Assembly (NCBI RefSeq): GCF_900110555.1
Contig: NZ_FOEE01000001.1
Location: forward strand, 1-64,000
Direction: 5' to 3'
DNA length: 64,000 nt
From: Trujillonella endophytica
Lineage (GTDB): Bacteria > Actinomycetota > Actinomycetes > Mycobacteriales > Geodermatophilaceae
The translations under genes and the position numbers were made by a program. The notes beneath the pieces are model-generated. The model was not told where the DNA came from and made no database searches. It saw nothing but the letters and a program-made list of their open reading frames with translations. Positions 1 to 64,000 of this stretch are shown in pieces (the first letter of the stretch is position 1; each line of letters begins with the position of its first letter).

Positions 1-282
1 AACAGCACCCCACAGCGAGCCTGGGACCGCGCGCCGGCGCACGGTGGGCCGGCGCAGCTACCGCTGCAGACCGACGCCACCGTGCACCGGCTCACCGTCA
101 TCCCGCACGGCACCGTGACCCTCGGCCGGCACCTGATCCGCCTGGGCGCCGCCTACGGCGGCGCCCAGGTCACCGCCCTGGTCAACGGCCCCCAGGTCAG
201 CTTCCACGCCCTCAGCGGCGACCTGATCGGCCAACTGACCCTGAACCCGGCCAAGCGTTACGCCACACTCTGCGCGGCCTAA
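1..282 (+). CDS. C-terminal end of an IS481-like transposase (cut by window edge)
   Basis: The reading frame is open from base 1 to the TAA at 280-282, about 93 residues. The first residues (NSTPQRAW) resemble the segment just after the last catalytic Glu of IS481/IS3-type DDE integrases, where a 'YNTxRPHQAL' motif is usual. The rest resembles the small beta-rich tail of IS481-family transposases. The DDE core would lie left of the window, so it cannot be judged whether the element is intact. I see no clear terminal inverted repeat in the 80 bases after the stop. The identification rests on a short, weakly conserved tail; another mobile-element protein is possible. Confidence 0.5.
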   Translation, partial: NSTPQRAWDRAPAHGGPAQLPLQTDATVHRLTVIPHGTVTLGRHLIRLGAAYGGAQVTALVNGPQVSFHALSGDLIGQLTLNPAKRYATLCAA

Positions 283-340
283 CCGAAGTGCGACACATGT
301 CCTCAGACATCGCTGCGACAGAGGTCCGGAGACACGACAC

Positions 341-372
341 GCAGGTTTCCTGCGCTCCGGCACTCCGTTCAG
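341..372. repeat. Short palindromic 3'-end repeat, copy 1
   Basis: The core GCAGGTTTCCTGC (341-353) is a perfect 5-bp inverted repeat with a TTT loop. It is followed by a segment that matches 24799-24830 at about 28 of 32 positions. Both copies end on the stop codon of a minus-strand gene, here ilvA. It could act as a transcript end or be a dispersed mini-repeat. Confidence 0.6.
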
Positions 373-1613
373 ACGAGGAAGCGGTAGGCCGTCGTGCCCG
401 GGGCGAGGTGCTGGATGCGCAGCGGGCTGGCCTCGATGCGGGCCAGCAGCGCGGCGAGGTCGGCGGCGTTGCCGACCTCGATCCCGGTCAGCGCGGCGCC
501 GGTCTCGCGGTTGTCGCGCTTGACGTACTCGAACAGCACGATGTCGTCGTCGGCGCCGAGCACCTCGTCGAGGAAACGCCGCAACGCGCCCGGCTCCTGC
601 GGGAACTCGACCAGGAAGTAGTGCTTGAGGCCGCGGTGCACCAGCGAGCGCTCCACCACCTCGGCGTAGCGGCTGACGTCGTTGTTGCCACCGGAGAGCA
701 GGCAGACGACGGTCTGCCCCGGCGCGACGGTCACCTGGCCGCCGGTGAGCGCGGAGCTCGCCATCGCCCCGGCGGGCTCGGCGATGACGCCGTCGACCTG
801 GTAGAGGTCGAGCATCTCGGTGCAGATCTGCCCCTCCGGAACGGCGACCAGCTCCGCGCCGCAGTCGCGCACCATGGGGAAGGTCAGGTCCCCGGCCCGG
901 CGCACCGCCGCGCCGTCGACGAAGGTGTCGATCTCGGGCAGCTCGACCGGGTGCCCGGCCGCCAGGGCCGCGGTCATGTTCGCCGCCCCAGCCGGCTCGA
1001 CGCCGACGAGCCGGGTGGCCGGGCTGTGCTCGGCCAGCCAGGTGCCGGCACCGGCGAGCAGGCCGCCGCCGCCGACGGGCAGGACGACGACGTCCGGCGG
1101 TGCGGGCAGCTGCTCGAGCAGCTCGACGGCGACGGTGGCCTGGCCGGCGATCGTCCCGGGGGCGTCGAACGCGGGGACGAGCGTCGCCCCCGTCGCGTCG
1201 GCGTGCCGGGCGGCGGCGGCGGCCGCGTCGTCGTAGGTGTCGCCGGAGATGACCAGCTCCACCATCCCCTCGCCGAGGGCGGTGATCCGCTGGCGCTTCT
1301 GCCGGGGCGTGGTGCCGGGGACGAAGACGTAGCCACGGACGCCGAGCACGGCGCAGGCGTGCGCCACGCCCTGGCCGTGGTTGCCGGCGCTGGCGCAGAC
1401 GACGCCGGCCGCGCGGCCGGTGGCGTCCAGCCGGCTGATGGTCGTGTACGCACCGCGGACCTTGTACGAGCGGCCGATCTGGAGGTCCTCGCGCTTGAGC
1501 CAGACGTCGGCGCCGGTGGCGGCGGACAGCCGGGCGTTGCGCTGGAGGGGCGTCCGGTGCGCGACGCCGGCCAGCCGGGCGACGGCGTCGGCGACCTCCG
1601 CGGAGAAACTCAC
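369..1613 (-). CDS. ilvA: Threonine ammonia-lyase (threonine dehydratase)
   Basis: A PLP enzyme of the tryptophan-synthase-beta fold that deaminates L-threonine to 2-oxobutanoate, the first step toward isoleucine. The PLP lysine sits in the SYKVRGA motif. The Asn-containing SAGNHGQG loop and the glycine-rich GGGGL phosphate loop are both present. After the catalytic domain, the last ~75 residues (from LKHYFLVEFPQEPGALRRF) look like one ACT-like regulatory domain, so this is a short single-ACT form of 414 residues. I chose the GTG at 1613 because GGGGAGGA lies 7 bases before it; an ATG 13 codons upstream lacks such a site. The gene stands alone; the isoleucine/valine genes are not nearby. The biosynthetic rather than catabolic role is inferred from the regulatory domain. 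Confidence 0.92.
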   Translation of the reverse strand: MSFSAEVADAVARLAGVAHRTPLQRNARLSAATGADVWLKREDLQIGRSYKVRGAYTTISRLDATGRAAGVVCASAGNHGQGVAHACAVLGVRGYVFVPGTTPRQKRQRITALGEGMVELVISGDTYDDAAAAAARHADATGATLVPAFDAPGTIAGQATVAVELLEQLPAPPDVVVLPVGGGGLLAGAGTWLAEHSPATRLVGVEPAGAANMTAALAAGHPVELPEIDTFVDGAAVRRAGDLTFPMVRDCGAELVAVPEGQICTEMLDLYQVDGVIAEPAGAMASSALTGGQVTVAPGQTVVCLLSGGNNDVSRYAEVVERSLVHRGLKHYFLVEFPQEPGALRRFLDEVLGADDDIVLFEYVKRDNRETGAALTGIEVGNAADLAALLARIEASPLRIQHLAPGTTAYRFLV

Positions 1614-1680
1614 GCGCCCATCCTCCCCGAGGGTTCGGCGGGAGCTCGCCATCGGGCGGGGTGCGGCGTCCGGCGCGCCT

Positions 1681-1712
1681 CGTGCTCTGCGTACCCGTGG
1701 ACGCAGAGCACG
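1681..1712 (-). terminator. Hairpin terminator after the DUF4011 gene
   Basis: A perfect 12-bp stem (1681-1692 with 1701-1712, CGTGCTCTGCGT and its complement) closes an 8-base loop. It lies 31 bases past the stop of the minus-strand DUF4011 gene and before ilvA. No U-tract follows, which is common for high-GC actinobacterial terminators. Confidence 0.65.
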
Positions 1713-1742
1713 ACGACGACGAGCTGGTGCCGGGGCCGGGAT

Positions 1743-4700
1743 TCAGTCGGTGGTCGCCGCGGCCAGGGCCCCGTCGTCGGTGCGGACGAGGCGGCCGCTC
1801 GCCAGCACGAGGCCGAGGGCGCGCTCGAGGAGCGGGGCCAGCGACGGCGTCCGGCGGCGGTAGCCGAACACCTCGGCGGTGCGCAGGAACAGCTCCTCCT
1901 GCGCGACGCCTGCCCCGGCGCGGCACAGCGCCACCATCGCGTTGCCGATCTCCTCGGGCGCCACGTGCTCCAGCGGGCGGTCGGCCCCGGAGATCTGCCG
2001 CCGGAAGCCGGTGTAGTCCGCGGGAGCGGTGCCCTGCGGCCAGACGACGTCCCCGACGAGGACCTCCGCGGGCAGCAGCCCGAGCAGGGCGTCCCGGCGG
2101 GCCTCGGTCACCCGGGTGAGCCCGTAGGCGCCGGCGGCGAGCCGGGCGAGCCGGTCGCGGTGCACCGGGCCCTCCGCCTTGACGCCGGCCAGCAGCAGGC
2201 GGCGCACGGCGCGGGCGGTCGGGGCGTCGGCCAGCTGGTCGAGCACCTTGCGCTCGCCGGCCGGCTTCGGCGCCCAGCCGACGAAGAACTGCTGGCCGTC
2301 CAGGCGCGGGGCCGCGGCGCGGGCGGCCGGTCGGCGCGCGGACCGGGCAGCGGGCGGCGGCTCCTCCGCCGCGGTCTCCTCTGCAACGGGCTCCGCCACG
2401 GGCTCCTCCGAGACCACGGCCGGGGCCACGGGCTCCTCGGCGGGGAGGGGCGCGAGCACGGTCAGCTCCGCACGCACCGGCGCGGGCTCCGGGTCGATCG
2501 CCGAGGCGACGGCCCCGTACGGCCCCGACCGCAGCGCGGACACCGGGGGAGCGGCGGCCGGCGGGGTGTTCGGGCCGTCGTCGACGAGGACCAGCACCGG
2601 ACGCGCGTGCGCAGCCACGGGCTCGGGGGCGGACGGCGGCTCGGGGGGAGCCACCAGGGCGCGGGGAGCTGCCACCGGGGCGGCGGGCACGGCGGCGTCC
2701 ACCGCGGCGACGAGCCGGTCCAGGACCGCGTCCCGGTCGCGCAGCCAGGAGGGCGCAGCCACACCCGCTCCACCGCGGGCCAGCGCAGCATGCCCGCGAG
2801 CACCTCCACGGGCAGGCCGTCGCGGTCCCCGACGGTGCGCCGGCCGGCCCACGCGGGCCCGTCGAGCAGCACGGCCATCACCGGCGAGTCCGGCGCGTCC
2901 GCCGTGGCGACCGACAGGTCGATCCGGAACTCCGACAGGCCCACGTCGGTGCGCACGTCCAGGCCGCGCCCGCGCAGGGCGTCGGCGATCTCCTCGCGGT
3001 GCCGGTCCACGGTGGTCAGCGGCCGGGCCTCGCGCGGCAGGGCGTCGGTGCCGAGCGCGGCCAGGTCCAGGTAGGCGCGCAGGTGCTTCACGCCGACGGA
3101 GGCGGTCTGCTCGGCGCGCAGCTGGGTCGGGTCGAAGGAGGTGAAGACGACGACCTGCCGGCGGGCCCGGGTGACCGCGACGTTGAGCCGCCGCTCCCCG
3201 CCGACCCGGTTGAGCGGCCCGAAGTTCAGCGGCAGCACCCCCCGGTCGTCGGGGCTGAACGCCGTCGAGAAGAAGACGACGTCGCGCTCGTCGCCCTGCA
3301 CGTTCTCCAGGTTCTTGACGAACAGGCCCTCGCCGTCGGTGCGGTCCAGCGCCTCGACCAGCCGCTCGTCGCCGGCGTCGCGCAGCAGGGCCTCGATGTA
3401 GGAGCGCTGCTGGGCGTTGAAGGTGACCACGCCGATGGACGGCGTGCGGTCGGTGGCCTCCCCGCCCGCCCACGCATCGAACCGCCGGCGGATCTCCGCG
3501 ACGATCGCCTTGGCCTCCATGGGATTGGTGCGCAGCAGCCGGCCGGCGCCCGACCGGTGGAAGGTGCCGTTGACCCGCACCAGCGAGACGCCCCGCCCGT
3601 CCGGCTCGGCCGAGGGCCGCCCGTGGGTCGGCGCGGGGAACGACGACAGCCGGTTCTCGTAGTAGTTGGTGTTGCTGAAGGCGATGAGCGACTCGTCCTG
3701 GCTGCGGTAGTGCCACGACAGCCACTGCCGGGGAACGCGCGCCTGCACGCACTCGGAGAGGATCGATTCCTCGTCCTCCACGGCGGTGCCGATCAGGTCG
3801 GCCGGGTCGTCGTCGCCGGTGGCGGGCTCGGCGAACGAGGTGGGCGGCATCTGCCGGCTGTCCCCGACGACGACGGCGGCGCGGGCCCGGCCGAGCGCGC
3901 CCACGGCGTCGGCCACCCGGATCTGCGAGGCCTCGTCGAACACGACCAGGTCGAACAGGCCGGCGCGGGCGGGGAAGAAGCGGGCCACCGAGTCGGGGCT
4001 GACCAGCACGCACGGGGTGACGGCGGTGACGAGGTCGGCGTACTGCTCCAGCAGGCCGCGCACGCCCAGCCCGCGGCGGGACCGCGACAGCTCCCGCTGC
4101 AGGGCACCGACCCGGCCGTCGCCGGAGTGCGCGTCGAACGGCCGCCTGGCCAGCAGCTGCGCGGGCAGCGCCGCGGCGAGGTGGCGGCGGACGGCGCGGG
4201 AGGCGGCCGAGAACCGGCCGATCGCCACCTCGTGCACGTCGGGGTCGAAGGCGTCCAGTCCAGAGGCGTCCCGGCGTTCGGCCACCGAGGCCCGCGCGAC
4301 GCCGTGCTCGAACGCCCGCAGCGCGTCGTCGGCGGACAGCTCGCCGCGGACCAGCGTCGTCCGCGCGTCGGTCAGGCCGGCGGCGCGCAGCGGCTCCAGG
4401 GTGTCCAGGAAGCTGACCCACCGGCGCAGCGACATGAGGCCGGTGTGCTCGACCCCGCGCTCCGGGCGGGTCATGGTCCAGCGGAACACCAGGCCGTCGT
4501 CGGCGCACCACGCCGCGAGCCGCCGGCCGTCGCTGCCGCACACGGTCAGCAGCGCGGTCAGGGAGTCGCGCAGCCGGGCGACCGCCGCCGCGGCGGCGGG
4601 ATCGGGGCCCGGCCCGGCGACGACGTAGCGGCGCAGCTGCACCGCGAACTCGCTGGCGCTGTCGGCGAGCGCGCCCGACCGGCGCAGCCATGCGACCTGG

Positions 4701-7700
4701 CCCTCCAGTAGGCCCGGCTCGAGGATCGGGTTCCAGCCCGCCGGCACCGAGAGCCCCGGGATGACCGCGGCCCGGGCGGCGAGCGCGGCGGCCGCGGTCT
4801 GCAGCCGCCACAGCGTGGCGGTCAGCTCCGGGACGTCGCGCAGCCGGAGCTTGACGCCGGGCCGCAGCACCGGCTCCAGCTGCTCGCGGACGGCGGCCAG
4901 GCCCCGGCGGCGCGCGGGCCAGGTGGCCGCCTGGGCGGTCTGGGCCGCGACGTACATGTCGGCCAGGGGGAGGGCGAGTGCCTCCGGCGTGGCGACGTCG
5001 AGCCCGGGGTGCACGCCGGTGGCGAAGGCCGCGGCCTCGGCGAGCGCGTGCCCGGTGGCCGCCGTCCACCGCCCGGTCGGGACCTCGTCGAGCACGTCCA
5101 GCGAGGTGGCCGGGCCGGAGAGCAGGTGGGCCAGGCCGTCCAGGTCGGCCGGCGTGCGCACCTCGCGCAGCGCGCGGGCCAGGTGCTCCTCCGTGGGCAG
5201 CGCGCGGATCGCCGTGTCGACGGCGGCGGCGGCCTGCTGGGCGGCGAGGAGGTCGACCTGCGGGACGTCGACGAAGGCCCAGGCGTGCCGCGGGGAGGGG
5301 CGGGCCAGGTCGGCGACGTCGGGCAGCAGCGCCAGCGCGTGCCGGACCGCCGTCAGGTCGTCGGCGGAGGCGGCGGCCACGACCGTCGCGGGGACGGCCA
5401 GCACGGGGGCGTCGTCGCCGGCGGCCAGCAGCGCCGTCCGCGCCGAGTAGTAGGACAGGCCGGCGGCGTTGGGCGCGTGCAGCCGCTCGGCGTAGCGGGC
5501 CAGGGTGCGGCGGGCGGCGCGCAGGTCCTCCGCGTCGGTCGCCAGCCCCTGCCGGTCGACGGCGACCGCGTGCTCCAGCGCGGCCTTCACCTGCGCCCGC
5601 ACCGCCGCCGCCTTGCTGCCCTTGTCGTGCAGGTCGAGTGCGAACGGCCCCATGCCGACGGCGTCGAGCCGGCGGGCGACCACGTCGAGCGCGGCCCGCT
5701 TCTCGGCGACGAACAGCACCCGCTTGCCGTCGGCGACGGCCCGGGTGAGCAGGTTGGTGATGGTCTGCGACTTGCCGGTGCCGGGCGGGCCCTCGAGCAC
5801 GAAGGTGCGGCCGGCCGAGGCCTCCGCGATCGCGCGCAGCTGCGAGGCGTCGGCCGGCACGGGGCAGGCCGCGGCGAGCTCGTCGAGGTCCGCGCCGTCG
5901 GCGGTGTCGGGGGCGGGGTCGGCGAAGGCCTCGGTGGGCCGGTGCAGCAGGTGGCCGACCAGCGGGTTGTCGGCGAAGTCGGCCCAGTGCTCGTCGAGGT
6001 CGCGCCACAGCCGGTACTTCGCGAACTGGAGGACGGCGAGGTCGGCGGTCGCCTCGACGCGGTGGGGGAGCCCCGCCTCGGCCAGCGCCAGCCGCATGGC
6101 CTGCAGCGCGCGGTCCAGGCCGATGCCCGCGCCGTCGCCGTCGGGCTCGGCCAGGCCCGGCACGACGAGGCCGTGCACCTGGCGCAGCTTCTCCAGCAGG
6201 CAGTAGTTGGGGGTGCTGGTGCCCGTGTCGTCGAGGGTCAGCCGGTAGCCGCCGCCGCGCGAGGCGGGGGTGAGCACGACCGGGACCAGGACCAGCGGCG
6301 AGCGCAGCGGCCGGCCGTCGAGCTCCCAGACCAGGCTGCCCAGCGCGAGGTACAGGTTGTTCGCGCCGGTCTCCTCGCGCACGGTCTTGGCCTTGTAGGC
6401 CAGGCCGCGCAGCCGGGGCAGGTAGCCGCCCTCGGTGACGTCGGCGTGCACCGACCGCCGCTCGGTGAGCGTCTCGGCGAGCAGTTCCTCGGGCAGGTCG
6501 CGGGCGGTGGCGGCGCCGCGCTCCCGGTGGACGGCGGCCAGCCGGTCCGACGCCAGCAGCGAGACCGCGGTCCCGCCGGACAGCAGGTCCTCGAGCGTGC
6601 CCAGCGAGCTGGCCGGGACCGTCAGCGGCAGGCCGGACCGCTCGGTGTAGTTGATCAGCCGGTTGCGCAGCGACAGGTCCAGCAGCGCGTTCTTCCACTG
6701 CTGCACCCGGGCGGGGGCCTCGGGGCGGCCGTGCCGGCTGGCGGGGGTGCGGTCGTGCTCGCCGCGGGTCGGCTGGACCGGGCCGCCGGAGCGGGGTGCC
6801 GCCGGCCGGTACTCGACGACCTGCACGGCGCCGTCGACCCCGCGGGTGCGCGCCGGAAGCGGCACGATCCCGTCGCGCCGGGCCCGGTGGACGTCGGTGA
6901 CGCCGACGATGCGGTCCAGCCCCGCGCCCGCGGCGTCGCCGCCGGCCAGCCACGCGGAGTAGGCCGCCCGGTGCAGCTCACCGAGGTCGGGGGCCGGGGT
7001 CCCGTTCTCCGAGCCGGTCAGCAGGGTCGCCTCCAGCAGCCCGATGTAGCCGAGATCCACGAGGTTGACCAGCGGCGCGACGTCGGTGGTGGCCGCGCTG
7101 TCGGTGCCGCGCTCCTCCCGCCAGTACCCGAGGAACGCGTGCCCCGCCCCGGTGCTCCCGATGCCCTCGGCGATCCAGATCAGGGGCCGGATGCCGACCT
7201 GCTCCAGCGCGGCGGCCAGGACGACGACGGTGTCCAGGCTCGAGCCGACGCGGCCGTCGAGCACGTCACCGGGGGTGCGGATCTTCTGGCCGACGTCGGC
7301 CCAGTCGGCGGGCGGCTCGCTGTGGCGGACGGCGCGCGCGGCCAGGGCGCCGGCGAGCGCGGCGACGATCGCGTCGACGCGGTCGGGGGCTGCGTGCGCG
7401 CCCTGCAGGGTGGGGTCCCCGGTGCGCTCGGCGAGCAGCGCCGCGGCCTCGTCGAGCAGGGGGGCGATCGCGGGGTGGTGGGGCAGGACGTGCGCGGCGA
7501 GCATCTCCAGCGCCAGCGTCGCGGGGGCGGCCAGCCACTGTCCGGCGGCCAGGACCTGCACCGGCAGCGCGGCGCCGCCGACGTCCTCGCCGTCGACCAG
7601 CACGTCGACCTCGATGACGCCGGGCCGCTGCTCCTCGATCTGCAGCATGACCGCGGGGTCCATGGCCAGGCCGACGTCGCCCAGGACCGTCGTCCGGCCG

Positions 7701-7945
7701 GCGTCGAGGTCGACCAGCCGCTCGACCGTGCCGCCGATCGGGCCCTCGGCGTCGACCACGCGGATGCGCACGGTGGCCGCGCGGGCGGGGCCGCCGTGGT
7801 TGGTCAGCGCCAGGCGCGACACCACCGGCACCCGGTTGTGCGCCAGGGCGTAGGACAGCACCGGTGTGCTCGTCGCGGAGATCGCCACGGCGGGCCGCGC
7901 GCTGCCGGCAGCGGCGGGCGCCGGGCGGACCGGAGTGGTGCTCAT
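1743..7945 (-). CDS. DUF4011 SF1 helicase with MTES_1575-type nuclease domain, frameshifted near 2750
   Basis: A giant protein, about 2067 residues if the frame is restored. Order: N-terminal beta domain and transglutaminase-like segment (to ~330), DUF4011 (~400-650), superfamily 1 helicase with Walker A GPPGTGKS near 717, Walker B FDEAS near 1337 and the C-terminal motif RLNVAVTRAR near 1588. A Vsr/MTES_1575-like nuclease fold (~1650-1730, FRIDLSVA...VLLDG) and a C-terminal DUF3320 helical domain (~1880-1960) follow. The first frame runs from 7945 to about 2755, then becomes low-complexity Pro/Ser/Arg sequence. The other frame resumes at APSWLRDRDAVLDRL and continues to the stop at 1743. Adding one base to the CCC run near 2751-2753 joins them cleanly. 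Proteins of this architecture are regarded as candidate phage-defence or DNA-processing factors. Whether the shift is real or a sequencing error cannot be decided here. Confidence 0.85.
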
Positions 7946-8096
7946 GGCGTCCTGTCTACCGGTCCGGACGGACCGGTCCGGTCAGGCGGGGGCGGCGTCT
8001 GTGGCGGGTGTGGCTCGCGGGGACAATCGTTGCCGAGCGCGGCGTTTCGCCGGCGATCGGTCCGGCCTCCGGGCGGGGTCTGCCTACCGTCGGCCG

Positions 8097-8618
8097 ATGG
8101 CGGAGATCCCAGCAGTGCCGACCGCCGACCCGCTCGCCGACGCCGACGTCGAGACCGCGCCCATGGCGCTCCGGTCCCGACACCGGGCGCCCGGCGGGCC
8201 GGTCGCCCGGCGTCGGGTGGCGCTCGCCGTGGCCGCCCTCGTGCCCGCGGTCGTCGGGCTCGCCCTCGTCGTCGCCCCGGCGGTGGACGGGGCCGGCTCC
8301 GCCGCGGCACCCCCCACGCAGGCCACGGCGGCGCCGAGCACTCCCGGGCCGGGGAGGACCGCCCCGGCGCGGACCTCGTCGACTCCCGTGGATCCGTCCA
8401 CGCCGGCGACGCCTCCGGCCCCGGCCGCCGCGCCGCCGATCGTCGGGGACGGCTCCGGCGGCCCGGGGGAGATCCCCGCCGCGACGACCCCGCCGGTCGT
8501 TCCCGCGGTCGCGCCGGAGGCGCCCGCCCCGGCGCCGGGGTGCGGCCGTCCCGGCCGGGCCGAGGGCGGCCGCGGCGCCGGCAACGGCAACGGGCGGGGC
8601 TCGGCGAACTGCCCCTGA
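8097..8618 (+). CDS. Hypothetical Ala/Pro-rich membrane-anchored protein
   Basis: 173 residues, family not recognised. After ~40 charged residues comes one hydrophobic segment (VALAVAALVPAVVGLALVV, about residues 42-62). The remainder is an Ala/Pro/Thr-rich stretch typical of exported wall-spanning tails, ending in a Gly/Asn-rich segment. The ATG at 8097 is chosen over longer upstream options because TACCGT (8085-8090) lies 6 bases before it, the leaderless promoter pattern seen repeatedly in this window. The gene is divergent from the DUF4011 gene. Long frames also run on the opposite strand here, so some doubt remains. Confidence 0.5.
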   Translation: MAEIPAVPTADPLADADVETAPMALRSRHRAPGGPVARRRVALAVAALVPAVVGLALVVAPAVDGAGSAAAPPTQATAAPSTPGPGRTAPARTSSTPVDPSTPATPPAPAAAPPIVGDGSGGPGEIPAATTPPVVPAVAPEAPAPAPGCGRPGRAEGGRGAGNGNGRGSANCP

Positions 8619-8741
8619 CCCCGGACCGGGGGAACGGGTTGTGACGCGCGCATGACGTCCCGTCCCATCGGCGCGTCGGCGGCGCCGCCCGCGGCGGAGT
8701 GCTGCCACGGTGCCCGGCACCGACGCCCGTGGAGGTCCCCG

Positions 8742-8861
8742 ATGTCCTGTCCGTCCTGTACCCCGACCCGCCCCTGCGCCACGTGCCGGCGGGCCCGCAT
8801 CACGACCATCGTGCGGGTGCGCTCCAGCTGGACCCGCCGGGGCCGCGGCGCCGCGCGCTGA
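8742..8861 (+). CDS. Possible 39-residue protein with paired CxxC motifs
   Basis: A very short frame, MSCPSCTPTRPCATCRRAR at its N terminus, followed by an Arg-rich tail. The two CxxC pairs nine residues apart could bind zinc. GGAGGT lies 5 bases before the ATG, a good ribosome site, which supports this start over an in-frame ATG at 8652. No family is recognised. It precedes the Nudix gene by 29 bases, so the two might be co-transcribed. GC-rich DNA makes small chance frames common, so this is tentative. Confidence 0.35.
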   Translation: MSCPSCTPTRPCATCRRARITTIVRVRSSWTRRGRGAAR

Positions 8862-8890
8862 GCCCCGGGCGCCCGTGCCAGGGTGGGGTC

Positions 8891-9349
8891 GTGGCGAAGC
8901 GGAGCGCGGGCGTGCTGCTGCACCGGCGCGGCCCCGCGGGCGTCGAGGTGCTGCTCGGCCACATGGGCGGGCCGTTCTGGGCCCGCAAGGACGCCGCCGC
9001 CTGGTCCATCCCCAAGGGCGAGTACGTCGACGGCGAGGATCCGGAGGCCGCCGCCCGCCGCGAGTTCGCGGAGGAGCTGGGCAGCCCGGTGCCGGCCGCC
9101 GAGCTCGCGCCGCTGGGGGAGGTGCGCGCCTCGGGCAAGGTGCTGACGGTGTGGGCCGCCGAGGGCGACCTGGACGCCGACGCCTGCACGAGCAACACCT
9201 TCGCGCTCGAGTGGCCGCCGCGGTCGGGCCGGATGCAGGAGTTCCCGGAGATCGACCGGGCCGGCTGGTTCGACCTCGTCGCGGCGCGGGAGAAGCTGGT
9301 GAAGGGGCAGGTGCCGTTCCTCGACCGGCTGGCCGGGCTGCTGGGCTGA
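8891..9349 (+). CDS. Nudix hydrolase
   Basis: 152 residues with a complete Nudix box: Gly, five residues, Glu, seven residues, then REFAEELG, starting at PKGEYVDGEDP. This motif carries the metal-binding glutamates that hydrolyse nucleoside diphosphates linked to another moiety. The fragment 'FWARKDAAAWSIPKGEY' is typical of the small actinobacterial NTP-pyrophosphohydrolase-like group (annotated as Nudix or DUF/NTP pyrophosphohydrolase). The substrate cannot be told from sequence. The GTG at 8891 begins the conserved AKRSAGVLL strand; no strong ribosome site is visible. It is a single-domain soluble protein. Confidence 0.9.
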   Translation: MAKRSAGVLLHRRGPAGVEVLLGHMGGPFWARKDAAAWSIPKGEYVDGEDPEAAARREFAEELGSPVPAAELAPLGEVRASGKVLTVWAAEGDLDADACTSNTFALEWPPRSGRMQEFPEIDRAGWFDLVAAREKLVKGQVPFLDRLAGLLG

Positions 9350-9468
9350 TCCGGCGCGGCCGGGGGCCCCTGGGGTGCCCGTGACGGCGGCTGCCCGTGG
9401 GGCGATCTCGCAGGCCGCCGCTCCGGAGGTCCTGTCCGCGGCGGTGGAGTCGGTCTAGCTTGCGGCGA

Positions 9469-9489
9469 GCCGGCGGAGGGTCCGCCGGC
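9469..9489 (+). other. Perfect hairpin in the leader of the DUF4234 gene
   Basis: GCCGGCGGA (9469-9477), loop GGG, TCCGCCGGC (9481-9489): a perfect 9-bp stem 20 bases before the ATG at 9510. A TAGCTT hexamer (9456-9461) just upstream could be a -10 box, which would put the hairpin at the 5' end of the transcript. A stabilising or attenuating role is conjecture. Confidence 0.45.
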
Positions 9490-9509
9490 CGCAGCAGGAA
9501 GCGGGGACC

Positions 9510-9998
9510 ATGTCCACCTCCCAGTACCCGACCGGGCCGTCCTACCCGGCGCCGCAGCCTCCGCAGGGCTACGCGGCCCCGGGGAGCTACCCCGCGCCGA
9601 TGCCGTCGGCGCCCGCGGGCGGCTACGGGCTGACGTCCGGGCCGATCGGGAAGGTCCGCAGCACCGGCACCTGCATCCTGCTGTGCATCGTGACCCTCGG
9701 GATCTACTCCCTCGTCTGGTTCTTCCAGGTGCACGAGGAGATGAAGCGGCACACCGGCAACGGGCTCGGGGGCGGGCTCGCGCTGGTCATCGCCGTGGTC
9801 TTCGGCATCGCGTCGCCCTACATCACCAGCGGCGAGGTCGGGAACATGTACGAGCGGGCCGGCCGTCCGAAGCCGGTCAGCGGCTCCACCGGCCTGTGGT
9901 ACTTCCCGGGCATCTTCCTCGTCGTCGGCCCGATCGTCTGGTTCGTGAAGACCAACGGCGCCCTCAACGACTACTGGCGCTCGCTCGGCGCCGCCTGA
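9510..9998 (+). CDS. DUF4234 family membrane protein
   Basis: 162 residues. A Pro/Tyr/Gln-rich cytoplasmic head (PAPQPPQGYAAPGSYPAP, ~1-45) is followed by three or four hydrophobic helices (CILLCIVTLGIYSLVWFFQVHEEMK, LALVIAVVFGIASPYI, YFPGIFLVVGPIVWFVKTNGALNDYW). The 'TLGIYSLVWFF' and 'NGALNDYWRSLGA' blocks are hallmarks of DUF4234 proteins, small actinobacterial membrane proteins of unknown function. The ATG is preceded by a purine-rich GGAAGCGGGG. It stands alone, with a strong terminator directly after it. Confidence 0.85.
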   Translation: MSTSQYPTGPSYPAPQPPQGYAAPGSYPAPMPSAPAGGYGLTSGPIGKVRSTGTCILLCIVTLGIYSLVWFFQVHEEMKRHTGNGLGGGLALVIAVVFGIASPYITSGEVGNMYERAGRPKPVSGSTGLWYFPGIFLVVGPIVWFVKTNGALNDYWRSLGAA

Positions 9999-10012
9999 GG
10001 TCCCGCCTCGGC

Positions 10013-10047
10013 CGGCCGCGCCGTCGCCTCCCGCGACGGCGCGGCCG
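10013..10047 (+). terminator. Strong hairpin terminator
   Basis: A perfect 15-bp stem (10013-10027 with 10033-10047) around a CTCCC loop, 15 bases after the stop of the DUF4234 gene. There is no U-tract. Confidence 0.75.
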
Positions 10048-10182
10048 ACGCGTGTCCACGGCCGGTTCGTGACGGTTCGCTGACGTGTCGTCCCATCCGC
10101 CCCACCCGGCGCACGGCGCGCGTCCCGACTGGCATCGTCTGCGCGCCGAGTCCCGATGGACTCCCCGGAACGAGGAGAGCCC

Positions 10183-10332
10183 GTGCCCTGCCCCACCTGC
10201 GGCACCCACGACCAGCGTGGCGCCTACTGCGTCTCCTGCGGCACCGAGCTGCTGGCGCTGACCCAGCCGGTGCTCCGCCTGGAGACCCGCCGCAAGCCCG
10301 CCGTCCCCCCGGTGGCGGCGCGCGTGCGCTGA
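10183..10332 (+). CDS. 49-residue zinc-ribbon protein
   Basis: From the GTG at 10183 the frame reads VPCPTCGTHDQRGAYCVSCG and continues with a basic tail. The two CPxCG-type knuckles (CPTCG and CVSCG), 11 residues apart, form a classic zinc ribbon, as in many tiny actinobacterial zinc-ribbon domain proteins. GAGGAGA lies 5 bases before the start. It sits between the DUF4234 terminator and the ferritin-like gene. The partner molecule is unknown; RNA, DNA or protein binding are all possible. Confidence 0.65.
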   Translation: MPCPTCGTHDQRGAYCVSCGTELLALTQPVLRLETRRKPAVPPVAARVR

Positions 10333-10370
10333 CGGCGGTCGACCCGGCACGGCGTGGTGCGGGTCACCGC

Positions 10371-10399
10371 TAGCAATGTGCTTGCTCTAGTTAGCAAGC
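10371..10399. promoter_or_regulatory. Triple half-site operator ahead of the ferritin-like gene
   Basis: Half-sites alternate in orientation: AGCAA (10372-10376), TTGCT (10382-10386), AGCAA (10393-10397). The second pair extends to a 7-bp inverted repeat, GCTTGCT (10380-10386) and AGCAAGC (10393-10399). This AT-richer patch stands out from its GC-rich surroundings and lies about 60 bases before the ATG at 10459. The regulator is unknown. Confidence 0.55.
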
Positions 10400-10458
10400 G
10401 CGGGTGGGTGGGCATGTTCCGGACGTCAGGTCAACCCCGATGTCTGGAGTTCCCCGTC

Positions 10459-11430
10459 ATGACCGACAACACCAAGATCGTCAACCAGCTCCGCGCCCTC
10501 GTGCTGCTCACCCGCACCGAGGAGCAGGTGGCCCGCACCCGGGTCTCCCAGGCCCGTACCGATGCCGTGCGCCGCGAGCTGGCCCAGAACGCCGACAACG
10601 CCGCCGAGCGGTCCCGGCTCCTCACCGAGCAGCTGCGCGCCCTGGGCGGCGTACCCGACGTCGTCACCCCGCTGGTGGGACGGCTGTCCGCCCTCCTCAA
10701 GGCCACCGTCGAGCAGGCCGCCCCGCTGGAGGAGGCGCTGCTGACCGACCTGCAGCTCGAGCACCAGCTCCTCGACCGCGCCACCTACGTCAAGGTGCTC
10801 GCCTCCACCGCCGGGCTCCGGGAGGTGCAGCAGCTGGCCGAGCGGCTGATCACCGCGCACGAGGCGACCGTGGAGTGGCTCACCGTCGTCCTCGCCGAGG
10901 AGGCGCTCGGCGGCCCCGCGGCACTCGTGCCCACGCCGCTGCAGCGCGTCGCCGGCACCGCCGCCCGCGCGGCCAACGCCCCGGTCCGCTTCGCGGCCAA
11001 CCGGGTCAACGACGTGGTCGACGGCGCCGGCCAGCTCCGCGCGAAGGCCGGCGAGGAGCTGGGCGAGGTGGCGGGCAAGGCCGGCTCGTTCGCCGGCGCC
11101 GTCCGCGAGACCCTGACCGTCGGGCGCGCCGCCGCGCTGCGCCGGGCCGAGGGGATCGCCCGGCGCGAGGGCAACCGCGACGCCGCCGACGCCGCGAAGG
11201 CCGCCCGCGAGGAGCTCGGCGACGTCACCGCCGACGAGCTGCCCGTCGAGGCCTACGACTCGCTGTCGATCGCGGACGCCGCGAAGGCCGCCAAGGCCCT
11301 GCGCTCGCCGCACGACATCAACGTGATCATCCGGTACGAGGAGACGCACAAGAACCGGTCGAGCGTGATCAGCGCCGCCCAGGTCGCCCTGGCCGCGGTC
11401 GCCAAGGAGGCCGTCGGCGTCGACGCCTGA
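10459..11430 (+). CDS. Ferritin-like domain protein
   Basis: 323 residues, predicted almost entirely helical. The first ~155 residues form a four-helix-bundle-like unit with regularly spaced acidic residues and histidines (LLTDLQLEHQLLDRATYVKVLA; LAERLITAHEATVEWLTVVLAEEALG). This fits the ferritin-like domain proteins annotated in Geodermatophilaceae. The C-terminal half is a repetitive Ala/Arg/Glu helical stretch ending in DINVIIRYEETHKNRSSVISAAQVAL. The ATG is placed by GGAG 9 bases upstream. Clear paired E-x-x-H ferroxidase ligands are not obvious, so catalytic iron oxidation should not be assumed. An alternating half-site operator lies upstream and a strong terminator downstream. Confidence 0.7.
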   Translation: MTDNTKIVNQLRALVLLTRTEEQVARTRVSQARTDAVRRELAQNADNAAERSRLLTEQLRALGGVPDVVTPLVGRLSALLKATVEQAAPLEEALLTDLQLEHQLLDRATYVKVLASTAGLREVQQLAERLITAHEATVEWLTVVLAEEALGGPAALVPTPLQRVAGTAARAANAPVRFAANRVNDVVDGAGQLRAKAGEELGEVAGKAGSFAGAVRETLTVGRAAALRRAEGIARREGNRDAADAAKAAREELGDVTADELPVEAYDSLSIADAAKAAKALRSPHDINVIIRYEETHKNRSSVISAAQVALAAVAKEAVGVDA

Positions 11431-11443
11431 CGCACCGCCCGCA

Positions 11444-11476
11444 GGGGGCCCGCACCGGATGCCGGTGCGGGCCCCC
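11444..11476. terminator. Bidirectional hairpin terminator
   Basis: A perfect 15-bp stem (11444-11458 with 11462-11476, GGGGGCCCGCACCGG and its complement) with a 3-base loop. It lies between the convergent ferritin-like and GtrA genes and can serve both. Confidence 0.8.
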
Positions 11477-11497
11477 GCTCGTCCGCGGCCCGCGGGG

Positions 11498-11950
11498 TCA
11501 GCCGGGAACGGTCTCCGGGAAGACCCACCGGCGGTAGACGACGAAGCGCACCGCGGTCCCCGCCGCGATCGAGGCGAGGTTGGCGGCCTGCAGGACCAGC
11601 GCGTCCTCCTGGCCGAGCCCGTGGCGCACGAACCCGATGATCGCGAGCCCGAGCAGGAGGGTCGCCCCGTTGACGGCGGCGAACAGCAGGTAGCCGCGGC
11701 CCGGCCGGGCGCGCGACCGCCCGCGGTAGGTGATCAGGCGGTGCCCGGCGAAGGCGACCGTCGTCGTGGTCAGCGTCGTGAGCGCCTTTGCCGCGACGGC
11801 GTCCACCCCGAGGCGCGCGTAGAGGAGCTGGAACAGGACCAGGTCCAGCACGAAGCAGCAGCCGCCCACGAGGCCGAAGCCGGACAGCTCCCGGACGATC
11901 CGCCGTCCGCCGCCCCGCAGGTGCACGAGCAGTTCCCGGCCGCTCCGCAC
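11498..11950 (-). CDS. GtrA family membrane protein
   Basis: 150 residues with four hydrophobic helices. The block FGLVGGCCFVLDLVLFQLL begins helix 1 and FAGHRLITYR closes helix 2, as in GtrA/PF04138 proteins. These are thought to help move polyprenyl-phosphate-linked sugars or anchor glycosyltransferases in the membrane. The start is the GTG at 11950. TACGCT lies 7 bases upstream on the same strand, so the mRNA is probably leaderless. Its usual partner, a polyprenyl-phosphate GT2, is not adjacent, although a GT2 of that general type lies at 20.4 kb. Confidence 0.88.
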   Translation of the reverse strand: MRSGRELLVHLRGGGRRIVRELSGFGLVGGCCFVLDLVLFQLLYARLGVDAVAAKALTTLTTTTVAFAGHRLITYRGRSRARPGRGYLLFAAVNGATLLLGLAIIGFVRHGLGQEDALVLQAANLASIAAGTAVRFVVYRRWVFPETVPG

Positions 11951-12054
11951 GGCACGCAGCGTAGGACGAGCGCAGGGTGCCGACGCCGCCGCGTGTCCGG
12001 CGTCGCACCGCTCCGGTCCGGCGCGGGCGCGCGCCCGGGGGCATGGTGGAGCCC

Positions 12055-12480
12055 ATGCACATCACGCCCGACACGCTGGAGCGGGAGTTCTCCCTCAGCA
12101 CGGCCGCCACCCGCCTGGACTTCCTCAGCCGTCGGGACAGCGGCGCCGCGACGCTCGACACCGCGGCCGAGGCGGACCCCGACGACTGGAGTGCCATCCG
12201 CGACACGGGCACCACCCTCGACGTCCCCGAGTCCCTGGAGCTGCTCGCCCTGGGCGAGGTGATCGCCCGCAAGGCTCGGGACAGCCAGCTGATCGGCATC
12301 CGGGCCGCGCTGCGCGGGGGCGCCGGCTGGGACGAGATCGCCGCCGCCCTCGACGTGGCCCCCGGGGAGGCGTGGGCGGCCTACCACCGCCTCATCGAGC
12401 GGCAGGAGCGCGCCGGCGTCCTCGACCCGGGGGAGGCCGCGTCCGCGCGGAGCCTCGCCGGGGCGCAACCCGCCGGCTGA
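12055..12480 (+). CDS. Hypothetical helical protein with HTH-like segment
   Basis: 141 residues from the ATG at 12055; an in-frame ATG at 12043 is an alternative. No family recognised. The C-terminal part, LRGGAGWDEIAAALDVAPGEAWAAYHRLIERQ, resembles the helix-turn-helix of sigma-like and small DNA-binding proteins ('SWxEIAxALGVS'). The N-terminal part has several short helices (DTLEREFSLSTAATRLDFL). This arrangement is seen in small actinobacterial hypothetical proteins. A DNA-binding role is inference only. It converges with DUF427, 9 bases away. Confidence 0.6.
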   Translation: MHITPDTLEREFSLSTAATRLDFLSRRDSGAATLDTAAEADPDDWSAIRDTGTTLDVPESLELLALGEVIARKARDSQLIGIRAALRGGAGWDEIAAALDVAPGEAWAAYHRLIERQERAGVLDPGEAASARSLAGAQPAG

Positions 12481-12489
12481 GGGCTGCCG

Positions 12490-12771
12490 TCAGCGGACCT
12501 CGACGCCCTTCCAGAACGCCACGCGACCGGTGATCTCCGCCGCGGCCGCCTTCGGCTGGGGGTAGTACCAGGCGGCGTCAGGGTTGGTCCGCCCGCCGAC
12601 CTCGATCGTGAAGTACGACGCCCGGCCCTTCCAGGGGCAGGTGGTCGAGGTGGTCGACGGGCGCAGCACGTCCTCGCGCACGGAGGCGCGGGGGAAGTAC
12701 GCGTTGCCCTCGACGAGGACGATGTCGTCGGACTCGGCGATCACGGTGCCGTTCCAGGTGGCGGTGGTCAT
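12490..12771 (-). CDS. DUF427 domain protein
   Basis: 93 residues, the normal size for a single DUF427 domain. Diagnostic blocks are WNGTVIAESDDIVLVEGNAYFP, the CPWKGRASYFTIEV motif with its conserved Cys, Trp and Lys, and AWYYPQPKAAAAEITGRVAFWKGVEV. The family is a small beta-rich fold of unknown biochemical function, widespread in actinobacteria and cyanobacteria. It is a single soluble domain with no signal peptide. Confidence 0.92.
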   Translation of the reverse strand: MTTATWNGTVIAESDDIVLVEGNAYFPRASVREDVLRPSTTSTTCPWKGRASYFTIEVGGRTNPDAAWYYPQPKAAAAEITGRVAFWKGVEVR

Positions 12772-12858
12772 GCCCCCGATCGTGCCTGGTCGCGCGGTCC
12801 CGGGCGCGGCGTCGCGGAAGCCCCCGGGCGGTCGCCCGCCGGTCTAGATTGCCCGGCC

Positions 12859-13413
12859 GTGGCGATGCGGCGCAGGACCTGGATCTGGCTGGCGGCGGCA
12901 CTGGTGGTGATCGCCCTCGCGGCCTTCGTGCTCGTCTGGTTCCAGCCGCAGAAGCTCTTCTACGACGACGAGGTGTCCGAGGCGCTGCCCTCGGTCGCCG
13001 CGCCGCCGGCCGACGAGCAGGCGGGAGGCGGGGCCGGCGAGCAGACCCCGGAGCCGCCGCCGGCCCCGGTCGACCTGGCCACCGGCAGCTTCGTCTCCCG
13101 CGAGCACGAGACGACCGGCACGGCCCGGATCGTGCAACTGGCCGACGGTCAGGTCATCGTGCGGCTGGAGGGCTTCGAGACCTCGAACGGTCCCGCGCTC
13201 TACGTCTACCTGTCGCAGAACCCGGCCGAGGGGACCGAGGCCGCCTTCGACGACGACTTCGTGGACCTGGGCGCGCTCAAGGGCAACGTCGGCGACCAGA
13301 ACTACGTCGTCCCCGAGGGGGTGGACGCCACCGGCTACACCAGCGTGGTGATCTGGTGCGACCGGTTCGACGCGGCCTTCGGCGCGGCCGACCTCGCGCC
13401 GGCCGCCGCCTGA
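12859..13413 (+). CDS. Membrane-anchored DM13 domain protein
   Basis: 184 residues. An N-terminal RRRTW stretch and one transmembrane helix (IWLAAALVVIALAAFVLVW) are followed by an acidic Pro-rich linker (~45-75). The DM13 domain starts at GSFVSREHETTGTARIVQL, contains the ALYVYLSQNP block, and ends in the conserved SVVIWCDRF containing the family's single Cys. DM13 domains are predicted extracytoplasmic redox or electron-transfer modules. The GTG at 12859 follows TAGATT (12845-12850) by 8 bases, so it is probably leaderless; an ATG two codons later is possible. It converges with the MarR gene, 7 bases away. Confidence 0.85.
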   Translation: MAMRRRTWIWLAAALVVIALAAFVLVWFQPQKLFYDDEVSEALPSVAAPPADEQAGGGAGEQTPEPPPAPVDLATGSFVSREHETTGTARIVQLADGQVIVRLEGFETSNGPALYVYLSQNPAEGTEAAFDDDFVDLGALKGNVGDQNYVVPEGVDATGYTSVVIWCDRFDAAFGAADLAPAAA

Positions 13414-13420
13414 CGCCGGC

Positions 13421-13840
13421 TCACTCCGCGCTGTTCTCCACGAGCAGGGCCAGCAGTCGGCGCAGCGTCCGCACGTCGCCGTCCTCCAGACCCGCGGTCA
13501 GCCGTCCCTCGAACGCGGCCGCGGCGCGCCGGAGGCGGACGAACAGCTCCTCGCCCGCCGGCGTGAGCAGCACCCGCTGCACCCGCCGGTTGTCCGGATC
13601 GCGCCATCGGGTGACCAGTCCCGACCGCTCCAGCCCGTCCAGGTGGTGGGTGAGGGTGGGCTGACGGACGCCGACGGTCGCGGCCAGCTCCGCCTGGCTG
13701 CGGGCCTCGGTGGTGCGGACGGCGCGCAGCACGTGCCAGGTCGAGGTGCTCCCGCCCGCGGCCACCAGGGCGGCGTCCAGGGCGCGGCCCAGACCGCGGG
13801 CGGCGCCGAGGACCAGGTCGCCGACCTGCGGTTCGCTCAC
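13421..13840 (-). CDS. MarR family transcriptional regulator
   Basis: 139 residues. The winged-helix core is clear: SQAELAATVGVRQPTLTHHLDGLERSGLVTRW is the recognition region, and RDPDNRRVQRVLLTPAGEEL forms the wing with the conserved D-x-R. Such repressors sense small aromatic ligands or oxidants. The GTG at 13840 has TAAGGT 7 bases upstream, and a perfect palindrome (13849-13864) overlaps that hexamer, which points to autorepression. The target genes are otherwise unknown; the preceding hypothetical gene and the convergent DM13 gene are the only neighbours. Confidence 0.88.
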   Translation of the reverse strand: MSEPQVGDLVLGAARGLGRALDAALVAAGGSTSTWHVLRAVRTTEARSQAELAATVGVRQPTLTHHLDGLERSGLVTRWRDPDNRRVQRVLLTPAGEELFVRLRRAAAAFEGRLTAGLEDGDVRTLRRLLALLVENSAE

Positions 13841-13848
13841 GGGAGTGA

Positions 13849-13864
13849 CCTTAGAGACCTAAGG
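13849..13864. promoter_or_regulatory. Probable MarR operator
   Basis: CCTTAG-AGAC-CTAAGG, a perfect 6-bp inverted repeat centred 16 bases before the MarR start. It overlaps the TAAGGT hexamer (complement of 13848-13853) that would be its -10 box, and also the last codons of the upstream gene. Confidence 0.6.
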
Positions 13865-14209
13865 GTTCGACGTCGAACGATGGGCGCTGGAGCCGAGCCG
13901 GTCGAGCAGCACCCGGGCCAGGGTGACGAGCGTGTCGTCCGGGTGCGGGCGGTCCGCGGCGGCCCGCAGCGCCGCGGCCAGCGGCGGCGCGACCTCGGGG
14001 GAGAGGGCGGTGATCCACGCCCCGGAGCCGGCGCGGGCCTCGGCGACGTGCTCGGTGCTGCCGTCGGGTCGGACGGCGACGACCTCGGGGCGGCTGGCCA
14101 GCAGGCCGCCGCTGCGCCAGTCCCCGGCCGTCGTCCGCGCGGCGAGGGCCTCGAGCCGGTCGGCGGCGCGGCGGAGGAGGTCGGCGGGGTCCTCGGCGGT
14201 GGTGTCCAC
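13859..14209 (-). CDS. Conserved hypothetical actinobacterial protein
   Basis: 116 residues, not assigned to a named domain. The pattern DPADLLRRAADRLEALAARTTAGDWRSGGLLASRPEVVAVRPDGSTEHVA is common in small actinobacterial proteins of phage or housekeeping origin whose role is unknown. The C-terminal half (ITALSPEVAPPLAAALRAAAD...TLVTLARVLL) is helical. There is no signal or membrane segment. It ends inside the MarR operator, 18 bases before the MarR start, so read-through into the regulator is possible. Confidence 0.65.
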   Translation of the reverse strand: MDTTAEDPADLLRRAADRLEALAARTTAGDWRSGGLLASRPEVVAVRPDGSTEHVAEARAGSGAWITALSPEVAPPLAAALRAAADRPHPDDTLVTLARVLLDRLGSSAHRSTSNP

Positions 14210-14249
14210 GCCGCAGATGGTGCCCGCCCGCGGGCGGAGGACCGCGGAT

Positions 14250-14711
14250 TCAGCCCGGCTCGCGGCGCATCGGCACGTGCGGGATGCCGTCCTCGACGTA
14301 CCCGGTGCCGCTGCGCCGGAAGCCGAAGCGCTCGTACCAGCCCTCCAGGTGGGCCTGGGCGCCCAGCGTGACGGGGTGCCCGGCGCACAGCGCGATCCCC
14401 GCCTCGACCAGCCGGGCCGCGAGCCCGTGCCCGCGGTGCGCCGCGGCGGTGGCCACCCGCCCGATCGCCCGGGTGGCGCCGTCGTCGAGCACGCGGACGG
14501 TGGCCGCGACCTCGCCGCCGACCTCCGCCCACAGGTGCACCGTGGCGGGTTCGACGTCCCGGCCGTCGAGTTCGGGATAGGGGCACTCCTGCTCGACGAC
14601 GAACACGTCGACCCGCAGCCGGCACAGGGCGTAGACCTCGAAGGGGGTCAGGTCGGCGAAGCGCGCCGTGCGGAGCGCCGGGGCCGGCGGGGCGGCGGTC
14701 GGGTCGGGCAC
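14250..14711 (-). CDS. GNAT N-acetyltransferase, ElaA-like
   Basis: 153 residues. RFADLTPFEVYALCRLRVDVFVVEQECPYPELDGRD is the ElaA-type N-terminal signature. The acetyl-CoA loop is AIGRVATAAAHRGHGLAARLVEAGI, a version of the R/Q-x-x-G-x-G/A motif. The acceptor is unknown. The GTG at 14711 is chosen because the conserved core starts ~17 residues later; a purine-rich GGAGGGG is about 14 bases upstream, rather far. It is divergent from the iron-transport operon and shares a 93-base intergenic region with its iron box. Confidence 0.88.
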   Translation of the reverse strand: MPDPTAAPPAPALRTARFADLTPFEVYALCRLRVDVFVVEQECPYPELDGRDVEPATVHLWAEVGGEVAATVRVLDDGATRAIGRVATAAAHRGHGLAARLVEAGIALCAGHPVTLGAQAHLEGWYERFGFRRSGTGYVEDGIPHVPMRREPG

Positions 14712-14769
14712 CGGCCAGTTGTAACCCCTCCGCGTCCGCCGGGAACCTCCGCCTCGGGCACACTCGTGT

Positions 14770-14788
14770 TTAGGTGTGCCTCGCCTAC
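14770..14788. promoter_or_regulatory. IdeR/DtxR-type iron box before fbpA
   Basis: TTAGGTGTGCCTCGCCTAC matches the 19-bp consensus TTAGGTTAGSCTAACCTAA at about 14 positions, with both half-sites recognisable. It lies 17-35 bases before the fbpA start. With Fe2+ the regulator should repress the importer. IdeR is encoded at 59.8-60.6 kb in this window. Confidence 0.75.
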
Positions 14789-14804
14789 ACCATCTGGAGG
14801 ATCC

Positions 14805-15827
14805 GTGAACCCCCCCGGGCGCGCCACCGCCGCCGTTCTCACCGCCCTGACCGTCACCGGGACGCTGGCTGCCTGCGGCGGGTCGGGCGGGGGGGACGGC
14901 GACACCCTGACCGTCTACAGCGCGCAGCACGAGAGCCTCGTGCGGACGATGCTGGAGGGCTTCACGGAGGAGACCGGCATCGAGCTGGAGTTCCGCGAGG
15001 GCAACGACGCGGAGCTGGCCAACCAGATCGTGCAGGAGGGGGACGCCTCGCCGGCCGACGTCTTCCTGACCGAGAACAGCCCGTCCATCGAGATCCTCGA
15101 CCGCGAGGGCCTGCTGGCGCCGCTGGAGCAGGCGACGCTGGACCAGGTCGGCGAGCAGTTCCGCCCCGCGTCGGGCACCTGGACCGGGTTCGCCGCGCGG
15201 TCCACCGTGCTGGTCTACAACCCGGCGCAGCTGCCGGAGTCGGAACTGCCGGTGTCGATCATGGATCTGGCCGATCCCGAGTGGGAGGGCCGCATCGGCA
15301 TCGCCGCGGGCGGCGCCGACTTCCAGGCCATCGTGAGCGCCGTCCTCGCGCTGCGCGGCGAGGACGAGACACGCGCCTGGCTGGAGGGCCTGGAGCGCAA
15401 TGCCGACGTCTACCAGAGCAACACCGCGGTGATGACCGCGGCGGACGAGGGCGAGATCGACGCCGGGATCATGTACCACTACTACTGGTACCGGGACCAG
15501 GCGGAGAACGCCCTGCGGGGCGACGACGCCGCGCTGCACTTCTTCCGCAACGCCGACCCCGGCGCCTTCCTCAGCGTCTCCGGTGCCGGTGTCCTCGCCT
15601 CCTCCGACCAGCAGGACGAGGCCGAGCAGCTCGTCGCCTACCTGACCGGCCGCGGGGCCCAGGAGCGGCTGTCGGAGAGCACCGCCCTGGAGTACGCGGT
15701 CGGCGTCGGGGTGGCCTCGGCCGAGGCGCTGCCGCCGCTGGACACCCTCGGAGCCCCGCCCGTCGATCCCGGCTCCCTGGAGCAGGACCGCGTCACCGAG
15801 CTGATGCAGGAGGTGGGGTTGCTCTGA
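14805..15827 (+). CDS. fbpA: Ferric iron ABC transporter, substrate-binding lipoprotein
   Basis: 340 residues. A lipoprotein signal ends in LAAC (Cys ~25), so the protein is tethered outside the membrane. The mature part is a FutA/FbpA-like type II binding fold: LTVYSAQHESLVRTMLEGF at the N terminus, DVFLTENSPSIEILDREGLL, and a tyrosine-rich YHYYWYRDQ segment that would supply ferric-iron ligands. The GTG at 14805 is set by GGAGG five bases upstream. It is the first gene of a tightly overlapping three-gene operon behind an iron box. Ferric iron as ligand is a family inference strongly supported by the iron box. Confidence 0.92.
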   Translation: MNPPGRATAAVLTALTVTGTLAACGGSGGGDGDTLTVYSAQHESLVRTMLEGFTEETGIELEFREGNDAELANQIVQEGDASPADVFLTENSPSIEILDREGLLAPLEQATLDQVGEQFRPASGTWTGFAARSTVLVYNPAQLPESELPVSIMDLADPEWEGRIGIAAGGADFQAIVSAVLALRGEDETRAWLEGLERNADVYQSNTAVMTAADEGEIDAGIMYHYYWYRDQAENALRGDDAALHFFRNADPGAFLSVSGAGVLASSDQQDEAEQLVAYLTGRGAQERLSESTALEYAVGVGVASAEALPPLDTLGAPPVDPGSLEQDRVTELMQEVGLL

Positions 15828-17443
15828 GCGTCTCCTCGGCGTCCCCCGGGACGCAGCGCCCGAGCTCCGGGACGCCGGCCGCGCCGGCGCCCCGCAGCCG
15901 GCGCGCGTCCGGGGGCCTGCGCGAGCTGCGCCGCTCACCGGTCACCGTGCTGCTGGCGACGGCGGTGGCGGCGCTGGCCCTGCTGCCGCTGGGCTACATC
16001 GTCCGGTACTCCGCCGACCTGGGCTGGAGCGGCATCTCCGAGCTGGTCTTCCGCGACCGGGTCGCCGAGCTGCTGTGGAACACCGTCCGCCTCCTGGGCG
16101 GCACCGTCGCCGTCTGCGCGGTCCTGGGCGTGGGCGCGGCGTGGCTGGTGGAGCGCTCGGCGGTCCCCGGCCGCCGCGTGTGGCACGTGCTGCTCGTGGC
16201 GCCGCTGGCCGTGCCGGCGTTCGTCAACAGCTACGCGTGGATCTCGCTGCTGCCCGGCCTGGACACCTACGGCGGCGCGCTGCTGGTGGTGTCGCTGTCG
16301 TACTTCCCGTTCGTCTACCTGCCCGCCGTCGCCGCGTTCCGCGGGCTGGACCCGGCGCTGGAGGAGACCGCCCGCGGCCTGGGCCTGTCGACCTGGGCGG
16401 TGTTCCGGCGCGTGCAGCTCCCGCAGCTGCGGGTGGCGGTGCTGGGCGGCAGCCTGCTCATCGCCCTGCACGTGCTCGCCGAGTTCGGTGCCCTCGCGAT
16501 GCTGCGCTACCCGACGTTCACGACCGCCATCTACGACCAGTACCGGGCGACCTTCAACGGCCCCGGCGCGACCGCTCTGGCCGGCGTCCTCGTGCTGCTG
16601 TGCCTGGGGCTGCTGCTCGCGGAGCTGCGGCTGCGCGGCCGGCGCCAGTACGCCCGCACCGGCGCGGGGGCGGCCCGCCCGGTGCGGCCCGTCCGGCTGG
16701 GCGCCCTGACGGCGCCGGCGCTGCTCGGCCTCACCGGCCTGGTCGGGCTGGCCCTCGCCGTCCCCCTGGGCAGCCTCGCCACCTGGCTGGTCCGCGGCGC
16801 CTCCACCGAGCTCGACGTGCCGGAGCTGCTCACCACCACGGGCTCGACGCTGGGCCTGGCCGCGGCCGCCGCGGTGATCACCACGGCGATGGCCCTGCCC
16901 ACGGGCTGGCTGGCGGTCCGCCGCCGGGGGCCGATCGCCACCCTGCTCGAGCGCAGCACCTACCTGGGCAGCGCCGTGCCGGCCATCGTCATCGCCCTCG
17001 CGCTGGTCACGGTGAGCATCCGGGCCACCCCGTGGCTCTACCAGACCGTGCCGGTGCTGCTGGCGGCGTACGCGATCCTCTTCCTCCCGCGGGCGATCGT
17101 CACCGTGCGGGCGGCGGTCGAGCAGTCGCCGCGGCTCTACGACGACGTGGCGGCCTCGCTGGGGGCCTCCGCGCCGGACCGCCTCCGCCGGGTCACGCTG
17201 CCGCTGCTGGCCCCGGGCATCGGCGCGGGCGCGGCGCTGGTCTTCCTCGCGGTCGTCACCGAGCTGACCGCGACCCTGCTGCTGGCGCCCACCGGGACGA
17301 CGACGCTCGCGACGGCGTTCTGGTCGTCCAGCAGCGCCCTGGAGTACGGCGCCGCCGCTCCCTACGCCGTGGTGATGGTGCTGCTGTCGGCCCCGGCTAC
17401 CGTGCTGCTCTCCCGCGATGCCCGACGAGGTATGACGACATGA
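15824..17443 (+). CDS. fbpB: Ferric iron ABC transporter, double-length permease
   Basis: About 539 residues with two fused permease halves and roughly 12 transmembrane helices. Each half has an EAA loop: EETARGLGLSTWAVFRRVQLPQL near 190 and DDVAASLGASAPDRLRRVTLPLL near 450, the sites that contact the ATPase. This fused form is normal for FbpB/FutB/CysT-like iron importers. No ATG or GTG sits near the start of the frame. The best position is a CTG at 15824 that overlaps the fbpA stop as CTGA, with AGGAGG about ten bases before it. The first in-frame GTG (15947) would begin inside helix 1. The start is therefore uncertain. Confidence 0.88.
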   Translation: MSVSSASPGTQRPSSGTPAAPAPRSRRASGGLRELRRSPVTVLLATAVAALALLPLGYIVRYSADLGWSGISELVFRDRVAELLWNTVRLLGGTVAVCAVLGVGAAWLVERSAVPGRRVWHVLLVAPLAVPAFVNSYAWISLLPGLDTYGGALLVVSLSYFPFVYLPAVAAFRGLDPALEETARGLGLSTWAVFRRVQLPQLRVAVLGGSLLIALHVLAEFGALAMLRYPTFTTAIYDQYRATFNGPGATALAGVLVLLCLGLLLAELRLRGRRQYARTGAGAARPVRPVRLGALTAPALLGLTGLVGLALAVPLGSLATWLVRGASTELDVPELLTTTGSTLGLAAAAAVITTAMALPTGWLAVRRRGPIATLLERSTYLGSAVPAIVIALALVTVSIRATPWLYQTVPVLLAAYAILFLPRAIVTVRAAVEQSPRLYDDVAASLGASAPDRLRRVTLPLLAPGIGAGAALVFLAVVTELTATLLLAPTGTTTLATAFWSSSSALEYGAAAPYAVVMVLLSAPATVLLSRDARRGMTT

Positions 17444-18600
17444 GTGCCCTGACCGTCCTGGACGTGACGAAGTCCTACGGCACCACCCCGGTGCTGACCG
17501 GCATCGACCTGCACGTGCCGGCGGGGACGACGACCGCGCTGCTCGGCCCCTCGGGCTGCGGCAAGACCACGCTGCTGCGCATCGTCGCGGGCTTCGACGA
17601 CCCGGACTCGGGCACCGTCGAGCTCGGCGGCCGGGTCGTCGCCGGCAACGGCCGGGGGGTGCCCGCCCGCCGGCGCGGCATCGGCTTCGTCCCGCAGGAG
17701 GGCGGCCTGTTCCCGCACCTGACGGTGGCCGCCAACGTCATGTTCGGCCTGCCCCGGCGGCAGCGGCGCGACCGCGCCCGCGTCGCCGAGCTGCTGGCGC
17801 TCGTCGGGCTGGACGCCGACCTCGCCGGCCGCTCCCCCCACCAGCTCTCCGGCGGGCAGCAGCAGCGCGTCGCGCTCGCCCGCGCGCTGGCGCCCGAGCC
17901 GTCCCTGGTGCTCCTGGACGAGCCGTTCTCCTCCCTCGACGCCTCGCTGCGCGAGGAGACCCGCCGCGCGGTCACCCGGGCGCTGGCGGTCACGGAGGCC
18001 ACCGCGGTCCTCGTCACGCACGACCAGGCCGAGGCGCTGTCGACGGCGTCGCAGGTGGCGGTGCTGCGGGGCGGGCGGCTGGTGCAGCTGGCCGATCCGC
18101 GGACGCTCTACCGCCGCCCGCGCGACCTCGACGTGGCGACGTTCGTCGGGGAGGCGGTGGTCCTGCCCGCCGACGTCCGCGACGGCCGGGCGCATTCCGA
18201 GGTGGGCGTCCTCGACCTGGAGCCGCGCACCGGCGACGGGCCGGCCCGGGTGCTGCTGCGGCCCGAGCAGCTGCGGCTCACCGAGCCGGGCCCCGAGGTG
18301 CCCGTCGCCCGGGTGAGCGCCGTGGACTTCTTCGGGCACGACGCGCGGGTGTCGCTGGAGCTGGCCTCCGGCCGGGTGGTCGCGGCCCGGCTGGACGGCC
18401 GGCAGCTGCCCGAGGCGGGGGACCGGGTCGGGATCGAGGTCCGGGGCGCCGCCCTGCCGTTCCCGCTCGAGGAGCCGGCCGCCGAGCCGCCGACCGGACC
18501 GGCCGCCGGGGTGTTCGGCCTGGCGGGGGAGCCGTTCGGCGGGCCGGACGGCGCGCCGTCGGACCTGGACACCACCACCTGGACGCCCGCTGCACGTTAG
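17440..18600 (+). CDS. fbpC: Ferric iron ABC transporter, ATP-binding protein
   Basis: 386 residues. Walker A GPSGCGKTT near 37, Q-loop FVPQEGGLFPHLTV, signature LSGGQQQRVALARAL near 135, Walker B LVLLDEPFSSLD near 155 and switch His in VLVTHDQAEA. The last ~130 residues form a TOBE-like regulatory domain (RPEQLRLTEPGPEVPVARVSAVDFFGHDARV) as in CysA/FbpC ATPases. The ATG overlaps the permease stop as ATGA, so translation is coupled. Its stop codon lies inside the next iron box. Confidence 0.93.
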   Translation: MSALTVLDVTKSYGTTPVLTGIDLHVPAGTTTALLGPSGCGKTTLLRIVAGFDDPDSGTVELGGRVVAGNGRGVPARRRGIGFVPQEGGLFPHLTVAANVMFGLPRRQRRDRARVAELLALVGLDADLAGRSPHQLSGGQQQRVALARALAPEPSLVLLDEPFSSLDASLREETRRAVTRALAVTEATAVLVTHDQAEALSTASQVAVLRGGRLVQLADPRTLYRRPRDLDVATFVGEAVVLPADVRDGRAHSEVGVLDLEPRTGDGPARVLLRPEQLRLTEPGPEVPVARVSAVDFFGHDARVSLELASGRVVAARLDGRQLPEAGDRVGIEVRGAALPFPLEEPAAEPPTGPAAGVFGLAGEPFGGPDGAPSDLDTTTWTPAAR

Positions 18601-18615
18601 GTGTGCCTAGGCTCA
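18597..18615. promoter_or_regulatory. Second iron box, before the aldolase operon
   Basis: TTAGGTGTGCCTAGGCTCA shares its first 12 bases exactly with the box at 14770 and matches the IdeR/DtxR consensus at about 14 of 19 positions. It includes the fbpC stop codon and overlaps TAGGCT (18608-18613), which is placed as a leaderless -10 box 7 bases before the GTG at 18621. Confidence 0.7.
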
Positions 18616-18620
18616 CCGCC

Positions 18621-19487
18621 GTGGATCTGCTCCTCTTCACCGTGGACGCGGCCTGGGGTCGCGACGTGGTGGCCGCCGGCGCCGCCGGGATCGTCGTCGA
18701 CTGGGAACGTCGCGGAAAGGCACGGCGGCAGCGGGGCGAGGGCACCCAGATCAACGCCGACACCGTCGAGGACCTGGCCCGCATGCGCGGCGCCACCGAC
18801 GGGCGGCTGCTCTGCCGGATCAACGGCTTCGGGCCCTGGACCGCCGGCGAGGTCGCCGACGCGCTGGCGGCCGGCGCCGACGAGCTGTTCCTGCCGATGG
18901 TCCGCGGCACCGACGAGGTCGACCGCACCCTCGACCTGGTCGACGGCCGGTGCGGGCTCGGCATCCTCGTCGAGACGCAGGACGCCGTCGACCGCGCCGC
19001 GGCCCTGGCCCGCCGGCCGCTGTCGCGGATCTACGTCGGGCTCAACGACCTGCGCATCGACCGCCGCAGCACCGAGCTGTTCCGGCCGCTCGTCGACGGC
19101 ACGGTCGATGCCGTCCGCGCCGAGGTCGCCCAGCCCTTCGGGGTCGGCGGGATGACGCTGCTCGAGGGCGGCTCCCCGGTGCCCGGCCTGCTGCTGGCCG
19201 CCGACCTGGTGCGGGCCCGCACGGACTTCACCTTCCTGCGCCGCTCGTTCACCGCCGACATGGCCGGCCGCGACCCCTTCGTCGAGGTCCCGCGCCTGCT
19301 CGCCGGTCTGGACCGGCTGCGGGCCGCCGACGCCTCGACCGCCGCCGCCCGCCGCGCGGCGTTCGTCGCCGCGGTCGAGGCCGCCGGCCGGCCCGCGGCC
19401 GAGCCCGCCGTCGCGCGCGCTCCCGGGGCCGACGGCGAGGCCGGGGGGCGTGCGCCGGCGCCGGTCGCCGTCGCCGCGCCGGCGTGA
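18621..19487 (+). CDS. HpcH/HpaI-family aldolase
   Basis: 288 residues forming a TIM barrel of the HpcH/HpaI/citrate-lyase-beta superfamily, which cleaves or forms C-C bonds of 2-keto acids using a divalent metal. Expected active-site elements are visible: Arg in LLCRINGFGPW, metal-binding Glu in GILVETQDA and metal-binding Asp in YVGLNDLRID. The product is unknown; related enzymes occur in surface-sugar clusters. A GTG at 18603 is in frame, but the GTG at 18621 fits the -10 hexamer TAGGCT. The C terminus carries a dispensable Ala-rich tail. It is followed by an epimerase and a GT2 in what looks like one operon behind an iron box. Confidence 0.85.
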   Translation: MDLLLFTVDAAWGRDVVAAGAAGIVVDWERRGKARRQRGEGTQINADTVEDLARMRGATDGRLLCRINGFGPWTAGEVADALAAGADELFLPMVRGTDEVDRTLDLVDGRCGLGILVETQDAVDRAAALARRPLSRIYVGLNDLRIDRRSTELFRPLVDGTVDAVRAEVAQPFGVGGMTLLEGGSPVPGLLLAADLVRARTDFTFLRRSFTADMAGRDPFVEVPRLLAGLDRLRAADASTAAARRAAFVAAVEAAGRPAAEPAVARAPGADGEAGGRAPAPVAVAAPA

Positions 19488-19500
19488 GGCCCGGTCGCCG

Positions 19501-20364
19501 GTGAGGGCGCTGGTCACCGGGGCCGGTGGGTTCGTCGGCCGGCACCTCGTGCGGCGGCTGGAGACCGACGGCTGGGACGTCGTCCCGCTGACCCGCTCCG
19601 CCGTCGACCTCGCCGACCCCGTCGCCGGTGCGGCGGCGGTGCGCGCCGCCGATCCGGACGTGGTCTTCGCGCTGGCCGCCGGTCGGGGCAGGGCGACGGC
19701 GGCCGAGCGCGCCGCCACCACGGCGGTGAACACCAGCCCCTGGCTGGTCGACGCCCTGCCGGACCGCTGCCGGGCCGTCGTCCGGCTGGGGTCCTCGACC
19801 GAGTACGCGGCCGGGCCGCGGCCGCTGGCCGAGGACGCGCCGCTGCACCCGCGCGGGTTCTTCGGCGCGACCAAGGCGGCCGGCTCGCTGCTGCTGCAGG
19901 CCGCGGCCGCCGAACGCGGCGTCCGCGCGGCCGTGCTGCGGGCCTTCCAGGTGTACGGGCCGGGGGACCACCCCACCCGGCTGGTGCCCGTGGTGCTCGC
20001 CGCCGCCCGCGACGGCGGCACGGTGCCGCTGCCCGCGGACGTGAGCCGGCGGGACTGGGTCTGGGTCGGCGACGTGGTGGACGCCTGCGTCCGGGCGGCC
20101 ACCAGCGACACGCTGCCCCCCGGGCAGGTGCTCAACATCGGCACCGGCGTGCAGACCGGCACCGAGGAGCTGGTGGCCGCGGCGGTCCGCGCCACCGGCC
20201 GCCCGATCGCCACCGCCCCCGGGGCGCACCCGGGCCGGTCCTGGGACACCGCCGACTGGGTGTGCGACCCCCGCGCGGCCGCCGACCTCCTCGGCTGGCG
20301 CCCCACGGTGGCGCTGGAGGAGGGGCTGGCCCGCACCTGGGCGGCCGACCAGGGCACGGCGTGA
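19501..20364 (+). CDS. NAD-dependent epimerase/dehydratase-like SDR with altered active site
   Basis: 287 residues of the extended SDR family. The NAD loop is VTGAGGFVGRHL and the Ser of the triad lies in LGSSTEYA. The usual Y-x-x-x-K is F-G-A-T-K (in HPRGFFGATKAAG), so the catalytic Tyr is replaced by Phe while the Lys is kept. The C-terminal substrate region (VLRAFQVYGPGDHPTRLVP; RRDWVWVGDVVDAC) is normal for nucleotide-sugar enzymes. It starts 13 bases after the aldolase stop and overlaps the next gene. Possible roles are a modified reaction or a non-catalytic one. Confidence 0.88.
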   Translation: MRALVTGAGGFVGRHLVRRLETDGWDVVPLTRSAVDLADPVAGAAAVRAADPDVVFALAAGRGRATAAERAATTAVNTSPWLVDALPDRCRAVVRLGSSTEYAAGPRPLAEDAPLHPRGFFGATKAAGSLLLQAAAAERGVRAAVLRAFQVYGPGDHPTRLVPVVLAAARDGGTVPLPADVSRRDWVWVGDVVDACVRAATSDTLPPGQVLNIGTGVQTGTEELVAAAVRATGRPIATAPGAHPGRSWDTADWVCDPRAAADLLGWRPTVALEEGLARTWAADQGTA

Positions 20365-21038
20365 CCGGCCCGCGGCTCGCCGTCGTCGTCCCCGTGTACC
20401 GCAACGCCGGGACGCTCGAGCCCCTGGCCGCGCGCCTCGCAGCGGCGCTGGCGGGCCGGAACTGGCGGTTGCGGTTCGTCGTCGACGCCTCGCCGGACGA
20501 CAGCGCGCGCGTCGCCTCCGAGCTGGCCCGCGGGGACGCGCGGATCGCAGCGACGATCCTGCCGCAGAACGTCGGCCAGCACCGCGCCCTGCACGCGGGC
20601 CTCGCCGCCGAGCCCGCGGCCGACGCCTGGATCTGCCTGGACGCCGATCTGCAGGATCCGCCCGAGGCGGTGCCGGTGCTCGTGGACCGGCTGGCCGCCG
20701 GTGACGTCGAGGCCGTGTTCGCCGGCCGGCGCGGGGCCTACACCTCGCCGCTGCGGCGGGTGACCGGCGGCCTGCACCGCCGGGTGGCCACCCGCCTCAC
20801 CGGGCTCCCGCCGGATGCCGGGGCGTTCCTGGCGATGGGCCCCCGCGTGCGGGACGCCGTGCTTGCCGAGCGCGCCCCCAGCATCGTGCTCGCGGTGGGC
20901 GTGGCCGGCCGGCCGGTCACGAGCCTGCCGGTGGTCCGGGAGCGCCGGGACAGCGGCGACTCGGCCTGGACCTCGCGGGCGCGGCTGGTCCAGTCGGCGC
21001 GCTCGCTGGGCTGGGCCCTGCGCCACCGCCGCTCCTGA
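20361..21038 (+). CDS. Glycosyltransferase family 2
   Basis: 225 residues with a GT-A fold. RLAVVVPVYRNAGTLEPLAARL binds the nucleotide, and the metal motif DADLQDPPE is typical of polyprenyl-phosphate glycosyltransferases such as ArnC and GtrB. It lacks the two C-terminal transmembrane helices of those enzymes, so it is soluble or peripheral. The GTG overlaps the epimerase stop (GTGA). Its last 122 bases overlap the 3' end of the convergent ABC ATPase gene. Confidence 0.9.
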   Translation: MTGPRLAVVVPVYRNAGTLEPLAARLAAALAGRNWRLRFVVDASPDDSARVASELARGDARIAATILPQNVGQHRALHAGLAAEPAADAWICLDADLQDPPEAVPVLVDRLAAGDVEAVFAGRRGAYTSPLRRVTGGLHRRVATRLTGLPPDAGAFLAMGPRVRDAVLAERAPSIVLAVGVAGRPVTSLPVVRERRDSGDSAWTSRARLVQSARSLGWALRHRRS

Positions 21039-21777
21039 GGGCCGAGGCCCGGGCGCGCACCTCGCTCGCCGTCCCCTCGGCGACGACGCGGCCGGAGGCC
21101 AGCACCGACAGGCGGTCGGCGAGCCGGCCCGCCTCGTCGAGGTCCCGGGTGGCGAGCAGGACCGTCGTCCCGGCGCGGACCAGAGCACGCAGCACCGCCG
21201 CGACCTCGGCGCGGCAGTGCGGGTCCAGGTCGGCCGTCGGCTCGTCGAGCAGCACGAGCTCCGGCCGGACGACGATGCTGGCGGCGAGGTCGAGGCGTCG
21301 CCGCGCGGCCGCCGAGTACGTGGCGATCGGCTGCCCGGCCGCGGCGGTGAGGCCGAAGCCGGCGAGCAGCTGGTCGGTCCGCAGGAGCGCGGCGGCGCGG
21401 GAGTAGCCGAGCAGGCGGGCGAGCTGGAGCAGGTTCGCCCCGCCGGTGCGCTGCTCGTCGAACCCGGCCGACCATCCGGTGCGGCCGACGCGGGCGCCCA
21501 GCGCGTCCGCCTCGGTGCCGACGTCGGAGCCGAGCACCCGCGCCGATCCGCCGTCCGGGCGCAGCACGCCGGCCAGGACGCGCAGCAGCGTCGTCTTGCC
21601 CGCGCCGCCCGCCCCGACCACGCCGTGGATGCTCCCGAGAGGGACGCGCAGGTCCACGCCGTCCAGCGCCCGGATCCCGCCGAGGACCACGACGAGGCCC
21701 TCGGTCTCGACGGCCGGGCCCGTGCCGCCGGCCCTCCGCGGTCGGACCGGGGGCCTCCGGGGGACGTCACCCGCCAC
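20917..21777 (-). CDS. Orphan ABC ATPase with degenerate signature motif
   Basis: 286 residues, most like DrrA/CcmA-type drug-export ATPases. Walker A is GAGGAGKTT and Walker B is LVLLDEPTADLDP. The signature, normally YSGGMRRRLDLA in this group, reads YSAAARRRLDLA, so both signature glycines are lost. The switch position reads LLATRDLDEA, with Arg where the H-loop His usually sits. No permease gene is adjacent. The last ~40 residues are low-complexity and overlap the GT2 gene on the other strand. Loss of these residues should cripple ATP hydrolysis, so it may be a decaying gene or a regulatory paralogue. Confidence 0.8.
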   Translation of the reverse strand: MAGDVPRRPPVRPRRAGGTGPAVETEGLVVVLGGIRALDGVDLRVPLGSIHGVVGAGGAGKTTLLRVLAGVLRPDGGSARVLGSDVGTEADALGARVGRTGWSAGFDEQRTGGANLLQLARLLGYSRAAALLRTDQLLAGFGLTAAAGQPIATYSAAARRRLDLAASIVVRPELVLLDEPTADLDPHCRAEVAAVLRALVRAGTTVLLATRDLDEAGRLADRLSVLASGRVVAEGTASEVRARASALRSGGGAGPSPASAPTGPAAPARSRPSRRCPGAPGPPAGS

Positions 21778-21842
21778 GAGCCCACCTCCGGGTCCGACCC
21801 GGCGGGACGCCCGGCGGGTACGACAGGGAGACGGCAGGAGGA

Positions 21843-21864
21843 CCGCGGACTCATCGGTCCGCGG
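21843..21864 (-). terminator. Hairpin after the GT39-type gene
   Basis: CCGCGGAC (21843-21850), loop TCATCG, GTCCGCGG (21857-21864): a perfect 8-bp stem 3 bases past the stop of the minus-strand glycosyltransferase. Confidence 0.55.
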
Positions 21865-21867
21865 CGC

Positions 21868-23310
21868 TCACCGGGTCCAGAGCTGGAGGACCAGGTCGGT
21901 CTTGCTGCCCGGGAACGCCCACTCCCGGTCGATGGACAGGCCCGCGGCGGTCAGCAGGTCGACGTCGTCGGTCGAGGAGAAGCCGCCGGGCAGCTGCCGG
22001 CGGACCAGCCACACCCGGTCGGCGCCGGGCGGGGCGTCGTCCGGCGGCAGCAGCAGGTCCGCGCGCAGCGCGGGGGCGCGGGTGCGCACGTAGTGGTCCA
22101 GGCCCATGGCCGATCGGAGGTCGGCGCCGACGACGGGCTCCCCGGCACGGTGCATCGCGGCCAGGGCCTCGACCAGCCGGTCGGACCCCTCCCGGGGCTC
22201 GCGGTCGGCCAGCGGCGCGGCGGCCAGCAGCGAGAACGCGACGAGCAGGGCGGCGACGGGGGAGCGGGCGCCCCGCGGAACGGCCAGCGCGCCGGCCGCC
22301 GCGAGCACCCCGAGCCCGAGCAGGCCGGCGAGCAGGTAGCGGGGCAGGTAGACGGGCCGGACCTGCTCGGCCAGCAGCAGGAGCAGCAGCGGCACCAGCA
22401 CCCAGCACGCGCCCAGGACGCGCACGCCCCGGCCGCGGACCGCGCCCAGCACGGCCAGCCCGACGGTCAGGTACAGCAGGGGGGTGCGGCCCCCGGCCCA
22501 CGCCTCGACGGCGAGGTCGGCCAGGGTGCCGCCGGTGTCGCGCAGGTGCTCGGCGTTGCGCCCGCCGGTGCCGTTCAGCAGGTTCATGCCCACGAGGAGC
22601 GCGGTCGGGGCGGCGGCGGCCGCGCCGACGAGGACCACCGGGACGGCGCGCCGGCCGCGCAGCAGCAGCGCCGCCGCGACGAACGCGACCAGCACCGTGA
22701 CCGCGTACCAGTGCATGAGGCCCATGCCGGCGCCGGCGAGGCCGAGGAGCAGGAGGCCGCGGGGCGGGTCCTGCAGCCAGCGCGCCAGGCCGAGGAGGGC
22801 GGCGCCGGTGGCCAGCACGGCCGGCCCGTAGCTGCGGGCCTCGACCGTCTGCTCGAGCAGCAGGGGGTTGGCGGCGAGGGCGAGGCCCGCGAGGACGCCG
22901 GTCGCCCGGCCGGCCAGGCGGCCGACCGCGCGGACGACCAGGCCGACGCCGCCCGCGGTCGCCAGCAGGGAGAACACCCGCAGCGAGGTGTCGCCGTCCG
23001 CGCCGGGCAGGGCCGTCCAGAGGTGGACGACGAGGTAGTAGGGCGCGTTGTAGGACGGCGGGATGCCGGCGAGGTAGCTCGCCGTCGCCTCGCCGCTGAC
23101 GGCCGCGTGCAGGATGTCGGCGAGCGGCAGCCGGGCGATCTCGGCGGTGAAGAGCTCGTCGAACCACAGGCCGTGCCCGGCCGAGAGCAGGACCGTCCCG
23201 AGGGTGATCAGCACCATGGGCGGGAGCAGTTCCGCGGCCCAGGCGTGGCGCCACGGGGCGGGGGACGGCGGGGTCGCCCCTGCGTGCCCCGCCAGGGCCG
23301 TCGTCGCCAC
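21868..23310 (-). CDS. Polytopic glycosyltransferase, GT39/mannosyltransferase type
   Basis: 480 residues with about ten transmembrane helices. The first extracytoplasmic loop carries LWFDELFTAEIARLPL, the Asp-Glu motif of GT39/ArnT-like enzymes that take sugars from polyprenyl phosphate outside the membrane. HWYAVTVLVAF and VYLPRYLLAGLLGLG are further family blocks. A soluble C-terminal domain (~400-480) follows. The acceptor may be a protein or a wall glycan and is unknown. The GTG at 23310 has TACCCT 6 bases upstream, the leaderless pattern. Confidence 0.82.
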   Translation of the reverse strand: MATTALAGHAGATPPSPAPWRHAWAAELLPPMVLITLGTVLLSAGHGLWFDELFTAEIARLPLADILHAAVSGEATASYLAGIPPSYNAPYYLVVHLWTALPGADGDTSLRVFSLLATAGGVGLVVRAVGRLAGRATGVLAGLALAANPLLLEQTVEARSYGPAVLATGAALLGLARWLQDPPRGLLLLGLAGAGMGLMHWYAVTVLVAFVAAALLLRGRRAVPVVLVGAAAAAPTALLVGMNLLNGTGGRNAEHLRDTGGTLADLAVEAWAGGRTPLLYLTVGLAVLGAVRGRGVRVLGACWVLVPLLLLLLAEQVRPVYLPRYLLAGLLGLGVLAAAGALAVPRGARSPVAALLVAFSLLAAAPLADREPREGSDRLVEALAAMHRAGEPVVGADLRSAMGLDHYVRTRAPALRADLLLPPDDAPPGADRVWLVRRQLPGGFSSTDDVDLLTAAGLSIDREWAFPGSKTDLVLQLWTR

Positions 23311-23359
23311 GGAGCGAGGGTAGGCGAGCCGCCGGCGGGCGCCGGCGAGGCGCCGGGCG

Positions 23360-23866
23360 TCAGCCGGTGCGTGACCCCCGGGCGCGCTGGACGACCGGGC
23401 CGGCGATCCACAGCCAGCCCAGCAGCACCGCCACCACGATCGCGGCCACGACCGCCTGGGTGAGGCTGAACAGGACGTCGGTCACCAGGAACACCGCCGA
23501 GACCAGCGCCAGGGCCAGGACCGTGAGCCCGAGGGAGGCGTTGCGGTTGCTCCGGCGCAGGAGTGCCTCCTTGTCGTGCTGGCGGAACAGCACCCGGTGC
23601 TGCGCGGCGGGCGCGATGAGCAGCGCGGTCGCCACCACGGCGGCGAGGAGCGTCACGAAGTAGACGTCGCGCTGGAGGTCGGTCATCCGCGCGCCGCCCT
23701 GCTGGAAGGGGACGACGAGCAGGAACGCGAAGAGGAACTGCACTCCGGGAAGGGCGACGCGCAACTCGTTCAGCAGTTCCAGCAGCTCGCGGTCCACGCG
23801 TTCGGCCCCGGTCTCGTCCCGGTCGTCGTCGGGCTGCCGATCGCGGGGAGGACCTGTCGTCGTCAT
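23360..23866 (-). CDS. DUF6328 family membrane protein
   Basis: 168 residues. An acidic N terminus (DRQPDDDRDETGAERVDRELLELLNELRVALPGVQFLFAFLLVVPF) leads into four transmembrane helices. The LLNELRVALPGVQ-LFAFLL block, the PAAQHRVLFR segment and the helix pair at the end are characteristic of DUF6328. The function is unknown; members are short actinobacterial membrane proteins. The start ATG is preceded by an AGGAGGAG purine run on the same strand. It is divergent from map. Confidence 0.85.
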   Translation of the reverse strand: MTTTGPPRDRQPDDDRDETGAERVDRELLELLNELRVALPGVQFLFAFLLVVPFQQGGARMTDLQRDVYFVTLLAAVVATALLIAPAAQHRVLFRQHDKEALLRRSNRNASLGLTVLALALVSAVFLVTDVLFSLTQAVVAAIVVAVLLGWLWIAGPVVQRARGSRTG

Positions 23867-23997
23867 CGCGCTCCTCCTCTGCTCGCCGCCCCCGAGCCCG
23901 CGCCGGGCCGGCCCTGGAGAGGCTTATGCCCGGACGGCGCCCGCCCGTCACCTCCTCGCCCGGACGGGGCTCGAGCGGCGGCTCGTACCGTGGACGC

Positions 23998-24783
23998 GTG
24001 GAGACGACGACCCTGCCCGCCCGCACGGCCCTCGAGCTCGACGCCATGCGCGACGCCGGCCGGGTGGTCGCCGAGACCCTGGCGGCGGTGCGGGCCGCGG
24101 CGGCCCCGGGCGTGAAGCTGCGCGACCTCGACGACCTGGCGCAGACCTGCATCCGCGAGGCGGGCGCGACGTCGTCCTTCCTCGGCTACAAGCCCGCCTG
24201 GGCGCCGACGGCCTACAACGGCGCCCTGTGCCTGTCGCCGAACGAGGTCGTGGTGCACGGCCGGCCCAGCGGCCGCCGGCTGCACGAGGGCGACGTGCTG
24301 AGCATCGACTGCGGGGCGATCGTCGACGGCTGGAACGGCGACGCCGCGATCACCCTGCTCATCGGCCGGGAGGTGGCCGAGGACGACGCCCGCCTCGTGC
24401 GGGCCACCGAGGAGGCGCTCGCGGCCGGCGTGGCCGCGTCGGTGCCCGGCGCGACCCTGCTCGACGTCGCGACGGCGATCGACGCGGTGGCGCGCCGGTA
24501 CGGCTTCGCGCACCTGCCCGACCACGGCGGGCACGGCATCGGGCGCTCGATGCACGAGCCGCCCTTCGTGCCCAACCGGCCGGTGGCGGGGCTGGACAGG
24601 GTGCGCCTGCAGGCCGGCAGCACGCTCGCGATCGAGCCGATGCTCCTGGCCGGCGACGAGCGCTACAAGCACAAGAAGGACGGCTGGGCCGTCGTCACCG
24701 CCGACGGCCGGCGCGCAGCGCACGTCGAGCACACCGTCGCGGTGACCGACGAGGGCCCCGTCGTCCTCACCATCCCGCGCTGA
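23998..24783 (+). CDS. map: Type I methionine aminopeptidase
   Basis: 261 residues; removes the initiator Met from nascent proteins. The five metal ligands are present: Asp in SIDCGA, Asp in WNGDAA, His in DHGGHGIGRSMHE, Glu in AIEPML and Glu in HVEHTVAV. The catalytic His in VVVHGRP is also intact. There is no N-terminal zinc-finger or SH3-binding extension, so it is the minimal actinobacterial form. The GTG at 23998 lies 6 bases after TACCGT, which suggests a leaderless mRNA; upstream in-frame codons would add low-complexity sequence. Confidence 0.93.
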   Translation: METTTLPARTALELDAMRDAGRVVAETLAAVRAAAAPGVKLRDLDDLAQTCIREAGATSSFLGYKPAWAPTAYNGALCLSPNEVVVHGRPSGRRLHEGDVLSIDCGAIVDGWNGDAAITLLIGREVAEDDARLVRATEEALAAGVAASVPGATLLDVATAIDAVARRYGFAHLPDHGGHGIGRSMHEPPFVPNRPVAGLDRVRLQAGSTLAIEPMLLAGDERYKHKKDGWAVVTADGRRAAHVEHTVAVTDEGPVVLTIPR

Positions 24784-24798
24784 GCGGAGGGCGGGAGT

Positions 24799-24830
24799 GC
24801 AGGTTTCCTGCGCCCTCGCACTCCGATCAG
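24799..24830. repeat. Short palindromic 3'-end repeat, copy 2
   Basis: The core GCAGGTTTCCTGC (24799-24811) is identical to copy 1 at 341-353. As there, the element ends on the stop codon of a minus-strand gene (DUF2277). In this copy an outer GGAGT/ACTCC arm could extend the stem with a bulge. It also lies just after the map stop, between convergent genes. Confidence 0.6.
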
Positions 24831-25093
24831 CCGAAGCGAGCCGCCGAGCGTGCCTTCGCCTTGGCGGCCTCGACCTCGCGGTCCTTGGGCGGCGCGGTGC
24901 TGACGAGGGCGTCCAGCAGCCGCGCGGAGGCCGCCGCCACCTCGGCGACGGCCCGGTCGAAGGCGTCGGCGTTGACCCGGGCGGGCTTGGTGGTCCCGCT
25001 GATCTTGCGGACGTACTGCAGGGCTGCCGCGTCGACCTCCTCCTCCGTCGCGGGGGGCGCGAAGTTCGACAGCGGGCGGATGTTGCGGCACAT
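24827..25093 (-). CDS. DUF2277 family protein
   Basis: 88 residues, the standard length. MCRNIRPLSNFAPPATEEEVDAAALQYVRKISG is the diagnostic N terminus, with the invariant MCRNI and the paired-helix pattern; PARVNADAFDRAVAEVAAAS follows. The family is common in actinobacteria and other soil bacteria and has no known biochemical function. The ATG at 25093 has TACAGT 8 bases upstream, again the leaderless arrangement. It is convergent with map. Confidence 0.92.
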   Translation of the reverse strand: MCRNIRPLSNFAPPATEEEVDAAALQYVRKISGTTKPARVNADAFDRAVAEVAAASARLLDALVSTAPPKDREVEAAKAKARSAARFG

Positions 25094-25174
25094 GCCCTGC
25101 GACTGTAGGAGCGCTGCGCCCGGATGGGGAGGTGCCCGTCGGGGCCCCGGCCGGAGGACGGGAGGATCGCGCGC

Positions 25175-25579
25175 GTGACGGTGCTGCTGGTCGACGTCGC
25201 CAACGTGCTGGGCTCGCGCCCGGACGGCTGGTGGCGGGACCGGGCCGGCGCGACGGCGCGGCTGCTCGAGCGGCTGGCGACCCTCCCCGGGCGGGAGATG
25301 CCCGGCCCGGGAGGGTCGCCCCTGGCCTGCACCGCCCTGGTCGCGGTCGTCGAGGGCGCGGCGCGGGACGTCGCCGGGCCCGCCGGCGTGCGGCTGGTCC
25401 GGGCACCCGGCAGCGGGGACGACGCCCTGGTCGCGGCGGCGGTGGAGGCCGGGGGTGCCGGGCTGCTCGTCGTCACCGCCGACCGCGGGCTGCGGGCCCG
25501 GCTGCCCGCCGGAACGCCGGTCGCCGGGCCCGGCTGGCTGCTCGCGCAGCTGCCGAGTGGAGCCGCTCCGACCGGGTAG
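25175..25579 (+). CDS. NYN/PIN-like domain protein
   Basis: 134 residues. LLVDVANVLGSRPDGWWRDRAGATARLLERL opens like YacP/NYN-type nuclease folds, where VDxxN carries a catalytic Asp. SGDDALVAAA and LLVVTADRGLRARL supply the further acidic cluster of the PIN/NYN fold. Database entries for this group often read 'NTP pyrophosphohydrolase', which does not match the fold. RNA cleavage is inferred from the fold only. The GTG at 25175 has GGAGGA 8 bases upstream. The SDR gene starts 10 bases after its stop, so the two are probably one operon. Confidence 0.65.
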   Translation: MTVLLVDVANVLGSRPDGWWRDRAGATARLLERLATLPGREMPGPGGSPLACTALVAVVEGAARDVAGPAGVRLVRAPGSGDDALVAAAVEAGGAGLLVVTADRGLRARLPAGTPVAGPGWLLAQLPSGAAPTG

Positions 25580-25589
25580 GGCACGACCC

Positions 25590-26489
25590 ATGACCGGCAC
25601 CGCGGAGCAGGCCGCACCCCCGTCCGTCCTCGTCACCGGTGCCTCCAGCGGGATCGGCCGGGCCACCGCCCTCCGCTTCGCCCGCCGCGGCAGCGCGCTG
25701 CTGCTCGTGGCCCGGGGCCGCGAGTCGCTGGAGGAGACCGCCCGCGAGGCGCGCGAGGCCGGCGCCGGCGAGGTGCTGGTCTGCCCCGCCGACGTGAAGG
25801 ACGCCGCCGCGGTCGAGAACGCGGTCCGGACCGCGGTCGCGCGGTTCGGCCGGCTCGACGTCGTCGTCCACGCCGCACAGGTCATGGCCTACGGGCGGCT
25901 GGAGGACGTGCCCCGGGAGGTCTTCGAGGCCGTCGTCGACACCTCGCTGCACGGCACCGCGAACGTCGCCCGCGCGGCGCTGCCGGTGCTGCGCCGGCAG
26001 GGCGCCGGCCACCTCGTCGTCGTCAACTCGCTCCTGGGCGAGATCACCGCGCCGCTCATGGGCACCTATGCCGCGGCCAAGTGGGGGCAGCTGGGCCTCG
26101 TCCGCACGCTGCAGCAGGAGGTCCGGGACGCGCCCGGGGTGCACGTCAGCGCGGTCGCGCCGGGCGGCGTGAACACCCCCATCTACTCCCAGGGCGCCAC
26201 CTACGCCGGGCACCCGGGTCGCCCGCCGTTCCCGGTGTACTCCGCGGACCGGGTCGCCCGGAAGGTGCTCGGCGTGCTGGAGCGGCCGCGCCGGCTGGTG
26301 CACGCCGGCCTGGTCAACCCGGTGATCGTCGCCGGGTTCCGGCTGCTGCCGCCGGTCTACGACGCGCTGGTCGGTCCGCTGTTCCGCACCCTCGCGCTGT
26401 CCGGCGAGCGGCGCGGCGCCTCGGAGGGCAACGTCTTCCGGTCGCAGCCGGAGGGCAACGGCACCGACGGCCCCTGGCGCAGCTTCTGA
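25590..26489 (+). CDS. SDR family oxidoreductase
   Basis: 299 residues. The classical SDR core is complete: cofactor loop VTGASSGIGRATALRF, the H-A-A-Q variant of the NNAG motif (VVVHAAQVMAYG), Ser in VVVNSLLGE and the catalytic YAAAKWG. After VAPGGVNTPIYSQ comes a C-terminal extension of ~80 residues with a hydrophobic stretch (PVIVAGFRLLPPVYDALVGPLFRTL) that may associate with the membrane. The substrate is unknown. It lies downstream of the NYN-like gene with little spacing and ends against the convergent GAF-ANTAR gene. Confidence 0.88.
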   Translation: MTGTAEQAAPPSVLVTGASSGIGRATALRFARRGSALLLVARGRESLEETAREAREAGAGEVLVCPADVKDAAAVENAVRTAVARFGRLDVVVHAAQVMAYGRLEDVPREVFEAVVDTSLHGTANVARAALPVLRRQGAGHLVVVNSLLGEITAPLMGTYAAAKWGQLGLVRTLQQEVRDAPGVHVSAVAPGGVNTPIYSQGATYAGHPGRPPFPVYSADRVARKVLGVLERPRRLVHAGLVNPVIVAGFRLLPPVYDALVGPLFRTLALSGERRGASEGNVFRSQPEGNGTDGPWRSF

Positions 26490-26495
26490 CGCGCC

Positions 26496-27293
26496 TCACC
26501 AGCGGCGCGGGCCGCTCTCCGGGAGAGCGGCCTCGAAGGCCTGCACGATCCCCGCGGCGATCTCGCGCAGCTTCACGTTCCGGCGCTGCGAGGCCAGCGT
26601 GAGCAGCCGGAACGCCTCCTCGGCGGTGCACCGCTCCTGGGCCATGACCAGGCCCACGGCCTGGCCGATCATCGTGCGGCTGTCCAGCCCGCCCTGGAGC
26701 TGCGTGGCCCGGTCGTCGCTGTCGGCCAGCCGCAGGGCCACGGCCAGGGCACCCGCCGCCTGCCCCGCCCACCGGGTGGCCACCCGCTCGTCGTCGTCGG
26801 TGAAGGCCTTGACGGCCGTTGCGTAGAGGTTCAGCGCGCCCCGGCTGCGCCCTTCCACGACCAGCGGCAGCGACAGCGAGGACCGGACGCCGACCTGCGC
26901 GGCCAGCGACGGGTAGGGACCCCAGCGCTCGTCGGTGGTCATGTCGTCGACGCGGACGACGACCCGCTCGCGCATGGCCTGCAGGCACGGGCCGTCGTCC
27001 ACCAGGTACTGCCGCTCGTCGGCCTGCTCGGCGAGGGAGTCGGTGCAGGCCACGGTCACCGCGCCGGAGCCGCGGGCCAGCGTCAGCCCGCACGCCTCGG
27101 CGCTCGGCGTCTGCCGCGCGGCGAGGCGGACCAGGTCCTCGAGGAAGGCGTTCAGGTCGCCGGCCGTGGCGAGCAGCGCGAGGAAGTCGGCGTCCTCGGG
27201 GGCGGTCTCGCCGTCGTCGGGAACGAGGTCGTCGTGCAGGGTGTCCACCACGGTCGTGCAGAACTCCTGGGCCGGATCCTGGGGGTGGCCCAC
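26496..27293 (-). CDS. GAF-ANTAR transcription antitermination regulator
   Basis: 265 residues. A GAF sensor domain (~50-185: VRLAARQTPSAEACGLTLAR, RQYLVDDGPCLQAMRERVVVRVDDM, SSLSLPLVVEGRSRGALNLYA) is followed by an ANTAR RNA-binding domain (~195-250: LDSRTMIGQAVGLVMAQERCTAEEAFRLLTLASQRRNVKLREIAAGIV). ANTAR proteins bind paired hairpins in mRNA leaders and prevent termination. It is divergent from the ethanolamine permease-eutBC operon. In Firmicutes the ANTAR protein EutV controls eut genes, so a local regulatory link is plausible. The GTG at 27293 is used; GTGs at 27251 and 27248 are alternatives. There is no clear ribosome site. Confidence 0.87.
   Translation of the reverse strand: MGHPQDPAQEFCTTVVDTLHDDLVPDDGETAPEDADFLALLATAGDLNAFLEDLVRLAARQTPSAEACGLTLARGSGAVTVACTDSLAEQADERQYLVDDGPCLQAMRERVVVRVDDMTTDERWGPYPSLAAQVGVRSSLSLPLVVEGRSRGALNLYATAVKAFTDDDERVATRWAGQAAGALAVALRLADSDDRATQLQGGLDSRTMIGQAVGLVMAQERCTAEEAFRLLTLASQRRNVKLREIAAGIVQAFEAALPESGPRRW
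26510..26532 (+). terminator. Hairpin after the SDR gene, inside the ANTAR 3' end
   Basis: GGCCGCTCTC (26510-26519), CGG loop, GAGAGCGGCC (26523-26532): a perfect 10-bp stem 21 bases after the SDR stop. It lies within the last codons of the convergent GAF-ANTAR gene. Confidence 0.55.
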
Positions 27294-27332
27294 CCTTGGA
27301 CCGCCGGAGGATCTTACGTCGTCCGCCGGGCG

Positions 27333-27363
27333 GTGCCGCGGGATGTCGGGCCGTGCGGCACGG
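27333..27363 (+). promoter_or_regulatory. Competing hairpins in the ethanolamine operon leader
   Basis: GTGCCGC (27333-27339) can pair with GCGGCAC (27355-27361). The second arm can instead form CCGTG-CGG-CACGG (27351-27363). The two structures exclude each other and lie about 115 bases before the permease start. I found no clear hexaloop pair of the type ANTAR proteins bind, so a regulatory role is only possible. Confidence 0.35.
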
Positions 27364-27476
27364 CGCCGGGGCGGCCGGGCGGGAACGTCGCACGACCGCA
27401 ACCCCTGGGAAACGGCGCCAATGGACGCTGGCGACGAGCCGCCGCAGGCCGCGGCCGGCGCGACCGGGAGGCCATC

Positions 27477-28925
27477 GTGACCGCCGAACCGCAGATCCCC
27501 CCACCCACGCCGGTCCTCCCCGGGAGCCGGTCGGAGCCCGTCCCCGAGGGCTACCTGGAGCGGCGGCAGCTGCGGACCGGCACGGCCGGCTGGGTCCTGC
27601 TGGCCGGGCTCGGCGTGGCGGCCGTCATCTCCGGTGACTACGCCGGCTGGAACTTCGGGCTGGCCGAGGGCGGCTTCGGCGGGCTGCTCATCGCCACGGT
27701 GCTGATGGGCGTGATGTACACGGCCATGGTGTTCGGCCTGGCGGAGCTGGGTGCCGCGCTGCCGACCGCGGGTGGCGGGTACACCTTCGCCCGTCGGGCG
27801 CTGGGCCCCTGGGGCGGCTACGCCGCGGGCATCGCCGTGCTCATCGAGTACGCGATCGCCCCGGCAGCGATCGCGACGTTCATCGGCGGGTACGTGGAGT
27901 CGCTGGGGCTGTTCGGCATCACCGACGGCTGGTGGGTCCACCTCGCCGTGTACGCGCTGTTCATCGGCATCCACCTCATGGGCGTGGGGGAGGCGCTCAA
28001 GGTCATGCTGGGGATCGCCGCGGTCGCCGTCGTCGGCCTCGTGCTGTTCCTCCTGGGCGCGATCCCGGACTTCGACGCCGGCAACCTCACCGACATCGCA
28101 CCCACCGACGCCGCCGGGGCCTCGGAGTTCCTCCCGTACGGGGTGCTCGGCATCTGGGCGGCCTTCCCGTTCGCGATCTGGTTCTTCCTCGCCGTCGAGT
28201 GCGTGCCGCTCGCCGCCGAGGAGGCCCGGGACCCGGCCCGGTCCATGCCCCGCGGCATCGTCGCGGCGATGGGCGTGCTGGCCGCGCTGGCCGTCCTCAT
28301 GCTGGTGTTCACCACCGGCGCCGGCGGCGCCCAGGTCATCTCGGAGAGCGCGAACCCGCCGGTGGACGGCCTCGACGAGGGGGGCCTGCGGACCGTCGTG
28401 AACTACATGGGCCTGGTGGGCCTGGTCGCCAGCTTCTTCTCCATCGTCTACGCCTACAGCCGGCAGACCTTCGCGCTCTCCCGGGCCGGCTACCTGCCGC
28501 GGGCGCTGTCGGTGACCAACGCCCGCAAGGCGCCGGTGCTGGCGCTGGTCGTGCCCGGGGTGATCGGGTTCCTGCTCACCCTCACCGGGGAGGGGGCGGT
28601 GCTGCTGAACATGGCGGTCTTCGGCGCCACGGTGTCCTATGTCCTGATGATGGTCAGCCACATCGTGCTGCGCCGCCGCGAGCCCGGTCTGGAGCGGCCC
28701 TACCGCACCCCCGGCGGGACGGCGACGACCGGCGTCGCGCTGGTGCTGGCCGCGCTGGCGGTGGTCGCCACCTTCCTGGTCGACCCGACGGCGGCGCTGC
28801 TGACCCTCGCGGCCTACGCGCTGTTCCTCGGCTACTTCGCCGTCTACAGCCGCCACCACCTCGTGGCCTCGGCGCCGGAGGAGGAGTTCGCGGCGCTGTC
28901 CGCCGCGGAGGACGAGCTGCGGTGA
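27477..28925 (+). CDS. eat: Ethanolamine permease (APC superfamily)
   Basis: 482 residues with 12 predicted transmembrane helices. YLERRQLRTGTAGWVLLAGLGVAAVISGDYAGWNFGL is the start of the ethanolamine-permease subgroup of amino acid/polyamine/organocation carriers. AVECVPLAAEEARDPARSMPRGI is the conserved mid-protein loop. It would bring ethanolamine into the cytoplasm for the lyase encoded next. The GTG has GGGAGG 5 bases upstream. Its stop overlaps the eutB start, so the two are translationally coupled. Gene context makes the substrate assignment strong. Confidence 0.9.
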   Translation: MTAEPQIPPPTPVLPGSRSEPVPEGYLERRQLRTGTAGWVLLAGLGVAAVISGDYAGWNFGLAEGGFGGLLIATVLMGVMYTAMVFGLAELGAALPTAGGGYTFARRALGPWGGYAAGIAVLIEYAIAPAAIATFIGGYVESLGLFGITDGWWVHLAVYALFIGIHLMGVGEALKVMLGIAAVAVVGLVLFLLGAIPDFDAGNLTDIAPTDAAGASEFLPYGVLGIWAAFPFAIWFFLAVECVPLAAEEARDPARSMPRGIVAAMGVLAALAVLMLVFTTGAGGAQVISESANPPVDGLDEGGLRTVVNYMGLVGLVASFFSIVYAYSRQTFALSRAGYLPRALSVTNARKAPVLALVVPGVIGFLLTLTGEGAVLLNMAVFGATVSYVLMMVSHIVLRRREPGLERPYRTPGGTATTGVALVLAALAVVATFLVDPTAALLTLAAYALFLGYFAVYSRHHLVASAPEEEFAALSAAEDELR

Positions 28926-30337
28926 CGGCCCGCCGAGCGACGCTGGCGGGGCACACGTACGAGTTCCCGTCGCTGGTCGAGCTCCTGGCGAAGGCGACGC
29001 CCGCGCGGTCGGGGGACGTGCTCGCCGGCTGCGCCGCGGAGTCCGCCGCCGAGCGGGTGGCCGCGCAGACGGTGCTCGCCGACCTGCCGCTGGCCGTGTT
29101 CCTGGAGGAGCAGGTCGTCGGCTACGACGAGGACGACGTGACCCGCCTGATCCTCGACACCCACGACCGGGCCGCCTTCGCCCCGGTCGCGTCGCTGACC
29201 GTGGGTGGGTTCCGCGACCGGCTGCTGGAGTGGACGGCGGACGGCGACGAGGCCGCGATCACCGGCCTGGCCCGCGGGCTGACGCCGGAGATGGTCGCGG
29301 CGGTGTCGAAGCTGATGCGCACCGCCGACCTGGTCGCCGTCGCCCGGCGGTCCCCGGTGGTGACCGGGCTGCGCAGCACCATCGGATCGCCCGGCCGGCT
29401 GGCGACGCGGCTGCAGCCCAACCACCCCACCGACGACCCGCTCGGCGTCACCGCCTCCGTGCTCGACGGGCTGCTGCACGGCTGCGGCGACGCGGTGATC
29501 GGCATCAACCCGGCCACCGACTCCCCGGCGCGCACGGTCGAGCTGCTGGAACTGCTCGACGCGGTGATCCGGCGCTACGAGATCCCCACCCAGTCGTGCG
29601 TGCTCGCCCACGTCACGACGACGCTGCGCGCCCTGGACGCCGGTGCGCCGGTCGACCTGGTGTTCCAGTCGGTGGCCGGTACGCAGGCGGCCAACCGCGC
29701 CTTCGGCGTGACCCTCGACCTGCTCGCCGAGGCCCGTGCCGGCGCGCTGGAGCTCGGCCGCGGCACGGTCGGGGACAACGTCACCTACTTCGAGACCGGG
29801 CAGGGGTCGGCGCTGTCGGCCGGCGCGCACCTCGGGGTCGGCGGCCGACCGGTCGACCAGCAGACGCTGGAGGCGCGCGCCTACGGGGTGGCCCGGCAGT
29901 TCGCCCCGCTGCTGGTCAACACGGTGGTCGGCTTCATCGGCCCGGAGTACCTCTACGACGGCAAGCAGGTGCTGCGGGCCGGGCTGGAGGACCACTTCTG
30001 CGGCAAGCTGCTCGGCCTGCCGATGGGGGTGGACGTCTGCTACACCAACCACGCCGAGGTCGACGGCGACGACACCGACACCCTGACGCTGCTGCTCGGG
30101 GCCGCCGGCTGCGGGTTCGTCATCGCCGTCCCCGGGGCCGACGACGTGATGCTGCACTACCAGTCGCTGTCGTTCACCGACGTCCTCGCCGCCCGGCAGG
30201 TGCTTGGCCTGCGCCCGGCGCCGGAGTTCGAGGCGTGGCTGGCGCGGATGGGCCTGCTGGACGACGACGGCCGGGTGCGCGCCCTGCCGCCCGACGCCCC
30301 CGCCGCCCGGGCGCTGCTGGCTGCGGCCGCCCCGTGA
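28922..30337 (+). CDS. eutB: Ethanolamine ammonia-lyase, large subunit
   Basis: 471 residues. This is the catalytic TIM-barrel subunit of the adenosylcobalamin enzyme that converts ethanolamine to acetaldehyde and ammonia. Conserved blocks include SKLMRTADLVAVARR, RLQPNHPTDDPLGV, GDAVIGINPATDSP, and the ethanolamine-binding region YFETGQGSALSAGAH with the catalytic Glu. MGVDVCYTNHAEVDGDD follows near the C terminus. The GTG overlaps the permease stop. No microcompartment shell genes are nearby, so the acetaldehyde is probably handled by free enzymes. No cobalamin riboswitch is seen upstream. Confidence 0.96.
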   Translation: MTARRATLAGHTYEFPSLVELLAKATPARSGDVLAGCAAESAAERVAAQTVLADLPLAVFLEEQVVGYDEDDVTRLILDTHDRAAFAPVASLTVGGFRDRLLEWTADGDEAAITGLARGLTPEMVAAVSKLMRTADLVAVARRSPVVTGLRSTIGSPGRLATRLQPNHPTDDPLGVTASVLDGLLHGCGDAVIGINPATDSPARTVELLELLDAVIRRYEIPTQSCVLAHVTTTLRALDAGAPVDLVFQSVAGTQAANRAFGVTLDLLAEARAGALELGRGTVGDNVTYFETGQGSALSAGAHLGVGGRPVDQQTLEARAYGVARQFAPLLVNTVVGFIGPEYLYDGKQVLRAGLEDHFCGKLLGLPMGVDVCYTNHAEVDGDDTDTLTLLLGAAGCGFVIAVPGADDVMLHYQSLSFTDVLAARQVLGLRPAPEFEAWLARMGLLDDDGRVRALPPDAPAARALLAAAAP

Positions 30338-31056
30338 GCGGGGGCCTCGATCCCTGGGCGGCGCTGCGCTCGCTCACCCGGGCCCGGGTGGCGCTGGGCC
30401 GGGCCGGCGACGCGCTGCCGACCGGTCGCGAGCTGGAGTTCCGCGCCGCGCACGCCGCCGCGCGCGACGCCGTCCACGCGCCGCTGGACCCCGGGGTGTT
30501 GCTCGCGGCCCTGCCCGGCCGGGAGGTGCTGGAGGTGCGCTCGGCGGCCCCGGACCGGGCCACGTACCTGCAGCGCCCGGACCTCGGCCGGCAGCTCGCC
30601 GACGGCACGTCGCTGCCGGCGACCGGAGCGGACCTCGCCGTCGTCCTCGCCGACGGGCTGTCCCCGGGGGCCGTGCAGGCCCACGGCCCGGCCTTGGTCC
30701 TCGCGCTGCTGGACCGGCTGCCCGGCTGGTCGGTGGCCCCGGTGGTGGTCGCGCACCAGGCGCGGGTGGCGCTGGGCGACGCGGTCGGCGCCGCGCTCGG
30801 GGCCCGCGCGGTCGTGGTGCTGATCGGCGAGCGTCCGGGGCTGTCGGCGGCCGACTCGCTCGGTGCCTACCTGACGTGGGACCCGCGCCCGGGACGGGTG
30901 GACGCCGAGCGCAACTGCGTCTCCAACGTCCGCCCGCCGCACGGGCTGTCGTACGCGGCGGCGGCCGGAACGCTGGCCGCGCTCCTCACCGCCGCCCGTG
31001 AGCTGGGCGCCTCGGGCGTCGCGCTCAAGGACGAGGGGCCCGCGCTGCCGGGGTGA
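30334..31056 (+). CDS. eutC: Ethanolamine ammonia-lyase, small subunit
   Basis: 240 residues, slightly short for EutC. DPWAALRSLTRARVALGRAGDALPT is the N-terminal helix that packs on EutB. YLQRPDLGRQLAD, VVLADGLSPGAVQAHG and LIGERPGLSAADSLGAYLTW are family blocks, the last lining the cobalamin-binding cleft. ERNCVSNVRPPHGLSYAAAA near the end is also conserved. It contributes to the B12 site of the EutBC complex. Its GTG overlaps the eutB stop by four bases (GTGA). The operon ends here, 4 bases from a convergent SnoaL-like gene. Confidence 0.95.
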   Translation: MSGGLDPWAALRSLTRARVALGRAGDALPTGRELEFRAAHAAARDAVHAPLDPGVLLAALPGREVLEVRSAAPDRATYLQRPDLGRQLADGTSLPATGADLAVVLADGLSPGAVQAHGPALVLALLDRLPGWSVAPVVVAHQARVALGDAVGAALGARAVVVLIGERPGLSAADSLGAYLTWDPRPGRVDAERNCVSNVRPPHGLSYAAAAGTLAALLTAARELGASGVALKDEGPALPG

Positions 31057-31060
31057 CCGG

Positions 31061-31453
31061 TCAGCCGAAGAACGCGTCGAGCGCCGGCTGGTCGGTCGGG
31101 CCCTCCCAGAACTCGGCCGTGCGCCCGTCCACCACCCGGAAGACGTGCGCGACCAGGGTCGAGAGGGAGCGGTCGCCGCGGTGCGCCGTGAGCCGCACCA
31201 GCGCCGTTCCGTAGTCGTCGTCGGCGCAGATGAGCAGCGGCTCGCCGCGCAGGCTGCCCTCGGTCAGCTCCATGATCCGGCCGAACAGCGCGAAGACCGC
31301 CTCCGTGCCGCGGTAGGTCCCCGACAGCGCGGTGTTGCCCGGCTCGTGCCAGACGATGTCGGGCTGCCAGAGCTCGGCCAGCACGGCCAGGTCGCCCTTG
31401 CCGAAGGCCTCGTACCCCTCGCGGATCCGCGCGGCGTTGGGGTGCTCGGACAT
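31061..31453 (-). CDS. SnoaL/NTF2-like domain protein
   Basis: 130 residues with one NTF2-like alpha+beta barrel. RIREGYEAFGKGDLAVLAELWQPDIVWHEPGNTALSGTYRGTEAVFALFGRI is the standard SnoaL-like opening, and STLVAHVFRVVDGRTAEFWEGPTDQPALDAFFG closes the domain. Members are cyclases, isomerases or ligand-binding proteins, and no function can be assigned here. The ATG is preceded by GAGGAGGAACC, a very strong ribosome site. It is convergent with the ethanolamine operon. Confidence 0.85.
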   Translation of the reverse strand: MSEHPNAARIREGYEAFGKGDLAVLAELWQPDIVWHEPGNTALSGTYRGTEAVFALFGRIMELTEGSLRGEPLLICADDDYGTALVRLTAHRGDRSLSTLVAHVFRVVDGRTAEFWEGPTDQPALDAFFG

Positions 31454-31573
31454 GGTTCCTCCTCAGGGGTCGTCCCCCGTGGCGGGCGTCAGGGTCGACC
31501 CGCCGACCGGCGCCGGGAACGGCCTCGGGACCCCGTCCGGTGTGGCGGTGGCGGACCGTCCCCGGCCGGGGGC

Positions 31574-31615
31574 GAGCGGTCAGTGGCCAGGGTCGAGCCG
31601 TCAGTGGCGGGGCTC
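31574..31615. repeat. Two tandem 21-base units upstream of the HNH gene
   Basis: Units at 31574-31594 and 31595-31615 match at 17 of 21 positions (both begin GAGC and share GTCAGTGGC). They lie in the 265-base intergenic region before the SOS box. No function is evident. Confidence 0.5.
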
Positions 31616-31700
31616 GACGGACCATTGCTCCCCTCGTGGCCCAGCTCTCCAGGTGGTCCGGAACCTGTGCTCCGGCAGATTGCCCGGAACTGTCTTACCT

Positions 31701-31714
31701 CGAACGTATGTTCG
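31701..31714. promoter_or_regulatory. LexA (SOS) box
   Basis: CGAAC-GTAT-GTTCG is a perfect match to the actinobacterial LexA core CGAAC-N4-GTTCG. It ends 4 bases before the ATG of the DUF222/HNH gene. In mycobacteria several 13E12-type HNH genes carry such boxes. Confidence 0.8.
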
Positions 31715-31718
31715 GGTC

Positions 31719-33311
31719 ATGTCACGGATCGCCGGTTCGGTGTCGCTCGCGGAGGGCGTGCTGGTGGACTGGGCGGTCGGGGAGCCGGCGTTCCTGCCGC
31801 GGTTGCCGGTGGAGTTGTTGTCGCGGGCGCAGCTGGCGGTGGAGTTGGGGCGGGTGGTGGCGCAGGAGGCGTAGCTGGCCGCGTACAAGGCGGAGCTGGT
31901 GCTGGGGCTGGCGGATCTGTCGCCGGAGTCCGAGGACCCGCCGAAGCGTGGCCGCGGGTCGTGGGGCGCGGCGGCGCGGCCGGAAGGGGTGTCGGAGTTC
32001 TTTCCGGCGGAGTTGTCGATGGTGCTCAACTGCGGGCGGGGGTCGGCGGCGGCGTTGATCGGCCGGGCGTTCACCTATCGGACGCGGCTGCCGGGCACGT
32101 GGGGGGCGCTGGCGGTGGGGGTGCTGGACGAGCCGCGGGCGAAGGTGCTGGCCGAGGTGTGCGAGCACGCGTCGCCGGAGGTGGGCCGGGCGGTGGAAGC
32201 GGAGCTGCTGGAGGAGGCGCCGGAGCTGTCGCTGCGCCGGCTGCGGGCGCGGGCGGAGGCGGCGTTGGCCTCGCACGACGCCGCGGGGGTGCAGGAACGG
32301 CGGGAGCAGGCGGCGAAGGCCGCGGATGTGCGGGTCTATTCCTCGCCGCGGGAGGGGATGGCGACGGTGGCGGTGGAGCTACCGGCCGACGAGGCGGCCG
32401 CGGTGCACGCGATGGTCGATCAGCTGGCGCGGATGCTGAAGGCCGACGGGGACGACCGGCCGATCGGGCAGCTGCGCACCCGGGTGCTGGCGGATCTGGT
32501 GCTGCGTCCGTGGGATTCCTCCCGGCCGGCGGTGACCGCGCAGCTGCACGTGTGGGCGGCGCTGTCGGCGCTGGCCGGCACGTCGACGCAGGCGGGGGAG
32601 GTGAACGGGTCGGCGATCACCGCCGGCCACGTGCGCGAGCTGCTCCGCCGGTTGGACGCGCTCGGCGTGCGGCCGCCCGAAGGCGGATCGGTCACCGTCG
32701 GGGTGACCGACGAGGAGGGGGCGCTGCTGGCCACCGCCACGCTGGACCAGCTTCGGACGCTGGCCCGCCGCGGCTGTTCTCTTCATGCCGACGCGGAGTG
32801 CTCGTGCTCCGTGCTGGGGCGGCCGGCGGCGGTGGACCGGTACACGCCCGGCGCGGCGCAGGACCGGTTCGTGCGCACCCGCGACCGCACCTGCCGGTTC
32901 CCCAACTGCGGTCAGCAGGTCGGCTGGTCCGACCTGGACCACGTGGTCCCGCACGACTGCGACGGACCGACCGACTGCGCCAATCTGTGCTGCCTGTGCC
33001 GCAGCCACCACCGGCTCAAGACCTTCGCCCGCGGCTGGCGGTTCGAGATGAGTCCCGACGGGGTGCTCACGGTGACCACCCCGACCGGGATCACCCGCAC
33101 TACCCGCCCACCGGCCATGCGACCACCACCGGAACCACCCGCCGCCGATCCCGCGACCGAACGGGATGAGCAGGGTCAACAAACCGGCGATGAGAGCCGA
33201 CCGCCAGGCAGGGCCCGCCCGCTGAGCACCCGGGAACTGATCACGAGGTGGAAGAAGCCCGAGCCCCGCGGACCCGACGACCTACCGGACGACGATCCGG
33301 CACCCTTCTGA
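31719..33311 (+). pseudogene. DUF222/HNH endonuclease (13E12 family) interrupted by an in-frame TAG
   Basis: The frame starts at the ATG at 31719 (SRIAGSVSLAEGVLVDWAV) and is stopped by TAG at 31872-31874. It continues without a shift as LAAYKAELVLGLADLSPES. Homologues read through at this spot with Gln or Glu, so a single CAG-to-TAG change explains it. Downstream are the DUF222 helical domain and an intact HNH site with zinc cysteines: CRFPNCGQQVGWSDLDHVVPH and CCLCRSHHRLK. The second part could restart at 31899 and make a 470-residue protein lacking the first 60 residues. Family members are multicopy in actinobacteria and have an uncertain role. A LexA box precedes it. Confidence 0.85.
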
Positions 33312-33371
33312 CGCGCCGTGTCCGGGTTCGTCGCGCCGTCGTGTCGGTCGCCGCGCCGTCGTGGCGGTGGC
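33312..33371. repeat. Three 20-base tandem units after the HNH gene
   Basis: CGCGCCGT recurs exactly every 20 bases at 33312, 33332 and 33352. The second and third units share CGCGCCGTCGTG plus a CGGT two positions later. The array begins directly after the stop codon of the HNH gene. Confidence 0.55.
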
Positions 33372-33397
33372 TGGGCGGCGACGCGACCGCCGGCCGG

Positions 33398-33676
33398 TCA
33401 GCGGCGGCGCAGGAAGGGCAGCCGGCCGAGCAGCCCGCGCGCGCCGCCTCCGGCCTGCCCGGTGGACGGCGCCCGCGCGAGGTCGGGATCGGGCTCCGGG
33501 ACGGCGGCCAGGGCGGCGTGCCGCTCGTGCAGCCGGGAGCGGACGTCGTCGGCGGTGTAGGCGCGGCGCTGGCGCTCGTTGCGGGCCAGCACCGCCCCGG
33601 TCGCGGCCACCCCGGCGAGGCCCGCCAGGCCGAGCAACTTCAATACCGGCTTCTTGACCTGCTTGCGGGTGCGCAC
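33398..33676 (-). CDS. Small conserved membrane protein
   Basis: 92 residues, family not named. A basic N terminus (RTRKQVKKPVLK) precedes one transmembrane helix (LLGLAGLAGVAATGAVLA). A charged cytoplasmic segment follows (RNERQRRAYTADDVRSRLHERHAALA) and a Gly/Arg-rich C terminus. The pattern with 'RRAYTADDVRxRLHERxA' recurs in actinobacterial small membrane proteins of unknown function. The start is the GTG at 33676, divergent from the YiiX-like gene with a 19-base gap, so the two probably share a promoter region. Confidence 0.7.
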   Translation of the reverse strand: MRTRKQVKKPVLKLLGLAGLAGVAATGAVLARNERQRRAYTADDVRSRLHERHAALAAVPEPDPDLARAPSTGQAGGGARGLLGRLPFLRRR

Positions 33677-33695
33677 GGTCGCCTAACGTAGCCGC

Positions 33696-34340
33696 GTGCC
33701 CCCGCCCCGCGCGCTCCCGCTCAGCGAGGCCGTCGAGCTCACCCGCACCGGTGACGTCTGGGTCTTCCGCGGCGCCTCGCTCGCCGACCGGGCGATCCGG
33801 GCGGTCACCAACGCGCCGGTCAACCACGTCGGCATGGCCGTCGTCCTCGAGGACCTGCCGCCGCTGCTGTGGCACGCGGAGCTCGGCCGCTCGCTGCCCG
33901 ACGTGTGGACCGGTCAGCACCAGCGCGGCGTCCAGCTGCACGACCTGGCCGACGCGGTCCGCACGTGGCGGCAGAGGTACGGCCAGTCCGCGTGGCTGCG
34001 CCAACTGGTCGGCCCGGCCGACGACGGCGGGGTGACGGCGGAGATGGAGGACGCCGTCCTGCGCACCGTGGCCCGCTTCGACGGCCGGCCCTTCCCGACG
34101 ACCCGCGGCATGGTCACCGGGTGGCTCAACGGCCGGGTGCGCCGGGGAACGGCGGCCGAGACGGTCTTCTGCGCCGAGCTGGTGGCCACCACCTACACCG
34201 CGATGGGGCTGCTGCCCGCCGACCGGCCGCGCAACTGGTACGACCCGGGCAGCTTCTGGTCCGGCGACGACCTGCCCCTCCTGCAGGGCGCGACCCTCGG
34301 CCCCGAGGTCCCCGTCGACGTCCCGGCGAAGCCCGCCTGA
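33696..34340 (+). CDS. YiiX/YebB-like NlpC/P60-superfamily hydrolase
   Basis: 214 residues. GDVWVFRGASLADRAIRAVTNAPVNHVGMAVV holds the conserved His and AAETVFCAELVATTYTAMGLL the Cys. This is a circularly permuted NlpC/P60 arrangement, as in the YiiX/YebB family (the Cys comes after the His). RNWYDPGSFWSGDDLPL is another family block. Related proteins are amidases or acyl-transfer enzymes; no signal peptide is seen, so it is cytoplasmic. The GTG at 33696 lies 6 bases after TAACGT, the leaderless pattern. Confidence 0.78.
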   Translation: MPPPRALPLSEAVELTRTGDVWVFRGASLADRAIRAVTNAPVNHVGMAVVLEDLPPLLWHAELGRSLPDVWTGQHQRGVQLHDLADAVRTWRQRYGQSAWLRQLVGPADDGGVTAEMEDAVLRTVARFDGRPFPTTRGMVTGWLNGRVRRGTAAETVFCAELVATTYTAMGLLPADRPRNWYDPGSFWSGDDLPLLQGATLGPEVPVDVPAKPA

Positions 34341-34429
34341 CCTGGACGTCCACCCCGCCATGCCCTAGAGATGTGCGGGGCGTCACCATCGGCACGGGCC
34401 GGTGGGCGCGGACAGGGGAGTGGGCACCG

Positions 34430-35287
34430 ATGCGCGACATCCGCGAGGTACCGGCCGAGGAGTACTGGGACGAGCTGCGCCGGCGCTGGGGCGGGCTCCT
34501 CAGCTACCGCTACATCGGCGCGCAGTTCTCCTCGATGAACGCCAACATCACCGACCCCTCGGTCACCCTGCGGCGCGACATGCGCAACGCCGCCGGCGGG
34601 ATCATGGCCGCGCCGCTGTCCATCTGCTCGCCCGGCGGCATCGCCCGGTCCGACCTCGAGGCCGTGCCCAACCCGGTGATCCACTCGCTGCAGATCCTCG
34701 ACGACGCCGTCGACGTCCGGCGCGTGCTGGTGACCGACTCGGTGAGCCTGCACGAGGGCCGCCGGATGGGGTACTCCCGGACGAAGATCGTCGACGCCGA
34801 CGACCCCGACCGCGTGATCGCCTTCATCGAGTCCCAGGGAGCCTCCATCGGCGACGTCCCGCCCGGGCTCGGCAAGTTCGACGACGACCCGATCGACCAC
34901 ATCGAGGACTCGCCGGACCTGCCGCCGCTGTGGCAGGTCTTCGGCGGCAGCCGGCGCGACGACGGGCACTGGGTGCTGCCGGAGCTCACCGTCGAGCTGG
35001 CCTCGCCCGACGCCGCCCTGCACATCGGACCGCAGCACGTGATCCTCGAGGCCGCCGCGGTGGAGCTGGCCGCGGAGCGGGCCGGGACCGACCGCCTGCA
35101 GGTGTGGAGCAAGACGGTGATGCACCTGTCCCGCGGCAAGGTCGGCCCGTTCCGGGTGGACGGGACGACGTCGACCGGGCGGGACGGGAGCGGCCGGATC
35201 GGCGTCCAGCTGACGATGTTCGACGAGGGCAACGGCGACCGGGCGGTGACCTCCGCGGCGTTCGTGTTCGGGCCGGCGCGCGCGTAG
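34430..35287 (+). CDS. Hotdog-fold protein (possible thioesterase)
   Basis: 285 residues. I read two hotdog-like halves. The first has RNAAGGIMAAPLSICSPGG...IHSLQILDDAVDVRRVLVTDSVSLHEGRRMGYSRTKIVDADDPDRVIAF; the second has SPDAALHIGPQHVILEAAAVELAAERAG...VMHLSRGKVGPFRVDGTT. The 'R.AAGG...AP' and 'GPFRV' patterns resemble PaaI-type thioesterase and MaoC-like families. The substrate is unknown. The ATG is placed by GGGGAG about 7 bases upstream. It is unlinked to obvious lipid genes. Confidence 0.65.
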   Translation: MRDIREVPAEEYWDELRRRWGGLLSYRYIGAQFSSMNANITDPSVTLRRDMRNAAGGIMAAPLSICSPGGIARSDLEAVPNPVIHSLQILDDAVDVRRVLVTDSVSLHEGRRMGYSRTKIVDADDPDRVIAFIESQGASIGDVPPGLGKFDDDPIDHIEDSPDLPPLWQVFGGSRRDDGHWVLPELTVELASPDAALHIGPQHVILEAAAVELAAERAGTDRLQVWSKTVMHLSRGKVGPFRVDGTTSTGRDGSGRIGVQLTMFDEGNGDRAVTSAAFVFGPARA

Positions 35288-35403
35288 GAAGGTCTCCACA
35301 GTGTCGTACCGAGGTGCCATCGTCGAGTGGCACGGGTAAGGCACGAGTGGGCGACTCCCGACGTTGATCCTGGTGCGCGGGAGAGCCCCGCAGGAGGGCC
35401 GCC

Positions 35404-35670
35404 ATGAGCAGCGTCCACTGGCTCCGACCGGACATCGCCGGGGACCTCGTCGCCGTCGCGTTCGCCACGGGAGCCGCCGCACCACGCGAGATCCGGATCC
35501 GACCCGAGCTGTACGCGCGGATGGTCGAGGAGTTGCCGCCCGACGTCCGCCCGACGGTGACGGATCGGCACCGCATCGGAGCCGCGCCGGGGGTGCCGCT
35601 GGTCATCGACCCGGCGCTCCCGGCGTCCCCTGGCTTCGAGGTCGTCCGCGAGCCTGCGACCGCCGCCTAG
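35404..35670 (+). CDS. Hypothetical protein
   Basis: 88 residues, not recognised. It begins SSVHWLRPDIAGDLVAVAFATG and has a strand-rich middle (REIRIRPELYARMVEELPPDVRPTVTDRHRIGAAPGVPLVIDP). There is no membrane segment, signal or cysteine. AGGAGGG lies 6 bases before the ATG, a strong ribosome site that supports translation. It is convergent with the cytochrome bd operon, 2 bases between the two stops. Confidence 0.55.
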   Translation: MSSVHWLRPDIAGDLVAVAFATGAAAPREIRIRPELYARMVEELPPDVRPTVTDRHRIGAAPGVPLVIDPALPASPGFEVVREPATAA

Positions 35671-35672
35671 CC

Positions 35673-38600
35673 CTAGCCCTGGTTCTGGCCCCGCCGGCGC
35701 ACCATCTCCGCGATCCGGACGGGCGCGAACGGCGACGTGCCGTCGGCCGGGGTGCCCCGGTCGCCCACAGCCGGAGCGCCGGGTGCCGGTCGCCCCGCGC
35801 CGCCCAGGCGGACGAGGCGGTCCCCGGGGGCGGCCACCGCGTCGTCGTGGGTCACGCAGACCACGACCCGGCCGGCCAGCGCCTCGCGCAGGTCGCGCAC
35901 GAGCGCGGCGGCGGTCGGCGGGTCGAGGTGCGCGGTCGGCTCGTCGAGGAGGACGACGTCGCGGTCGGCCAGCATCGCCCGCGCCGCGGCCAGCCGCCGC
36001 CGCTCCCCACCGGAGAGCGCGGTGCCACCGGCGCCGACCGGGGTGTCGAGGCCGTCCGGCAGCGACGCGAGCAGGCCTCCGAGGCCGGCTGCGATCAGTG
36101 CCGCGCGCATCCGCGCCTCCCCGGCCGGCCCGGCCAGCTCCCCGCGCGGGGCCGCCAGCGCCAGGTTGGCGCGGATCGTCGAGGAGAAGACGTGCGCCTC
36201 CTGCGGCAGCCAGGCCAGCCGGGAGCGGACGGCGTCGCCGGTGAGGTGCGCGGTGTCGACGTCGGCCATCGCGTAGCGCCCGGTCCGGGGACGCAGCGCG
36301 GCCATGAGGACGGCCAGCAGCGTCGACTTGCCCGAGCCCGAGGGCCCGCGCACGACCAGCCACCCGCCGTCGGCGGCGGCCGCGGCGTCCAGGCCGCGGA
36401 GCACGTCGGGGCCGCCGGGCCACCCGGCGCGCAGCGACGCCACGGTCACCTCCCGCACCGGGGCCGGCGCGGGCCGGGGATCGGTCGGGTCGGCGGGCAC
36501 CGGTGCGGTCAGCACCGCGTCCAGGCGGCGGTGGGCGTCGGTCAGCGCGCCCCGGCGCTGCAGCGCTCCGACCAGGCCGCCGAGCGGGTCGGCCAGGGCC
36601 AGCGGGGCGAGGGCGAGCACGGCGAGCGTCGGCCCCTCGACCCCGGCGGAGGCCCCGACGGCCGTTGCGGCGACCGCGGCGACGCCGGTACCCAGGCCGA
36701 TCAGCGCGGTGCCGAGCGCGGCGGCGCGGCTCGCGGTGGCCGACGCGCGCCCGCGGCTGCGCCCGACGGCGGCCAGGACGGTCGCGGTGCGCGCGGCCAG
36801 GCCGTGGGCGCGCAGGTCCGCGGCCCCGGCCAGCAGCGTCGTCGCGTCGCGCAGGGCCGCCACCCGGAGCTCGCCCTCGGTCCGGGCCGCACCGGCGTCC
36901 ACCCGGCGGTGCGCGGCGAGCACGCCGGCGACGGCGAGCCCGAGGACGGCGGCCGCGGCGGCCGCGGCGGCGGGGGAGAGCAGCGCCATCGCGGCGAGCG
37001 TGCCGGCGGTGACGGTCCCGGCCACCAGCGCCGGCGGGAGCACCCGCACCGACAGGTCCTGCACCAGGCCGACGTCGCCGACGACACGGGCCAGGGCCGT
37101 GCCCGGCGTCCGATCGGCGGCGATGCCCTGCGCGGCCAGGGCCCGCCACACCCGGACCCGCAGACTCGCGGCCTGCCGGAGCGCCGCGTCGTGCGCGGAC
37201 ATCCGCTCCAGCCAGCGCAGCAGGGCGCGGCCGATGCCGAAGAAGCGGACGCCGACGATCGCGACCATCAGCGTCAGGATCGGCGGCATCTCCGCGGCCC
37301 GGACGATCAGGTAGCCCGACACCGCGGTCAGCGCGACCCCCGCGCCGGACGACGCGGTGCCGGCCAGCACCGCCCGGAGCAGTGCCCGCCGCGGCCACCC
37401 CGCTGCGCGTCCCTCCCCGCCGAGATCGGCGATCTCGGCGGGATGAGCGGCGGATGCCGCCGAGATCGCCGATCTCGGCGGAGCAGAGGCAGCGGGAGAG
37501 GCGGGGAACGGCGGGGCAGCGGGAGAGGCGGGGGACGGCGGGGGAGCGGCCTCGGCGGCGGCGGCGGTGGCGGCGGCGGGCGGGGCGGGCAGCTCCACCG
37601 TCCGGTCGGCCAGGGTGGCGAGCGCCGGGTCGTGGGTCACCAGCAGCGCGGTCACGGCGCCGCGCAGCGAGGCCAGGACCGCGGCGACCCGATCGGTGGC
37701 GGCGGCGTCCAGGTGGGCGGTCGGCTCGTCGAGCAGCAGCAGCCGGGCACCGCGGCGCACCCGCACCAGCGCCCGGGCCAGCGCCACCCGCTGGAGCTCG
37801 CCGGGCGAGAGCGTCTCGCAGGCCCGCCCGGCCAGCCCGCTCGCGCCGACCCTGGCCAGCGCCTCGACGACGTAGGCCTCCGCGACCAGCTCGTCGACCC
37901 CCGGCTCGGCGCCCGCGTGCCGGCGCAGCTCGTCGGCGACGGTGGGGCCGGTCGTGCGCGGGTGCTGCGGCACCCAGGCCACGGCCCCCGCGGGCACGCC
38001 GGAGACCGTGCCGCCGACGGTCGCGGACGGCGGCAGCACCCCGGCCAGGGCGGCCAGCAGCGTGGACTTGCCCGATCCGCTGCGGCCGGCCAGCGCGACC
38101 AGCTCGCCGGGGCGCACCTCGAGGTCGACCGGCGGCAGGGCCGGGACGCCGCGGCCCGGGTGGTGCACGGCCAGCCCGCGGACGGCGACGTCGGCGCCGC
38201 GGGGGTCGTCGTCGGGGCCTGCCGCGGTGAGCACCGCCGGACCGTCGTCCGCGGCGAGCACCGCGCGCGCCTCCGCGGCGGCCAGCGTCGCCGCCTCGTT
38301 GGCGTGGTGCGCCGCGCCCAGCGCGCGCAGCGGGGCGAACGCCTCCGGGGCGAGCAGCAGCGCGGTGAGGGCCACCGTGAGCGGCAGGTCTCCGTGCACG
38401 AGTCGCAGGCCGGCGGTGACCGCGACCAGCGCCACCGACAGGGTGGCGATGAGCTCCAGCACCAGCGAGGAGAGGAACGCCAGCCGCAGCGTGGCCAGGG
38501 TCCGCCGCCGGGCCGCGTCGCCCAGCTCGGCCAGCGCGTGCGCCTGCTCCGCGGCGCGGCCCAGCCCGACGAGCACGGGCAGGCCGCGGACCAGCTCGGC

Positions 38601-39221
38601 CACGTGCGCGGCGATCCGGTCCAGGGCGCGGGCCGACGCCGTCGTCCCGTCCCGGGTGGTGAGCCCGACGAGGACCATGAACAGCGGCACCAGCGGCAGC
38701 GTGACCGCGACCAGCACCGCTGACAGCAGGTCGGTGGCCGCGAGCACGACCAGCAGCGCCGGGGGGACGACGAGCGTGGAGGCGAGCGCCGGCAGGTACG
38801 TCGCGAGCCCCGGCGCGAGGTCGGCCAGCCGGGTGGTGGCCAGCACGGCGGCCGGCCCGGCGCCCCCGGCGGCCTCGACGGCGGCGGGGGAGACGGCCAG
38901 TCGCGCCAGCAGGCGCTCGCGCAACTGCTCCTCGGCGCGCCGGGCGTCCCGGGCGGCCAGCAGGTCGCCGACCGCCCCGGCGCCTGCCCGCAGCGCCGCA
39001 CCGGCCGCGGCCGCGGCCAGCGGCGGCAGCACCGCGCCCTCGGCGTACCCCGCGGCCCGGCCGACGGCGTGCGCGAGCCCGGCGGCCAGCAGCACCAGCC
39101 CCGCCGCCTGCGCGAGGGCGGCCAGCGCCGACCGGACCAGCGTGCCGCGGAGCCCCGGCACCCCGTCGAGCGCCGCCAGCGGCCCGCGGGCGGGGCCCGT
39201 CGCACGGGGGACGCCGCTCAT
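35673..39221 (-). CDS. cydDC: Fused CydD-CydC ABC exporter for cytochrome bd assembly
   Basis: 1182 residues with two complete exporter halves in one chain. The first half has a six-helix membrane domain, Walker A GRSGSGKST near 382, signature LSPGELQRV near 470 and Walker B LLLLDEPTAHLD near 495. A linker (~550-610) precedes the second half, with Walker A GPSGSGKST near 962, signature LSGGERRRLAAAR near 1070 and Walker B VVLLDEPTAHLD near 1087. CydDC exports thiols and heme-related reductants needed to assemble cytochrome bd. The ATG overlaps the cydB stop (ATGA). Fusion is common in actinobacteria. The linker DNA carries two 25-base palindromes, described separately. Confidence 0.94.
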   Translation of the reverse strand: MSGVPRATGPARGPLAALDGVPGLRGTLVRSALAALAQAAGLVLLAAGLAHAVGRAAGYAEGAVLPPLAAAAAGAALRAGAGAVGDLLAARDARRAEEQLRERLLARLAVSPAAVEAAGGAGPAAVLATTRLADLAPGLATYLPALASTLVVPPALLVVLAATDLLSAVLVAVTLPLVPLFMVLVGLTTRDGTTASARALDRIAAHVAELVRGLPVLVGLGRAAEQAHALAELGDAARRRTLATLRLAFLSSLVLELIATLSVALVAVTAGLRLVHGDLPLTVALTALLLAPEAFAPLRALGAAHHANEAATLAAAEARAVLAADDGPAVLTAAGPDDDPRGADVAVRGLAVHHPGRGVPALPPVDLEVRPGELVALAGRSGSGKSTLLAALAGVLPPSATVGGTVSGVPAGAVAWVPQHPRTTGPTVADELRRHAGAEPGVDELVAEAYVVEALARVGASGLAGRACETLSPGELQRVALARALVRVRRGARLLLLDEPTAHLDAAATDRVAAVLASLRGAVTALLVTHDPALATLADRTVELPAPPAAATAAAAEAAPPPSPASPAAPPFPASPAASAPPRSAISAASAAHPAEIADLGGEGRAAGWPRRALLRAVLAGTASSGAGVALTAVSGYLIVRAAEMPPILTLMVAIVGVRFFGIGRALLRWLERMSAHDAALRQAASLRVRVWRALAAQGIAADRTPGTALARVVGDVGLVQDLSVRVLPPALVAGTVTAGTLAAMALLSPAAAAAAAAVLGLAVAGVLAAHRRVDAGAARTEGELRVAALRDATTLLAGAADLRAHGLAARTATVLAAVGRSRGRASATASRAAALGTALIGLGTGVAAVAATAVGASAGVEGPTLAVLALAPLALADPLGGLVGALQRRGALTDAHRRLDAVLTAPVPADPTDPRPAPAPVREVTVASLRAGWPGGPDVLRGLDAAAAADGGWLVVRGPSGSGKSTLLAVLMAALRPRTGRYAMADVDTAHLTGDAVRSRLAWLPQEAHVFSSTIRANLALAAPRGELAGPAGEARMRAALIAAGLGGLLASLPDGLDTPVGAGGTALSGGERRRLAAARAMLADRDVVLLDEPTAHLDPPTAAALVRDLREALAGRVVVCVTHDDAVAAPGDRLVRLGGAGRPAPGAPAVGDRGTPADGTSPFAPVRIAEMVRRRGQNQG
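37417..37481. repeat. Twin 25-base palindromes inside the cydDC linker
   Basis: CCGCCGAGATC-GGC-GATCTCGGCGG (37417-37441) and the same arms with a GCC loop (37457-37481) are each perfect 11-bp inverted repeats. They are 15 bases apart, and each is the exact reverse complement of the other. They encode ISAASAAHPAEIADLGG in the linker between the two ABC halves. Confidence 0.8.
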
Positions 39222-40288
39222 GCCGGCACCTGCGCCCCGCCCGCGTCGTCGGCGTGCCGTGGCTCGGTGGGCTGGGGCTGGGTGGGCTGTGGCTCGGCGT
39301 GCTGCGGCTCGGCGCTCAGCCGCTTCCGGAACACCCAGTAGGTCCAGGCCTGGTAGCCGAGCACGACCGGGAGCCCGATCCCGGCCGCCCACGTCATGAC
39401 GGTGAGCGTGTAGTCGCTGACCGAGGCGTCGGCGAGGGTGACGTCGAAGGCGGCGTCGATCGTCGACGGGACGACGACGGGGTAGGCGGCCGCGAAGATC
39501 GTCGCGGCCGCGGCGACGAGCATCGCGCCCCACGCGGCGAACGCCTGCCCCTCGCGGCCCGCCCTGAGCCGCGCCCAGGCGGCGACGACCGAGAGCGCGG
39601 CGACCAGCCAGAGCACCGCGGTCGCCGGAGTGCCGTGGCGCAGGTGCACGATCGCGGCCCAGGCCAGCAGGGGCAGCGCGGCCACCGGCGCCCAGCGCAG
39701 CGCGAAGGCGTGCGCCGCGACCCGGATCGGCCCGTCGGTCTTGAGTGCCAGGAACACCGCGCCGTGCACCGTCGAGAACGCCAGCACCGACACCGCGCCC
39801 AGCAGCGCCGGCCAGCCCAGCCCGGCGAACGGGCCGCCGACCCGGTTGCCGTCGGCGTCGATCGGCAGGCCCAGCGTGGTGGCGCCGAGTGCCGCGCCGA
39901 TGCCGAGGGCCGCGACCAGGGAGCCGACGGTGATGACCGTCGTCCAGGTGTCGTCCCACCGCTCGGTGTGGTGGGAGTGCCGCCACTCGAAGGCGACCGC
40001 CCGGACGATCAGCCCGAACAGCACCAGCACGAACGGCAGGTACAGCGCCGGCAGCCAGGTGGCGTACCAGCCGGGGAAGGCCGCGAACACGGCGCCGGCG
40101 GCGGTGATCAGCCACACCTCGTTGCCGTCCCAGAGCGGTCCGATCGTGCGGAGCATGACGTGCCGGTCGGCCCGCCGGCGCCCGAGGACGGGCAGCAGCG
40201 CAGCCACCCCGAAGTCGAAGCCCTCCAGCAGGAGGAAGCCGATCCAGAGCACGGCGACGGCGGCGAACCAGACGGTCTGCAGGTCCAT
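39218..40288 (-). CDS. cydB: Cytochrome bd ubiquinol/menaquinol oxidase, subunit II
   Basis: 356 residues with eight or nine transmembrane helices. LQTVWFAAVAVLWIGFLLLEGFDFGVAALLPVLGR is the invariant N-terminal helix with the GFDFG motif, and RTIGPLWDGNEVWLITAAGAVFAAFP follows it. It forms the heterodimer with CydA and carries no heme itself. The C terminus has a Pro/Gln-rich repeat tail (EPQHAEPQPTQPQPTEPRH). The ATG at 40288 begins MDLQTVW; longer in-frame extensions are Arg-rich and not conserved. It lies 14 bases downstream of cydA and overlaps cydDC. Confidence 0.96.
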   Translation of the reverse strand: MDLQTVWFAAVAVLWIGFLLLEGFDFGVAALLPVLGRRRADRHVMLRTIGPLWDGNEVWLITAAGAVFAAFPGWYATWLPALYLPFVLVLFGLIVRAVAFEWRHSHHTERWDDTWTTVITVGSLVAALGIGAALGATTLGLPIDADGNRVGGPFAGLGWPALLGAVSVLAFSTVHGAVFLALKTDGPIRVAAHAFALRWAPVAALPLLAWAAIVHLRHGTPATAVLWLVAALSVVAAWARLRAGREGQAFAAWGAMLVAAAATIFAAAYPVVVPSTIDAAFDVTLADASVSDYTLTVMTWAAGIGLPVVLGYQAWTYWVFRKRLSAEPQHAEPQPTQPQPTEPRHADDAGGAQVPA

Positions 40289-40302
40289 GGTGGGTACCCC
40301 GA

Positions 40303-41862
40303 TCAGTACGCGAAGGAGAGGACGTCGTCGCGGTCGCGACCGGCGGCACCGTCGTCGTCCGGTGTGCCCTCGGGCGGCGAGCCGGGCGTGGGCGTGCCGT
40401 CCCCGGTCGTGACGCCACGGCGGACGAAGCGGGTGATCAGCCACAACTCGATCACCGCGAGCACGCCGTAGACCAGCGTCAGCCCGATCAGGGAGGTCCA
40501 CACCTCACCGGTGCTGATGCCGGGGGAGACGGCCTGGGCGGTGAAGAAGTAGACCTGCTCGCCCACCGGCACGTCGGGATTCGGGTAGACGACGAAGGGC
40601 TGGCGGCCCATCTCGGTGAAGATCCAGCCGGTGGCGTTGGCCACGAACGGCGCGGCGACGGCGAGCAGCGCGCCGTACACGCCGATCCGCGAGGTCGGCA
40701 CGCGTCCCCTCCGGGTCGCCCACAACGCGTAGGCGGCGACCGCGGCGGAGACCAGGCCCATGCCGATCATCAGCCGGAAGCTCCAGTAGGTGACCGCCAG
40801 CAGGGGGCTGTAGTCGATCCGGCCGCCGGCGTTCTCGCCGAACGACGGGTCGTCGGGGTAGGTCTCGCCGTAGAGGGCCGCGTACTCCTCCTGCAGCTCG
40901 TTCACGCCGGGCACGGCGGACTCGAAGTCGCTGTGCGCGAGGAACGACAGCAGGCCCGGCACGGTCCACGAGTGGACGTCGTCGCACTCGTTGGAGCCCA
41001 GCTTGCCGAAGGCGAAGATCGAGAAGGGCGCCGGCGCCTCGGTCTCGCACAGCGCCTCGGCCGAGCTCATCTTCAGCGGCTGCTGGGCGTACATGAGCTT
41101 GGCCTGCCAGTCGCCGGTGACGGCCACGAGCACGAAGGCGGCCAGCGACACGAACCCGCCGAGCCGGACCGAGCGGCGCCACACCCCGTGATCGACCTCG
41201 CCGGTCGGCCGCCCGGCCAGCTTCCGCTTGCGCAGGTGCCACAGGCCGATCCCCACGAGCAGGGCCCCGGCGACCATGAGGGCGGCGACGATCGCGTGGC
41301 TGAAGGCCGCCAGCGCCGTGTTGTTGGTGAGGACGGCGAGGAAGTCGACCTGCACGGGCCGGCCGTCCGCGCCCACCTCGACGCCGACCGGGTGCTGCAT
41401 CCAGGAGTTCGCGGCGATGATGAAGTAGGCGCTGACGATCGAGCCGATCACCGCGGCCCACAGCGCCGCCAGGTGCAGCTTCTTCGGGATCCGGCCCCAG
41501 CCGAAGATCCACAGGCCGAGGAACGTCGACTCCAGGAAGAAGGCCAGCAGCGCCTCGAGCGCCAGCAGCGAGCCGAAGACGTCGCCGACGAAGCGCGAGT
41601 ACTCGCTCCAGGCCAGGCCGAACTGGAACTCCTGGACGAGGCCGGTGGCCACGCCGAGGGCGAAGTTGATGAGGTAGATGCGACCCCAGAAGCGGGTCAT
41701 GCGCAGCCATTCCGGCTTGTCGGTGCGCACCCACATCGTGTGCATGATCGCGACCAGGATCCCCAGACCGATGGTCAGCGGGACCATCAGGAAGTGGTAG
41801 ACGGTCGTGATCCCGAACTGCCAGCGGGCCACGTCCAGCGTGTCCAGCGCCACCACGTCCAC
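40303..41862 (-). CDS. cydA: Cytochrome bd oxidase, subunit I
   Basis: 519 residues; reduces O2 with quinol without pumping protons, and has high O2 affinity. Heme ligands are His in TVYHFLMVPLTIG (~23), His in AAFSHAIVAALMV (~187) and Met in TEMGRQPFVVYPN (~420). SRFVGDVFGSLLALEALLAFFLEST contains the acidic residues of the proton channel. A periplasmic quinol-binding loop (~250-350) includes the Cys-containing SNECDDVHSW. The operon cydA-cydB-cydDC reads leftward. The 110-base region shared with divergent blaI contains two perfect BlaI-like operators, so repression by that regulator is likely. Confidence 0.97.
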   Translation of the reverse strand: MDVVALDTLDVARWQFGITTVYHFLMVPLTIGLGILVAIMHTMWVRTDKPEWLRMTRFWGRIYLINFALGVATGLVQEFQFGLAWSEYSRFVGDVFGSLLALEALLAFFLESTFLGLWIFGWGRIPKKLHLAALWAAVIGSIVSAYFIIAANSWMQHPVGVEVGADGRPVQVDFLAVLTNNTALAAFSHAIVAALMVAGALLVGIGLWHLRKRKLAGRPTGEVDHGVWRRSVRLGGFVSLAAFVLVAVTGDWQAKLMYAQQPLKMSSAEALCETEAPAPFSIFAFGKLGSNECDDVHSWTVPGLLSFLAHSDFESAVPGVNELQEEYAALYGETYPDDPSFGENAGGRIDYSPLLAVTYWSFRLMIGMGLVSAAVAAYALWATRRGRVPTSRIGVYGALLAVAAPFVANATGWIFTEMGRQPFVVYPNPDVPVGEQVYFFTAQAVSPGISTGEVWTSLIGLTLVYGVLAVIELWLITRFVRRGVTTGDGTPTPGSPPEGTPDDDGAAGRDRDDVLSFAY

Positions 41863-41897
41863 CGGGGCTCCTCTTCTCGGTCGATGCGACGTATTCT

Positions 41898-41938
41898 TTC
41901 TACGTCACGTAGAAGACAAAGTTCTACGACACGTAGAA
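41898..41938. promoter_or_regulatory. Two BlaI-type operators between cydA and blaI
   Basis: TTCTACGTCACGTAGAA (41898-41914) and TTCTACGACACGTAGAA (41922-41938) are both perfect 7-bp inverted repeats with 3-base centres, spaced 24 bases centre to centre. The CTAC/GTAG half-sites resemble BlaI/MecI operators. The first lies 36 bases from the cydA start and the second 35 bases from blaI. Confidence 0.82.
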
Positions 41939-41972
41939 GAAGCGGCTGTGAGATGCCGGACAGGAGCGGTGG

Positions 41973-42347
41973 ATGGCCTCGCTGGGCGACCTGGAGCGCG
42001 TCGTCATGGACCACCTGTGGTCCGCCGACGGGCCGCTGGCGGCGACCGACCTGCGCGACGCCCTGGCCGATCGCGGCCTGGCGCTGACGACCGTGCACAC
42101 GGTGCTCGGGCGGCTGCAGCAGAAGGGCTTCGTCACGCACGACGAGGCCCGCCCGCGCCGCTTCCGGCCGACCGCCGGCCGCGCGGAGCACGCCGCCGGG
42201 CTCATGCACGAGGTGCTCGGTCAGGCCGCCGACCGGCAGGCGGTGCTGGCCCGGTTCGTCGGCAGCGTCGACGCCGAGGAGGCCGCGCTGCTGCGCCGGC
42301 TGCTCGACGGCCCCGCCCCCGGGGTCGGGTCGCCCCCGCCGGCCTGA
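41973..42347 (+). CDS. BlaI/MecI/CopY family repressor
   Basis: 124 residues. SLGDLERVVMDHLWSADGPLAATDLRDALADRGLALTTVHTVLGRLQQKGFVTHDEARPRRFRPT is the complete winged helix of the family. The C-terminal dimerisation helices follow (GLMHEVLGQAADRQAVLARFVGSVDAEEAALLRRLL), ending in a short Pro-rich tail. In relatives a membrane peptidase cleaves the repressor on a signal; such a peptidase gene follows directly. AGGAG lies 6 bases before the ATG. It should bind the twin operators and so control itself and cytochrome bd. Confidence 0.92.
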   Translation: MASLGDLERVVMDHLWSADGPLAATDLRDALADRGLALTTVHTVLGRLQQKGFVTHDEARPRRFRPTAGRAEHAAGLMHEVLGQAADRQAVLARFVGSVDAEEAALLRRLLDGPAPGVGSPPPA

Positions 42348-42348
42348 C

Positions 42349-43281
42349 GTGCTGCCCGCGACGGCGGCCGCGCTCGCCGTGCTGGCCGCCCTGCTGGCGT
42401 GGCCGGTGCCGGCGCTGCTCGGCCGCGCCCGCTGGCCTCGGCGCGATCCGCTCGCCGCGCTCGTCTGCTGGCAGGCCATCGGCCTCGCCGGCGGCCTGTC
42501 GATCATCGGTGCGCTGCTGGTGCACGGGCTCGCGCCGTGGGGCCACTCCCTGCCGGAGGCCACCTGGCACGTGCTGACCGGGGAGCCGGCCACCGGGGAG
42601 GTCCGCGGCGACCACTGGGTCACCCTCACCCTCGCCGGCGCCCTGGCCGCGGAGCTGCTCGGCGTGCTCGCGCTCTCCTGGTGGCGGACCGCGCGGACCC
42701 GCCGCCGCCACCGCGCGCTGCTCGAGGTCGTCGTCCGCCCGGCGGCCGCCGTCCCCGACGCGCGGCTGCTCGACACCCCCGCCCCGGTGGCCTTCTGCAT
42801 CCCCGGCGCCCGGCCGCTGCTGGTGCTGTCGGCCGGCATGGTCGCCGAGCTCGACGACGCCCAGCTCGCCGCCGTCGTCGCCCACGAGCGGGCCCACCTG
42901 CGCGAGCACCACCACCTCTACCTGTTGCCGTTCGTGGCCTGGGAGGCGGCGCTGCCGGTGCTGCCCGCCGCGGCCCGCGCGCACGCCGCGGTACGCACGC
43001 TGGTCGAGATGCGGGCCGACGACGTCGCGCTCGCCGCGGTGCCGGGTCCCGACCCGCGGCGGACGCTGGCGCGGGCGATCGTCGCCGCGGGCGCGTCGGG
43101 CGGGGGCGGGGTGCCCACCGGGGCGCTCGCGGCCGGCGGCGGTGCGGTCACCGCGCGGGTGCGCCGGCTGCTGGGGCCCGCGGCGCCGCTGCCGCCCGCC
43201 GTCCGGGCCGCCGTGCTCGCCGCCGCCGGGCTGCTGCTCGCCGTTCCGACGGCGCTGCTGCTGCTCCCCGCCGTCGCGTAG
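42349..43281 (+). CDS. M56/M48-type BlaR1-like membrane zinc peptidase
   Basis: 310 residues with hydrophobic helices at about 5-22, 38-60, 88-108 and at the C terminus. The zinc motif is VVAHERAHLREHHH (HExxH near 179), and the third ligand Glu is probably in LVEMRADDVALAA. Unlike BlaR1 it lacks a large external sensor domain, as is usual for actinobacterial partners of BlaI. It begins one base after the blaI stop. It probably cleaves or signals to that repressor; the inducing signal is unknown. Confidence 0.88.
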   Translation: MLPATAAALAVLAALLAWPVPALLGRARWPRRDPLAALVCWQAIGLAGGLSIIGALLVHGLAPWGHSLPEATWHVLTGEPATGEVRGDHWVTLTLAGALAAELLGVLALSWWRTARTRRRHRALLEVVVRPAAAVPDARLLDTPAPVAFCIPGARPLLVLSAGMVAELDDAQLAAVVAHERAHLREHHHLYLLPFVAWEAALPVLPAAARAHAAVRTLVEMRADDVALAAVPGPDPRRTLARAIVAAGASGGGGVPTGALAAGGGAVTARVRRLLGPAAPLPPAVRAAVLAAAGLLLAVPTALLLLPAVA

Positions 43282-43300
43282 GCCCGGGTCGCCGCCCGAG

Positions 43301-43323
43301 GGCGTGTCGCGCGCGAGAGTCCC
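43301..43323. repeat. TCGCGCGCGA 3'-end repeat, copy A
   Basis: A 23-base element centred on the palindrome TCGCGCGCGA. It matches 51973-51995 at 20 of 23 positions. Like copy B it lies shortly after the stop codon of a plus-strand gene, here 20 bases after the M56 peptidase. Confidence 0.55.
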
Positions 43324-43358
43324 GCCCGGTCAGCCGCCGACCCTGCCGGCCGTTTCCC

Positions 43359-43390
43359 GACGTTGCGGGCGGGATCCCGCAGGCAACGTC
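43359..43390. terminator. Compound hairpin between convergent genes
   Basis: GACGTTGC (43359-43366) pairs with GCAACGTC (43383-43390). An inner GCGGG/CCCGC (43365-43369, 43376-43380) encloses GGGATCCC. It lies between the M56 gene and the convergent SDR and may end both transcripts. Confidence 0.5.
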
Positions 43391-43416
43391 CGGAACCCGC
43401 CGGCGGGGTGGTCCCG

Positions 43417-44306
43417 CTAGGCCGACAGCGCGGCGGGGAGGTCGACGCCGGTGAGCTCGGCGGACGCGGCCCACAGCCGGGCGGCGAGCTCCGGGTCGCT
43501 GGCGGCGGGCGTCCGGCCGACCAGCGTGGGCGCGCCCCGGGTCTCGCCGAGGCGGCTGGGGCCCGCGTAGCCGCCGCCGGGGAGGTCCACCGTCGCGGCG
43601 AACAGCGTGGGCAGCGCCCCCTGCTCGCTGCTGGTGGCGACCACCCGGTTGGCCACGCCCATGACCGCGTTCCAGGTGCGGTTGCCGGTGTTGCCCTGCA
43701 GGTTGGTCGCCGAGTAGCCGGGGTGCGCGGCCAGCGCCCGCACCCGGGACCCCGCCGCGGTCAGCCGCAGCTGCAGGGTCAGCGTGAACAGCAGGTTGGC
43801 GAGCTTGGAGGCGGAGTAGGCGGCCATGGGGGAGTAGGGCCGGGTGCGCCAGTGCAGGTCGTCGACGTCGAGGCCGCCGGCCCGGTGGGTCGCCGAGGAG
43901 ACGGTGACGACGCGGTCGGTCACGTGCGGCAGCAGCAGGTTCGTGAGGGCGAACGGGCCGAGGTGGTTGGTGCCGATGTGCCGCTCGAACCCGTCGACGG
44001 TCTCGCCGGCCGGCACCCACATGACACCGGCGTTGTTCACCAGCACGTCCAGGGGACCGCTCCAGCCGGCGGCGAAGTCGCGCACCGAGGCGAGGTCGGC
44101 CAGGTCGAGGCGGCGGACCTCCGTCGAGCCGGGCAGCCCGGCCGCCGCCGACTCGCCCTTCGCGACGTCGCGCACGGCCAGCACGACGTGCGCTCCCGCG
44201 GCGGCCAGGGCGCGGGCGGTCTCCAGCCCCAGACCGCTGTTGGCGCCGGTGACGACCGCGGTGCGGCCGGCCTGCGAGGGGATGTCGGCCGTCGTCCAGG
44301 AGGTCG

Positions 44307-44310
<4 letters not shown>
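43417..44310 (-). CDS. SDR oxidoreductase, retinol-dehydrogenase-like
   Basis: 297 residues. [30 protein letters not shown] is the NADP-type cofactor loop. [33 protein letters not shown] and the catalytic YSASKLAN follow. The overall pattern is that of the WWOX/retinol-dehydrogenase-like SDRs common in actinobacteria, with no defined substrate. Its ATG overlaps the copA stop as ATGA, so it may be translated with the copper operon. TACGCT also sits 8 bases before the start, so it could have its own leaderless transcript. Confidence 0.9.
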
Positions 44311-46599
<2,289 letters not shown>

Positions 46600-46607
<8 letters not shown>

Positions 46608-47502
46608 GGGACACCTCCACGGTGAACTCCGCGGTGCGGACGACGTCGCCGTGCCGGAAGTCGAGGAACAGCCGGTGGGTGCCGGCGGCGGGGGGAGTGG
46701 TGGCGAAGACGACGTGCGGACCGGGCTCGGGCGCCGCGCCGGGCACCGCCTCGACCGGGTGCACGTGCAGGTAGCCGAGGTCGGCGGCGCGCAGCACCAC
46801 GAGGTGTCCGTAGGCGCCGAGGTAGGGCTGGAGGTCGGTCACCGGCACGCCGTCGCGGCTCACGCTCAGGGTCAGCTCGCTCTCCACGCCGGCGGTCAGG
46901 GACCCGGTCAGGACGACGGTGTACCCGTCGACCTCCGCGACGGCCGCGGGCGGCGGCAGCTCCTGCGGGACGAACTCGCCCGGGACCGACAGGTCGGCGC
47001 CCAGCGTCAGCGCCTCCCCGAGGGCCGTGGGCGTGGTGTCGGCGACGACCCGCCAGCTGCCGGGGGAGAGGTCGAGGGGAACGCTCCAGGTGCCGTCGGG
47101 CGAGGGCTCGGGGTGCACGTGCTGGTACCCGCTGAGGTCCCGGCGGACGGCGACGAGGTGCAGGTCCTCGTCGTGGACGACGTCGAAGGCGGTGACCGGC
47201 GCGCCGTCGGGGCCGAGCACGCGGAAGGCGAGGACCGCGCGCCCCGCGGGCAGGACGTCGTCGACCAGGTCGAGGGTGTGCCCGGAGGCGCTGACCGCCA
47301 GGCCGCCGACGCCGGGGTCGGCCGTCGTGGTCTCCGGGTCGGGAGTCGCGGCGTGCTCCTCGTCGACGTGCCCGCCGTCGGCGTGCTCGGCGGGTGCCGG
47401 CTCGGCGTCCACCGGGCCGACCGCCGCGCCCACGCCCACGCTGGCGCCGAACACGGCGGCCAGCCCCAGGGCGAAGGCGGCGACCTTGGCGGGGGTGTTC
47501 AC
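46600..47502 (-). CDS. Secreted protein of the copper operon with repeated YxHVHP motif
   Basis: 300 residues, family not named. A signal peptide ([23 protein letters not shown]) is followed by a His/Glu/Asp-rich linker ([18 protein letters not shown]). Two beta-rich repeats follow: one with [31 protein letters not shown], the other with [25 protein letters not shown]. The duplicated Y-x-HVHP motif, plus His in each preceding strand, would suit metal binding. It sits between copZ (7 bases) and copA (overlap), so it probably binds or delivers copper outside the membrane. Similar proteins are annotated only as hypothetical or heavy-metal-binding. Confidence 0.8.
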
Positions 47503-47509
47503 GGCGGGG

Positions 47510-47719
47510 TCAGCGCCCGGCCAGCTGGTACCCGGCCTCCTCGACGGCGGCGGCCACGGCGGCCTCGTCGATCGGGGTCTGGCTGGTGACGGTGACGGCG
47601 CCGGTGGGCAGGTCCACCGAGACCGCGGTGACGCCGGGCAGGTCGCCGACCTCCTCGGACACCGCGGAGACGCAGTGGCCGCAGGTCATGCCGGTGACGG
47701 TGAAGGTGCTGGTGGTCAT
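47510..47719 (-). CDS. copZ: Copper chaperone, HMA domain
   Basis: 69 residues, one ferredoxin-like heavy-metal domain. FTVTGMTCGHCVSAVSEEVGDLPGV contains the Cu+-binding CxxC (GMTCGHC). It carries Cu+ in the cytoplasm to CopA and may load CsoR. It lies 28 bases downstream of csoR and 7 upstream of the secreted-protein gene, in the same operon. The start ATG follows a weak purine run (GGAGCGACGACC). Confidence 0.95.
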   Translation of the reverse strand: MTTSTFTVTGMTCGHCVSAVSEEVGDLPGVTAVSVDLPTGAVTVTSQTPIDEAAVAAAVEEAGYQLAGR

Positions 47720-47747
47720 GGTCGTCGCTCCAGGCGGGGGTTCGGGG

Positions 47748-48053
47748 TCAGCTGCGGACGAGGCGGGCGATGGCGGCCGAGGCTTCGCGGACCTTCTCCT
47801 CGGCCTCGGGGCCGCCGGCCTGCGCCGCGGCGACGACGCAGTGCGACATGTGCTCCTCGAGCAGGCCCAGGGCCACCGATTGCAGGGCGCTGGTCATGGC
47901 CGAGACCTGGGTGAGGATGTCGATGCAGTACTTCTCGTCCTCGACCATCCGCTGCAGGCCGCGGGCCTGGCCCTCGATGCGGCGCAGACGCTTGAGGTAG
48001 TCGTCCTTGCGGGAGATGTACCCGTGGGGGGCGTGCGCCGTGCCGTCGTCCAT
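47748..48053 (-). CDS. csoR: CsoR-type copper-sensing repressor
   Basis: 101 residues of the all-helical CsoR/RcnR fold. YISRKDDYLKRLRRIEGQARGLQRMVEDEKYCIDILTQVSAM carries the first Cu+ ligand (Cys), and LLEEHMSHCVVAAA carries the His and second Cys, so the C-H-C site is complete. Cu+ binding releases it from DNA. The ATG at 48053 lies 6 bases after TATGCT, and that hexamer is part of the operator at 48061-48081, so the protein represses its own leaderless promoter and the cop genes behind it. Confidence 0.95.
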   Translation of the reverse strand: MDDGTAHAPHGYISRKDDYLKRLRRIEGQARGLQRMVEDEKYCIDILTQVSAMTSALQSVALGLLEEHMSHCVVAAAQAGGPEAEEKVREASAAIARLVRS

Positions 48054-48060
48054 GTGCTGA

Positions 48061-48081
48061 GCATACCCCCAACGGGTATGC
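48061..48081. promoter_or_regulatory. CsoR operator
   Basis: GCATACCC-N5-GGGTATGC, a perfect 8-bp inverted repeat of the usual ATACCC/GGGTAT CsoR type. It overlaps the -10 hexamer TATGCT of csoR. Confidence 0.87.
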
Positions 48082-48085
48082 GCGG

Positions 48086-48457
48086 TCAGCCCCCGTCGCG
48101 CCGGGGCCGGTCCGACCGCAGCCGGTCGAGGATGCCCTGGAGCCGCGCCGTGGCGGCCCGTGCGTCGGCGAGCTCGTCCTCGAGGCCGGTGATGACCTCG
48201 GCCGAGGCGAGCGAGTGCCCCTCGTCGAGCAGGGCGCGCAGCCGCGCGGCGAGGGCGAGCTGCACCCGGGAGTAGCGGCGGTGCCCGCCGGGGGAGCGGT
48301 GCGGCTGCAGGACGCCGGAGCCGTCCAGGCTGCGCAGGAAGGCGGCCTGCACCCCCAGCAGGTCGGCGGCCTGGCTCATCGTGAGGGCGGGGAAGTCGGG
48401 GTCGTCGAGCCGGCGCAGCGGATCGCCCGGGCCTGGATCGCCGTGGCTGGTGCTCAC
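48086..48457 (-). CDS. MerR family regulator next to Hsp20
   Basis: 123 residues. LTMSQAADLLGVQAAFLRSLDGSGVLQPHRSPGGHRRYSRVQLALAARLRALLDEGHSLASAEVI is the MerR winged helix with the HRRYS wing. A coiled-coil (ELADARAATARLQGILDRL) ends it, without a ligand domain, as in HspR-like short members. The GTG at 48457 has GAGGAGGGAG just upstream. It is 96 bases downstream of hsp20 in the same direction, with a strong hairpin between. A role in heat-shock control is inferred from position. Confidence 0.87.
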   Translation of the reverse strand: MSTSHGDPGPGDPLRRLDDPDFPALTMSQAADLLGVQAAFLRSLDGSGVLQPHRSPGGHRRYSRVQLALAARLRALLDEGHSLASAEVITGLEDELADARAATARLQGILDRLRSDRPRRDGG

Positions 48458-48482
48458 CGTGCTCCCTCCTCGGATAGGCGAC

Positions 48483-48510
48483 GGGGGCCGGACCTCGCGG
48501 TCCGGCCCCC
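48483..48510 (-). terminator. Hairpin between hsp20 and the MerR gene
   Basis: GGGGGCCGGACC (48483-48494), loop TCGC, GGTCCGGCCCCC (48499-48510): a perfect 12-bp stem. It can end or limit hsp20 transcripts before the regulator gene. Confidence 0.7.
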
Positions 48511-48553
48511 GGTCCCTGTGTGCGGCCGCCGGGTCCGGCAGCCGCCCTCGCCG

Positions 48554-49063
48554 TCAGGCGTCGACGGCCCGCTGCTCGCCGGCCGGCTCGCCGTCGTGCT
48601 CGCCCTCGATGGTGCGCGCCTCGACGGCTGCGGGCGTGTCGGCGCGGGTCACCGTGATCTTGCGGGCCTTGGCCTTCTCGGCCACGGGGATGCTCACCGT
48701 GAGCACGCCGTCGTGGTAGTGCGCCTCGAGCCGATCCGTGTCGAGGCTGCGGCCGAGGACCAGCTGGCGGGTGTAGCTGCCGAACGGACGCTCGGCCACG
48801 GACCACTCGGCGCCCTCGACCTGCGGCACCGACCGCTCCGCGGAGATCGTGAGGGTGTTGCCCTCGACCGACAGGTCGATCGACCCCGGGTCGACGCCCG
48901 GCAGGTCGAAGTGGGCGACGAAGTTGTCGCCGACGCGGTAGGCGTCCATCGGCATGCCCGACAGCGGGCGGGCGGTCGTCGAGCCCCCGCGGCCGGTCAG
49001 CTGGTCCAGCGCCCGGAAGGCGGCGGACGTGGCGGCGAACGGGTCGTAGGCGGTCAGCATCAT
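48554..49063 (-). CDS. Hsp20/alpha-crystallin small heat-shock protein
   Basis: 169 residues. The alpha-crystallin domain (~40-130) has DAYRVGDNFVAHFDLPGVDPGSIDLSVEGNTLTISAER at its start. FGSYTRQLVLGRSLDTDRLEAHYHDGVLTVSIPV follows, with the conserved A-x-x-x-x-GVL motif. The C-terminal extension is acidic and holds no clear I-x-I. It is an ATP-independent holdase that binds unfolding proteins. Two ATGs are adjacent; AGGAGG lies 11-14 bases before them. An imperfect dyad at 49108-49143 marks the control region. Confidence 0.93.
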   Translation of the reverse strand: MMLTAYDPFAATSAAFRALDQLTGRGGSTTARPLSGMPMDAYRVGDNFVAHFDLPGVDPGSIDLSVEGNTLTISAERSVPQVEGAEWSVAERPFGSYTRQLVLGRSLDTDRLEAHYHDGVLTVSIPVAEKAKARKITVTRADTPAAVEARTIEGEHDGEPAGEQRAVDA

Positions 49064-49107
49064 GGCTGGTCAACCTCCTGGTGTGCGGTGTCCGGTGTTC
49101 GCGGCCT

Positions 49108-49143
49108 GAGGTAGAACCTCTGGTGGCAACTAGAGATTACCTC
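49108..49143. promoter_or_regulatory. Nested dyad upstream of hsp20
   Basis: Outer arms GAGGTA (49108-49113) and TACCTC (49138-49143) enclose inner arms CTCT (49118-49121) and AGAG (49132-49135). It is 45-80 bases before the hsp20 start. It does not match the HAIR motif of HspR. The neighbouring MerR protein is a candidate ligand. Confidence 0.5.
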
Positions 49144-49258
49144 GCACGGTGGAGTCTGTAAACATCCTCGTGCGGACTCTCTTCTCGGCGCTCCACCGCG
49201 GCGGTCGGACTGGTCAGGGCAGGTTCCGGCGCGGTAGGAACTGGCGCAGGAGGTGGAC

Positions 49259-49618
49259 GTGGAGGAGACCCCCAGCCCAGCAGCTCCCGCCGGCGCGGGC
49301 GCCCTGGACGTCCGGGAGCAGCGCAACGGCAGGACGTGCACCCTCACCCTCGCCGGGGAGCTGACGGAGGCGGCCCGGCGACCCCTCGTGCGGGCCCTGA
49401 CCGACGCGCTGCTCGAGGTTCCGACGCTGCGCCGGGTGGAGCTGCGCCTGGGCGAGGTGACGTTCATGAACTCCGCCGGCATGGCCGTGCTGGTGCAGCT
49501 GCTGAGGATGACCGCCCCGCGCGGGGTGGAGATCGTGCTGGTCGGCCCGCGCGCCACGGTCACCCGCCCGCTCCAGCTGGCGGGGCTCTGGCACCGCTTT
49601 ACGGTCGCGGAGCACTGA
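49259..49618 (+). CDS. STAS domain protein (anti-anti-sigma type)
   Basis: 119 residues. After a short Pro/Ala head, LDVREQRNGRTCTLTLAGELTEAARRPLVRALTDALLEVPTLRRVELRLGEVTFMNSAGMAVLVQLLRMTAPRGVEIVLVG forms the STAS fold. NSAGM is the position where anti-sigma kinases phosphorylate Ser in SpoIIAA-like proteins, and the Ser is present. It could switch an unseen anti-sigma factor or serve stress signalling. The GTG at 49259 is chosen because AGGAGG lies 5 bases before it; a GTG two codons earlier overlaps that site. No kinase gene is adjacent. Confidence 0.88.
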   Translation: MEETPSPAAPAGAGALDVREQRNGRTCTLTLAGELTEAARRPLVRALTDALLEVPTLRRVELRLGEVTFMNSAGMAVLVQLLRMTAPRGVEIVLVGPRATVTRPLQLAGLWHRFTVAEH

Positions 49619-49690
49619 CCGGCCCGGCCCCGTCCGGGTACCGCCGCGAGCTTGCGAGGGGTGGGGGGACGCGGTCCCTACTCTGACCGG

Positions 49691-51016
49691 GTGCCGCCCA
49701 GCCACTCGCACTCCGCCGGCCACTCCCACGGCACGGACCCGGACGCGCCGCCACCGCCGCCCGAGGTCCTCGCCCGTCGTCGGCGCGCGGTGCAGCTGAT
49801 GCTGTTCCTGCTGGTGCCGGTCGGCCTGGCCACGATCGTCGGCCTCGTCGTGCTGTGGCCCTCGGGCGAGACCTCCGCGGCGCAGGAGGCGGTCGAGGTG
49901 CAGTTCCCGGCCGGCACCACCTACGCCGACGGCCGCGTCGTCTCGGTCGACCCCTACGACTGCTCGCAGCCCGCCGGCGAGGGCGAGGTCCGGGAGCTGA
50001 CCTGCGCCTCGGTCGTGGTCGAGGTGCTGGAGGGCGAGGGGGCGGGCGAGTACGAGCAGCTCGACCTCCTCCCGGAGGTGTACGCAGCCGGCGTCGAGGT
50101 CGGCGACGTCTTCGTGCTCACCCGGGACGGCGGCACCGAGGGCGGGGCCACCTACTCGTTCTCCGACTACGAGCGGACCACCCCGATGGTGCTGTTCGCG
50201 ATCTTCTTCGCGGTGGTGGTCGCCGCGGTCGCCCGGCTCCGGGGCGTGGCGGCGCTGCTGGGCCTGGCCTTCGCCTTCGTCGTCCTGCTGCAGTTCATGC
50301 TGCCCGGGCTGCTCGCCGGGGAGTCGCCGCTGCTGGTCACCCTCGTCGGGTCGGCGGCGATCATGTTCGCCGTCCTCTACCTCGCCCACGGCTTCTCGGC
50401 ACGGACGACGACGGCGCTGGTCGGCACGCTCTTCGGCCTCGCGCTGGTGGCCGTGCTGGGCGAGATCGGGGTGCGCACCGCCCGGCTGACCGGCCTCACC
50501 AGCGAGGAGACCGTGCAGCTGCAGGGCTACGACCCGGGCCTGGACTTCTCCGGCCTGGTGATCGCCGGCATCGTGGTGGCCGGGCTCGGCGTCCTCAACG
50601 ACGTCACCATCACGCAGGCCTCGGCGATCTGGCAGCTGCACGAGGTCGACCCCGCGATGGGCTGGGGCCGGCTCTACCGCCGGGGCATGACGGTCGGCCG
50701 GGACCACATCGCGTCGACCGTCTACACCGTCGTGTTCGCCTACGCCGGCGCCGCGCTGCCCCTCCTGCTGCTGTTCGAGCTCTACTCCCGGCCGGCCGGC
50801 ATCACGCTCACCAGCTCGGCGGTGGCCGAGGAGGTGATCCGTACGCTGGTCGGCGGCGTCGCGCTCGTGCTGGCGGTGCCGGTGACGACAGCCGTCGGGG
50901 CGTTCTTCGCCACGGCCTCGGGAACGGAGACGGACGCGATGTCGGACGACGCGATGTCGGACAAGGGGACGCCGGGCCGCGGGCTGGCCGCGCTGCGGTC
51001 GAGGCTCGCCCGATGA
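49691..51016 (+). CDS. YibE/F family membrane protein
   Basis: 441 residues with eight predicted transmembrane helices. A His-rich head (PPSHSHSAGHSHGTD) is followed by helix 1, then an external domain of ~110 residues (FPAGTTYADGRVVSVDPYDCSQ...). The YibE/F core has LGEIGVRTARLTGLTSEETVQLQGYDPGLDFSGLVIAGIVVAGLGVLNDVTITQASAIWQL and GRDHIASTVYTVVFAYAGAALPLLLLF. The role is uncertain; transport has been proposed for the family. TACTCT (49679-49684) sits 6 bases before the GTG, indicating a leaderless mRNA. Confidence 0.9.
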   Translation: MPPSHSHSAGHSHGTDPDAPPPPPEVLARRRRAVQLMLFLLVPVGLATIVGLVVLWPSGETSAAQEAVEVQFPAGTTYADGRVVSVDPYDCSQPAGEGEVRELTCASVVVEVLEGEGAGEYEQLDLLPEVYAAGVEVGDVFVLTRDGGTEGGATYSFSDYERTTPMVLFAIFFAVVVAAVARLRGVAALLGLAFAFVVLLQFMLPGLLAGESPLLVTLVGSAAIMFAVLYLAHGFSARTTTALVGTLFGLALVAVLGEIGVRTARLTGLTSEETVQLQGYDPGLDFSGLVIAGIVVAGLGVLNDVTITQASAIWQLHEVDPAMGWGRLYRRGMTVGRDHIASTVYTVVFAYAGAALPLLLLFELYSRPAGITLTSSAVAEEVIRTLVGGVALVLAVPVTTAVGAFFATASGTETDAMSDDAMSDKGTPGRGLAALRSRLAR

Positions 51017-51651
51017 GCGCGCCGTCGACCGTGGCCACCGCGCTGCTGGCGGCCGCCGAGGCCGCGGAGGGCTTCATGCCCGCCGACGAGGGGCGCGCCC
51101 TGTACGAGGCCGCCCGGGTCGTCGCCGTGCCCGGCCCGCTGCTCGAGGTGGGCAGCTGGATGGGGAAGTCGGCGCTGTACCTGGCCGCCGCCGCCCGCGA
51201 GACCGGCCGCCACGTCGTGACCGTCGACCACCACCGCGGCTCCGAGGAGCACCAGCCGGGCTGGGAGTACCACGACCCGGCGCTGGTCGACCCGCACGTC
51301 GGGCTGGTCGACACCCTGCCCCGGTTCCGCCGGCAGATCGCCGAGGCCGGCGCCGAGGACGTCGTCATCGCGATCGTCACGCGCTCGGAGCTGCTGGCGC
51401 CGCTGTGGACGGCCCCGCTCGCCCTGCTCTTCCTCGACGGCAGCCACACCGAGGAGTCGGCCCGCCGCGACCAGGACGCCTGGGTCGCCAAGCTCGCCGT
51501 CGGCGGCACGCTGGCCATCCACGACGTCTTCCCCGACCCGGCCGACGGCGGCCAGGCGCCGTACGGGGTCTACCAGCGGGTCGTCGGCTCCGGGGACTTC
51601 GAGGAGGTGCCCGGCGCCGGGTCGCTGCGGCTCCTGCGCCGTGTCCGCTGA
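51013..51651 (+). CDS. Class I SAM-dependent methyltransferase
   Basis: 212 residues. The SAM site begins at PGPLLEVGSWMGKSALYLAAAARETGRHVVTVDHHRGSEEH, motif I with a Trp/Met variation. LLFLDGSHTEESARRDQDAWVAKLAVGGTLAIHDVFPD resembles the Methyltransf_24 group. The acceptor is unknown. Its ATG overlaps the YibE/F stop by four bases (ATGA) and its 3' end overlaps the DksA-like gene by 11 bases, so the three are one translationally coupled unit. Confidence 0.86.
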   Translation: MSAPSTVATALLAAAEAAEGFMPADEGRALYEAARVVAVPGPLLEVGSWMGKSALYLAAAARETGRHVVTVDHHRGSEEHQPGWEYHDPALVDPHVGLVDTLPRFRRQIAEAGAEDVVIAIVTRSELLAPLWTAPLALLFLDGSHTEESARRDQDAWVAKLAVGGTLAIHDVFPDPADGGQAPYGVYQRVVGSGDFEEVPGAGSLRLLRRVR

Positions 51652-51970
51652 CCGGCTGGTCGAGGAGCGGGACGCGGCGCTCGCCTCGATCGCCGCGCTG
51701 ACCGGCGTGTTCGACGCCGTCGTCGCGGCCTCGAAGGCGTCCAACGCCGACGACGAGCACGATCCGGAGGGCGCGACCATCGCCTTCGAGCGGCAGCAGG
51801 TCGCCGCGCTGCTGGAGGCGGCCCGGCGCCGGCTGGCCGACGCCGAGGCGGCGCTGGCCCGGCGGGCCGAGGGCTCCTACGGGATCTGCGAGACCTGCGG
51901 CCGCCCGATCGGCGAGGAGCGGCTGGCTGCCCGACCGGCGGCGCGGACCTGCATCACCTGCGCCCGCTGA
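51641..51970 (+). CDS. DksA/TraR-type zinc-finger protein
   Basis: 109 residues. A coiled-coil hairpin (LVEERDAALASIAALTGVFDAVVAASKASNADDEHDPEGATIAFERQQVAALLEAARRRLADAEAALAR) is followed by the four-Cys finger GICETCGRPIGEERLAARPAARTCITCAR. The hairpin tip keeps an acidic cluster (NADDEHD). Such proteins reach into the RNA polymerase secondary channel, and actinobacterial members vary. The GTG at 51641 overlaps the methyltransferase gene. It ends immediately before 3'-end repeat copy B. Confidence 0.88.
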   Translation: MSADRLVEERDAALASIAALTGVFDAVVAASKASNADDEHDPEGATIAFERQQVAALLEAARRRLADAEAALARRAEGSYGICETCGRPIGEERLAARPAARTCITCAR

Positions 51971-51972
51971 GA

Positions 51973-51995
51973 GGCATCTCGCGCGCGAGAGCCCC
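51973..51995. repeat. TCGCGCGCGA 3'-end repeat, copy B
   Basis: A 23-base element that includes the perfect 14-base palindrome TCTCGCGCGCGAGA (51977-51990). It matches copy A (43301-43323) at 20 of 23 positions. It begins 3 bases after the stop codon of the DksA-like gene. Confidence 0.6.
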
Positions 51996-52115
51996 TAGCT
52001 GACGTAGCGGCGGGCCGACGAGCGGCGCTGGACGCCGTCGAGGCCACGCGTCCATGGTGCGCGCCCAGTGCTCCGGCGGCCTCCCGCACCGGAGGCCGCG
52101 GGCCGCGGGGGAGTC

Positions 52116-53186
52116 TCAGCCCGGGCGGGGCTCGAACTCCTCGTCGGCGTCCACCGGCGGCAGGGCGGCCGGGTCGGCGAAGACGCCGGCGGCGCCGGTC
52201 GTGCCGCAGAGGGCGTCCGCGGCCAGGACGACGGCGGCGGCGGTCCACGTCGTCCGCTCGATGGGCCAGCGCTTGCCGTCGGCGAAGACCAGGCCCGTCC
52301 AGTAGGCGCCGTCGTCGTCGCGCAGGTGCTGCATGGCGGCCACCTGCTCGAGCGCGTCGTCCGGGCGGCCGGCGGCGGTCAGGGCGAGCGCGAGCTCGCA
52401 GGTCTCCGCGCCCGTCACCCACGGCCGGTCGGACACGCACCGGATGCCCAGCCCGGGGACGACGAAGGTCTCCCAGTACTCGGCCAGCCGGTCGTCCGCG
52501 GCGCCGCCGGTGAGGGCGCCACCGAGGACCGGGTAGTACCAGTCCATCGAGTAGCGGGAGCGGTCGGCGAAGGCGTCCGGGCGGGTCCGCAGGGCAGTGC
52601 CGAGGTCGGTGGCGGCGAGCTCCCAGTCCGGCTGCGGCTCACCGACCGCGGCCGCGAGGGCGACGCCGCAGCGCAGCGCCTGGAACAGGCTGGCGTTGCC
52701 GGTGAGCAGCGCCAGGTCGTCCGGGGCGCCGTCCGGCCGCAGCGCCCAGCCGATCGCGCCGCCGGGCAACTGCATGCGGGTGACCAGGTCCAGGCCCCGC
52801 CGGACCATCGGCCACAGCTCGCTCACCAGGCCGTGGTCCCCGGTGGTCAGCCAGCTGTGCCACAGGCCGACGGCGAGGTAGCCGGCGTGGTTGCTCTCCA
52901 CCGCCGGTGAGGTCTCGGTGTAGGTCCCGGCGACGGCGCGGTACTCCGCGGACCAGGAGCCGTCGGGGCGCTGCCGCGCGGCCAGCCAGCGGTAGGCCGC
53001 CGCAGCCCGGTCGTGCCGGCCGCCGACGTCGAGGGCCATCGCCGCCTCGACCGAGTCCCACGGGTCCAGCTGGCCGCCGCGGAACCAGGGCAGCGCGCCG
53101 TCGGCGTCCTGCTGGTCGGCGATCCAGCCGACCGTCTGGCGCACCTGATCGCCGGACAGCACTCCGGGCAGCTCCGGGAGGTGCAC
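52116..53186 (-). CDS. Alpha/alpha-toroid protein (prenyltransferase/squalene-cyclase-like)
   Basis: 356 residues built of repeated helical pairs with Q-x-x-D-G-x-W-type turns: GWIADQQDADGALPWFRGG, RWLAARQRPDGSWSAEYR, VAAMQHLRDDDGAYWTGLVF. These are the QW-like repeats of terpene cyclase/prenyltransferase toroids, also shared with glycosidase barrels. Acidic candidates include SMDWYYPVLGGAL and TETSPAVESNHAGYLAVGLWHSW. The reaction is unknown. It is the last gene of a GT4-methyltransferase-toroid operon, 4 bases after the methyltransferase, so it probably modifies or trims the same glycoconjugate. Confidence 0.75.
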   Translation of the reverse strand: MHLPELPGVLSGDQVRQTVGWIADQQDADGALPWFRGGQLDPWDSVEAAMALDVGGRHDRAAAAYRWLAARQRPDGSWSAEYRAVAGTYTETSPAVESNHAGYLAVGLWHSWLTTGDHGLVSELWPMVRRGLDLVTRMQLPGGAIGWALRPDGAPDDLALLTGNASLFQALRCGVALAAAVGEPQPDWELAATDLGTALRTRPDAFADRSRYSMDWYYPVLGGALTGGAADDRLAEYWETFVVPGLGIRCVSDRPWVTGAETCELALALTAAGRPDDALEQVAAMQHLRDDDGAYWTGLVFADGKRWPIERTTWTAAAVVLAADALCGTTGAAGVFADPAALPPVDADEEFEPRPG

Positions 53187-53190
53187 CGGC

Positions 53191-53994
53191 TCAGCGCGCA
53201 GCGGTCCGCTCCCTGTCCGACCGGCCCGGCCCGGCGGCCCACCGGCGCGCGGCGGGGGCAGCGGGCGCCGCAGCGGCGCCGGGCACGGCGGGCTTGTCGG
53301 CGTAGACCACCAGGCTCTTGCCGATGACCGGGTCGAGCAGCCGCTCCGCGGTGCGGGTGACCCACGGTCGCGTCGTCAGGTCCCAGACGAGCAGCCGGTG
53401 GTAGGCGCGGACGGCGGCGTTGTCCCGCTCCACCCCCGTGGCGCACTTGAGCCACCAGAACGGCGCGTGCAGCGAGTGGGCGTGGTGCTCGGCGCCGGGC
53501 CGGAGCCCCTCGGCGGCGAGCCGGGACCGCAGGTCGTCACCGCGGTAGATGCGCAGGTGGCCGCCCTCGTTGGCGTGGTAGGCGTCGGACAGCGCCCAGC
53601 AGATCCGCTCCGGCAGCCAGCGCGGCACGCTCACGGCGACCCGTCCGCCGGGCTTGAGCACCCGGGCGATCTCGGCCATCGCCGCGCGGTCGTCGGGGAT
53701 GTGCTCCAGCACCTCGGCGGCGATGATCCGGTCGACGCTGGCGTCGGGCACCGGCAGCGCCAGCAGGTCGCCCCGGACGGCCGTCGCCGAGGCTCCGGCC
53801 GGCGCGTCGCCGGCCTCGCCGATCGCGGTGAGCCACGTCCGCGTCGTGGCGACCTCGTCCACACCCCAGTCCAGGGCCACCACGCGCGCGCCGCGGCGGT
53901 AGGCCTCGAAGGCGTGCCGCCCCTCGCCGCAGCCGAGGTCCAGCAGCGTCATCCCCGGGCGCAGGTCGAGGAGGTCGTAGTCGACGGTCAGCAC
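53191..53994 (-). CDS. Class I SAM-dependent methyltransferase (UbiE-like)
   Basis: 267 residues. MTLLDLGCGEGRHAFEAYRRGARVVALDWG is SAM motif I, ASVDRIIAAEVLEHIPDDRAAMAEIARVLKPGGRVAVSVPRWLPE covers motifs II-III. The last ~100 residues (HAPFWWLKCATGVERDNAAVRAYHRLLVWDLTTRPWVTRTAERLLDPVIGKSLVVYADKP) form a hydrophobic lobe that may accept a lipid-linked substrate. It begins 10 bases after the glycosyltransferase stop. It acts together with its two neighbours by position; the product is unknown. Confidence 0.88.
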   Translation of the reverse strand: MLTVDYDLLDLRPGMTLLDLGCGEGRHAFEAYRRGARVVALDWGVDEVATTRTWLTAIGEAGDAPAGASATAVRGDLLALPVPDASVDRIIAAEVLEHIPDDRAAMAEIARVLKPGGRVAVSVPRWLPERICWALSDAYHANEGGHLRIYRGDDLRSRLAAEGLRPGAEHHAHSLHAPFWWLKCATGVERDNAAVRAYHRLLVWDLTTRPWVTRTAERLLDPVIGKSLVVYADKPAVPGAAAAPAAPAARRWAAGPGRSDRERTAAR

Positions 53995-54004
53995 GCAGCG
54001 GTCC

Positions 54005-55273
54005 TCACGAGTCGGCCTTCTTCCGGTCGAGCACCTCGGCGTACCAGGCGGCGGTCCGCTCGGCCGCCGAGCGCCAGGTGTAGGCGGCCAGCACGCGCCG
54101 CCGCCCGGCCCGGCCCAGCTGTTCCTGCAGGCCGGGGGAGTCCAGCACCAGCTCCAGGGCCGCGGTCAGCTCACCGACGTCGCCGGCCTTCACCCGCAGG
54201 CCGGCCTGGGTGCCGACGACCTCCGGCAGCGCGCCGGCGTCGGTGGTGACCAGCGGGGTGCCGCAGGCCATCGCCTCGATCGCGGGCAGCGAGAAGCCCT
54301 CGTACAGCGAGGGGATGGCGACGACGGCGGCCTGCTGGAGCAGCCGGACGAGCTCGGTCTCGGGCACGGAGCCGGTGAAGGTCACGGCGTCGTGCAGCGC
54401 CAGGCGCTCCAGCGCGGTCTGCGCCGGGCCGCCCGGCCGGGCGCTGCCGACGACGGTCAGGTGGACCGCCCGCTCGGTGCGCAGCTTGGCGACGGCCTCC
54501 AGGAGGTGGACCAGGCCCTTGAGCGGCACGTCGGCGCTGGTCACGACCACGATCGACTGCGGGTCGCGCGGCCGGCCCGGCGGCGGGGGCGAGAAGGTGT
54601 CGGGGTCGATCCCGACCGGGATCACCTCGATGCGCTCCGCGGGCACGTGCAGGTGCGTGCCGATGTCGGTGCGCGAGCTCTCCGAGACGGTGGTGACGGC
54701 GTCCAACCGCGGGGCCACCCGGGCCTGCATGCGGGTGAAGGCGTACCAGCGGCGCAGGGTCAGCCGGCGGTAGGCCGACGGCGCCGCGGCCAGGTCGAGC
54801 TCGCGGTCGATGGCGACGGGGTGGTGCACGGTCGCCACCGTCGGCACGCCGGCCCTGACCAGGCGCAGCAGCCCGTATCCCAGGCTCTGGTTGTCGTGGA
54901 CGATGTCGAACGGGGCGAGCCCGGACTCGGCGCGGCGGGCGAGCAGCAGGCGCGCGGCCCGCAGGCTGAAGGTCAGCGGCTCGGGGAAGCCGGCGACCGC
55001 CATGGTGCCCCACTCCGCGACGTCGACCCAGTCGCGGATCTCCGAGGGCCGGACGACGCGGAAGGGGTCGGGCTCCCGGTACAGGTCGAGGCTGGGCACG
55101 TGGACCAGCGGCACGCCCGCGTCGAGTTCGGGGTAGGGCTGGCCGCTGAGGACCTGCACGTCGTGCCCGAGTTCGATCAGCTCGCGGGACAGTGCGCGGA
55201 CGTAGATGCCCTGACCACCGCTGTGCGGCTTGCTGCGGTAGGACAGCAGTGCGATGCGCAGCGGCCGTCCCAT
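54005..55273 (-). CDS. Glycosyltransferase family 4
   Basis: 422 residues with a GT-B fold. RIALLSYRSKPHSGGQGIYVRALSRELIELGHDVQVLSG is the acceptor-domain start with its glycine loop. FDIVHDNQSLGYGLLRL and VATVHHPVAIDRELDL follow. The donor domain has PVGIDPDTFSPPP and IPSLYEGFSLPAIEAMACGTPLVTTDAGALPEVVG with the E-x7-E motif. It is a retaining transferase of unknown specificity and the first gene of the three-gene operon. TAGAGT lies 7 bases before its ATG, the leaderless pattern. Confidence 0.92.
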   Translation of the reverse strand: MGRPLRIALLSYRSKPHSGGQGIYVRALSRELIELGHDVQVLSGQPYPELDAGVPLVHVPSLDLYREPDPFRVVRPSEIRDWVDVAEWGTMAVAGFPEPLTFSLRAARLLLARRAESGLAPFDIVHDNQSLGYGLLRLVRAGVPTVATVHHPVAIDRELDLAAAPSAYRRLTLRRWYAFTRMQARVAPRLDAVTTVSESSRTDIGTHLHVPAERIEVIPVGIDPDTFSPPPPGRPRDPQSIVVVTSADVPLKGLVHLLEAVAKLRTERAVHLTVVGSARPGGPAQTALERLALHDAVTFTGSVPETELVRLLQQAAVVAIPSLYEGFSLPAIEAMACGTPLVTTDAGALPEVVGTQAGLRVKAGDVGELTAALELVLDSPGLQEQLGRAGRRRVLAAYTWRSAAERTAAWYAEVLDRKKADS

Positions 55274-55358
55274 GACCGGGACTCTAACGACTCGCTGTTG
55301 CGCGCCGAGATCGCCCGGTCGGGTGCGGCCCCGCGCGGACGGCTGAGAGGCTGGCTCC

Positions 55359-55679
55359 ATGCTGCGCCACGTGGTCGTGTTCACCTGGTCCGACGACGCC
55401 GACGAGGAGCGGCGGGCCGCCACCCTCGCCGAGCTGGCGCGCCTGCCGGAGACCGTCGGCGGGATGACCGCCTTCGCCGTCGGCCCGGATGCCGGGCTGC
55501 GCGCGGGCAACGCGCACGCGGCGCTGGTCGCCGACTTCCCCGACGTCGAGGCGTGGCGCCGCTACGCCGAGGACCCGGTGCACCTGCAGGTCATCGCCGA
55601 GTACGTGACGCCGATCCTGGCCACCCGCACGGCGGTCCAGTACGACGTGACGGACCCCGTCCCTCTCACCCCTCGCTGA
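55359..55679 (+). CDS. Dabb family stress-responsive protein
   Basis: 106 residues, one dimeric alpha+beta barrel. LRHVVVFTWSDDADEERRAATLAELARLPETVGGMTAFAVGPDAGL is the Dabb opening, with the conserved His of 'RHVVxF' as the usual ligand-binding position. HAALVADFPDVEAWRRYAEDPVHLQVIAEYVTPIL is the typical second half, with HP-like 'DPVHLQV'. Homologues are stress-induced proteins or polyketide cyclases. No specific role can be given. It is divergent from the GT4 operon. Confidence 0.92.
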   Translation: MLRHVVVFTWSDDADEERRAATLAELARLPETVGGMTAFAVGPDAGLRAGNAHAALVADFPDVEAWRRYAEDPVHLQVIAEYVTPILATRTAVQYDVTDPVPLTPR

Positions 55680-55785
55680 CGCTCGGGGCGAGTCTCCGGA
55701 CGGGCCGCCGTCCACAGGGTCCGCCCTCGTCCACAGGTGCGGCCCGGCGGCTCCGCGGGGGCCCGTGCCCGGCGACGGTCGGGGC

Positions 55786-56826
55786 ATGGACGACACGCTG
55801 CGCCTGTCCGACCCGGGTGAGATCGCCGCCGCGCTGCCGGCACTGATGGGCTTCCGGCCACGCGAGTCGCTGGTGCTGGTCGCGCTCCGCGGTCCCAGCG
55901 GGCGGCTCGGGCTGACCGCACGCGCCGACCTCCCGCCCCGGGCCGCGTCGGCGGCGTTCGCGGCGCACGTGGCCGACCGGGTCGCCGGCAGCGATCCCGA
56001 CGCCGTCCTCCTCGTGGTGGTGTCGGAGGCGCCGGACGACCGGGAGCTCCTCCTCGGCCGGTTCCCCGACGACGAGGTGCGGGCCCTCCCGCACCGCGGC
56101 GTCGTGCACGACGTCGTGGTCGCGCTGGCGGAGCGCGACATCCCGGTCCGCGAGACCCTGCTGGTCCGCGCGGACCGGTGGTGGTCCTACGACTGCCCGC
56201 ACGCCTGCTGCGCGCCCGACGCGGGCACCCCGCTCCCGGGCGGGATCTCCCCGGTGACGGTCGCGGCCGTCGCGGCCGGCTCGGTCGTGGAGCCCGACCG
56301 GGCGGCGCTCGTCGCACGGATCGCCCCGGTGCGGGGCCTCGCCGCCGACACGTGCGCGGCGGCGGTCCGGCGGTTCGGGCGGCGTGGCGCGGACCCGGCC
56401 ACCGGGGAGGCGGCGGGGCCCGACGCGGCCATCGGGCAGGCGCTGCTGTCGTGTCGGCCCGGCGGCACCGTGCGCCTCCCCGACCGGGAGGTGGCCGCGG
56501 TCGTGTGGGCGCTGACCGACCTCGCGGTGCGCGACCGCGCGCTGGGCCTGGCGCTCGGGGCCGACGCGGCGGCCGCCGAGACGCTGTGGACCGAGTGCAC
56601 CCGGCGGGCGCCGGCCCCGCTGGACGCCGCGCCCGCCACGCTGCTGGCCGTCAGCGCGTGGCTGCGCGGGGACGGCGCGATGGCGAACGTCGCGCTGGAG
56701 CGCGCGCTGACCAGCGTCCCCGACTACGGGCTGGCCCGTCTGCTCGGCCGGGCGCTGGACGCCTGCCTGCCGCCGTCGGAGCTGCGGGGGCTGATCGGCC
56801 AGGTGGTGGGCGAGGCGGGCGGCTGA
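55786..56826 (+). CDS. DUF4192 family protein
   Basis: 346 residues, the usual length for DUF4192. LRLSDPGEIAAALPALMGFRPRESLVLVALRG is the hallmark opening. LLVRADRWWSYDCPHACCAPDAGTPLP contains the conserved WWSY-C-x3-CC segment, a likely structural metal site. AAVVWALTDLAVRDRALGLALG and ATLLAVSAWLRGDGAMANVALERALTSVPDYGLARLLGRAL follow. The function is unknown; the family is confined to actinobacteria. It stands alone. Confidence 0.93.
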   Translation: MDDTLRLSDPGEIAAALPALMGFRPRESLVLVALRGPSGRLGLTARADLPPRAASAAFAAHVADRVAGSDPDAVLLVVVSEAPDDRELLLGRFPDDEVRALPHRGVVHDVVVALAERDIPVRETLLVRADRWWSYDCPHACCAPDAGTPLPGGISPVTVAAVAAGSVVEPDRAALVARIAPVRGLAADTCAAAVRRFGRRGADPATGEAAGPDAAIGQALLSCRPGGTVRLPDREVAAVVWALTDLAVRDRALGLALGADAAAAETLWTECTRRAPAPLDAAPATLLAVSAWLRGDGAMANVALERALTSVPDYGLARLLGRALDACLPPSELRGLIGQVVGEAGG

Positions 56827-56949
56827 GGCCCGGAGGAACGGGGGGCGCCGGAGTTCGCACGGACGGCGCCGGACCGGTTCCCCCGACCGCCGTGCAGGCC
56901 TAGCGTCGGTCCCCCCACGGGGGCCGACGACGGCGGCGGGAGGCTCGCC

Positions 56950-57630
56950 ATGTTCGCTCAGATCATCCAGGGCAGGACGTCGGACGCCGAGGCGGTGCGG
57001 ACGGCGCTGGACAGGTGGATGGAGGAGCTGCAGCCCGGCGCGACCGGCTGGCTGGGCAGCACGGTCGGGGTGTCCGACGACGGCCGGTTCGTCGCGGTGG
57101 CCCGCTTCGAGTCGGCCGAGGCCGCGGGCCGCAACTCGGAGCGCCCCGAGCAGTCCCGGTGGTGGGAGGAGACGCAGCGGTTCTTCGACGGCGAGGTGAC
57201 CTTCGCCGACAGCGAGGACGTCGACGTCGACCTGCCGGGGGACCCGGACAGCGCGGGCTTCGTCCAGGTGATGCAGGGCCGGGTCACCGACCGGGAGCGG
57301 GCCAGGGAGCTCATCGCCCGGCTGTCGACGAAGGAGATGGCGGATTTCCGCCCCGACATCCTCGGCACCGTCATGATCAACCACGGGACGGACCGGTGGT
57401 CCCAGGTCATCTACTTCACCTCCGAGGCCGAGGCCCGCGAGGGCGAGCGCACGGAGGCGCCGCCCGAGGTCCAGGGGGTCATGGAGGAGCTGATGGCCCT
57501 CACCCCGGAGCCGCCGGAGTTCATCGACCTGCGGCAGCCCCTGCTGTACGCGCCGCCGGCGACCGGCGCCGGGGTGCCCACGCCGCGGGAGGCGCCGGAG
57601 GCGGCCCGGGCGGTCGAGCGGTCGAGCTGA
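56950..57630 (+). CDS. Protein with two antibiotic-biosynthesis-monooxygenase-like repeats
   Basis: 226 residues. Two ferredoxin-like halves each begin with F-x-Q-x-x-x-GR: FAQIIQGRTSDAEAVRTALDRWMEEL and FVQVMQGRVTDRERARELIARLS. VAVARFESAEAAGRNSERPEQSRWWEE and SQVIYFTSEAEAREGERTEAPPEVQ are the matching second parts, so the gene arose by internal duplication. A disordered tail follows. No cofactor site is obvious. The ATG has GGGAGG about 6 bases upstream. A TAGCGT hexamer at 56901-56906 could be the -10 box. Confidence 0.75.
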   Translation: MFAQIIQGRTSDAEAVRTALDRWMEELQPGATGWLGSTVGVSDDGRFVAVARFESAEAAGRNSERPEQSRWWEETQRFFDGEVTFADSEDVDVDLPGDPDSAGFVQVMQGRVTDRERARELIARLSTKEMADFRPDILGTVMINHGTDRWSQVIYFTSEAEAREGERTEAPPEVQGVMEELMALTPEPPEFIDLRQPLLYAPPATGAGVPTPREAPEAARAVERSS

Positions 57631-57690
57631 GGCCCGGCCCGCCCCGCGCCGGGTCGCGGTGGACGCCGTCGCCGGTGGCGGGCCGGGGCC
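57631..57690. terminator. GC-rich stem between convergent genes
   Basis: GGCCCGGCCCGCC (57631-57643) can pair, with one bulged G, with a segment at 57677-57690. It lies between the convergent ABM-like and S9 peptidase genes. The loop is long (33 bases), so this is less certain than the other terminators. Confidence 0.4.
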
Positions 57691-57711
57691 ACGGGGCGCC
57701 GGCCCGCGGAG

Positions 57712-59799
57712 TCAGAGCAGCTCGGGCCGGCGCCACTGGTCGCCCAGGACGTGCTCGGCCAGGAAGGCGAGCACCGTCTCGTACCAGACCGTGGAGTTGC
57801 CCGGGGTCAGCACCCAGTGGTTCTCGTCCGGGAAGTAGAGGAACTTCGACGGCACCCCGCGCTTCTGCAGGCCGTACCAGAGCTGCAACGCCTCGCCGAT
57901 CGGCACCCGGTAGTCGTGGTCGCCGTGGATCACCAGCATCGGCGTGCGGATGGCGTCGGCGAACCGGTGCGGGGAGTTCTGCTCGTAGCGGCGCGGGTCG
58001 GTGAGCGGGTCGCCCCACTCCTTCTCCCAGTAGTAGGCGGCGTCGGTGGTCCCGAGGAACGAGTCGAGGTGCCACAGGCTGGCGTGGGTGACGATCGCCG
58101 CGAAGCGGTCGGTCCGGGTGGCGATCCAGTTCGCCATGTAGCCGCCGAAGGAGCCGCCCATGGCCGCGGTGCGGGCGGCGTCCAGGTCGGGGCGCTCCAG
58201 CGCGGCGTCGACGGCGGCCATGAGGTCGGTGTAGGGCGCCTCGCCCCAGGACCCCCAGCCGCGCCGGACGAAGTCCTGCCCGAAGCCCTGCGACAGGGCG
58301 GGATTGGGCAGCAGGACGGCGTAGCCGCGGGCCGCCATCACCCACGGGCACCAGCGCCAGGACCACGAGTTCCAGCTCATCAACGGGCCGCCGTGGACCC
58401 ACAGCAGCAGCGGGGCCGGCGAGTCGGCGGAGGCGCCCTCGGGGAGCACCAGCCAGGACTGCACGCGGGCGCCGTCGGCGGCGGTGGCGGTCACCTCGTG
58501 CAGGGTCCCGGGCAGCGGGCCCAGGGCGCCGGGGGAGGGGAGGGGGTCGGGTCGCTGCAGCGGCGCCTCCGGGTCCAGCCGGACCGGCGCCGGCGGCTCG
58601 TCGTAGGCCGAGCGGAGGGCGTACAGGGCGCTGCCGTCGCGGGCCACCCGCAGGTCGCTGTAGGCGCCGTCGCCGGTCAGCCGCACCGGCTCGCCGCCGG
58701 CCACCGGTACCCGGAACAGCGCGTGCCGCCCGTCGTCGTCGGCCAGGAAGTAGACGGCGGAGCCGTCCGCGCTGAACTGGGGCGCGCTGGGCCACCGGTC
58801 GAAGCCTCGGGTCAGGTCGCGGATCTCCCCGGTGGCGACGTCGACGTGCAGCAGCGTGTAGTCCGGCGGCTCGGCGTAGCTGGACAGCGCCTCGCGGACG
58901 CACACCACCGCGGAGCCGTCGGGGGAGAAGCGGGCCGCGTAGACGTCGGCGAGCGGGTCGTCGACCAGCGGCCGGGAGTCGCCGGTCGCGGTCTCGAGCA
59001 GGGCCACCCGGTTGCGCCGGCCGGCCGGGCCGTCGGGCACCGACTCGGCGAGCAGCAGCAGGGTCCCGTCCGGGGACAGGGACGGGTCGTCCCCGCCGCC
59101 GGAGGGCGGGCGGGCGTCCGGCGTGAGGTCGCGCAGCGCGACGGGCTCGCCCGGCGCCCCGGACGGGTCCTCGGCGGGCAGCCGACCGGCCCAGAACAGG
59201 TGCGACGTGTCCGGCCCCAGGTCGCTGTCCCAGTGGCGCACCGGATAGGACTCGTGCAGCACGGCGGAGACGCCGGCGTCCTTGCGCGCCTTGCGGCGAG
59301 CCGCGTCGTCCTCGGCGTCGGTCGCGCCCGGCACGGCCGACGCGACCACGACGACGTCCCCGCTGTCGGCGGCCACCGTGACCCCGCCGATCCCGCCCGG
59401 GTGACCGACGACCAGGCGGGCCTCGCCGCCGTCGGCGGGCAGGCTCCACAGCGCCGGCCGCGGATCGCCCGCCCCGTCGCCCCCGCCGGCGCCGGGATCG
59501 GGCCGGGCCGAGGTGAACAGCAGCGATCCGTCGGGCGCGAAGACCGGCGCCGACTCACCCGGCGCGCTGCGGGTCAGCCGCCGGGGCGCGCGCTCGCCCG
59601 CCGGGTCGATCTCCCACAGCGCCGAGACCCACTTCTTCCGGTCGGCGTCCAGGGTCTGCACCGAGACCGCGAGCCGCCGGGCGTCCGGGGACAGCGCCAG
59701 CCCGGTGACCCGGGGCAGGGCCACGAACTCGGCGAGGCTCGCGAAGGGGCTCCCGGCGGGGGCGTCGGGCGGGGCGGGCGCGGCGTCGGGCTGGCTCAC
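57712..59799 (-). CDS. S9 family peptidase (acylaminoacyl/prolyl oligopeptidase type)
   Basis: 695 residues. The N-terminal ~420 residues form a beta-propeller with WD40-like repeats (SPDARRLAVSVQTLD, APDGSLLFTSARPD, SPDGTLLLLAES, SADGSAVYFLADDDG). The C-terminal alpha/beta hydrolase has the oxyanion HGGP motif (LWVHGGPLMSWNSW), catalytic Ser in AMGGSFGGYMANW (near 546), Asp in VIHGDHDYRVP and His in DENHWVL. It cleaves short peptides in the cytoplasm. The GTG at 59799 lies 7 bases after TACCGT; a GTG three codons earlier would overlap that hexamer, so it is rejected. Confidence 0.93.
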   Translation of the reverse strand: MSQPDAAPAPPDAPAGSPFASLAEFVALPRVTGLALSPDARRLAVSVQTLDADRKKWVSALWEIDPAGERAPRRLTRSAPGESAPVFAPDGSLLFTSARPDPGAGGGDGAGDPRPALWSLPADGGEARLVVGHPGGIGGVTVAADSGDVVVVASAVPGATDAEDDAARRKARKDAGVSAVLHESYPVRHWDSDLGPDTSHLFWAGRLPAEDPSGAPGEPVALRDLTPDARPPSGGGDDPSLSPDGTLLLLAESVPDGPAGRRNRVALLETATGDSRPLVDDPLADVYAARFSPDGSAVVCVREALSSYAEPPDYTLLHVDVATGEIRDLTRGFDRWPSAPQFSADGSAVYFLADDDGRHALFRVPVAGGEPVRLTGDGAYSDLRVARDGSALYALRSAYDEPPAPVRLDPEAPLQRPDPLPSPGALGPLPGTLHEVTATAADGARVQSWLVLPEGASADSPAPLLLWVHGGPLMSWNSWSWRWCPWVMAARGYAVLLPNPALSQGFGQDFVRRGWGSWGEAPYTDLMAAVDAALERPDLDAARTAAMGGSFGGYMANWIATRTDRFAAIVTHASLWHLDSFLGTTDAAYYWEKEWGDPLTDPRRYEQNSPHRFADAIRTPMLVIHGDHDYRVPIGEALQLWYGLQKRGVPSKFLYFPDENHWVLTPGNSTVWYETVLAFLAEHVLGDQWRRPELL

Positions 59800-59835
59800 C
59801 CGCGCCACGGTAACGACCCCGTGTCGCCGCTCTCC

Positions 59836-60570
59836 CTAGAGGCGGCCGGCCGCCTGGGCCGGGGTGAGCTCCTCGTCGACCGCGTTCACGAAGACGTGCT
59901 GGGCGACGCCGGCGGGCAGCAGCTCGCCGTCGACGCTGACCGTGTCGCGCTCCACGCGGGCCAGCACCGTCGCGCCGGGACGCAGGCCCTGGTCGGCGAG
60001 GGAGCGGATGAGGTCGGTGTCCTCCTGCAGCTGCTCGCTGATCCGGCGGATCTCCACCCGCCGGCCCTGCGCGGTCGCGGTGGTGGACAGCAGCGTCAGC
60101 GCGTCGAGCACCGCGGAGGTCTCCCCGCCCAGGGTCGCGGCGGAGGACTGCCCGCCGAGCTCGTCCAGGCCGGGGATGGGGTTGCCGAAGGGGGAGACCG
60201 TGGGGTTGCCCAGGAGGGCCATGAGCTTCTTCTCCACGGCGGCGCTCATGACGTGCTCCCAGCGGCACGCCTCCTCGTGGACGTCGGCGTACTCCAGCCC
60301 GATGACGTCGACGAGCAGGCACTCGGCCAGCCGGTGCTTGCGCATCACGGCGGTGGCGAGGCGGCGGCCCTCGTCGGACAGCTGCAGGTGCCGGTCGCCC
60401 TCGACGGTGAGCAGCCCGTCGCGCTCCATGCGCGCCACCGTCTGGCTCACCGTGGGCCCGCTCTGGTGCAGGCGCTCGGCGATGCGAGCCCGGAGGGGGA
60501 CGACGCCCTCTTCCTCGAGCTCGAAGATGGTGCGGAGGTACATCTCCGTGGTGTCGATCAGATCGTTCAC
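59836..60570 (-). CDS. ideR: Iron-dependent repressor IdeR/DtxR
   Basis: 244 residues. The DNA-binding domain reads [53 protein letters not shown], almost identical to mycobacterial IdeR. Metal ligands include Met10, and the dimer domain supplies His, Glu and Cys ([26 protein letters not shown]). [14 protein letters not shown] leads to a C-terminal SH3/FeoA-like domain (~150-230). Fe2+ activates it to repress iron uptake. The GTG at 60570 has GGAG 4 bases upstream. Its likely targets in this window are the iron boxes at 14770 and 18597. Confidence 0.95.
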
Positions 60571-60741
60571 AGCTCTCCTCCGTGTCACCGCCATGGTACG
60601 GGCGGGCGGCGACTTCCCGGGCTCGCCGAACCTGGGCAACGGCGTGCCGCGGACGGCGATTCCCGACGGTAGGTTCGGAACGCCCGGAACGGGTGACCCG
60701 ACGCCGGGGCGCGCGAGCGGCCCGACCGGCGAGGAGGACGC

Positions 60742-61923
60742 ATGAGTGACTCGGTCGCCGTGGTGTGGGACGACGCCCTCCTCGGCTACACCATGGGCGG
60801 GGAGCACCCGATGCACCCGGTGCGGCTGGACCTGACCATGCGGCTGGCCGAGAGCCTCGGCGTCCTCGCCAACGACCGGATCACGGTGGTCAAGCCGACG
60901 CCGGCCGACGAGGCCCTACTGACGCTCGTCCACGACCCGGCCTACCTGGAGGCCGTGCGACGCGCGCCGGCCGAGCCGGGCATCGGGCACGGCCTGGGCA
61001 CCGACGACAACCCGATCTTCCCCGGCATGTACGACGCGGCCGCGCTGATCACCGGGGGCAGCGTGGAGGCGGCGCGCCTGGTCCACGAGGGCCGGGCGCA
61101 GCACGCGGTGAACATCGCCGGCGGCCTGCACCACGCCCAGCGCGACCGCGCCGCGGGGTTCTGCGTGTTCAACGACGCCGCCGTCGCGATCGCCTGGCTG
61201 CTGGCCCAGGGCTACGAGCGGATCGCCTACGTGGACGTCGACGTCCACCACGGCGACGGCGTCCAGTCCGCCTTCTACGAGGACCCGCGGGTGCTGACGA
61301 TCAGCGTCCACCAGACCCCGCTCACCCTCTATCCCGGCACCGGCTTCCCCGAGGAGACCGGCGATCCCGACAAGGCGCTGGGCAGCGCGGTGAACCTGGC
61401 GCTGCCCAACGGCACCGACGACTCCGCCTGGCTGCGGGCGTTCGCCGCGGTGGTGCCCGGCGCGCTGAAGGCGTTCCAGCCGCAGATCCTGGTCACCCAG
61501 TGCGGCTGCGACGCCCACCACGAGGACCCGATGGCCGATCTGGCGCTCACCGTCGACGGCCAGCGGGCCAGCTACCGCGCCCTGCACGACCTCGCCCACG
61601 AGCTGTGCGACGGCCGGTGGATCGCCCTCGGCGGCGGCGGGTACGGCCTCGTGCGCTGCGTGCCCCGCGCCTGGACGCACCTCATCGCCGAGGCCAGCGG
61701 CGACCGGCTGGACCCGGCGACCGAGATCCCGGAGTCCTGGCGGGAGGACGTCGTCCGCCGGGGCCTGCGGGCGCGGCCGCCGACCCACACGACCGAGGGC
61801 GGCTACACCGGCTTCGCGCACTGGGACCCGTTCACCGAGTCCCGCGTGGACCGGGCCATCCTGCGGTCGCGGCGCGCCTCCTATCCCTACTTCGGCCTGG
61901 ACCCGGACGACCCCCGTGATTAG
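60742..61923 (+). CDS. acuC: AcuC-type deacetylase (histone-deacetylase superfamily)
   Basis: 393 residues of the zinc-dependent class I/II HDAC fold. [27 protein letters not shown] holds the catalytic His pair. [29 protein letters not shown] supplies the zinc Asp and His, [18 protein letters not shown] the second Asp, and LGGGGYG the catalytic Tyr. AcuC removes acetyl groups from acetyl-CoA synthetase in Bacillus. The neighbouring gene encodes a Pat-like acetyltransferase, making a writer-eraser pair. AGGAGG lies 4-5 bases before the ATG. It is divergent from ideR. Confidence 0.93.
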
Positions 61924-61992
61924 GGACCACCGAGCCCCCCACCACTCGCAGGCTCGCGGCGGGCCCCTGCCCGGCGGCCGAAGGTGAATCGA

Positions 61993-64000
61993 ATGTCAGA
62001 CGAGCAGCCCACCGTCCCCGAGCCCGAGCCGCAGCCGCCCGCGCACTGGGAGGCCGACATCGTGGCCGCCGACGGCGGCACGGTGCACCTGCGCCCGATC
62101 CGGCCCGACGACGCCGAGGGCCTCGTCGGGCTGATGGAGCGCAGCTCCGACCAGACCCGCTACTACCGGTTCTTCGGGCCGATGAAGCGGTTGAGCGAGC
62201 GGGACCTGCGCCGCTTCACCCACGTCGACCACGACAACCGGGTGGCGTTCGTGCTGCGGCTGGGCGACCAGTTGATCGGCGTCGGCCGCTACGACCGCTA
62301 CCCCGACACCGACGACGCCGAGGTGGCCTTCCTCATCGAGGACGCCCACCAGGGACGCGGGCTGGGCTCGGTCCTGCTCGAGCACCTGGCCGCGGCGGCG
62401 CTGGAGCGGGGCATCAAGCGCTTCGTGGCCGAGGTGCTGGCGCAGAACAACCGGATGGTGCGGGTCTTCCTCGACGCCGGGTACACGCCGACCCGCACCT
62501 ACGAGGAGGGCGTCGTCCACCTGGCCTTCCCGATCGCGCCGACCGAGGCGGCGCTGGCGGTGGCGGCCGAGCGGGAGCAGCGCAGCGAGTCGCGGTCGAT
62601 CGCCCGGCTGCTGACGCCCTCGTCGGTGGCCGTCGTCGGCGCCAGCAACGACGAGGAGAAGATCGGCAACGCCGTCCTGCGGCACCTGCTCGGCTACGGC
62701 TTCGACGGCCCGATCTACCCGGTCAACCCGGGTGCCCGCCACGTGCGCGGGGTGCCGGCGTACGCGGGGCTCGAGGACATCCCGGGCGACGTGGACCTGG
62801 CCGTGGTCGCCGTCCCGGCCGACGAGGTCGCGGGCGTGGTCGAGGCCGCGCGGCGCAAGAAGGTGCACGGCCTGGTGGTCATCTCCGGCGGCTTCGGCGA
62901 GTCCGGGGCCGAGGGGCGGGCCCGGGAGCGGGCGCTGGTGCTCGCCGCGCGGGCGTCGGGGATGCGGGTGGTGGGGCCCAACTGCCTGGGCATCGTGAGC
63001 ACCGACCCCGCCGTGCGGCTCAACGCCAGCCTCGCCCCGCAGGTCCCCGGCCGGGGGCGGGTGGGCTTCTTCGCGCAGTCCGGCGCCCTCGGCGTCGCGC
63101 TGCTGGAGCGGGCGCGGGCCCGCAACATCGGGCTGTCGAGCTTCGTGTCGGCGGGCAACCGCGCCGACGTCAGCGGCAACGACCTCCTGCAGTTCTGGGC
63201 CACCGACCCCGGCACCGAGGTCGTGCTGCTGCACCTGGAGAGCTTCGGCAACCCGCGCAAGTTCGCCCGGCTGGCGCGCTCCGTCGGGCGCACCAAGCCG
63301 GTGGTCGCGGTGAAGAGCGGCCGGCACGTGCGGATGACGGCGGGGCTGGCCGGCACGTCGGTGGCGGTCCCGGAGGAGTCGGTGGCCGCGCTGTTCTCCT
63401 CCGCGGGCGTGATCCGCGTCGAGACGCTGGCCCAGCTCTTCGACGTCGGCACGCTGCTGGCCCACCAGCCGCTGCCGGCCGGCGACCGGGTCGCGATCGT
63501 GGGCAACTCGACCGCGCTGGGGGTGCTGGTCGCGGACGCCGTCCTCGAGGAGGGCCTGACCCTCGCCTCCGAGGCGCCGGTGGACATCGGCACGGCCGCC
63601 GCGCCCGAGGAGTTCGGCGCGGCGCTGCAGCGGGTGATCGACGACGACGCGGTGGACGCCGTGGTGGCCGTGTTCCTGCCGCCCCTGGCCCAGCAGGTGG
63701 AGCAGTTCGGGCGGGCGCTGCTGGAGGTGGCGCGCAACTCGCCCAAGCCGGTCGTGGCGACCTTCCTCTCCACGGAGGGGATCCCGCCGGAGCTGACCGT
63801 CCCCGGCGAGGACGGGACGCCGGCGCGCGGCTCGGTCCCGTCCTACTCGACGCCCGAGCGGGCGGTGATCGCGCTGGCCAAGGTGGCCGAGTACGCCCGC
63901 TGGCGGCGCCGCCCGGTCGGTGAGCTGCCGGAGCTGGCCGACGTCGACGAGTCCGCCGCGCGCGCGGTCGTGGAGGCCGTGCTGGCCGAGGCCCCGGACG
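61993..64000 (+). CDS. GNAT acetyltransferase fused to ADP-forming acyl-CoA synthetase domain (Pat-like, partial)
   Basis: The frame is open to the right edge, 669 residues seen. An N-terminal GNAT domain (~30-180) has the acetyl-CoA loop FLIEDAHQGRGLGSVLLEHLAAAALERG. It is followed by a CoA-binding Rossmann domain (SVAVVGASNDEEKIGNAVLRHLL) and succinyl-CoA-synthetase-like domains (VVGPNCLGIVSTDP, GFFAQSGALGVALLERA). The phosphorylated His of active ADP-forming enzymes would be expected near 'SGRHVRMTAGLAGTS', where the segment is altered. GNAT-first order matches Streptomyces PatA-type protein lysine acetyltransferases, with the large part as sensor. It lies 69 bases after acuC. Confidence 0.92.
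   Translation, partial: MSDEQPTVPEPEPQPPAHWEADIVAADGGTVHLRPIRPDDAEGLVGLMERSSDQTRYYRFFGPMKRLSERDLRRFTHVDHDNRVAFVLRLGDQLIGVGRYDRYPDTDDAEVAFLIEDAHQGRGLGSVLLEHLAAAALERGIKRFVAEVLAQNNRMVRVFLDAGYTPTRTYEEGVVHLAFPIAPTEAALAVAAEREQRSESRSIARLLTPSSVAVVGASNDEEKIGNAVLRHLLGYGFDGPIYPVNPGARHVRGVPAYAGLEDIPGDVDLAVVAVPADEVAGVVEAARRKKVHGLVVISGGFGESGAEGRARERALVLAARASGMRVVGPNCLGIVSTDPAVRLNASLAPQVPGRGRVGFFAQSGALGVALLERARARNIGLSSFVSAGNRADVSGNDLLQFWATDPGTEVVLLHLESFGNPRKFARLARSVGRTKPVVAVKSGRHVRMTAGLAGTSVAVPEESVAALFSSAGVIRVETLAQLFDVGTLLAHQPLPAGDRVAIVGNSTALGVLVADAVLEEGLTLASEAPVDIGTAAAPEEFGAALQRVIDDDAVDAVVAVFLPPLAQQVEQFGRALLEVARNSPKPVVATFLSTEGIPPELTVPGEDGTPARGSVPSYSTPERAVIALAKVAEYARWRRRPVGELPELADVDESAARAVVEAVLAEAPD

Follow-up and report, generated by a model that had tools for sequence, protein, structure and literature searches.

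The window analysed here, a stretch of 64,000 nucleotides from Trujillonella endophytica, carries a cytochrome bd locus that lies back to back with the genes for a BlaI-type repressor and a membrane protease. By direct reading, the GTG start of cydA lies at 41862 on the minus strand and the ATG start of blaI at 41973 on the plus strand; the divergent gap is thus exactly 41863–41972, or 110 bp. The features of the locus are listed below.

35673–39200 (limits approximate), minus strand: fused cydD-cydC ABC exporter, named by eye and by the similarity of relatives
39218–40438, minus strand: cydB (start uncertain), cytochrome bd subunit II (PF02322, E 7.4e-91; TIGR00203 above cut-off)
40303–41862, minus strand: cydA, cytochrome bd subunit I, the presumed target (PF01654, Cyt_bd_oxida_I, E 5.6e-151)
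41892–41897, plus strand: TATTCT, a possible -10 element of the blaI promoter that abuts operator 1, suggested by aligned upstream regions
41898–41914, no strand assigned: operator 1, TTCTACGTCACGTAGAA (arms TTCTACG and CGTAGAA, centre TCA), read directly and kept in relatives
41922–41938, no strand assigned: operator 2, TTCTACGACACGTAGAA (same arms, centre ACA), read directly and kept in relatives
41973–42347, plus strand: blaI, Penicillinase_R repressor, 124 aa (PF03965, E 2.6e-19)
42349–43281, plus strand: M56/M48-type membrane metalloprotease, 310 aa, HERAH at residues 179–183, no C-terminal sensor domain

The blaI product matches PF03965 over residues 4–112 (70.1 bits against a cut-off of 22.6), the winged-helix domain making up most of the protein, and a sequence search of the PDB returns 2g9w as its sole match (E 7.5e-22, residues 3–124), an entry which we take to be Rv1846c. 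The protease behind it had been called an M56 peptidase in an earlier sequence-only reading of this DNA; an HEXXH membrane protease does stand beside blaI, its membrane topology being judged from the sequence, but Peptidase_M48 (7.7e-9) scores better than M56 (2e-5) and the M56 match, at 24.4 bits, falls under the Pfam cut-off of 31. On the other side of the gap, cydD and cydC apparently form one fused reading frame, open for about 1175 codons and running in the same direction as cydAB. Past the protease, the minus strand of 43417–48100 holds an SDR gene, a copper-type P-ATPase gene (copA), a gene for a 300-aa protein without a Pfam match and a CsoR-like gene named by eye.

The two perfect 17-bp palindromes that had been claimed for the cydA/blaI gap are confirmed by direct reading: their 7-bp arms are flawless, their centres differ by one base and the spacing from operator 1 to operator 2 is 24 bp. 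At up to three mismatches, the window contains five strand-matches, four of which are operators 1 and 2 read on both strands, against 0.09 matches per window expected from 100 dinucleotide shuffles. The exact pattern TTCTACGNNNCGTAGAA occurs in the 4.87-Mb genome at operators 1 and 2 only. One mismatch adds a single site (C13:130476), flanked by the genes for a peptidase M23 and an alcohol dehydrogenase; at this threshold, one site likewise turns up for the reversed control pattern, and the C13:130476 site is not shared by two genomes of the same genus, the third site of each being a different sequence. As regards promoters, a strict sigma-70 scan found none, while alignment of upstream regions shows that many relatives have a -10-like TACKAT motif on the blaI strand, about 10–15 bp ahead of operator 1. 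Past operator 2 and before blaI begins, a TGTGA...GGACAGG element (window 41945–41968) is strongly kept in the group of loci with 24-bp spacing; it may represent a -10 element with a ribosome site, or the site of another regulator.

A BlaI search of 59 genomes, the window's included, gave a match in 46. Thirty of the loci (L007–L036) comprise 26 close orthologues (at least 66% identity, window included), all of which have cydA divergent, the protease gene behind blaI and two sites at up to two mismatches; among the other four, L034 has a distant cydA. In 76 genomes of the family, a close cydA (at least 81% identity) is found in 60 and a close protease (at least 69%) in the same 60, as judged by reading the two tables against each other, with adjacency checked at the loci that were read; the remaining 16 have neither, and nine of these are less than 90% complete. 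The operator, at up to one mismatch, is present in 65 of the 76 genomes, namely all 60 with the gene pair and five of the 16 without it. Since the 76 genomes hold 136 such sites against 24 for the reversed control, single one-mismatch sites outside the locus are at about chance level.

The same arrangement extends beyond the family. From a scan of named genomes, the best 80 of at least 521 BlaI relatives, ranked by BlaI similarity, were kept; they consist of 60 Geodermatophilaceae-type loci (two titled otherwise) and 20 from Micrococcales, including Microbacterium, Cryobacterium, Agromyces, Arthrobacter (presumably a member of Micrococcales), Sediminivirga and others, and they come in part from the same genomes as the 26 orthologues. 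The closest named BlaI among the matches listed is that of Blastococcus endophyticus, at 92%. One record titled Bacillus sp. AZ43 (L121, UNVERIFIED_ORG) carries a Geodermatophilaceae-type locus with a BlaI identity of 79% and is probably a mislabelled genome. Every one of the 80 loci combines divergent cydA with a protease gene and one or more operators (up to two mismatches), and a cydDC match lies beside cydB in most of them; as these are the best of at least 521 by BlaI similarity, the figure of 80 out of 80 describes one BlaI clade and not BlaI at large. Two sites are present in 58 loci, three in 19 and one in three; where there are two or three, the first two lie 18–26 bp apart in 76 of 77 cases, the one other pair being at 43. 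Arm positions 2, 3 and 13–16 are identical in 176 of 176 sites, an invariance partly built in, as sites were picked by motif match at up to two mismatches. The proposed link of BlaI-type operators and a BlaI/membrane-protease pair to cytochrome bd is thereby supported: far from being absent where relatives keep the gene pair, the palindromes persist together with it.

This raises the question as to whether the palindrome belongs to BlaI or to the cyd genes; a palindrome of cyd alone should not follow blaI elsewhere, and the reverse. Among 40 wider regions at the level of the order, picked for diversity, cydA is near blaI in eight, six of them divergent and two arranged as blaI-protease-cydAB operons; five of the eight have a site at up to two mismatches, while the two operon forms and L074 have one only at 3–4. 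The other 32 blaI loci lack cydA, and a site at up to two mismatches nevertheless lies upstream of blaI in 15 of them and is missing in 17; a mycobacterial-type blaI locus (L079) has its best site at four mismatches. Conversely, nine second copies of cydA in family genomes (L185–L193; those covered are 42–45% identical) have neither an operator nor blaI within about 1 kb in any case. The presence of the motif before 15 of 32 cydA-free blaI genes and its absence from the nine second cydA copies make it very probably the operator of BlaI, binding of which is predicted from these comparisons.

A scan for tandem operators in 394 genomes of the class, requiring two palindromes and no gene, retrieved 20 genomes, two of them from the window's family (window included), against none for the reversed control. 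Nineteen of the 20 loci adjoin cydA, and 13 of these also adjoin blaI and the protease gene. The remaining six, all in a family designated f32, have cydA but no blaI in a flank of up to 1.5 kb (one lies on a short contig), and in the twentieth (L184) the operator pair lies behind a protease gene, not before blaI, with no cydA. Both observations would suit another regulator, such as a redox repressor, owning the palindromes with blaI as a bystander. Yet all six genomes with blaI-less tandem loci possess a strong blaI elsewhere, which makes control in trans likely, and neither the sites before blaI genes without cyd neighbours nor the site-free second cydA copies, which have no blaI beside them, fit such an owner; this explanation is therefore very improbable. 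Still less credible is the idea that the palindromes are RNA hairpins or an attenuator and not protein sites: a simple scan does call operator 2 terminator-like on the cydA strand, but the nearly invariant arms (with the selection effect noted above) and the regular 18–26-bp spacing of the first two copies speak against it. In a tree of repressors and proteases, cyd-linked pairs fall on several branches and include divergent and operon forms; Geodermatophilaceae-type and Micrococcales pairs group together with a support of 0.97, and L074, a divergent pair of another family, groups at 0.996 with two mycobacterial-type pairs (L081 and presumably L079).

The protease bears on what the repressor might respond to. 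In all 79 callable named relatives (L115, the one other of the 80, lies near a contig end and is uncallable), it is 250–331 aa long and has an HEXXH motif, and the distance from HEXXH to the C-terminus is 85–154 residues in 40 wider relatives. None of the 79 has room for a penicillin-binding sensor domain of the BlaR1 type, and the window protein has no Pfam match to such a domain; lacking this defining domain, the protease-repressor pair is not a BlaR1 beta-lactam sensor. Sensor-less BlaR-like proteases are common among the actinobacterial genomes sampled. Residues invariant in an alignment of 34 proteases include Cys150, His179, Glu180, His183, His188, Glu220, Asp224 and Asp225. Cys150, in the AYCLPG motif before HEXXH, was considered as a cyd-specific redox switch and rejected, as it is also present in 32 of the 40 wider relatives, the mycobacterial-type one included.

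In the window's genus, the exact operator set is limited to cyd and blaI itself; evidence on haem and copper thus comes from other families, whose BlaI proteins are about 50–60% identical. In three of them, genes with the motif include hemE, hemQ, ctaB, ctaC, ctaE, SURF1, CopC/CopD and those for flavohaemoglobin, alongside unrelated genes. The 28 genomes of f32 contain 108 exact sites against four for the control. Besides the tandem sites, 28 were annotated there (eight loci plus 20 picked from those listed), and 18 of these lie at cydA (three), hemE (eight, in L216, L219, L224, L254, L261, L264, L270 and L272, each a different genome), CopC (five), ctaE (one) and a gene for a TlpA-like thioredoxin (one). 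The ten others adjoin genes for a pyridine-nucleotide flavoprotein, two FAD monooxygenases, two SnoaL proteins and, once each, abhydrolase/TetR, a lipoprotein, glyoxalase, ParAB and a tRNA synthetase. Some f32 sites fall inside a called frame and yet before its Pfam domain, which probably places the true start deeper in that frame; at sites with a gene diverging on each side, the target may be one or the other.

The 30 genomes of two further families, f18 and f51, yield 57 exact sites, as compared with nine for the control. One f18 genome (G640) has 15, of which 14 were annotated: six adjoin hemQ, CopD, SURF1, TlpA-like, ctaC and ctaB (heme o synthase) genes and a seventh adjoins blaI, while the other eight adjoin an isocitrate lyase gene, an HTH/ABC pair, CarD, a nucleotidyl transferase gene, a pyridoxamine-oxidase-like gene, DUF6112, a gene without a Pfam match and L294, which was left unscanned. 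Six oxidase-type sites in 15 correspond to a binomial probability of about 3e-7 at a gene rate of 2%, a rate and a class that were both set after the genes had been seen. Five of the eight sites of another f18 genome (G324) were fetched and lie at HemQ-type, flavohaemoglobin, YceI and pyridoxamine-oxidase-like genes and one gene without assignment; in f51, the operator is found at a flavohaemoglobin gene in G626 and at a cydDC-like exporter gene in G422. Flavohaemoglobin genes of two families (L303:253-1410 and L279:1601-2761) start about 100 bp from the same operator; the presence of such genes at the operator hints at nitric oxide as a signal. Three kinds of gene without a known respiratory role occur twice at the operator, namely those for FAD_binding_3 monooxygenases (L255, L262), SnoaL-like proteins (L257, L267) and pyridoxamine-oxidase-like proteins (L297, L306). 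The commonest theme among targets in the other families is the oxidase, its haem and its copper; it is not the sole theme, and it counts against the oxidase-based reading given below that in f32 ten of the 28 sites annotated, and in G640 eight of the 15, do not adjoin evident oxidase genes.

Taken together, the locus probably encodes a proteolytic BlaI switch that would derepress cytochrome bd when the haem-copper oxidase branch fails. Two BlaI dimers, bound to the two operators about two helical turns apart, would block both divergent promoters and so shut off cydAB(DC) as well as the blaI-protease pair. Once activated, the membrane protease would cleave or otherwise inactivate BlaI, and cytochrome bd, which needs no copper, would be made. 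As removal of BlaI would also lead to synthesis of blaI and the protease, the switch would reset itself. The protease would most likely be activated when the haem-copper (aa3) oxidase branch fails or runs short, with an over-reduced quinone pool, a lack of haem or copper, and nitric oxide as candidate triggers. Comparative evidence supports the operators, their link to blaI and cyd (strongly as regards this target link) and the wider operator sets elsewhere; repression, proteolysis and above all the signal are what we infer, release by proteolysis being modelled on BlaR1. The operator targets in other families argue for failure of the haem-copper branch as the signal, which is the weak step of the scheme.

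The same switch could in principle answer to other signals. The sequence-only reading had favoured cell-wall damage or a beta-lactam, to which the named relatives BlaI/BlaR1 do respond, and the lone one-mismatch site elsewhere in the genome adjoins a gene of the peptidase M23 family, which includes wall hydrolases. However, this M23 site differs from the third site of both same-genus genomes and is matched by one site of the reversed control, exact operators are confined to the cydA-blaI gap in the window genome, none of the 79 callable proteases could accommodate the sensor domain, and genes for oxidase, haem and copper functions are frequent among the targets in other families; a wall signal thus appears unlikely, and this part of the earlier proposal is not upheld. 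In its favour, cydAB and blaI-blaR both rose in Mycobacterium tuberculosis exposed to amoxicillin-clavulanate, according to PMC5473688; atpC, atpG and atpH fell in the same treatment, which counts against one common release of BlaI. Somewhat less improbable, albeit still doubtful, is that BlaI, as owner of the operators, responds to too much or too little copper per se, in connection with the copA-CsoR cluster next to the locus. It would agree with copA in the fetched flank of about 6 kb at 33 of the 60 Geodermatophilaceae-type loci, with CopC/CopD genes carrying the operator in two other families and with the copper-responsive CopY being a member of the superfamily. Against it, copA adjoins none of the 20 Micrococcales loci and is absent from 25 of the 58 family loci for which 4 kb or more of downstream sequence was available, hemE, hemQ and flavohaemoglobin genes are also targets, and copA of the window has no exact operator; the neighbouring cluster, kept in only part of the family, was accordingly rejected as the source of the signal. 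If a copper shortage took effect via the oxidase, this rival would become part of the preferred reading, in which failure of the haem-copper branch is sensed.

In a broader generalisation, which could just as well prove wrong as right, sensor-less BlaI-protease pairs across Actinomycetes would watch over the haem-copper oxidase: failure of aa3 would lead to removal of BlaI and turn on the copper-free bd oxidase, and wider regulons would add haem synthesis (hemE, hemQ), copper supply (CopC, CopD), oxidase subunits and assembly (ctaB, ctaC, ctaE, SURF1, TlpA-like) and nitric-oxide removal (flavohaemoglobin), the antibiotic control of blaC being a side branch. If true, this would explain how such bacteria exchange an oxidase that depends on copper for one that does not need it. 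The annotation "BlaI" need not mean antibiotic resistance. At the present locus, a sensor-less BlaR-like system has a single clear target and an operator of defined sequence, and elsewhere this operator marks genes of oxidase assembly, haem and copper, which makes the question directly testable.

By comparison with known systems, the locus shares with staphylococcal BlaI/BlaR1 and MecI/MecR1 a repressor and a membrane HEXXH protease, palindromic operators in a divergent gap and autoregulation. Unlike the window protease, BlaR1 and MecR1 carry a penicillin-binding sensor domain, and their operator core, TACA-N2-TGTA in staphylococci, has one base fewer between TAC and GTA than the TAC-N5-GTA of the window. 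CopY belongs to the same winged-helix superfamily and has a TAC...GTA operator core, whereas CopY systems are not known to have a partner protease. Rex and other redox regulators likewise place cytochrome bd under the control of respiratory state, but belong to another family with another sensed ligand and another operator.

Another close counterpart is M. tuberculosis BlaI (Rv1846c) with BlaR (Rv1845c), in that 2g9w is the only PDB match, the protease is sensor-less and respiratory targets (cytochrome bd, ATP synthase) are reported. The respiratory precedent that had been cited for mycobacterial BlaI is real: binding of BlaI to the cytochrome bd and ATP synthase promoters is stated in an eLife 2017 paper (PMC5473688) citing Sala 2009, so that M. 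tuberculosis already provides a published case of BlaI at cytochrome bd. The same paper also describes mycobacterial BlaR as a protease without an extracellular sensor, whose response to beta-lactams it calls unknown; control of blaC by M. tuberculosis BlaI is likewise described in the literature. In a copper-starved M. tuberculosis sigC mutant, cyd and atp genes were higher and blaI was among the raised regulators (PMC7924339); this pattern is consistent with BlaI release, while the authors give other reasons for it. The mycobacterial-type blaI-protease pair at L079, so classed from its 6PGD neighbour, has no cyd neighbour, whereas the window has its blaI back to back with cydA, to which it seems to be dedicated. 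Among the matches listed in the open-access literature, no paper evidently deals with a BlaI-protease pair that governs cytochrome bd, oxidase assembly or haem genes in bacteria other than mycobacteria. As far as this literature was searched, what the locus adds to the mycobacterial system is thus a dedicated divergent blaI-protease/cyd module in Geodermatophilaceae and Micrococcales together with its operator, and a set of haem-copper oxidase genes that carry this operator in other families.
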